A stretch of 33,324 nt of DNA from Acidobacterium sp. (GTDB taxonomy: Bacteria; Acidobacteriota; Terriglobia; Terriglobales; Acidobacteriaceae), in contig DAHUYD010000041.1 in NCBI GenBank assembly GCA_027315385.1, forward strand, positions 1 to 33,324, given 5' to 3'. Position numbers and translations under genes: made by a program. The notes under the pieces are model-generated. The model did not search any database, was not told the DNA's origin, and was given only the letters and a program-made list of their open reading frames with translations. Shown piece after piece: positions 1 to 33,324 of this stretch. Each line of letters begins with the position of its first letter. Position 1 is the first letter of the stretch.

Positions 1-1
1 G

Positions 2-1126
2 AACAATCCTGACATCGTGCTGGCGGGGACGGTGAATGCGGGAATGTTCCGGAGCACGAATGCGGGCGCCACATGGCAGCAGGTGACGCCAGGCTTTGGT
101 CCCACCACGGCGTTCCTGCAGATGGGCGTATCCATGTATGCGGGCACCTCGCAGGGTATTGCCTTGTCCCAGGACGACGGCAACAGCTGGAGTCTCGTCC
201 AGGCGACTCCGGCATGGGTGCAAAGCCTGACGGCCTCCGGCGGGACGATCTACGCCGGACGCGGCGACGGAGTGGTGATGGCGCAGAGCACGCCGGGCGG
301 AGCCTGGACGGTGAGCCAGCCGCTTGCGTTCCACGGCAACAGCGCGATGAGCGCGGACCCGGCCAATCCGCTCCACGGCATCGTGGTGGAGCAGGGTTAC
401 TACCAGACTCCGGATGTGTGGGAAACCGAGGATGGCAACAAGAGTTGGCAATCGTTCTACCCCATGCAGTGGGCGATCCAGTCGGTGGCCTTCGATCCCT
501 CCGATGCGACCGGGAATACGGTGTACGCGGGCGCCGACTATCAGTTCACCGGGTCGAGTGACGGCGGAGCCACATGGTCGGAGCTGACGTCGGCGGGAGA
601 CCTGAGAATCCTCAAGCCCATGTTCGGCGGGGTTGCGGGCAATAGGGTGGCCGGATCGGACCAGGGTCTGTTCATGAGCAAGGATGGCGGCCATAGCTGG
701 AACAGCATGAACGGCAACCTGACGACGTCTATTGCCTATTCGCTGTATATATCCGGAAACACTATGGTGTCGGCGATGCAGGACTACTCAATGGTGTCGA
801 GCTTCGATGGCGGGAAAACGTGGACGAACTCGCAAAGCGCAAATACCGCCCGCGGGGAAGGCGGGATGGTGCTGATTCCGGTGCTGTATGCGCAACCCTG
901 GCCCGACCCGCTGTTTGCCGAAGCGTATGACCCCGGCGGATCGGGGATGGCGGCAGCCGCCCGCTGGGACGGGATCTACCTCTCCAGCGACAATGGCGCG
1001 CACTGGACCAGCGCGCAGGGGAATGCGGTTCCCTTCGCATTTACCAGCGTGAAGTGGGTGAGTGGCACCCTGTATGCGACGACCTTCGGTGAGGGCATCG
1101 TGAAGATGGCCGTCACGGGTCCGTGA
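2..1126 (+). CDS. Asp-box (BNR/sortilin-like) beta-propeller protein, 5'-truncated
   Basis: The 3' part of a gene that begins before the window. The frame is open to the first base and already reads NPDIVLAG, a typical propeller strand, upstream of the first possible GTG at 17, so that GTG is not the true start. About six Asp-box motifs of the form S-x-D-x-G-x-x-W are visible (STNAGATW, SQDDGNSW, SSDGGATW, SKDGGHSW, SSDNGAHW and a variant SSFDGGKTW). Such repeats fold into blades of six- to ten-bladed propellers found in sialidases, sortilin/VPS10 and many secreted proteins often labelled 'glycosyl hydrolase'. No catalytic residues can be assigned, so an enzymatic role is not supported. The visible part ends in KMAVTGP with no C-terminal anchor. 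Export cannot be judged because the N-terminus is missing. A strong hairpin follows the stop. Confidence 0.85.
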   Translation, partial: NNPDIVLAGTVNAGMFRSTNAGATWQQVTPGFGPTTAFLQMGVSMYAGTSQGIALSQDDGNSWSLVQATPAWVQSLTASGGTIYAGRGDGVVMAQSTPGGAWTVSQPLAFHGNSAMSADPANPLHGIVVEQGYYQTPDVWETEDGNKSWQSFYPMQWAIQSVAFDPSDATGNTVYAGADYQFTGSSDGGATWSELTSAGDLRILKPMFGGVAGNRVAGSDQGLFMSKDGGHSWNSMNGNLTTSIAYSLYISGNTMVSAMQDYSMVSSFDGGKTWTNSQSANTARGEGGMVLIPVLYAQPWPDPLFAEAYDPGGSGMAAAARWDGIYLSSDNGAHWTSAQGNAVPFAFTSVKWVSGTLYATTFGEGIVKMAVTGP

Positions 1127-1141
1127 CGGCACGATTCACCG

Positions 1142-1165
1142 CCCCGGCGTGCAACCACGCCGGGG
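1142..1165 (+). terminator. Perfect 10-bp stem hairpin after the Asp-box gene
   Basis: CCCCGGCGTG and CACGCCGGGG form a perfect 10-bp stem around a CAAC tetraloop, starting 16 nt after the stop codon. There is no T-run after it, so it is a terminator-like or mRNA-stabilising hairpin and not a classical intrinsic terminator. Confidence 0.6.
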
Positions 1166-1233
1166 TCCCGGTTGAAGTGGTTGCGCCGATACAAAGCAAT
1201 TGCAGATTCTTCGCTCACCATCCCCGAACTGAG

Positions 1234-1276
1234 AGACGTTCAGGGCCCCTTTCGCTCAGAATGACGAGGCCGAGGG
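1234..1276. repeat. Partial copy of dispersed CGCTCAG-ATGAC intergenic element
   Basis: Contains CGCTCAGAATGACGAGG, closely matching CGCTCAGGATGACAGAGG at about 1621-1638. It looks like the right-hand end of the same palindromic intergenic repeat, without the stem-forming left half. The family assignment is by eye. Confidence 0.4.
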
Positions 1277-1429
1277 GTGGCGCTTTCTGAGACCGCAAAA
1301 TTGAGATTGTGGAGTGCGCACCAGCTATAGCTCAAGAGGGGGCGAGAGCAAGGAAGAAAAGAGGGTATCAAGGGGACTCTTGTGCTGATTTGGCGCGGGT
1401 TTTGAGGCGCTCCGAGAGGTCATTTCGCG

Positions 1430-1438
1430 TGGTAAAAT
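1430..1438 (+). promoter_or_regulatory. Possible extended -10 element for gyrB
   Basis: TGG followed by TAAAAT matches an extended -10 (TGn-TAnnnT). No convincing -35 lies at 16-18 bp. If used, it would give gyrB a leader of roughly 230 nt that includes the palindromic repeat. The remainder of the 1166-1678 spacer shows only the repeat elements and no gene that I can support. Confidence 0.3.
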
Positions 1439-1558
1439 GAAGGAGTAGCGGCGGCCCGTAAATCCTTCGATTTTCAAATGGTTTTGGGCAAGCAGGAGGG
1501 GTTTGTCCAAGGTATGTTTTGGGGCCCCCCGGGAGACCGGATTTCTGGATCATGCAGG

Positions 1559-4309
<2,751 letters not shown>

Positions 4310-4507
4310 GGCGCCGGCGCAGGATGGCCGTAACGCGCCTCCGAATCCTCACGCACGAATAACTGAAGGTTCCAGGGCAGGTTGAGCGGCGAGGCGATCT
4401 TGCCGGCACCTACGCTGTGCGTATCCCGTAGAGTCGATCCGATCCATCTCCTCAAAAATGGGGAAGCCCACGGAAAGCGGTCTCGCCGGCGATTCTTATC
4501 CGCAGCA

Positions 4508-5383
4508 TCATGCCTGATCCGAAGTGTCGTGAATCAGCTGCTCGATCCACGACGCCGCCGCTTGTTTCGGCTCACCCATCGCCGCATTTGACACGTCCTC
4601 CCACGCTTCCCATTCGGCCAGACGCTCTGCATACGCGGCGCGTGCTCTCGGCAGAATCGAGTTGCCCAGTCCGAGCCGCAATGGTGGATCGTCCGCGTCC
4701 ACAAGCTTCAGGACAGCTTCTGCAGTCGCCTCTGGCTCGCCCCGTTCCAGATTGGCAAGGCGAGTCAAAAACTGCTTCCGGAACTCCGCATAAGGTTCCA
4801 AAGCATCCGCTATGTCCGCGGACTTGCCGAATTCGGTTGCATAAGCTCCAGGCTCAACCAGCGTCACCCTGATGCCGAAGGGTCTCACCTCCTGCGCCAG
4901 GCTTTCGTGCAGAGCTTCCACTGCCCATTTCGTGGCACAGTAGAAGCCGATCAGCGGCAGCGCCGTGATCCCAAGACCGCTCGAAACGCCGAGGATGTGT
5001 CCGTTTCCTTGCTTCCGCAGCAGAGGCAGGGCTGCCCGCAGGACTCGAACCATGCCGAGGTAGTTCGCGTCGAACAAGTCGCGGATCTGCTCGTCGCTTG
5101 CTTCCTCTGTCGCCGCGAACAGGCTCGTGCCGGCATTGTTTACCAGAACGTCCATCCTGCCAAAATGCTTGTAGGCCTGCTGAACGACCTGCTGCACCTG
5201 CACTGCATTGGTCACGTCGAGGGCCATTGGCAGGACCGCGTCGCCGAAGCGCTCTTTAAGATCCGCGATGTCTTCCAGCTTTCGCGCGGTAGCTGTGACC
5301 TTATCTCCGCGCTTGAGAGCGGCCTCGGCCCAGATGCGGCCGAAGCCGCGAGAAGCGCCTGTGATGAACCATGTCTTCTTCAT
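4508..5383 (-). CDS. Classical SDR family NAD(P)-dependent oxidoreductase
   Basis: A cytosolic short-chain dehydrogenase of about 290 residues. The Rossmann motif TGASRGFG is at the N-terminus, followed by the structural NNAG (about 84-87), the catalytic Ser in VSSGLG (about 136) and the YCATK pair (Tyr about 150, Lys about 154). It resembles the 'oxidoreductase, SDR family' proteins that act on small alcohols or ketones; the substrate cannot be deduced. Two in-frame ATGs begin the frame. AGAGGA directly abuts the first (5389) but lies 6 nt before the second (5383), so the second is preferred. It follows the atypical SDR gene by about 60 nt in the same direction, probably as one transcript controlled from the operator pair at 6394-6437. 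Confidence 0.92.
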   Translation of the reverse strand: MKKTWFITGASRGFGRIWAEAALKRGDKVTATARKLEDIADLKERFGDAVLPMALDVTNAVQVQQVVQQAYKHFGRMDVLVNNAGTSLFAATEEASDEQIRDLFDANYLGMVRVLRAALPLLRKQGNGHILGVSSGLGITALPLIGFYCATKWAVEALHESLAQEVRPFGIRVTLVEPGAYATEFGKSADIADALEPYAEFRKQFLTRLANLERGEPEATAEAVLKLVDADDPPLRLGLGNSILPRARAAYAERLAEWEAWEDVSNAAMGEPKQAAASWIEQLIHDTSDQA

Positions 5384-5446
5384 TTTCATTCCTCTCAGAT
5401 TGGATGAGTTGGGTTTGCTTGCGCGCAGCGTCTTCGTGTCCCCGTT

Positions 5447-6334
5447 TCAGTCCTGCGCGTAACGCATATTTCCGAGATCCGTGAGGAGGTCAGGGCCGGT
5501 GGGATTCCATCCGAGCTTTGTGCGGGTTTGCGTGCTCGAAGTCTGAGCGTCCCGCCGCGCGAAGAATCCGAGGAAGCCAAAATGCTCCTGGGCCTGCTCC
5601 GGCGAGACAGAAATGGCCGGCACGTTCAGGCCACGGCCGATGGCGGTGGCGATGTCTCTCAACGGCACTCCTTCTTCTGCGACCGCGTGATACCGGGCTC
5701 CCGCTGTGCCTTTTTCCAGGGCCAACCGGTAAAGCCGGGCGACATCCGTTACGTGCGCGGCGGGCCAGCGATTGCGTCCGTCGCCAACATACGCTGAGAC
5801 GCCCTTCGCACGCGCTATCGCGACCAGTGGCGTGATGAGACCCTGTTTGACCGTGTCGTGGACCTGCGGCAGACGCATGACAGAGGCATGCACTCCGCGC
5901 TCCATGAGCGCAACGGCTGTCGCCTCCGACGCGCGGGGATATGTGGCGGAAGGCGTCAAAGGGGGATCGTCCTCGGTGGCGGCGCGGCCCTCAGCCACTC
6001 CAACGCCAGAGGTGACGATGAATGGACGGTCAGACCCCTGCAGCACTGCGCCGATGGTTTCGATGGCGCGTTTGTCGAGTTCGCAGTTTTCCGCAAATCT
6101 TGTCCAGTCGTGCCGGAAAGCGACGTGAAGGACGGCATCGGAAGCGGAAGCTCCGCTGCGCAGGCTCCCCACGTCTTCCAGATCCCCTCGCTGCACCTGG
6201 GCGCCGGCGGCGATAAGGGCTTTGGCTCCCTCATCGTTGCGCGCCAGCCCAAGCACCTGGTGGCCCGCGCCGATGAGTTCCGGGACGATCCTTGAACCGA
6301 TGAAACCTGTTGCACCTGTTAAAAAGACTCGCAT
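5447..6334 (-). CDS. Atypical SDR / NAD-dependent epimerase-fold protein
   Basis: A 295-residue Rossmann protein starting MRVFLTGATGFIG, the TGxxGxxG nucleotide-binding motif of extended SDRs, at residues 6-13. The family's active-site YxxxK is not seen. The matching region reads YPRASEA, with Ser in place of Lys, as in 'atypical' SDRs. An NAD(P)-binding oxidoreductase or sensor role is therefore more likely than a sugar epimerase; the substrate is unknown. AAGGAG lies about 13 nt before the ATG, somewhat far. It is the first gene of a leftward pair with the classical SDR gene and is divergent from the TetR gene, an arrangement typical of a TetR-controlled detoxification or stress cassette. 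Confidence 0.88.
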   Translation of the reverse strand: MRVFLTGATGFIGSRIVPELIGAGHQVLGLARNDEGAKALIAAGAQVQRGDLEDVGSLRSGASASDAVLHVAFRHDWTRFAENCELDKRAIETIGAVLQGSDRPFIVTSGVGVAEGRAATEDDPPLTPSATYPRASEATAVALMERGVHASVMRLPQVHDTVKQGLITPLVAIARAKGVSAYVGDGRNRWPAAHVTDVARLYRLALEKGTAGARYHAVAEEGVPLRDIATAIGRGLNVPAISVSPEQAQEHFGFLGFFARRDAQTSSTQTRTKLGWNPTGPDLLTDLGNMRYAQD

Positions 6335-6393
6335 GGGAATTTTCTGAGCTCCTTCACAGCAGAATTGACGGACGGCTATGGTCCCAAGTAAAA

Positions 6394-6408
6394 CGGAGAC
6401 AGTCTCCG
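6394..6408. promoter_or_regulatory. Putative TetR operator, copy 1
   Basis: CGGAGAC-A-GTCTCCG is a perfect 15-bp palindrome in the intergenic space between the divergent SDR and tetR genes. An almost identical copy lies 29 bp away, about three helical turns, so both dyads would face a similar side of the helix. Placement between divergent genes next to a TetR gene is the classical autoregulated-operator layout. Confidence 0.75.
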
Positions 6409-6422
6409 AGTGAATAGATAAT

Positions 6423-6437
6423 CGGAGATGGTCTCCG
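6423..6437. promoter_or_regulatory. Putative TetR operator, copy 2
   Basis: CGGAGAT-G-GTCTCCG is the same 15-bp palindrome with one mismatch between half-sites. It ends 19 bp before the preferred tetR ATG (6457), so bound repressor would block tetR transcription or its early elongation. Confidence 0.72.
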
Positions 6438-6456
6438 GTTGCAGGAAATTTGGGAA

Positions 6457-7041
6457 ATGAAAAAGAAACGTTCCCAACCGGCCACGCGAAAGCCGCGCAC
6501 GGATGCTCTGCGCAACCGCGAGCGAATTCTCAAAGTGGCGAAGGGGGCTTTTACACGCCACGGCGCAGCTGCGAGTCTGGACGACGTCGCCAGGCAGGCG
6601 GGTGTCGGAGCCGGTACCCTGTATCGCCATTTCCCTACGCGGGATGCGCTGATCGAAGCGGTCTACCGCAGCGAGGTGGAGAAACTGGCCGAAGCAGCGC
6701 GTGGGTTCGCCGCCGCGATGGCTCCGGTTGAGGCCCTGCGCGCCTGGTTGTTGCTGTTCGTCGATTACATCGCAGCAAAGCACATCATTGCCCCCGCGCT
6801 CAACAGTGTCGCCGGCGGCCCTTCCAGGCTCTATGAGGGGTCTCGCGGTTTGATCCAGGGAGCAATCGATGAACTGGTGAAAAGCGCGAAAAAGTGCCGC
6901 GAAGTGCGCAAAGACGTTGATGCCTCCGATCTGCTTCGGGCGGTAATTGGCGTCTCCTATGTTGGCTCCGGCGGTGACTGGCAGCAAAGCGCCAGGAGAC
7001 TGGTAGACATCCTCGTTGCCGGCTCTCGCCCAGCCAATTAG
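6457..7041 (+). CDS. TetR/AcrR family transcriptional regulator
   Basis: A one-component repressor-type regulator of about 194 residues. The N-terminal helix-turn-helix is clear: RERILKVAKGAF, then SLDDVARQAGVGAGTLYRHF, matching the TetR_N consensus. The C-terminal part is an all-helical ligand/dimerisation domain with no recognisable ligand signature. The frame is open to a TTG at 6439, but the ATG at 6457 has AGGAA 8-9 nt upstream and starts MKKKRSQ, so it is preferred. It is divergent from the two SDR genes across a 120-bp region holding two matching palindromes, and probably represses both itself and them. Confidence 0.93.
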   Translation: MKKKRSQPATRKPRTDALRNRERILKVAKGAFTRHGAAASLDDVARQAGVGAGTLYRHFPTRDALIEAVYRSEVEKLAEAARGFAAAMAPVEALRAWLLLFVDYIAAKHIIAPALNSVAGGPSRLYEGSRGLIQGAIDELVKSAKKCREVRKDVDASDLLRAVIGVSYVGSGGDWQQSARRLVDILVAGSRPAN

Positions 7042-7080
7042 CACCACGCTGAAAGCTCCGGGCCTGCATCATCCGCTTCC

Positions 7081-8178
7081 TCAGGACTGAGCGACTGCCT
7101 TGCGAGCGTTTCTGCTGTTACCGCGGCGGAAGGGGCGAGCGGCGGGCAATCCGGTGGATTGCCGCACGATTAGTTTGGTTTGCACTTTATAGCGCGGCAC
7201 GTAGCTGGACGGTTGCGGTTCGAGATGATCGCGGAGGGCCAGCACCGCGCAGCGCGCCAGTTCGTGGCGGGACATCTGGACTGAGGTGAGCGGAGGCAGG
7301 GTGAACTGGGCGATGGTGACATCGTCGAACCCTATTACGGAAAAATCCTCGGGCACCCGTGCTTCCGCTTTGTAGAGCGCATGGAGGACGCCAATGGCGG
7401 TCATGTCGTTGGAGGTCATGATCGCGGTAGGAGGATCGCCGCTGTCGAGCAGTTTCTGCATCACTGAAATTCCACCTTCGAGAGTGTGGTTGCCTTCCTG
7501 CAGCCAGTCGGGGCGGAGCTTCAGTCCAATTTCGCCGATGGCGCGCAGAAAAGCGCTCTGCCGCTCTCGCGCGGAATGGAGGTGGAGAGGCCCGCTGATA
7601 AAGCCGATGCGGCGGTGACCCAGCACGGCGAGGTGCTGAACAGCCTCGCGAATGCCGTGGCGATAGTCGACCTCAATGGTGCTGAACAGCGGACCGTTGG
7701 GCGCGACGTCAACGAAGACAAGAGGAATTTGACGCTGCGCCAGCCGGTCGAGGAGGGGCCCCTCGATGCCAAAGGTCATGACCGCGACCCCGTCCACTTT
7801 GCGTTCCAGCATTCGCTGGATGCACTGCTCCATGCGCTGCGGATCGTAATTCGTGGAACTGATGAGGATCTCATAGCCATTCTGGACGGCCACATCCTCG
7901 AATCCCTGGATGAGTTCCGGAAAGAAGGGATTGGTGATTTCGGAAATGATGAGGCCGAGGAGGCGGCTGCGTCCTGAGACCAGGGCTCGCGCCTGAGTAT
8001 TGGGCGAGTAGCCCAGGGTATCGATGGCTTTCCAGACACGCTGGGCCAGACGCGGATCGACGGTGGCGACGTTGTTGATGGTCCGGGAGACGGTGGCAAT
8101 GGAAACGCGGGCGAGGCGGGCAACCGCGTGGATGTCCGGACGCGCCGAGGCGCTCGTATTTCGCTTCGCTCTGCCCAT
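7081..8178 (-). CDS. LacI/GalR family transcriptional regulator
   Basis: 365 residues: an N-terminal LacI helix-turn-helix (IHAVARLARVSIATVSRTIN), a hinge region (YSPNTQARAL) and a periplasmic-binding-protein-like sugar domain beginning LLGLIISEITNPFF and containing GHRRIGFISGP, TSNDMTAIGVL and VIGFDDV. Such proteins usually sense sugars or purines and repress nearby catabolic genes. No sugar-utilisation gene adjoins it: tetR lies convergent with it on one side and the kdp operon follows upstream beyond a 240-bp gap, so its target is not evident. The C-terminus has a basic tail (RPFRRGNSRNARK). The start is the ATG of MGRAKRN, with only a weak GGGA ahead. Confidence 0.95.
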   Translation of the reverse strand: MGRAKRNTSASARPDIHAVARLARVSIATVSRTINNVATVDPRLAQRVWKAIDTLGYSPNTQARALVSGRSRLLGLIISEITNPFFPELIQGFEDVAVQNGYEILISSTNYDPQRMEQCIQRMLERKVDGVAVMTFGIEGPLLDRLAQRQIPLVFVDVAPNGPLFSTIEVDYRHGIREAVQHLAVLGHRRIGFISGPLHLHSARERQSAFLRAIGEIGLKLRPDWLQEGNHTLEGGISVMQKLLDSGDPPTAIMTSNDMTAIGVLHALYKAEARVPEDFSVIGFDDVTIAQFTLPPLTSVQMSRHELARCAVLALRDHLEPQPSSYVPRYKVQTKLIVRQSTGLPAARPFRRGNSRNARKAVAQS

Positions 8179-8289
8179 GGCGATTTCCCAGGCCCTGAGA
8201 TGGGTACCTCAACCGATGGCTCAGCGTAAATGTTTTATCAAGCGGCAGGCAAGCAGGGGATATATCGATCGGCCGCGCGTCATTGCAGG

Positions 8290-8307
8290 CGAGATAACGT
8301 TTGCGCA
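8290..8307. promoter_or_regulatory. Weak candidate LacI-type operator
   Basis: GATAACGTTTGC has the central AACGTT often found in LacI-family operators and lies 112 bp upstream of the lacI-type start. The flanking symmetry is poor, so this is only a candidate autoregulatory site. Confidence 0.2.
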
Positions 8308-8352
8308 GAGGAGGGAAGGCCCATGATCGGCTTCCCGCGGATGCGTGAAGCC

Positions 8353-8390
8353 GGAGCCGGGTATAGGGCCTGAGGGGCGAATCCGGCTCC
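8353..8390 (-). terminator. Possible terminator hairpin downstream of kdpC
   Basis: GGAGCCGG (8353-8360) and CCGGCTCC (8383-8390) form a perfect 8-bp stem with a 22-nt loop, 31 bp beyond the kdpC stop. There is no T-run, so factor-independent termination is uncertain. Confidence 0.4.
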
Positions 8391-8420
8391 GAGCGCGGCG
8401 CGGAAGACAGCAGGTTTACG

Positions 8421-9083
8421 CTAATGCGCTCCGGGCGCGGAAGGGGTGAGCGCGTCGAGCGCCAGATTGAGTTCCAGGACGTTGACCCGGGGTTCGCCGA
8501 GAAAGCCGAGCTGCCGCCCCTGGATATGGGCCCTCACGAGGGTGCGCACCGTGGCCTCCGGCAGATGGCGGGCTGCGGCGACCATCGGCACCTGGTAATA
8601 GGCGCCTTCCGGAGAAATGTCCGGGTCCACGCCCGAAGCGGAAGCCGTCACCAGCCCAACAGGCACCGGACCCTTCGCGCCGGGGTCGATCTTGTGCCAG
8701 TCCGTGACGGAAGCATCGACGCGGCTGACCAGCGCCTGGCTGGTGGGGCCCAGGTTGGAGCCGCCCGAGTTGGCGGCATCGTATCCGTTGCCGGCAGCGG
8801 AGGGGCGCGAGTTGAAATAGCGCGGGCCGGTGAAGCTCTGGCCGATGATGGCGGAGCCGATCACCTGCCCATGGCGCACGATCAGTTGGCCGTCGGCCTT
8901 ATACGGCATGGCGAGATGCGCGATGCCGGTAATCGCCAGCGGATAGACGATGCCCAGCAGCACGGTCGTGATGAGCGTATAGCGAACGGCGACGAGCAGC
9001 ACGCTGCTCATCGGGCCATCGCCCGGAACGCGGGTCCCGCTGCGAACTTCTTCGTCTCGATGGTGGGTCATCATGGTCGTCAC
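8421..9083 (-). CDS. kdpC: Potassium-transporting ATPase subunit C
   Basis: The membrane-anchored chaperone-like subunit of the KdpFABC K+ pump. The single transmembrane helix (LITTVLLGIVYPLAITGIA) is followed by the KdpC signatures GQSFTGPRYFNSRPSA, SGGSNLGP, ASGVDPDISPEGA and the C-terminal RVNVLELNLALDAL. The length is 220 residues against about 190 usually; the excess is a 24-residue hydrophilic N-terminal extension. The extension looks genuine: the GTG at 9083 has AAGGAG 7 nt upstream, whereas the following ATGs are too far from any Shine-Dalgarno. It follows kdpB by 18 nt and is last in the operon. Confidence 0.96.
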   Translation of the reverse strand: MTTMMTHHRDEEVRSGTRVPGDGPMSSVLLVAVRYTLITTVLLGIVYPLAITGIAHLAMPYKADGQLIVRHGQVIGSAIIGQSFTGPRYFNSRPSAAGNGYDAANSGGSNLGPTSQALVSRVDASVTDWHKIDPGAKGPVPVGLVTASASGVDPDISPEGAYYQVPMVAAARHLPEATVRTLVRAHIQGRQLGFLGEPRVNVLELNLALDALTPSAPGAH

Positions 9084-9101
9084 ACGGAATCTCCTTGCGC
9101 C

Positions 9102-11132
<2,031 letters not shown>

Positions 11133-11150
11133 GGGTAAATTCGCCTCGCG

Positions 11151-12863
11151 TTAGGAAAAGAGGACGCCATGCTGCAGCAGCAGGTGTTCCAGTATGGGAC
11201 CCAGGCTGAGCGCGGGGAAGAAGGTGAGCGCGCCGACGATCAGGATCACGCCGGTGAGCAGCACGGTAAACAGGGCCGTGTTCACCGGGAATGTTCCCGG
11301 CGAAGGTGGAATGCTCTTCTTGCGGGCCAGATTGCCGGCCAGCGCGAGCATGGGAATCATCATCAGGAAACGGCCGCCGAGCATGTTGAAGCCGAGCGAG
11401 GCGTTGTACCAATGCGTGTTCGCATTGAGTCCGGCAAAGGCCGAGCCGTTATTGGCCGCCGTGGAGGCAAAGGCGTACAGGATCTCGCTCAGGCCGTGCG
11501 GCCCGTGGTTTGCCAGGCTGCCGAGCCCCATCGGATAGAGCACCGAGATCGCCGTCAACACCAAAATCGCCAGGGGGAAGATGAGCAGGTAGAGCATCGT
11601 CATCTTCACGTCGTAGGACTCGATCTTCTTCCCCAGATACTCCGGGGTTCGCCCGACCATGAGGCCGGCGATGAAGACAGAGAGCACGACGTAGATAAGG
11701 ATGCCGTACAGGCCTGAACCAACGCCGCCGAAGACGATACAGCCCAGCATGATATTCATGAGCGGCACCATCCCTCCCAGCGGCATGAAGGAATCGTGCA
11801 TGGAGTTGACCGCTCCGCAGCTCGTGTCGGTGGTGACCGTCGCGAACAGCGCGGAGTTCATAACGCCGAAGCGGGTCTCCTTGCCCTCCATGTTGCCGCC
11901 GGATTGATGCCAGCTCGCGTGCTGGTTCACGCCGTGGAGTACCGGGCTGGGCTGCGCCTCGGCCCACCAGGCGACCGTGAATCCCGCCGCGAACAGGATG
12001 GACATACAGGCAAAGACCGCCCAGCCGTGCCCTGGCGAGCCGGTCATGCGGCCCAGAGTGACCGTCAGAGCCGCTCCGATCAGGACAATGAGGAACATCT
12101 CGGTGAAGTTGGTCAGCGGCGTCGGGTTTTCAAAGGGATGGGCGCTGTTGGCGTTGAAGAAGCCGCCGCCGTTCGTGCCCAGTTCCTTAATGATCTCCTG
12201 TGAGGCGACAGGCCCCTGCGCAATGGTTTGCGTCTGTCCCTGCACCGTGTGGGCGACAGTGTACGGATGCAGGTTCTGAATGCATCCCTGGCTGACGAGA
12301 AACAGAGCACCGGCGATGCAGATGGGCAGCAGCACGTAGAGGCATGCACGCGTCGAGTCCACCCAGAAATTGCCGATGGTCTTCGACTCTCGGCGCGCGA
12401 TCCCGCGGATCAGAGCGATCGCGCAGGCGATGCCCACGGCCGCGCTGAAAAAGTTGTGATACGCGAGGCCGGCCATTTGCGTGAAATAGCTCATGGTGGT
12501 CTCGGGCGTATAGGACTGCCAGTTCGTATTGGTCGTGAAAGAGGCAGCGGTATTCCAGGCGAGAAACTGTTCCACGCCGGGCAGGTGCTGAGGATTCCAT
12601 GGCAAAAAGTGCTGTCCCCGCTCGATGACGTACGTCAGCAGGAGCGACGCGAAGCTGAACAGCAGCATGGCGGCGGCGTATCCGCGCCACGACATCTCCT
12701 GGTCTTCGTGAATGCCGGAAATGCGATAGATCGGCTTCTCCAGCCAGGCGAAGAATCGATACTTCCCGCTGAAGACGCCGGCCATGTAGATGCCCAGGGG
12801 CCGCATGCAGAGGAGCAGCAACGCGAAGAAAAACAGGAACTGGAGCCAGCCGTTGGCGGTCAT
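11151..12863 (-). CDS. kdpA: Potassium-transporting ATPase, K+-binding subunit A
   Basis: The channel-like subunit that binds and translocates K+. 570 residues with about ten hydrophobic segments. All four degenerate selectivity-filter loops of the SKT superfamily are visible: TTNTNWQSY, GTNGGGFFNANSAHPF, GGVGSGLYG and AANNGSAFAGL. Its ATG overlaps the kdpF stop codon by one base (TGATG), indicating translational coupling. The next gene, kdpB, starts 18 nt after its stop. Confidence 0.98.
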   Translation of the reverse strand: MTANGWLQFLFFFALLLLCMRPLGIYMAGVFSGKYRFFAWLEKPIYRISGIHEDQEMSWRGYAAAMLLFSFASLLLTYVIERGQHFLPWNPQHLPGVEQFLAWNTAASFTTNTNWQSYTPETTMSYFTQMAGLAYHNFFSAAVGIACAIALIRGIARRESKTIGNFWVDSTRACLYVLLPICIAGALFLVSQGCIQNLHPYTVAHTVQGQTQTIAQGPVASQEIIKELGTNGGGFFNANSAHPFENPTPLTNFTEMFLIVLIGAALTVTLGRMTGSPGHGWAVFACMSILFAAGFTVAWWAEAQPSPVLHGVNQHASWHQSGGNMEGKETRFGVMNSALFATVTTDTSCGAVNSMHDSFMPLGGMVPLMNIMLGCIVFGGVGSGLYGILIYVVLSVFIAGLMVGRTPEYLGKKIESYDVKMTMLYLLIFPLAILVLTAISVLYPMGLGSLANHGPHGLSEILYAFASTAANNGSAFAGLNANTHWYNASLGFNMLGGRFLMMIPMLALAGNLARKKSIPPSPGTFPVNTALFTVLLTGVILIVGALTFFPALSLGPILEHLLLQHGVLFS

Positions 12864-12952
12864 CAGAATTTCTCCGGGTAGAGGAGGGCCACAATCAGGT
12901 ACGCGAGCAGGCCCGTGGTGATGGCGAGGACAGCGAGAGTGACGATGTGCAT
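12863..12952 (-). CDS. kdpF: KdpF, small lipid-like stabilising subunit of the Kdp pump
   Basis: A 29-codon ORF reading MHIVTLAVLAITTGLLAYLI then VALLYPEKF. It is one transmembrane helix ending in the Y-L-x-x-A-L-x-x-P/A-E-x-F pattern typical of KdpF. Position immediately before kdpA with a TGATG overlap supports the call. GAGG lies about 8 nt before its ATG, inside the end of the preceding small ORF. In E. coli the protein stabilises the KdpABC complex in the membrane. Confidence 0.93.
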   Translation of the reverse strand: MHIVTLAVLAITTGLLAYLIVALLYPEKF

Positions 12953-12957
12953 GGGGT

Positions 12958-13044
12958 CTACCTCAGGTTCTCGCAGGCGGCCACGTAGAGCAGCGCGACC
13001 GCGAAGAAGAGGATGGTGAAGGCCAGCATCAGGAGGTCTGTCAT
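12958..13044 (-). CDS. 28-residue membrane protein preceding kdpF
   Basis: Reads MTDLLMLAFTILFFAVALLY then VAACENLR: one hydrophobic helix followed by a short Cys-containing polar tail. It stops 5 nt before kdpF and is leftward with the operon, and the kdpF Shine-Dalgarno lies within its last codons, so coupling is likely. Its start is 45 nt downstream of the putative KdpE repeats. A dedicated small ORF ahead of kdpF is, from memory, seen in other genomes, but I cannot verify this or name a function. It may be a second lipid-like accessory peptide or a leader. Confidence 0.7.
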   Translation of the reverse strand: MTDLLMLAFTILFFAVALLYVAACENLR

Positions 13045-13089
13045 AGGCGTCTCAACCTTGTTCCTATTTCAAGCGCCGTCCGCCAGGGG

Positions 13090-13122
13090 CGGCGTAACGG
13101 TTGCATAAGGATTTTGTAAGGG
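13090..13122. promoter_or_regulatory. Putative KdpE-binding array upstream of the kdp operon
   Basis: Three head-to-tail 11-bp units on the plus strand: CGGCGTAACGG, TTGCATAAGGA and TTTTGTAAGGG, with core TAANG at the same place in each. The 11-bp period is the hallmark of OmpR/PhoB-class regulators such as KdpE. The array ends 45 bp upstream of the first small ORF of the operon. Units with a similar core recur upstream of the porin gene. Confidence 0.6.
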
Positions 13123-13150
13123 CGCGAGGGCTTGCGAAAGCACCGGAGCA

Positions 13151-14308
13151 TCAGCTCTTCGGGCCAAAGAAAGCGATGAGGGCAACGGTGAAGGTGGACT
13201 GCGCATTCACGCGTCCTGTATTGCCCTTGTGGAAGAAGGCGACGCTGGACCAGTCGCGGCGGTATTCGGCGCGGGTGAGCAGCCCATGCTGCCATTTGTA
13301 TTCGTACGTTCCCGTGAACTCCTGAATATCCTGGGGAGTTCCGGTGGTGAAGCCCGAATTATCGGCGTAGTACTCATAGCGGGCGCTGAGGGCCGTTTTG
13401 CCGGTGACCTGTTCGTGGGCGGCGAAGGCAATGCCGGACCAGTGCGCGGAGGAAGCCGGCGTGGCTGTGGTTCCCGAATCGGAGGCCGGAGTCTGGTTCT
13501 GCCCGTAGTCGTAATTGATATACGCGTTGAATTTCGCATCAGGCGTCAGCAGCAGCGTCGGGTCGATCAGATTCCGATAGCCCTTCTGCGTGTCGACGTT
13601 TTGTGGCCCCGTGTAGTAGTTCAGGTCCCAGGTGTACTTCGTCCTGGTGAGCGCGCTGGTGAGGCCCACAGTGACACCGCCATTGTTGGCGACCACATCG
13701 TTCCAGCCGTTGACGAGCTGGAGGCCGGCGGTCCAGGTTTTGGTGAAGGGCGTGGAAGTGCGCAGGCCGAAGTGGTAGTACGGCACAGCGAAGGAAAACA
13801 GCAGCGAGCGCGAGTAGTTCCAGTCGTTCATCGCGGGGATGACTTCAGCTCCGGCGGAGCTGACAAACTGTCCAAAATCGAACTCGGAGCCGTGCGTCTT
13901 TGCTGGTGTGTAGCTGAGGTACGCCTGCTCGATGTAGTTGTCGGTGTCCTTCTCGCTGGCGGCGTGAATCAGGGTGTTGGTGCGGCCGGCGATCAGGTCG
14001 GCGTGGAACCCGACGGGATCGGGATTGTGGTTGAGGGTCAGGTCCAGCGCGCTCAGGTTGAACTGGTCGGTCTTGTCATTGAAGTTGTAGAGGTCGTTCG
14101 TCTGGCCGTTCGCGGCATTGCCGGGACGATTGGCGTTGTAGCTATAGTAGCCATCGAGAAAGCCGCTGAAATCGACAGGACCCAGGCTCCAAACCGGGGC
14201 GGATGGCGGTGGCGCGGGTGCGGGCGCGCTCTGCGTCCGGGCTGTCGCGGCCGCCGCGAAACAGAACAGCGCGGCGCCCGCAATTTTCAAAGGGATCCTG
14301 GGCCTCAT
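13151..14308 (-). CDS. Outer-membrane beta-barrel protein (porin-like) in the Kdp locus
   Basis: 385 residues with a signal peptide (basic start, hydrophobic core, about residues 1-26) and then a Pro/Ala-rich linker (PAPAPPPSAP). The rest alternates aromatic and polar residues in the manner of barrel strands: FSGFLDGYYSYN, LDLTLNHNPDPVGFHADLIA, YIEQAYLSYTP, YYHFGLR and ALSARYEYYADNSGF. It looks like the 'putative beta-barrel porin-2 / OmpL-like' group. The last strand is near the C-terminus (FTVALIAFFGPKS). It lies between kdpE and the kdp operon, same strand, suggesting it supplies K+ or osmolytes through the outer membrane when Kdp is induced. That link is inferred from position and the shared upstream repeats. 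Confidence 0.82.
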   Translation of the reverse strand: MRPRIPLKIAGAALFCFAAAATARTQSAPAPAPPPSAPVWSLGPVDFSGFLDGYYSYNANRPGNAANGQTNDLYNFNDKTDQFNLSALDLTLNHNPDPVGFHADLIAGRTNTLIHAASEKDTDNYIEQAYLSYTPAKTHGSEFDFGQFVSSAGAEVIPAMNDWNYSRSLLFSFAVPYYHFGLRTSTPFTKTWTAGLQLVNGWNDVVANNGGVTVGLTSALTRTKYTWDLNYYTGPQNVDTQKGYRNLIDPTLLLTPDAKFNAYINYDYGQNQTPASDSGTTATPASSAHWSGIAFAAHEQVTGKTALSARYEYYADNSGFTTGTPQDIQEFTGTYEYKWQHGLLTRAEYRRDWSSVAFFHKGNTGRVNAQSTFTVALIAFFGPKS

Positions 14309-14368
14309 AGCTCTCCGTTCAGTGCCCTCGGGCCGATGACTCGGCCTTTCTGTCAGGCAATTACGAAG

Positions 14369-14423
14369 ATTACGAAGCGAACTGCAATGAAACGCGAAGG
14401 AAACCGTCAGGAATTCGTAAGAA
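14369..14423. promoter_or_regulatory. Putative KdpE-binding array upstream of the porin gene
   Basis: Five successive 11-bp units on the plus strand: ATTACGAAGCG, AACTGCAATGA, AACGCGAAGGA, AACCGTCAGGA and ATTCGTAAGAA. They are aligned on an AAGGA-like end that resembles the TAAGG core of the kdp array. The array ends 60 bp from the porin start and begins right after the kdpE stop. Individual units are degenerate; the periodicity is the main evidence. Confidence 0.5.
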
Positions 14424-14428
14424 GTCGG

Positions 14429-15130
14429 CTACTCTGCCGATGGTTCCGGAGCACCTTCAGGCAAAAAGCGATAGCCGATCCAGGGTTCAGTCTGAATGTA
14501 TTCGCGAGGGCTGTCGCTCTGAAGCTTTTTCCGCAACTGCCCCACAAACACGCGGAGGTACTCCGGCTGCTGGGCCGACTGCGCGCCCCACACGGCGGTC
14601 AGCAGGGCCCGATGCGTCAGCACCTTGCCGGCATTTCGCGCGAAGAACAGGAGCAGGTCGAATTCCCTCGGGGTGAGGTGCACGGGCCGGCCGCACAGGG
14701 TAACCGAGTGCCCCTCGTGATCGATGACGAAGTCGCCGCTCTCGATCCGCTGCTGAGTGCTGCGCTCCGGGGCGCGGCGCAGCTGAGCGCGCACGCGCGC
14801 GAGGAGTTCCTGGATGCCGAAAGGTTTTGTAACGTAGTCGTCGGCCCCGGCGTCCAGCGCCTCGACTTTTGTGCGCTCCTGTTCGCGTACGGAGAGGACC
14901 AGAATGGGAGTGCGGCTGCGGCGCCGGACAGCGCGGCACAAGTCCACGCCTGTCATGCCCGGCATCATCAGATCGGTGACCAGCAGGTCAGGCTGCCATT
15001 CCTCAAAAAGGCGCAGCCCCTCCTCAGGATCATTGGCGGTGCGCACGTCATAGCGCTGTGCCGCGAGCGACGCGCGAAGCACGCGCGTGATCTGAATCTC
15101 GTCGTCGATTACCAGAATGCGTTCGGCCAT
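14429..15130 (-). CDS. kdpE: KdpE-like OmpR-family response regulator
   Basis: A 233-residue two-component regulator. The receiver domain has acidic Asp9-Asp10, phospho-acceptor Asp53 in LLVTDLMMPG, Ser80 and Lys102 in DYVTKPFG. The C-terminal winged helix ends with HRALLTAVWG, LRVFVGQLRKKL and GYRFLPEG; Y-L-R-V-F-V-G-Q-L-R-K-K is a recognised KdpE signature. The frame is open upstream of the ATG at 15130, but that extension runs into the divergent kinase gene and is basic and unlike a receiver, so MAERILVIDD is taken as the start. No good Shine-Dalgarno is visible. It would activate kdpFABC at low K+ and probably the porin too. Confidence 0.93.
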   Translation of the reverse strand: MAERILVIDDEIQITRVLRASLAAQRYDVRTANDPEEGLRLFEEWQPDLLVTDLMMPGMTGVDLCRAVRRRSRTPILVLSVREQERTKVEALDAGADDYVTKPFGIQELLARVRAQLRRAPERSTQQRIESGDFVIDHEGHSVTLCGRPVHLTPREFDLLLFFARNAGKVLTHRALLTAVWGAQSAQQPEYLRVFVGQLRKKLQSDSPREYIQTEPWIGYRFLPEGAPEPSAE

Positions 15131-15157
15131 TGTTCGGCGCCGGCGGTATGATCGCCT

Positions 15158-16654
15158 GTGATGCAGCCTGTTACGCAGAAGCATACGCCCAATCCGGTGC
15201 GAATGCTGGCTCGCTACATATCCCTGACTGGCGCAGCTCTTCTGCTGGTGCTGCTGTTTCGCACCGTGGCGCGGGTGAACGAAACGACGGTGGCCCTCAG
15301 CTTCCTGATGCTGGTCATGGTCACGGCGTCGCGATGGAGGCTGCAATACTCCGTTTATCTGTCGGTGCTCTGCACGCTGCTCTACAACTTCTTTTTTCTG
15401 CCTCCGGTCGGCCGTTTAACCATCGAAGATCCGCGCAACTGGATCGCGCTCACCGCGTTTCTGGCATGCAGCGTTCTGGTGAGTCATTTGTCGAACCAGG
15501 AGCATCTTCACGCGGAAGCAGCAGAAGATCGTCGCCGCGAAGTGGAGCGGCTGTATGAATTCAGCCAGCAACTGCTGCTGCAGGACGATCCTCGAAGGCT
15601 GGCGCGCGCCACCCCGTCGGCGGCGGCGGAAGTATTCGGGTTCAGCGCCGTGGCGCTCTACGTGCGCGAAGACGATGCGGTGTATTCCTCCGATCCGAAC
15701 AGGGAGATTATGTCCGCTGCGGAATTGAAGCTGACGGGCGGGAAGGGGGAGGCGGCTCCGGCGGTGCGCGACGGATGCCGGATCATCCCGCTCTCATTGG
15801 GCATGCGATCGCCCGGTGTGCTGGCGGTGAGCGATGGCGGCTATTCTCCCGAGATTTACGAGGCGATTGGCAGCCTGGTGGCTATTGCGCTGGAACGCGC
15901 CGGGGCGCTGGAGCGCAGCAGCCGGCTGGAGGCGTCGCGCGAGGGCGAGCGCCTGCGCAGCGCTCTTCTCGATTCTGTTACTCACGATCTGCGTACCCCG
16001 CTTACGGCCATTCGCGCCGCGGTGACGACGCTGGCGAGCACTCCGGATTTGCCCGAGCGGGAGCAGGCGGATCTCCTCGCTGTGGTGGATGAAGAGAGCA
16101 CCCGCCTGGATCGTCTGATCGGTCAAGCCGTGGAGATGGCGGTGCTGGACGCTGAAGCCGTCAAACTTCACAGCCAGCCGCAGGATGTAGAGGAGCTGAT
16201 GGAAACCTCGGTCGAAGAGTTGCGGCCGCTGCTTCGGGGACGGCGCGTGGAGCTGCAGGCGCCGGACGATCTGCCGCGCGTGCCCATGGACCGCGAGTTA
16301 GTCCATCGGGCCCTGCGGCATGTACTCGAGAATGCCGTTCGCTACTCGCCTCCGGAATCGCGCGTAGTGCTGACCGCGGCGCGCGAAAGCGATCGCCTGG
16401 TGCTCTCGGTCGCGGATGAGGGGCCGGGCATCGACCCGGCGGAGCAGTTGTTCGTTTTCGACAAGTTTTACCGCGGCCGTCAGCACCGCACGTCGATCGG
16501 GGGCAGCGGGATGGGACTCGCCATCGCGAAAGCCATCCTGGAGGCGCATGGGGGCGGCATTGCGCTGTCCAGCAATCCGGGGCACGGCTCGCGATTTACG
16601 CTTTGGCTGCCGATGGCGGGGTCACGAACCGAGGAGAGAACAAATACGGATTGA
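15158..16654 (+). CDS. KdpD-like sensor histidine kinase lacking the N-terminal KdpD domain
   Basis: 498 residues. Four transmembrane helices between about residues 20 and 110 form the DUF4118 membrane module (including YSVYLSVLCTLLYNFFFLPP). A GAF-like region follows (about 140-250), then HisKA with SVTHDLRTPLTAIRAA (His276). The HATPase has ENAVRYS (about 391-397), DEGPGI (about 420-425) and GGSGMGLAI (about 448-456). Full-length KdpD (about 890 residues) carries an N-terminal KdpD/Usp region; none is present here, so this is the short 'DUF4118' form. It is divergent from kdpE with only about 27 bp between starts, and is the obvious partner of KdpE. The GTG at 15158 is directly followed by an ATG at 15161; either may be used. 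Confidence 0.9.
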   Translation: MMQPVTQKHTPNPVRMLARYISLTGAALLLVLLFRTVARVNETTVALSFLMLVMVTASRWRLQYSVYLSVLCTLLYNFFFLPPVGRLTIEDPRNWIALTAFLACSVLVSHLSNQEHLHAEAAEDRRREVERLYEFSQQLLLQDDPRRLARATPSAAAEVFGFSAVALYVREDDAVYSSDPNREIMSAAELKLTGGKGEAAPAVRDGCRIIPLSLGMRSPGVLAVSDGGYSPEIYEAIGSLVAIALERAGALERSSRLEASREGERLRSALLDSVTHDLRTPLTAIRAAVTTLASTPDLPEREQADLLAVVDEESTRLDRLIGQAVEMAVLDAEAVKLHSQPQDVEELMETSVEELRPLLRGRRVELQAPDDLPRVPMDRELVHRALRHVLENAVRYSPPESRVVLTAARESDRLVLSVADEGPGIDPAEQLFVFDKFYRGRQHRTSIGGSGMGLAIAKAILEAHGGGIALSSNPGHGSRFTLWLPMAGSRTEERTNTD

Positions 16655-16709
16655 CCGGCCTCGAAGCCGAACGATATTTGCGGCCGGGAAGATTGCATCG
16701 CATTTGGTG

Positions 16710-16715
16710 TACAAT
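16710..16715 (+). promoter_or_regulatory. Possible -10 box for the large Asp-box gene
   Basis: TACAAT lies 39 bp before the ATG at 16755. No standard -35 sits at the right distance (TTGCAT at 16693 is only 11 bp away), so this is a weak call. Confidence 0.25.
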
Positions 16716-16754
16716 CGTCGTCTCCAGTTCATCCCCCTCACGGAGCTTCTTCGA

Positions 16755-19700
16755 ATGTCCCTGCAAATCACGGCCCTCCGGAAGTATGCCCTGTGCGTAC
16801 TGTGTCTTTCCATCGCGTGCGTGCCTTGCTTCGCGCAGCGCCGCGGGTTCGGCAACGGATACCCCAATGCCTTCACGTTTCGCTTTGTGGGTCCCATGCG
16901 CGGCAATCGTGTTGCTGCGGTAGCCGGCATTCCTGGCGACCCCAGCACCTGGTATGCGGGAGCGGCATCGGGCGGGGTGTGGAAGTCGATGGATGGAGGC
17001 AACAACTGGAGGCCGATCTTCGACCACGAACCCGTGGCTGCGATTGGGTCGATCGCCGTGGCGCCGTCTGACCGCAATATCGTCTGGGTAGGCACGGGTG
17101 AGGCCTGGGCAATTCGCGGCAGCGACGTTACGGGCGATGGCATTTACAGGTCGGAGGATGCGGGCAAAACCTGGCAACACATGGGTCTCGATCAGACGGG
17201 GCGCATTGGGCGAATCGTCATCGATCCGCGCGATCCAAACCGCGTATTCGCGTGCGCGCTGGGGCGCCTGGGCGGACCGCAAAAAGAGCGCGGCGTCTAT
17301 CGCACTGAGGATGGCGGCAAGACATGGCAGCAGGTTCTGTTCGTGGACGAACACACGGGCTGTTCCGGGTTGAACATGGACCCGAACAATTCCCGCACGC
17401 TCTTTGCCGGGATGTGGCAGGTCTCGATGCACCCATGGGCGGAAATCAGCGGAGGCCCGGGCAGCGGCGTTTTTGTCTCGCACGACAGCGGCACAACGTG
17501 GACGCGCATCGTGGGGCATGGGCTGCCGCACTCGCCGGTTGGCAAGATCGATGTCGCCGTGGCGCCTTCGAATTCCAACCGAGTGTATGCGCTGATCGAG
17601 ACGCACGACCAGGGATCGCTCTGGCGTTCCGACGACGGCGGGGAAAACTGGCATGTCGTGAGCTGGGATCGCACGCTTATCGGCCGCGCCGGCTATTACG
17701 TGCGCATTGCCGTCTCGCCCGACGACGAAAACCGGGTCTTCGTCTCCAACAGCAGCTTCCTGGTTTCGATCGACGGAGGCCGCACCTTTCAACCGACCTA
17801 CTGGGGCGGCGACAATCACGACATCTGGATCGATCCGACCAATGCCAAACGGTTTGCGATTTCCTTTGACGAGGGGCTGGATATCACCACGACCGGTGGC
17901 CGCGGACTCCACTACGCGACGCTGCCCATCGGACAGATGTATCACGTTGCCGTCGACGACCAGATTCCGTACTACGTCTACACCAACATGCAGGATGCCA
18001 CCACGATGCGCGGGCCCAGCATCCCCACCTTCAGCTTCGACGGAGGTACAGGCTGGAAACTGGGCATGGGCGGATGCGAATCCGGATTCACCCTGCCCGA
18101 TCCGGCCGATCCCAACGTTGTCTGGGCTTCCTGCTACGCCGATGAGGTGACGCGCTGGGATGCGCGCACCGATGAAGCCCGATCCGTCGGTCCCTGGCTG
18201 CACACCCTCGATTCTGCGCCCAACCAGGCGAAGTACCGCTGCCACTGGACCCCACCTCTGGCGATCGATCCCTTCGACCACAACACTGTGTACTACGGGT
18301 GCCAGGTGATCTTCAAAACCAGCAATGGAGGGCAGAGCTGGTCGGTGATCAGCCCCGATCTCTCGACGAAAGATCCCTCAAAGCTCGTATCCTCAGGCGG
18401 CCTGATCGGCGACAACCTCGGCCAGTTTTATGACGAGGTGGTGTTTGCCATTGCCCCTTCAACGGTTCAGAAGGTACTCATCTGGGCCGGAACGGACGAT
18501 GGAAAAGTCTGGTACACGCGCGATGGCGGCGGGCACTGGAATGACGTCACCGCGAATATTCCGGACCTGCCCCAATGGGGCGTCGTTACCAGTATTCAGC
18601 CCTCGTTCTTCGACGCGGGGACGGCGTATGTTTCCGTCGATCTGCATCTGGTGAACGATCGCGATCCGTATATTTACAGGACGACGGACTTCGGCCGTAC
18701 CTGGACGAAGATCTCGAACGGAATGCCGAAAGGTCCGCTGGCCTACGTTCTGAATGTCTCGGAGGATCCCAACTGCAAAGGGCTGCTCTTCGCCGGTACC
18801 GGCAATGCCCTCTACTATTCGCTGAATGACGGCCAGACGTGGACGCACTTTAACAGGGGACTACCACCGTCGCCTGTCTCCTGGACGGTAGTGCAGAAGC
18901 GCTTCCACGACCTGGTGGTTTCGACATACGGCCGCGGAATATACATTCTCGATGACCTGACCCCGCTGGAGCAGGAGGCGCGGAAGGCAACAACGGAGAA
19001 TGTCCGCTTCTTCACTCCCAGGCCGGCCTATCGCCTGCGGCGCGGCGGATTCGTGTTCCTCAATTACGCGCTGAAAGCCGCGCCCAGTAAGCCTGTCGAG
19101 GTGCAGATCTTCGACGAAAAGGGGAATCTGGTTCGCAAAATCGCCGCTAAGGGGGCGCCGGGGCTGAACCGCATCGGCTGGGATATGCGCTACGATGCGC
19201 CGCACCAGATTCTTCTTCGTACGCTGCCGCCGGAAGATCCGTATATTTTCTACAGCGATCGCTTCTATGAGAAAGACTCCCGCCCCATCACGCATTGGGG
19301 GATGTATCGTATGCCGTCGCCAATGGCGGCTCCGGGGAATTACACGGCCAAACTGACCCTCGACGGACAGACTTCCACGCAGCCGGTCACGATCCTTGCC
19401 GATCCGGACAGCCCCGGAACGCCGGCCGATATCGAAGCTTCTGTGAAGCTTCAACTGCGGATTGCGTCGGACATCGATAAGACCTCCGACATGGTGAACC
19501 ACATCGAGTGGATGCGCAAACAGCTCGGAGTAGTGGAGAACATGGTGGACAGCGAAAAGAACGAGGCGTCGCTGGCCCAGGCCGCGCACACAGCCGATCG
19601 GCAAATGCAGGATGTCGAGTACGAGCTGCTGGCAAAGCCGCTGGCGGCGAGCGACGACAAAACCTACATCTCCGCCTGGAAGGTTTACTACAATCTGCTC

Positions 19701-19922
19701 TGGCTTTCCGCGGAAATCGGCAACGGAGCGGGCGATGTGGCGGGCGGCACAGACTATGCTCCGACGGATGTCGAATATCAACTGACGAAGCAGATCGAGC
19801 AGAAGCTGGCGAAGGCCGAGGGCGATTACCACACGCTGGTGGCGAAGGATATTCCGGCGTTTAACCGCACGCTGGCCTCCCACAACCTCACGCCCATCAG
19901 CGACGCTGGCAGTCCGCAGTAG
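16755..19922 (+). CDS. Large secreted Asp-box / sortilin-like beta-propeller protein
   Basis: 1055 residues from the ATG at 16755, chosen because it is followed by a signal peptide (hydrophobic ALCVLCLSIACVPCFA, cleavage near residue 28) and has GGAG 9 nt upstream; the frame is open further upstream only as overlap with the kinase gene. The first about 720 residues hold around ten Asp-box repeats (SMDGGNNW, SEDAGKTW, TEDGGKTW, SHDSGTTW, SDDGGENW, TRDGGGHW, TTDFGRTW), enough for a double propeller like VPS10/sortilin or xyloglucanase GH74. A segment with an FlgD/Ig-like fold follows (VEVQIFDEKGNLVRKI, LNRIGWDMRYD), then a helical tail. Such proteins are abundant in Acidobacteriota and are often labelled glycosyl hydrolases. 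Catalytic residues are not identifiable, so binding or processing of an extracellular polymer is only a guess. Confidence 0.9.
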   Translation: MSLQITALRKYALCVLCLSIACVPCFAQRRGFGNGYPNAFTFRFVGPMRGNRVAAVAGIPGDPSTWYAGAASGGVWKSMDGGNNWRPIFDHEPVAAIGSIAVAPSDRNIVWVGTGEAWAIRGSDVTGDGIYRSEDAGKTWQHMGLDQTGRIGRIVIDPRDPNRVFACALGRLGGPQKERGVYRTEDGGKTWQQVLFVDEHTGCSGLNMDPNNSRTLFAGMWQVSMHPWAEISGGPGSGVFVSHDSGTTWTRIVGHGLPHSPVGKIDVAVAPSNSNRVYALIETHDQGSLWRSDDGGENWHVVSWDRTLIGRAGYYVRIAVSPDDENRVFVSNSSFLVSIDGGRTFQPTYWGGDNHDIWIDPTNAKRFAISFDEGLDITTTGGRGLHYATLPIGQMYHVAVDDQIPYYVYTNMQDATTMRGPSIPTFSFDGGTGWKLGMGGCESGFTLPDPADPNVVWASCYADEVTRWDARTDEARSVGPWLHTLDSAPNQAKYRCHWTPPLAIDPFDHNTVYYGCQVIFKTSNGGQSWSVISPDLSTKDPSKLVSSGGLIGDNLGQFYDEVVFAIAPSTVQKVLIWAGTDDGKVWYTRDGGGHWNDVTANIPDLPQWGVVTSIQPSFFDAGTAYVSVDLHLVNDRDPYIYRTTDFGRTWTKISNGMPKGPLAYVLNVSEDPNCKGLLFAGTGNALYYSLNDGQTWTHFNRGLPPSPVSWTVVQKRFHDLVVSTYGRGIYILDDLTPLEQEARKATTENVRFFTPRPAYRLRRGGFVFLNYALKAAPSKPVEVQIFDEKGNLVRKIAAKGAPGLNRIGWDMRYDAPHQILLRTLPPEDPYIFYSDRFYEKDSRPITHWGMYRMPSPMAAPGNYTAKLTLDGQTSTQPVTILADPDSPGTPADIEASVKLQLRIASDIDKTSDMVNHIEWMRKQLGVVENMVDSEKNEASLAQAAHTADRQMQDVEYELLAKPLAASDDKTYISAWKVYYNLLWLSAEIGNGAGDVAGGTDYAPTDVEYQLTKQIEQKLAKAEGDYHTLVAKDIPAFNRTLASHNLTPISDAGSPQ

Positions 19923-19947
19923 CCGGCTGAGATGTTTGTGGAGTGCC

Positions 19948-19996
19948 GGGCCGGCATCGGGCCGGCATCGATCTCCGCGGCTTTAGTTCCGCGGGG
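19948..19996. repeat. Tandem 11-bp repeat plus hairpin between convergent genes
   Basis: GGGCCGGCATC occurs twice in tandem (19948-19958, 19959-19969). It is followed by CCGCGG-CTTTAGTT-CCGCGG (19975-19994), a 6-bp stem with an 8-nt loop. It sits between the stops of two convergent genes and may act as a two-way terminator or be another dispersed palindromic element. Confidence 0.5.
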
Positions 19997-20000
19997 TGCG

Positions 20001-21701
20001 CTAAAAGAGCCGCCGGGATTTTCGGGGCGCGGCGCATCCCGGCAGCCGGTATCCGCCAATGCGAGTCGAGTAATTGGCGGCGCCCTTTTTCAGGTAATCG
20101 CCAACGTACCAGAAAGTGCATCCATCGCTCGGATCGATATCGAGCGTGGTGTAGTCCTCCCAGCGCAGCGTATCGGTCTGCGCGGATTGGCCTCGCGCGA
20201 GCACGGCTTCGTGCAGTGTCATCCGGCCCTTCGGGTCGTCGGCGAGCCTCGCCGTAAAGCGCTGTCCGGCATAGCTGTCCGCGCTGCCGAACGAGTAGCC
20301 AACCCCAATGTCGCCGCGGCGGTCCATGGCGATGCTGCCCATCCAGCGATAGCCGCCGTCCGGCGCATAGGTGCCCTGCTGGAAGAGCTGCGGCGTGCCA
20401 TGCGCATTCACGCGGAACTGATACCAGCGCACGCCACCGCCGGCGCGCGTGTCGATCGAGTGCGTTGCCACGATGGCCTGGTAGCTTCCGAAATTTCGGT
20501 ACACGAGCCGCTGCATCAGCTTGTCGCCCTGAGAATCCAGCCGTACATCGGTGCCGGGTTGGGGCACACATCGGCTCAATTGCCCGGTGCAGAGGTAGTG
20601 ATAGGGTGCGACGGGGATCTTAAGCGGACCCGTGAGAGAGGTTTTTGCCGGGTTCGCCCAATCCACGCGGTATTGCCAGGCGTAGATACTGTCACTCTCC
20701 AGCTTCCCATGCAATTGCGTGCCGCCCGCGGCCATCGCGATTTCGGGCATGTTCGCGGGGGGCCGGCGCCGCCCGTCGATGTCGGCGGCATTCAGGAAGT
20801 TCACGCCGTCGACGATCTCGCACTGCTCGTCCGCCGGTTCGCCCCGCAGCATCCTCCCGCGGTCTGCCGCGCACAATTGTTTCTGGATGACTGTGTCGCC
20901 CGTGCTGGTGGGCAGGTAATAGCCGTTCGACCAGATCGCCGGACGCGGATAATCCGGAAAGAGAGGCCGATTGAACTGGTAACGGTAATACGAGCCCATT
21001 GAGTCCGGTCCGGTGCTGACGGCGTAGCACATTGCATACGGCGCGTTCGGCTGGCCGTCGGGCTTGCGGAAGATGGGCAGAACGATGAGCCACCGCTTCG
21101 CGAGCTGATCGTAGCGCGCCACAGCATCGCCGCTGACAAGCGCCTCGCAGGGGCCGCCGAAGCCCGCAAAGAGCGTATTCGTGATCGCCGGGCCGAAGAG
21201 GGTCCGGCCCGTTTCCTTGTACTGCCTGCCTTTCTTCGTGAAAATGGCCAACCGCGAATTCACGATCTGGATGATGTCGTTCGGCCCAACGGCCAGGCTG
21301 TTGTCTGACGGGTTGCGGGCCTGCTCCGTGCCCTGGGGACCGTGAAAGCCGTCGCCCAGGCCATCGAAGCTCGCCACCAGCGTCGGGGCCGGGCGCGTTC
21401 CCTGCGTCACCTGTTCCACTGCGGCGCCCGTTGCGGCGATCGTGGCGGGCGGCGTCGGCGGAGGCTGAGTCGTTTTGCGTATCGGCGGATGATGCGGCCA
21501 GTGAGGCGCGGGAGGGAGCTTGTACATTCCGTACAGCGTCATCAGCGGCGCCGAACGGTCGTGGCGAACCGCGGGATTGACGATCGTCCGTCCGGCTTTC
21601 CACGCCGATGCGTCCGTGGACGGATTCTGCGCAGCCACCCCGGCACACCACAACGTGGCGATTGCGGCAGCAGCCAGCATTCTGATAGCCCAACGTGTCA
21701 T
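20001..21701 (-). CDS. Secreted protein of unknown function
   Basis: 566 residues from the ATG at 21701, which has GGAGGAGAGG just upstream and starts a clear signal peptide (MTRWAIRMLAAAAIATLWCA, cleavage near AQ at about 25); the frame is open 12 codons further but without a better start. After a Pro-rich linker (about 75-95) the body contains SFDGLGDGFHGPQG, SDNSLAVGPNDIIQIVNS, GDAVARYDQLAKRWLI, YQFNRPLFPDYPRPAIW, GSIAMDRRGDIGVGYS and TLRWEDYTTLDIDPSDGCTF. The spacing of W/Y-rich strands and 'D-x-x-x-x-RW' turns suggests a beta-propeller-like fold, but I recognise no named family. Several Cys residues could form disulfides. It is convergent with the large Asp-box gene. No function is offered. 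Confidence 0.85.
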   Translation of the reverse strand: MTRWAIRMLAAAAIATLWCAGVAAQNPSTDASAWKAGRTIVNPAVRHDRSAPLMTLYGMYKLPPAPHWPHHPPIRKTTQPPPTPPATIAATGAAVEQVTQGTRPAPTLVASFDGLGDGFHGPQGTEQARNPSDNSLAVGPNDIIQIVNSRLAIFTKKGRQYKETGRTLFGPAITNTLFAGFGGPCEALVSGDAVARYDQLAKRWLIVLPIFRKPDGQPNAPYAMCYAVSTGPDSMGSYYRYQFNRPLFPDYPRPAIWSNGYYLPTSTGDTVIQKQLCAADRGRMLRGEPADEQCEIVDGVNFLNAADIDGRRRPPANMPEIAMAAGGTQLHGKLESDSIYAWQYRVDWANPAKTSLTGPLKIPVAPYHYLCTGQLSRCVPQPGTDVRLDSQGDKLMQRLVYRNFGSYQAIVATHSIDTRAGGGVRWYQFRVNAHGTPQLFQQGTYAPDGGYRWMGSIAMDRRGDIGVGYSFGSADSYAGQRFTARLADDPKGRMTLHEAVLARGQSAQTDTLRWEDYTTLDIDPSDGCTFWYVGDYLKKGAANYSTRIGGYRLPGCAAPRKSRRLF

Positions 21702-21838
21702 GATCCTCTCCTCCGCAACTTCCCCCGGCAGGCACACATTGCCGGCAGACGCCCGGGGCGTCCTGCCGCGCCAGTCTGTCAGGCCGCATGCTTCGCGGCT
21801 GGGGAAATCGAGTCAAACGCCCCGGCTCAATCGGCGCG

Positions 21839-22750
21839 TCACTTCGGGAACGGCGTGCTCCGCGCGATGGGAGGATGCGCCAGCGCGTGCTTCACGGCGC
21901 TGCGCACTTCCTCCAGTTCCGCGCCGATCGCCTCAAGCCGCGGCGGCCGCACGCGCGCATTGCCGGTGCCCGTCTCCTGCTGCACCTGTTTGATCAGCTG
22001 GATGAACTTCGGAACTGTGTCCATACGGAGCAGAGGCAGGAACCAGCGGTAGATCTCGAATGCCTCATCGCGCCGGTTTTCCATGGCCGCGTTGAACAGC
22101 GCGACGGATTCGGCGGGGAACGCATTCACCAGTCCCGCGACCCATCCCACCGCGCCCGCGGCGATGCCTTCCACAATCGCATCGTCCACGCCTACGAAAA
22201 TTCTCAGCCTGTCTCCTGTGAGGGCGCGGATCGCCGTCACCCGTCGCACGTCGGTGCTGGACTCCTTCACCGCTTCCATATTCCTGTGCTCCCGCGCCAG
22301 CTCCGCAATCTGCTCGGGGAGGAAGTCGGTTCCGTAAGACACGGGATTGTTGTAGAGCATGCAGGAAAGCGGCGTGGCCGCAAAAATCGCGGCGATGTGG
22401 GCCTTCATCTCACGCCAGTCGCCACGGTAAACATACGGGGGCAGCACCATCAGCCCGGAGCAGCCGGCCTGTTCCGCCTTCTTTGCCAGCAGAACCGCCT
22501 CTTCCGTCGAGAGAGCGGAAATGGCCGCGACTGCCGGCGCCGGTCGTGCCGCGTTCACCACATTGCGCAGCAGCGCCTCCTTTTCAGGCAGGCTGAGCGT
22601 GGCCGCCTCGCCCAGCGAGCCCAGCGCGATAATCCCTGAGCATCCATTCGCCAGCAGCCACTGCACATGGCGCGTCATAAAGGCGCCGTCCACGCGCAAA
22701 TCCCGGTCGAAACAGGTTGTGATTGCAGGCATCACGCCATGCCACTTCAT
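21839..22750 (-). CDS. Dihydrodipicolinate-synthase-family protein, probable 1-pyrroline-4-hydroxy-2-carboxylate deaminase
   Basis: A 303-residue class I aldolase-type TIM barrel. The Schiff-base lysine is in MEAVKESS (Lys162) and the catalytic Tyr133 is in MLYNNP. The usual GTTGE of DapA reads GSLGE, arguing against lysine biosynthesis. As last gene of a hydroxyproline operon it most likely removes ammonia and water from 1-pyrroline-4-hydroxy-2-carboxylate to give alpha-ketoglutarate semialdehyde, the role known for the DapA-like member of such operons. Its ATG overlaps the stop of the dehydrogenase alpha gene by 4 nt. An alternative is another DapA-like lyase, but the context is strong. Confidence 0.88.
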   Translation of the reverse strand: MKWHGVMPAITTCFDRDLRVDGAFMTRHVQWLLANGCSGIIALGSLGEAATLSLPEKEALLRNVVNAARPAPAVAAISALSTEEAVLLAKKAEQAGCSGLMVLPPYVYRGDWREMKAHIAAIFAATPLSCMLYNNPVSYGTDFLPEQIAELAREHRNMEAVKESSTDVRRVTAIRALTGDRLRIFVGVDDAIVEGIAAGAVGWVAGLVNAFPAESVALFNAAMENRRDEAFEIYRWFLPLLRMDTVPKFIQLIKQVQQETGTGNARVRPPRLEAIGAELEEVRSAVKHALAHPPIARSTPFPK

Positions 22751-24057
22751 AAAGTCTCCTCAGGAGATGTTGTAACGACGGGCGCCTGTGTTCCACCCAA
22801 CGTGGAAACGAGCGCGGGAAACAGTGGCGGACGCACCGAGCCGGCGCGCCAGCCGAAGAGAAATTCCGTGGCTCCGCCGCAGATGCGTCCCTGGCAGGGC
22901 CCCATTCCGCAGCGGGTGTGCAGTTTGGCATCGCGCCAGCCTGTGTGAACGCGGAGAGCGTGCAGCGGCACATCTTCGCAGCGGCAGACGATGGTTTCCG
23001 GCGCAGCCAGGTGGCGGAGCTGCGAATCGAGGCGGCAGGCGCGCCCCAGTGCGCGAACAAAGGAAAGCGCTCCGCGGCGGCGACGGGCAAGTTTTTGCGC
23101 AGCCTGGGTTTTGCCAGCGGCAGCAAGGCCAGCGATTTGTCCTTCGAGGAGCGATAACTCGACACCCCCGATCCCGGTGGGCTCGCCGGCGCACCAGATG
23201 CCGGGCACGGATGTCTGCATGAGCTCGCCGGCAGACACAAAGCCGTTATCGAGACTGCAGCCGAGCAACGCCGCCAGTTCGGTGTTGGGGACGAGGTGAA
23301 ATCCGCAAGCCAGGAAGTCGCAATTCACGGTCCATTGCTTTCCATCGCGCTGCAGGATGACCGAGCGCAGGCGTTCATCTCCCCGAGCGGCGACGGGCCA
23401 GCAACGCGTCAGGTATCGGCTGTTTCTGGTAGCCCATCGATAGCTCGCGCCCTGCCAGAGCTTGCCGGGCTGCGTGATAAGGTTCAGCATCAGCGGGGCA
23501 ATCTGCGCCGCGGATGCCTGTTCGCAGATGGCGGCAATCGTGGCTCCGCGCGAAGCCAGATGCGCTGCCACGGCCAGCAGCAGCGGACCGGTTCCAGCGA
23601 CCACGACGCGCCTGCCCGCGATCGGCAATCCGCCGCGAACCATGGCGTCGAGTCCTCCGGCGCCGATCACGTTGGGCAGCGTCCAGCCTGGGAAGGGAAG
23701 GAAGCGCTCGCGCGCGCCCGTCGCCAAAATCAACTGGCGGTAATGCAGGTCGGCGCCATCGCGCGCCGCCGCATCCGGGGCGAACTCGGCGTCATTGCTC
23801 TGCGCCCTCACGGTTCCCGGCTGGGGGCGGTCGACAATGCGCCAGCCCTGAAGGCGCACCAGGGGAGCCGCCTCGAATCGCATTTTCCAACGCCGCGCAG
23901 AGGCCGGCAGGTGCGCTCCGTTGCGCCAGATCTGGCCGCCGGGCGCGGGATTGTCATCGACGACGCCAACGCTCAGACCACACTCCGCCGCTGTGACGGC
24001 CGCAGCTATGCCGGCGGGGCCCGCGCCGACGACCAGAATATCGAAAGCCCGGCTCAT
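22747..24057 (-). CDS. FAD/NAD(P)-binding oxidoreductase, D-hydroxyproline dehydrogenase alpha-type subunit
   Basis: 436 residues from MSRAFDILVVGAGPAGIAAA. It has the FAD dinucleotide fold GAGPAG (11-16), PGGQIWRNG, a second nucleotide fold around VVVAGTGPLLLAVAAHLA, and ATG in LATGARERFLPFPG. The C-terminal third has a BFD-like [2Fe-2S] domain with CRCEDV and, later, CGMGPCQGRICGG. This matches the large subunit of opine-oxidase/hydrogen-cyanide-synthase-type heteromeric dehydrogenases. With the beta (FAD oxidase) and gamma (2Fe-2S) subunits upstream, it would oxidise cis-4-hydroxy-D-proline. The start overlaps the gamma stop by 4 nt (ATGA); the frame is open 41 codons upstream, but only as overlap with the gamma gene. 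Confidence 0.9.
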   Translation of the reverse strand: MSRAFDILVVGAGPAGIAAAVTAAECGLSVGVVDDNPAPGGQIWRNGAHLPASARRWKMRFEAAPLVRLQGWRIVDRPQPGTVRAQSNDAEFAPDAAARDGADLHYRQLILATGARERFLPFPGWTLPNVIGAGGLDAMVRGGLPIAGRRVVVAGTGPLLLAVAAHLASRGATIAAICEQASAAQIAPLMLNLITQPGKLWQGASYRWATRNSRYLTRCWPVAARGDERLRSVILQRDGKQWTVNCDFLACGFHLVPNTELAALLGCSLDNGFVSAGELMQTSVPGIWCAGEPTGIGGVELSLLEGQIAGLAAAGKTQAAQKLARRRRGALSFVRALGRACRLDSQLRHLAAPETIVCRCEDVPLHALRVHTGWRDAKLHTRCGMGPCQGRICGGATEFLFGWRAGSVRPPLFPALVSTLGGTQAPVVTTSPEETL

Positions 24058-24320
24058 CGTATGGCAAGCTCCCGGCCGGTGGTTACCCGCATACCCGGCG
24101 CACACAGGATCTGGCAGCTTCGCTGGTGCGGCACGCCGTTGATGGCTACGCGGCACTCGAAGCAGATGCCCATCCCGCACAGCGGCGCCCGTGGTTCACC
24201 TGCGATCGAGAGACGCGTATGAGATCCCGCGATCAGTGCGGCGGCGGCTACTGTGGTGCCAGGGGATACCCGCACCACAATCTCGTCCACCGTCAGCGCG
24301 ATGCTCTCCGGTTCAGCCAC
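24054..24320 (-). CDS. (2Fe-2S)-binding protein, D-hydroxyproline dehydrogenase gamma-type subunit
   Basis: An 88-residue ferredoxin-like subunit with the cysteine pattern CGMGICFEC and a fourth Cys in HQRSCQ, the plant-type [2Fe-2S] signature as seen in the small subunit (HcnA/SoxA-like) of multi-subunit amine dehydrogenases. The GTG at 24320 is preferred: GGGGAGG lies 6 nt upstream. An ATG at 24335 would add five residues but has no Shine-Dalgarno. The gene starts inside the last codons of the upstream oxidase gene (8-nt overlap) and ends in an ATGA overlap with the next gene, so its product is probably made in step with its partners. Confidence 0.9.
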   Translation of the reverse strand: MAEPESIALTVDEIVVRVSPGTTVAAAALIAGSHTRLSIAGEPRAPLCGMGICFECRVAINGVPHQRSCQILCAPGMRVTTGRELAIR

Positions 24321-25476
24321 GGACGGCCTCCCCATAGAGCGTGGCCGCAGGTGCGAGGCGACTGGCGTCGAGAAAGCGGGCAGGGAAGTAAGGGGCCGCC
24401 GGGATTTCCGACGCTTTTCCGGTGATCTCCGCGGCGACCAGCCTGGCCGTTGCCAGGGAGGTGGTAATCCCCAATCCCTCGTGCCCGGTGGCCAGGCAGA
24501 ATGTCGCATCGCCCGGCCAGGGGCCGATCAGCGGCAGCTTGTCGGGGGTGGCGGCGCGAAACCCGGTCCAGGCGCGAATGGCCTGAAGATTTCCGATCCG
24601 CGGCAAGTAGCTCTCCGCCCGCTCGATCATGGCGCGCAGAAGAGCATGGTTGATTGTGGCATCCTCGGCGCCAAACTCGCGCGAGCTGCCGATCAGCAGC
24701 TGACCGGTTTGCCGAGGCTGCACATTAAACGCGACCGAGTCGAGGGCGATCGAGTGCGCACTTTTCAGGTACCCAAGCTCCACCAGCTGATGGTGGACAA
24801 ACCCCGGATAGCGATCCGTGATGACCAGGTGTCCACGGCGTTTGCGAATCGGCAGTTGGGGGAGGAGATCGGTCGCGCCGGCGCCGCAGGCATTCACAAT
24901 CCGCCCGGCGGACAGTTGGCTGCCATTGTCCAGAGACACACGTCCATGGGCCAGCGCTGTCACCCGCTGGGGAGGGAGCATCTGCGCCCCCATCCGAATC
25001 GCCTCACGCATGAGGTACGCCGCAGCGGCGGGCGGGTACAGCACCGCGTCGGATTGCACCAGCAGCGCGCCCGCCAGTCCTCTTCTGAGTTGCGGTTCGG
25101 CTTCCGCCAGAGCGCGGCTGTCGAGGATCTCAGAGGGCACTCCGGCGGACGCGTACAGCTGCTGCCTGCGCCGAACTTCCCGCATCTCTTCCTCATCGGC
25201 AGCCACCCACAAAGTTCCGCGGGACTCGAATTCCGCTTCCGAAGGAAGTTCGGGGGCAAGCTCGCGCCACAGTTGCTGCGACCATCGCGTGAGGGCAAGT
25301 TGCGCGGGCGAATCGTCCATAACCACGATGTGGCCCATGCCCGCGGCGGTAGCGCCGCCGCCCACGCCCGCGGCATCGATCACCGCTGTGCGCAGGCCAA
25401 CGGCGGCGCATTCCCGAGCGCATGCGGCGCCCACAATTCCAGCGCCGACTACTACAGCGTCCCAGACGCGGGTCAT
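24313..25476 (-). CDS. FAD-dependent D-amino-acid oxidase/dehydrogenase, D-hydroxyproline dehydrogenase beta-type subunit
   Basis: A 387-residue DAO-family flavoprotein. The N-terminal FAD fold is [17 protein letters not shown], followed by [19 protein letters not shown]. The C-terminal part has [19 protein letters not shown] and [20 protein letters not shown], the signatures of glycine oxidase/sarcosine oxidase beta-like proteins. In hydroxyproline operons this subunit carries the active site oxidising cis-4-hydroxy-D-proline to 1-pyrroline-4-hydroxy-2-carboxylate. The ATG overlaps the epimerase stop by 4 nt. It could in principle act on other D-amino acids; the specificity is inferred from neighbours. 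Confidence 0.92.
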
Positions 25477-26414
25477 ACGCGAATCCCGTCGCGGAACGGA
25501 TCGTCGGGATGCAGAATGAGCCGGCCCTGAGCGGTGACATGCGCCTTACCGGTGATGCTCGGCACAATACGGTCGGGAGTGCCATTCTCCGGCCGGTAGG
25601 ATCCTTCGAAAGCCGTGCCGAGAATGCCTTCCTGTCGCCATACCTGTCCGGGCGCGAGCTTGCCGTCCGCAGCCAGGCATGCAAGCTTCGCGCTGGTCCC
25701 GGTTCCGCAGGGTGAGCGGTCATACGCCTTGCCGGGGCAGAGAACAAAATTACGGCTGTCAGCGCCCGGAGTCGAGGTGGAAAGCTCCACGTGGTCAATC
25801 TCTGCGCCGCCTTCTCCGGTAATGTTGTGCCGGTTGAGCGCGCAACGGAGGGCCCACGCATATTCGGTGAGCTTGTCGCAATTCGCGATGGTCAGCTCAA
25901 CAGGCGGAGAGTCGACCAGAAAGAACCAGTTGCCGCCCCAGGCCACGTCGCCGCGCACCGGGCCCGCGCCGGGCACGTGCACTTCCACCTGGCGGAGATA
26001 GCGATAGCTGACGACGTTTTCGAGGGTGACTTCGCCGTTGGATCGAAGCAACGCGCTCACGGTTCCGACCGGAGTCTCGATCCGATGCTGGCCGGGCTGG
26101 ATGCGCCCCAGGTGCGCCAGCGTGGCGACCAGACCGATGGTTCCGTGGCCGCACATGCCAAGATATCCGACGTTATTGAAAAAGATGACCCCCGCTGTGC
26201 AGGTCCGGTCCTCGGGTTCGACCAGCAGGGCGCCAACCAGCACATCGGCCCCGCGGGGCTCGTTGACAACAGCCGACCGAAAGGCATCATGCTCCGTCAT
26301 CAGCCGCTGCAGGCGCTCCGGCAGAGCTCCGTCGCCGAGCCGGGGCCCGCCTCCGACGACCACGCGGGTCGGCTCCCCGGCTGTATGCGAATCGACGAAT
26401 TCAATAACAGACAT
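25473..26414 (-). CDS. 4-hydroxyproline 2-epimerase
   Basis: A 313-residue proline-racemase-superfamily enzyme that converts trans-4-hydroxy-L-proline to cis-4-hydroxy-D-proline. Both catalytic cysteines are present: Cys88 in GMCGHGTIG and Cys236 in SPCGTGTSA. These match the positions known for bacterial 4-hydroxyproline epimerases and exclude the Cys/Thr dehydratase subtype. The N-terminal [12 protein letters not shown] is also typical. The ATG at 26414 is chosen over the TTG two codons upstream because family members begin just before VDSHT. It is the first gene of a five-gene leftward operon. A GntR-style palindrome ends 20 bp upstream of its ATG, so substrate-induced derepression is likely. 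Confidence 0.94.
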
Positions 26415-26446
26415 AGACAAAAACTACTATACAGATTGTCTACAAT
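26414..26446. promoter_or_regulatory. Putative GntR-family operator region ahead of the hydroxyproline operon
   Basis: ATTGT-CT-ACAAT (26435-26446) is a perfect palindrome of the TTGTnnACAA type used by FCD-class GntR regulators. A further TTGTCTA/TAGACAA inverted pair (26436-26442 and 26414-26420) spans the region up to the epimerase start codon. It could block transcription of the epimerase operon and of the rightward ORF that begins at 26445. Confidence 0.6.
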
Positions 26447-26747
26447 GATGGATACTACTTCGCGCCGAGGCCCTCCCGGACCAGCGGCTTGCCGGGTACG
26501 CCAGGCCCGGTTGCTGGACGACCGATCCAGGCCAGCTCGCGCATCCACCGGGCAAAGCGTCTGGACCACCATCAACAATCTTCACCTGCCGGTGGCCGGG
26601 GACGATGAGATTATCGCGGCCCTGGCCGCCGGCGACCCTGACGGGATCAAACGCGCTCGGCTGGCCCGCGTCCTCGAGATTTTCGGGAAACGGGGCAGAC
26701 GGCCAGGAAGCGCAGGGATTGAACTACCGCCCCTTCATCCCCGTTAA
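26445..26747 (+). pseudogene. Possible remnant of a GntR/FCD regulator
   Basis: A 100-codon ORF divergent from the epimerase, starting within the palindrome (ATG ATG). The C-terminal half (DDEIIAALAAGDPDGIKRAR then LARVLEIFGKRG) resembles the last helices of FCD-domain GntR proteins, where a pattern like 'H-x-x-I-x-x-A-L-x-A-G-D' is typical. The N-terminal half is Arg/Pro-rich and shows no winged helix in any of the three forward frames. The 3' end runs 24 bp into the convergent ffh gene. A hydroxyproline operon normally has a divergent GntR-type regulator here, so an internally deleted remnant is plausible. It could instead be chance coding. Confidence 0.35.
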
Positions 26748-28097
26748 CATGCCCATGGCGCGGCGTTGCAGTAAGCCGCCCTTGCCCATGCCTTTGAACA
26801 TTTTGCGCATCTGGGCGTACTGGCGCAGGAGCTGGTTCACTTCCTGCACCGTGGTTCCGGACCCGGCCGCGATGCGCTTGCGGCGGGAGCCGGAAATGAT
26901 CTCGTGATGCGTACGCTCCTTCGGGGTCATGGAATTGATGATGGCCTCGACGCGGTTGAACTGCTTCTCGTCGACCTGGCCGGCCATCTGCTGCATGCCC
27001 GCGAACGGACCGACGGACGGCAGCATCTTGAGGATGCTCTCCATCGAGCCGAGTTTTTTGATCTGCCGCAGCTGATCCCGGAAGTCCTCGAGGGAGAAGC
27101 CGTCGCCGGAGAGGGCCTTGCGCGCAAACTCTTCGGACTTGCGTTTGTCCAGCTTCTCTTCAGCTTTTTCAATCAGCGACATGATGTCGCCCATCCCCAG
27201 GATGCGGCTGACGATGCGGTCCGGATGGAAGGGTTCGAAGGCATCCGGCTTTTCGCCCGTGCCGATGAACTTTACAGGCTGGCCGGTCACGTGACGGATG
27301 GAAAGCGCCGCACCGCCGCGCGCATCGCCGTCCATTTTGGTCAGCACGGTCCCGGTCAGGCTGAGCTGCTTATGGAATGCCTGTGCAGAGCGCACAGCGT
27401 CCTGGCCCGTCATGGCGTCGGCGACAAACAGAATCTCCTGGGGCGAAAGCTGCGCCTTCAGCTTTGCCATTTCATTCATCAGCTCGGTGTCGATGTGGAG
27501 GCGGCCGGCGGTATCGACGATGAGGGTATCGCAACTCGTGATCACGGCTTCCCGGCGGGCTTCCCTGGCCAGACGCTCCACCAGCGGCGTGCCAGCAGCC
27601 TCGCCTTTCGTGTCGCCCTCATAAATATTGGCCTTGATGGACTGTGCGACGACACGCAGCTGTTCACGCGCGGCGGGACGGTAGACGTCCACCGAAACCA
27701 GCATGGGACGGTGGCCGCCCTTCTGCAGCCACGCGGCCAGCTTGCCGGCGGTAGTCGTTTTGCCCGAACCCTGCAGACCCGCCATCAGGATTACCGTCGG
27801 CGGCCGCGACGCGAACTGGAATCGCGCGGTGTCCTTGCCCAATAGGGTCACCAGCTCGTCGCGAACGATCTTGACAACCTGCTCGGTGGGAGAAAGAGAG
27901 GTCAGCACTTCCTGGCCCAGCGCCCGCTCGCGGATGTGCTCGATCAGCTCTTTGACCACGTTCAGGTTGACGTCGGCTTCCAGCAGCGCCACGCGAATCT
28001 CGCGCAGCGCCTCCTGCATGTTCTCTTCGGTAACGGAGCCCTGTCCGCGCAGATTCTTGAATGCGCGCTGGAGCTTATCGGAAAGGTTCTCAAACAT
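26724..28097 (-). CDS. ffh: Signal recognition particle protein Ffh
   Basis: The 457-residue SRP54-type GTPase that binds 4.5S RNA and signal sequences of nascent membrane proteins and docks with FtsY. The N domain is followed by the G domain with [15 protein letters not shown] (P loop), DTAGRLHID, the [10 protein letters not shown] specificity loop and the downstream [14 protein letters not shown]. The M domain contains [11 protein letters not shown] and ends [16 protein letters not shown]. Length and motifs are normal. The 3' end overlaps the convergent regulator remnant by 24 bp. No obvious Shine-Dalgarno precedes the ATG. Confidence 0.98.
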
Positions 28098-28227
28098 AGG
28101 GACAGGTTCAGTTTACCAGCGGGCTCACGGCTTGTATCGGCACCGCCGAGCCGGAGGCAGTTGCCAGCATGTGCCGTCACAGCTCAGGGCAGGCTGCGCA
28201 TTTCCGGGGTGGGGCATCCAACCGGTT

Positions 28228-28455
28228 ATGGTTGAGCCACTTGTCCATCGCGTACCGCGTGATCCTCGCGACCGGGTCGAAGGGCCAAGCTTCCTGACGG
28301 TCGTGCTGCTCAGCGGCATCATTCTGGCGCTGTTCTTAGTGGGAGCGTTTTTTGTGCTGCGGGAGGGTGCAAGCGATCTGCTGCCGGGTGTGGCCCCTGT
28401 GCGCAATCCGCACGCCGTGCTGCGCCTGACGGAGCCGCCGGTGCGGACGGCCTGA
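28228..28455 (+). CDS. Small single-pass membrane protein, unknown function
   Basis: A 75-residue ORF with a basic N-terminus (VHRVPRDPRDRVEG), one strong transmembrane helix (FLTVVLLSGIILALFLVGAFF) and a short outside tail rich in Pro and Val (about 52-75). The positive-inside pattern suggests N-in topology. It lies in the gap between divergent ffh and convergent dnaB and fills otherwise empty space. GGGGTGGGG about 12 nt upstream is a poor ribosome site. No family recognised. Confidence 0.6.
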   Translation: MVEPLVHRVPRDPRDRVEGPSFLTVVLLSGIILALFLVGAFFVLREGASDLLPGVAPVRNPHAVLRLTEPPVRTA

Positions 28456-28492
28456 ACGGCCTCGACGCGCGGCCCTGCGCGGATCTTCGGCC

Positions 28493-29881
28493 TCAGTGCT
28501 CCGATCCGGAGCCGTCGCCCGCGGCGTCGCCGAAGAGGGTATAGTCCGCCATCCAGCTCACTTCGATGGAGCCTGTCGGGCCGTTACGCTGCTTGGAGAT
28601 GATGATCTCGGCCTTGTGCTCCAGATCGGGATTGTCCCGGTCGTAATACGCTTCGCGATGGATGAACGCGACCACGTCGGCATCTTGTTCGATAGAGCCG
28701 GATTCCCGAAGATCGCTGAGTACCGGCTTCCGGTCGCCGCCGCGCTGCTCCGAGGCACGCGAAAGCTGAGAGAGACCGATCACCGGAACCTCCAGTTCCT
28801 TCGCCAGCGCTTTCAGTCCGCGTGAGATCGCGGAAACCTCCTGCGTGCGGTTCTCGTAACGGCGCGCTCCCGGGCCCGCTGAGCTGGCTGTCATCAGCTG
28901 CAGATAATCCACCACAATCAGGTCCAGTGCGCCGGTTGTCTGCCGCAGGCGCCGCGCCTTTGCCCGCATCTCGCTCAACGAGATTCCCGGGGTATCGTCG
29001 ATGTGGATGGGCGCCTCTACCAGACGTTCCAGCGCATTCGTCAGCGCTTCGCGATCGCGGCCAAAGATGAGCCCGGTCTGGATATTTCTCGCGCTCACGT
29101 GCGCCTCCGAGGCGAGCATGCGCCGCAGCAGCGATTCTTTCGACATTTCCAGAGAGAAAATCGCAACCGTATTTCCGCCCTTGATCGCGGCGTATTGAGC
29201 AATATTGATGGCAAGAGCGGTTTTGCCCATGGAGGGCCGCGCGGCGATAATGGTGAGCTCCGACTTCTGCAGCCCGCTGGTCATCTCGTCGAATTTTGTC
29301 AGATAGGTGCGCAGCCCCGTGACCTGGTGCTGGCCCTGGCGGTAGAGATTGTCGATGCTCCCGAACGACCCGGCCACGATGTCATGCACGCTGGAGAAGC
29401 TTCGGGAGATGCCCTTTTGGCTCACCTCCAGCAGGGAGGTTTCCGCGGCGTTCAGTACTTCGATGGCCTCCTCGCTCTGGTCAGCGGCGCGGGAAATTGC
29501 AGTCGAGCAGACGTTGATGAGCTGGCGCAGCAGCGACTTGTCCTTGACGATGCGGACGTATTCTTCAATGGACAGCCGGCGCGGCAGACCTTCCGTGAGC
29601 GAGGCCAGCCAGGCCACGCCGCCGACGGATTCAATCTCCTTTCGGCGCGCCAGTTCCTCGCTCAGGGTGACAATGTCGACGACCCGGCCGCGATCGATCA
29701 GCTCGCCCATCCGGGCAAAAACGCGCTGATGCGCCGTGAGGGCGAAATCCTCTGCGCGAATCAGGCTGGAAGCTTCGCTCCACGCTGTGTTGTCGAGCAG
29801 GACGGCGCCGAGAATGGTGCGCTCGGCGTCGGGCGAGGCGGGCAGGCCGCGCTCAAATTCAATATCAGGGGTGGTGGCCAT
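28493..29881 (-). CDS. dnaB: Replicative DNA helicase DnaB
   Basis: A hexameric 5'-3' helicase of the replication fork, 462 residues. The N-terminal DnaB domain begins PASPDAERTILGAVLLDN. The RecA-like C-terminal domain has the Walker A motif AARPSMGKTALAINIA, H2-H4 motifs with FSLEMSKESLLRRMLASEA, LIVVDYLQLM (Walker B) and VIGLSQLSRASEQR, and a final FIHREAYYD. No intein or insertion. AGG precedes the ATG at about 7 nt. It is divergent from the DUF4440-like gene across about 110 bp. Confidence 0.98.
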   Translation of the reverse strand: MATTPDIEFERGLPASPDAERTILGAVLLDNTAWSEASSLIRAEDFALTAHQRVFARMGELIDRGRVVDIVTLSEELARRKEIESVGGVAWLASLTEGLPRRLSIEEYVRIVKDKSLLRQLINVCSTAISRAADQSEEAIEVLNAAETSLLEVSQKGISRSFSSVHDIVAGSFGSIDNLYRQGQHQVTGLRTYLTKFDEMTSGLQKSELTIIAARPSMGKTALAINIAQYAAIKGGNTVAIFSLEMSKESLLRRMLASEAHVSARNIQTGLIFGRDREALTNALERLVEAPIHIDDTPGISLSEMRAKARRLRQTTGALDLIVVDYLQLMTASSAGPGARRYENRTQEVSAISRGLKALAKELEVPVIGLSQLSRASEQRGGDRKPVLSDLRESGSIEQDADVVAFIHREAYYDRDNPDLEHKAEIIISKQRNGPTGSIEVSWMADYTLFGDAAGDGSGSEH

Positions 29882-29992
29882 AAATGCCTGCCCAAGTGTA
29901 GGACGAATGGCGCTCTGAATAATCCGGGCCTGTGTGTGAAAAAGCGGTCGAAATGGAGCCGCCCATGGCCGGGGCCAGTCTAACCGGATATC

Positions 29993-30628
29993 ATGAATTC
30001 AAGACTGCCTATGGTAAGAAAATCGCTGACGATCACCCTGCTGCTGTGCGCGCTGAGCGGCTTCGGCACAGCGCTGGCGCAACAGGCCGAGTCCGTTGCG
30101 CCGGGCCAGGCGTTGCCGCCGGAGGTCAAGCTGTTTCAGGGACTTGAAGACAAGTGGAGCATGGCTGTGGTGGATAAGGACCAGTACACCATGGAGCTCC
30201 TGCTTTCGCCTCTCTATGTGGGCATTTCCGCCGCCGGCGAAGTCGCCACGCGCAATGAGCAGATTGCCGGCCTGTTCGACAAGAGTGAGGAGCCGGTCAG
30301 CATGTTGCAGCGGGTCATCAGCGTGCGGATGTTCGGCGACACCGCGGTAGTAAGCGGCACATACGATCTGAAATGGCGAACCGACGGGCCGAATCGCGAG
30401 GAGCGCGGCATCTTCACGCATGTTTATACCCGCGCGCAGGATCGCTGGGAATGCGTGAATGCTCAGCGTACGGAGGTCGTCGGCATGAAGGCCGAAGCGG
30501 CGGCGAAGAAGAAGCCGAAGGAGAAGAAGAGCGACGCGGCCGAGCCGTTCCACATTCCGTTTTTCCATAAGGGCGCCGCGTCGACACAGCCCGGCGGCTC
30601 GCCGGACTCCAGCAGTCCGCAAAATTGA
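29993..30628 (+). CDS. Exported DUF4440/SnoaL-like (NTF2-fold) protein
   Basis: 211 residues with a signal peptide (KSLTITLLLCALSGFGTALA, cleavage at about AQQ, residue 30). The mature part has the NTF2-like layout: a helix with LEDKWSMAVVDKD, LLSPLYVGISAAGEVATR, VRMFGDTAVVSGTYDLKW and a closing THVYTRAQDRWECVNAQRT, typical of DUF4440 proteins. A Lys-rich stretch (KKKPKEKKSD) and a Pro/Ser-rich tail follow and are not part of the fold. An ATG at 30011 would give a shorter signal peptide that also works. It lies 40 nt ahead of alr in the same direction and could be cotranscribed. The function of the fold here is unknown. Confidence 0.83.
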   Translation: MNSRLPMVRKSLTITLLLCALSGFGTALAQQAESVAPGQALPPEVKLFQGLEDKWSMAVVDKDQYTMELLLSPLYVGISAAGEVATRNEQIAGLFDKSEEPVSMLQRVISVRMFGDTAVVSGTYDLKWRTDGPNREERGIFTHVYTRAQDRWECVNAQRTEVVGMKAEAAAKKKPKEKKSDAAEPFHIPFFHKGAASTQPGGSPDSSSPQN

Positions 30629-30668
30629 GAGCAGGCTTTTCGCCGGCGCGGCGTCCGGCTTCCAGGTC

Positions 30669-31817
30669 ATGACCAGCACACGGCCCATCTGGGCGGAAAT
30701 ATCCCGGGAAAAACTCGCGCGGAATTATTGCAGGCTGCGTGCTCTGGCCGGCCCGGGGCCGGAACTGCTGAGCGTGATCAAAGCGAACGCCTACGGGCAT
30801 GGGCTTGAGGCCTGCGCCCGCGTTCTGGCCGCCGAAGGTGCGCAGTGGTTTGGGGTAACATGTGTCGAAGAAGCCGCTGCGCTGCGCACCGTTTGCCCAG
30901 GCGCGAGGATCCTCGCCCTCTCCGGGCTTTGGCCGGGCGAAGCCGACCGTGCGATCGAGCAGCGGCTGACTCCATCCGTGTGGACCGTGACGCATCTGGA
31001 CCTGCTGGAAGAGGCGGCGCGGCGTGCCGGCATCGGGGCCGGAGAAATGCCGGTTCATCTGGAAATCGATACCGGAATGTCGCGCCAGGGGGCGCAGCTC
31101 GAAGAGCTGCCGCAACTGCTCGCGCGCCTCGGAACCGCGGGCCCGCTGAGGATCGAAGCTGTCATGACGCATTTTCATTCGCCTCAGGATCCTGCGATGG
31201 CCGAGCGCCAGATCCAGGTCTTCACGCAGGCAGTGGAGCAGATCGTGAAGGCTGGGCTGCGGCCAGAATTCCTGAGCGCGGGCAGCTCCGCCGATGTACT
31301 GGAGCAAGCAGGAGCCGCGGTGACCAATCTGGCGAGGCGCTATGGAGCGCGGCCTATGCTGCGGACGGGGCTGGCTCTCTACGGTTATGCGCCCGATGGC
31401 AGCGCAAACATCTCTCTCCAGCCTGTGCTTGCCTGGAAGACACGCATTACCTCCCTGCGCTGGATCGAGGCGGGAACCACAGCGGGCTATGGTGCGACTT
31501 TTAAGGCGAACCGCAGGACCCGGCTCGCGCTTCTGCCGGCGGGTTATGCGGACGGATTCAGCCGGCTGCTCTCCAATCGCGGCTGGGTGCTGGTGCGCGG
31601 TCAACGCGCTCCCATTGTGGGCCGGGTCTCGATGGACCAGACGATGGTGGATGTCACGGAGATTGCGGAAGCCGCCGCCGGCGACGAAGTGGCGCTGATC
31701 GGCGAGCAGGGAGGCGACCGGATCACCGCACAGCGGATCGCCGAGCTGACGGGTTCCATCGCTTACGAGGTGCTCTGCGCAATTGCTCCGCGGGTGCCGC
31801 GCGTGATGGTGGAGTAA
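30669..31817 (+). CDS. alr: Alanine racemase
   Basis: A PLP enzyme that interconverts L- and D-alanine for peptidoglycan. 382 residues, the normal length. The PLP lysine is Lys38 in SVIKANAYGHG. HLEIDTGMSRQG and the catalytic Tyr in AGYGATF are present, followed by LALLPAGYADGFSR and GRVSMDQTMVDVT. The fold is an N-terminal TIM barrel plus a C-terminal beta domain. It is downstream of the DUF4440-like gene and 9 nt upstream of the hydrolase gene, all rightward, suggesting one transcript. A second, catabolic racemase elsewhere cannot be judged. Confidence 0.97.
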   Translation: MTSTRPIWAEISREKLARNYCRLRALAGPGPELLSVIKANAYGHGLEACARVLAAEGAQWFGVTCVEEAAALRTVCPGARILALSGLWPGEADRAIEQRLTPSVWTVTHLDLLEEAARRAGIGAGEMPVHLEIDTGMSRQGAQLEELPQLLARLGTAGPLRIEAVMTHFHSPQDPAMAERQIQVFTQAVEQIVKAGLRPEFLSAGSSADVLEQAGAAVTNLARRYGARPMLRTGLALYGYAPDGSANISLQPVLAWKTRITSLRWIEAGTTAGYGATFKANRRTRLALLPAGYADGFSRLLSNRGWVLVRGQRAPIVGRVSMDQTMVDVTEIAEAAAGDEVALIGEQGGDRITAQRIAELTGSIAYEVLCAIAPRVPRVMVE

Positions 31818-31826
31818 CGCCGGCCG

Positions 31827-33050
31827 ATGCTGAGCACTCTCTATCGAAATTGGATGGTGGCGTGGGAAACGGCTCTGACCACCCGCGATGAGAACCGCGT
31901 AGTGCGGCCTCTGGAGTGGGGCTTCGACTGGCTACAGGACTTTGCCGCCGTTGCTGGCCTCAGCGGTAATGTGGAAGCCGCGGAGCGCGATCCATCCGCC
32001 GCGGAGTCCGCCATGATTGCGCTGAATGAGGCGATGATTCGCAACAGCGACGTATTTTTCGGGTATCAGCCGCCCGCGGATTTCCGCCTCGAGGAGCGCG
32101 CGCCGCAGTTGTTTCCCACCAACGTGCGGCCGGAGACGCTGGAGCGCGACGCCGAACTGAAGCGGCTTGCCCGGGAAGGCAGGCTGAAGCCCGCACAGTT
32201 TCTGCGCTTCACGTCGCCGGTGCGGACACCGTATCCCGAAAACGATTTGGCGAATGCGCGCTGGTATCCGGCCGCTGAAGAGAAAATGAGAGGCAAGCCG
32301 CGGCAGGCGATGATCGTCATGCCGCAGTGGAACGCCGACGCCTTCAGCCACAACGCGCTGTGTTCGCTCTTCAACCGCTTCGGGATTTCGGCTCTGCGGC
32401 TGAGCAAACCCTTCCACGATATTCGCCGCCCCGCTGAGACCGAGCGCTCCGATTACGCGGTGAGCGCGAACATCGGGCGCACGCTGGCCGCTGTGCGGCA
32501 GGCCGTTGTCGACGTCCGCTGCTGCGTGGACTGGCTGGAACAGCAGGGCTACGAGCAGTTCGGAATTTTGGGCACCAGCCTGGGCTCCTGCTATGCCTTT
32601 ATCGCCAGCGCGCACGATGCGCGACTGCGGGTGAACGCCTTCAACCACGCCTCCATGGCCTTCGGCGACGTGGCGTGGACGGGGCAGAGTACGCGCCATA
32701 TTCGCGCCGGTTTCGAGCAGGCGGGACTCACGCAGGAGCGGCTCTATCGGCTATGGAGCGGTATCAGTCCGGTGAGCTACATGGAGCGCTTCGCCCGCCA
32801 CCGCAAAAAAGTTCTTGTGATCCACGCCCGTTACGACCTGACATTCCTGCCCGAGTATTCCGAGCAGGTGCTCCGGAGTTTCGCGGCGGAAGGCATCGAC
32901 TTCATCTCGAAGGTGCTGCCCTGCGGCCACTACACTACGGGCGAAACCCCCTACAAGTTCCTCGACGGATGGTGGCTGGGGTCGTTTGTCCGTTCCGCAT
33001 TCGCCGGCCTGGCCCGCGACGCGCCGGCCGGCAAGCAAATGGCGATATAA
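31827..33050 (+). CDS. Alpha/beta hydrolase, ABHD18-like
   Basis: A 407-residue serine-hydrolase fold. The nucleophile elbow is ILGTSLGSCYAF (Ser in G-T-S-L-G), a candidate acid is Asp in VIHARYDLTFLPEYS, and a candidate His is in LPCGHYTTGETPYKF. The opening LSTLYRNWMVAWE and PLEWGFDWL resemble the ABHD18/DUF2048-like branch. No signal peptide is visible, so it is probably cytosolic. The substrate is unknown; an ester or lipid is typical. It starts 9 nt after alr and is convergent with acpS, with three bases between the stops. Confidence 0.85.
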   Translation: MLSTLYRNWMVAWETALTTRDENRVVRPLEWGFDWLQDFAAVAGLSGNVEAAERDPSAAESAMIALNEAMIRNSDVFFGYQPPADFRLEERAPQLFPTNVRPETLERDAELKRLAREGRLKPAQFLRFTSPVRTPYPENDLANARWYPAAEEKMRGKPRQAMIVMPQWNADAFSHNALCSLFNRFGISALRLSKPFHDIRRPAETERSDYAVSANIGRTLAAVRQAVVDVRCCVDWLEQQGYEQFGILGTSLGSCYAFIASAHDARLRVNAFNHASMAFGDVAWTGQSTRHIRAGFEQAGLTQERLYRLWSGISPVSYMERFARHRKKVLVIHARYDLTFLPEYSEQVLRSFAAEGIDFISKVLPCGHYTTGETPYKFLDGWWLGSFVRSAFAGLARDAPAGKQMAI

Positions 33051-33053
33051 CGT

Positions 33054-33324
33054 TCAGTCTTCCAGGTGGACGCTGGCCATCGCCAGTTCCGCCGTATGTG
33101 TGAGCGAAAGTGAGACACGCTGCACGCCCAGCTGTCCGGCAATGGCACCCGCCCGGCCGTGCAGGTGGAGCGTGGGACGCTCGCCCGGCAGGCGGCGCAC
33201 TTCAAGCTCCTTCCATGTAACGCCGCGGTCGATGCCGGTACCCAGAGCTTTGGCGCCGGCCTCCTTGGCGGCAAAACGCGCGGCAAAACTCTCCTCGGCC
33301 CTCGCTTTCTGGCGGCAAAAGGCG
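33054..33324 (-). CDS. acpS: Holo-[acyl-carrier-protein] synthase, 5'-truncated by the window edge
   Basis: The C-terminal 89 residues of a phosphopantetheinyl transferase that loads ACP in fatty-acid synthesis. The visible sequence includes ESFAARFAAKEAGAKALGTG, where the F-A-x-x-F-A-A-K-E-A motif contains the metal-binding Glu and catalytic Lys, followed by GVTWKELEV, LHGRAGAIAGQLGV and the closing VSLSLTHTAELAMASVHLED, all AcpS signatures. The frame is open to the window edge; the N-terminal D-x-x-x motif lies outside. Convergent with the hydrolase gene. Confidence 0.94.
   Translation of the reverse strand, partial: AFCRQKARAEESFAARFAAKEAGAKALGTGIDRGVTWKELEVRRLPGERPTLHLHGRAGAIAGQLGVQRVSLSLTHTAELAMASVHLED

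Follow-up and report, generated by a model that had tools for sequence, protein, structure and literature searches.

On the minus strand of a contig from a soil-dwelling member of the Acidobacteriaceae, of which we analysed a stretch of 33,324 nucleotides (the window), a kdpE gene, a BBP2 porin gene, a 28-codon open reading frame (ORF), kdpF, kdpA, kdpB and kdpC follow one another in this order. Both intergenic regions next to the porin gene (kdpE/porin and porin/28-codon ORF) hold an array of 11-bp repeats. This layout raises the question of which regulator reads the two arrays, and whether the porin is switched on along with the K+ pump.

The kdp locus and its two arrays

The kdpE gene (14429-15130, minus strand) codes for a response regulator of the OmpR/PhoB family (Pfam Response_reg and Trans_reg_C; recognition helix YLRVFVGQLRKK), and 120 bp beyond it on the same strand lies the gene for a 385-aa porin (13151-14308), which matches BBP2 (PF07642) with 266.8 bits, above the Pfam cut-off. 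Further along the minus strand come the first ORF of the kdp operon (12958-13044; 28 aa, starting MTDLLMLAFTILFF in the sequence), kdpF (12863-12952; 29 aa, above the cut-off of TIGR02115), kdpA (11151-12863; PF03814 and TIGR00680), kdpB (9102-11132; TIGR01497) and kdpC (8421-9083; PF02669). The ORF before kdpF possibly encodes a second Kdp peptide; the 27-codon stretch at 12958-13044 had no NCBIfam match. Small ORFs resembling it seem to sit upstream of kdpF in many relatives.

The closest solved relative of the regulator is E. coli KdpE (4kny, E = 2.8e-48), and the alignment to that structure shows a receiver and an OmpR-type winged-helix domain with R193, R200 and the wing threonine all present. 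The protein scores below the cut-off of the NCBI KdpE equivalog model (189 versus 325 bits), and its name therefore rests on context and on the nearest solved relative; on the NCBI PhoB model it reaches 195.5 bits, against a cut-off of 296. Divergent from kdpE, and starting 27 bp from it, is a gene for a kdpD-like sensor kinase (15158-16654, plus strand; DUF4118, HisKA and HATPase). In Pfam this kinase lacks the N-terminal KdpD domain, it matches the KdpD model from position 410, and it falls below the NCBI KdpD cut-off; the signal may therefore differ. Many relatives carry about 1.2 kb more between the kinase match and kdpE, and for the open frame in this stretch of one of them (L019) Pfam shows no KdpD domain.

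The initial annotation had described two 11-bp arrays sharing a TAAGG-like core. The arrays themselves were confirmed, with corrections to the strand and core and to a fifth unit before the porin, and the TAAGG-like core gave way to a unit of the form YTTAYRnnTTC, as both arrays run on the minus strand like the genes. Array 1, before the kdp operon (13077-13120), reads CTTACA-N5-CTTATG-N5-GTTACG in the orientation of the kdp genes. Its units lie at 13110-13120 (CTTACAAAATC; window rank 1 under the 44-bp promoter model presented below), 13099-13109 (CTTATGCAACC; CTTATGC and the following CCGTTA are invariant in the three sister species), 13088-13098 (GTTACGCCGCC; found by the model and conserved in the sister species) and 13077-13087 (CCTGGCGGACG; degenerate, with CCTGGC retained in both sister species). 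A −10-like hexamer, TGAAAT (13066-13071, minus strand), begins 16 bp after the start of unit 4, at a position conserved over 101 arrays. The three units noted earlier are indeed in register, with TAACG, TAAGG and TAAGG on the plus strand at 13095, 13106 and 13117 in 11-bp steps, and the window has a single TAASG-N6-TAASG-N6-TAASG, while none of 100 dinucleotide-shuffled sequences contains one. Since this core was chosen post hoc, the independent test is the 44-bp promoter model. Across the 3.7-Mb genome, no other site matches the three-unit pattern of array 1 as well as the array itself (1 mismatch, the others 2), which is also the only match above the control, with control counts equal or higher for all other matches.

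Array 2, before the porin and also on the minus strand, comprises units at 14411-14421 (CTTACGAATTC; window rank 2 under the 44-bp model and kept in the nearest species, L002 and L003), 14400-14410 (CTGACGGTTTC; model and conservation in L002 and L003), 14389-14399 (CTTCGCGTTTC; a CTTCGC variant common to the porin promoters of L006, L011 and L028) and 14378-14388 (ATTGCAGTTCG; degenerate, identified by the model and by conservation in L002 and L003). Its −10-like hexamer, TAATCT (14367-14372, minus strand), keeps the same 16-bp distance from the start of unit 4, and TAATCT or TAGTCT stands at the identical offset in L002, L003, L006, L008 and L011. Five units had been proposed here (14369-14423); the 11-bp steps hold (24/44 lag-11 matches), but the fifth unit does not stand as a box, as it overlaps the −10-like hexamer and is probably promoter instead. 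The first half-site is CTTACG and the second, CTGACG, has one mismatch to the TTTAYR type. With two good units out of four, array 2 is weaker than array 1 and clearly weaker than most. A perfect 9-bp tandem, ATTACGAAG, at 14360-14377 overlaps the −10-like hexamer of array 2 and is absent from the sister species.

A promoter model and its conservation

Periodicity by itself is mildly unusual and too weak to decide: as many lag-11 matches as in array 1 are found in 98 of 33,292 stretches of equal length, and as many as in array 2 in 26 of 33,270. From a sample of 80 kdp loci from named genomes and 200 further loci, we took 38 porin-less kdp loci outside the genus of the window and derived a 44-bp promoter model by expectation maximisation. 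The model consists of four 11-bp units, tTTACgAcTTC TTTAcgAatTc ctTACGcactt tTTAcgg, and when both strands of the window were scanned its best site was array 1 (21.3 bits), followed by array 2 (12.2 bits), with the next non-overlapping site at −0.6 bits. Over 1.5 million background positions, in which real arrays were still included, scores as high occurred about 2 (array 1) and 2.6 (array 2) times per million. Column-shuffled models reached neither score (0/500 each), and shuffling the intergenic dinucleotides reproduced the score of array 1 in 0/5000 and that of array 2 in 1/5000 cases.

The arrays of Acidobacteriota follow a common rule, with which both arrays of the window comply: four 11-bp units and a −10-like hexamer that follows the start of unit 4 at a distance of 16 bp. 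In 101 arrays, the columns +16, +19, +20 and +21 from that start, which were left out of the training of the model, carry 0.87, 0.43, 0.80 and 0.98 bits (preferred bases T, A, A/C and T), against a 95% null maximum of 0.12 bit. TGAAAT and TAATCT are therefore predicted −10 elements, and if they are, units 3 and 4 cover the −35 region. In PhoB-type activation, too, the boxes cover the −35 region. A sigma-70 consensus scan of the region found no promoter, because these promoters have no consensus −35 box.

Conservation in relatives, proposed earlier as a check, was found: across Acidobacteriota, the periodic units recur in front of kdpF and of porin genes at kdp loci, and in the nearest species, L002 and L003, both arrays stand at the corresponding places with most core positions invariant. 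Array 2 could nevertheless be a decayed or chance periodic stretch, with array 1 alone at work and the porin expressed by read-through from kdpE, which lies on the same strand 120 bp away; the two good units out of four and the ordinary periodicity would agree with this. We consider it very unlikely, because array 2 ranks second in the window under a held-out model, its score is matched in one of 5000 shuffles, and both sister species retain the array with its −10 hexamer, although much of the intergenic sequence around it has changed.

The statement that two arrays frame the porin applies to the clade of these three species. Most other porin-bearing relatives have one array, which precedes the porin, and lack any in the gap to kdpA, so that a single array heads a joint porin-kdp operon; an array in the porin-kdpA gap was seen in 2 of 34 adjacent cases, both of them the sister species. 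Where the upstream sequence was long enough (70 loci), a BBP2 gene on the same strand lies within 4.5 kb of kdpA in 30 loci. Of the 39 kdp-locus porins that could be tested, 34 are preceded by an array of at least 12 bits. These counts are not independent, as the loci are related by descent. The genome of the window holds two BBP2 genes in all, and the presence of one of them between kdpE and kdpF is therefore unexpected by chance.

Three relatives (L006, L008 and L011) have two porin genes between kdpE and kdpFABC, each behind an array (kdpE, array, porin A, array, porin B, kdpFABC). In L006, porin A is distant from the porin of the window (28% identity over 83 residues), and its promoter has a CTTCGC third unit and a TAATCT hexamer, spaced as in array 2. 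Between L006 and the window, the porin gene seems to have been swapped for another, with the promoter kept in place. In L028 (1389-3207) a BBP2 porin with a KdpE-type array is found beyond kdpD in tail-to-tail orientation, so that the array-porin unit occurs outside the operon too. In L032 (3269-3894) two KdpE-type arrays flank a short ORF before the porin-kdp operon; this ORF encodes a lone winged-helix DNA-binding domain (Trans_reg_C, without receiver). Doubled arrays are likewise present in L047, L069 and L071.

The regulator that reads the arrays

Several further OmpR-family regulators are encoded in the genome, one of them 42% identical to KdpE and with an 11-bp porin array of its own. 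The paralogue of the porin (75% identity) is encoded elsewhere in the genome, where its neighbours are glnA, a Ser/Thr kinase gene and a different OmpR-family regulator-kinase pair. The paralogous locus (L151, 3196-6702 on contig C153 of the same genome) and L153 share the order glnA or amtB, Ser/Thr kinase, OmpR-family regulator, kinase, BBP2 porin. The porins linked to glnA have arrays of a distinguishable 11-bp type, TTTATGAATTC CTTATGnnTTC TTTGCGTTACT, and such glnA/amtB-type loci are a probable nitrogen-linked porin regulon across the family.

Array 1 might be a KdpE site and array 2 mainly the target of a different OmpR/PhoB-family regulator, most notably the glnA-side paralogue, which appears to control the 75%-identical porin; the porin of the window would then answer nitrogen status or both signals. 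The weakness of array 2, the arrays of the glnA-type locus itself, and the fact that window-type porins are otherwise mostly found at the glnA/amt, Ser/Thr kinase, regulator and kinase locus all speak for such a reading. Under separate models of the two array classes, which leave-one-out analysis told apart in 37/38 kdp and 17/17 glnA cases, array 2 scores 13.5 bits with the kdp model and −2.1 with the glnA-type model, as opposed to 9.3 and 37.9 bits for the promoter of the paralogue. Moreover, the same combination of array and hexamer precedes unrelated BBP2 porins next to kdpE in L006, L008 and L011. We therefore regard control of array 2 by the glnA-side regulator as unlikely. The paralogue having a different array type, porins appear to follow the regulator of their own locus. 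The two-model comparison also rejected the possibility that array 2 was brought along with the porin from the glnA locus.

A second way to connect arrays and regulator is offered by the recognition helix. Both arrays consist of TTTAYR-type half-sites repeated directly, 11 bp from start to start. In five loci (L005, L012, L046, L056 and L211) the residue equivalent to R193 is His, the helix reading YLH for YLR, and TTTAGG takes the place of TTTAYR in the boxes. At least two units with G at box position 5 were found in 5/5 of these loci and in 0/53 YLR loci, counts that are not phylogenetically independent and amount to an effective sample of two origins. The array search behind these counts was blind to position 5, and L211 (one of the five) and the window (one of the 53) were entered by hand. 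The tree requires two independent changes from R193 to His, and L043, the sister of one His pair, has Arg together with TTTACG/TTTATG boxes. This covariation of box and helix ties the adjacent KdpE to the arrays. In E. coli KdpE, changing R193 to alanine abolishes binding, which left open whether the residue has a base-specific or an allosteric role (PMC3264566).

The covariation also bears on the idea that the arrays are generic OmpR/PhoB-type boxes, for instance PhoB boxes, with the neighbouring kdpE not the reader. Direct 11-bp repeats are used by OmpR/PhoB regulators as a class, and the NCBI PhoB model gives the regulator of the window a slightly higher score than the KdpE model does. However, the unit has the TTTAYR form of the E. 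coli KdpE half-sites (TTTATA/TTTACA), whereas PhoB was reported to read TGTCA(T/C) (PMC3264566); the boxes change with the helix of the adjacent KdpE in two lineages; and the arrays accompany kdp promoters across the phylum. We rate generic boxes as the least probable of all the readings considered here.

Our analysis thus upholds the two proposals of the initial annotation. That the arrays are KdpE boxes is supported by their conservation, by a spacing and core like those in E. coli, by the model comparison and by the box-helix covariation, and the 11-bp repeats before the pump operon and the porin gene are very probably docking sites of KdpE. A place of the porin in the K+-starvation regulon is well supported, by inference from array conservation, model comparison and covariation, as is putative KdpE control of both promoters.

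A proposed K+-starvation switch and its known counterparts

Taken together, we think it likely from these sequence comparisons that both arrays consist of tandem KdpE half-sites and form two K+-starvation promoters, one for the porin and one for kdpFABC. At low K+, the DUF4118 sensor would phosphorylate KdpE, which would then occupy up to four 11-bp direct repeats of the YTTAYRnnTTC type, with units 3 and 4 over the −35 region, and RNA polymerase would start from the −10 element found 16 bp past the beginning of unit 4. The promoter at array 2 would serve the BBP2 porin and that at array 1 kdpFABC, so that K+ entry through the outer membrane and pumping across the inner membrane would be switched on together. 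In this scheme we infer KdpE binding, activation rather than repression, and K+ as the signal. A fold model of the porin, built on a 36-sequence alignment (pLDDT 75.8), resembles 16-stranded general porins, with Omp32 and OmpF as PDB matches. Such a porin would raise the permeability of the outer membrane when K+ is scarce; it may pass K+, and its fold gives no selectivity.

More tentatively, and with somewhat less than even confidence, we suggest that this is a dedicated outer-membrane arm of high-affinity K+ uptake in Acidobacteriota, that unrelated BBP2 porins have repeatedly been captured by KdpE promoters (and by those of a sister, nitrogen-linked regulator), and that KdpE residue 193 reads base 5 of the half-site. 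If true, the question raised by the E. coli R193A protein would be settled in favour of base reading. The natural change from R193 to His with a matching box change in any case offers a direct, two-sided way into DNA reading by KdpE, and the four-unit promoter with its fixed −10 element can serve directly as a model in the search for KdpE regulons of uncultured soil bacteria. We found no description of a KdpE-controlled porin, nor of a kdp-linked porin in Acidobacteria, in the open-access literature. KdpE has so far been treated as the regulator of essentially one operon, and an entire phylum seems to place an outer-membrane porin under the same switch, as the Pho regulon does for phosphate.

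In the Pho regulon, the PhoB boxes are direct 11-bp repeats that overlap the −35 region. As there, a starvation regulator would induce both a porin and a high-affinity uptake system; the differences are the TTTAYR core as opposed to TGTCA, the signal, and the BBP2 type of the porin. Among PhoB targets, phoE is listed (PMC7657598), and the published regulon of E. coli KdpE consists of kdpFABC alone and a few ChIP-exo genes, none of them a porin (PMC7657598). In Rhizobium etli a porin-like gene, ropAe, likewise lies near a kdp cluster (kdpA-kdpE), but it is a separate gene with a reported role in copper transit, and the accessible part of that report does not mention KdpE boxes (PMC6011978). KdpE of Mycobacterium smegmatis also activates kdpFABC through a conserved upstream motif; that motif is 22 bp long, A-rich and reportedly unlike other KdpE sites, the promoter is a SigF promoter, and no porin link is reported in the accessible part of the study (PMC5401905). 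The closest likeness in detail is to the KdpE site of the E. coli kdpFABC promoter, TTTATA-N5-TTTACA at −72 to −50, whose half-sites were mapped experimentally (PMC3264566): the TTTAYR core, the 11-bp direct repeat, R193 and R200 in the regulator, and kdpFABC as target are the same. In contrast to the two half-sites of E. coli, which lie further upstream (PMC3264566), the arrays described here have four units that run into the −35 region and a predicted −10 element at a fixed distance.
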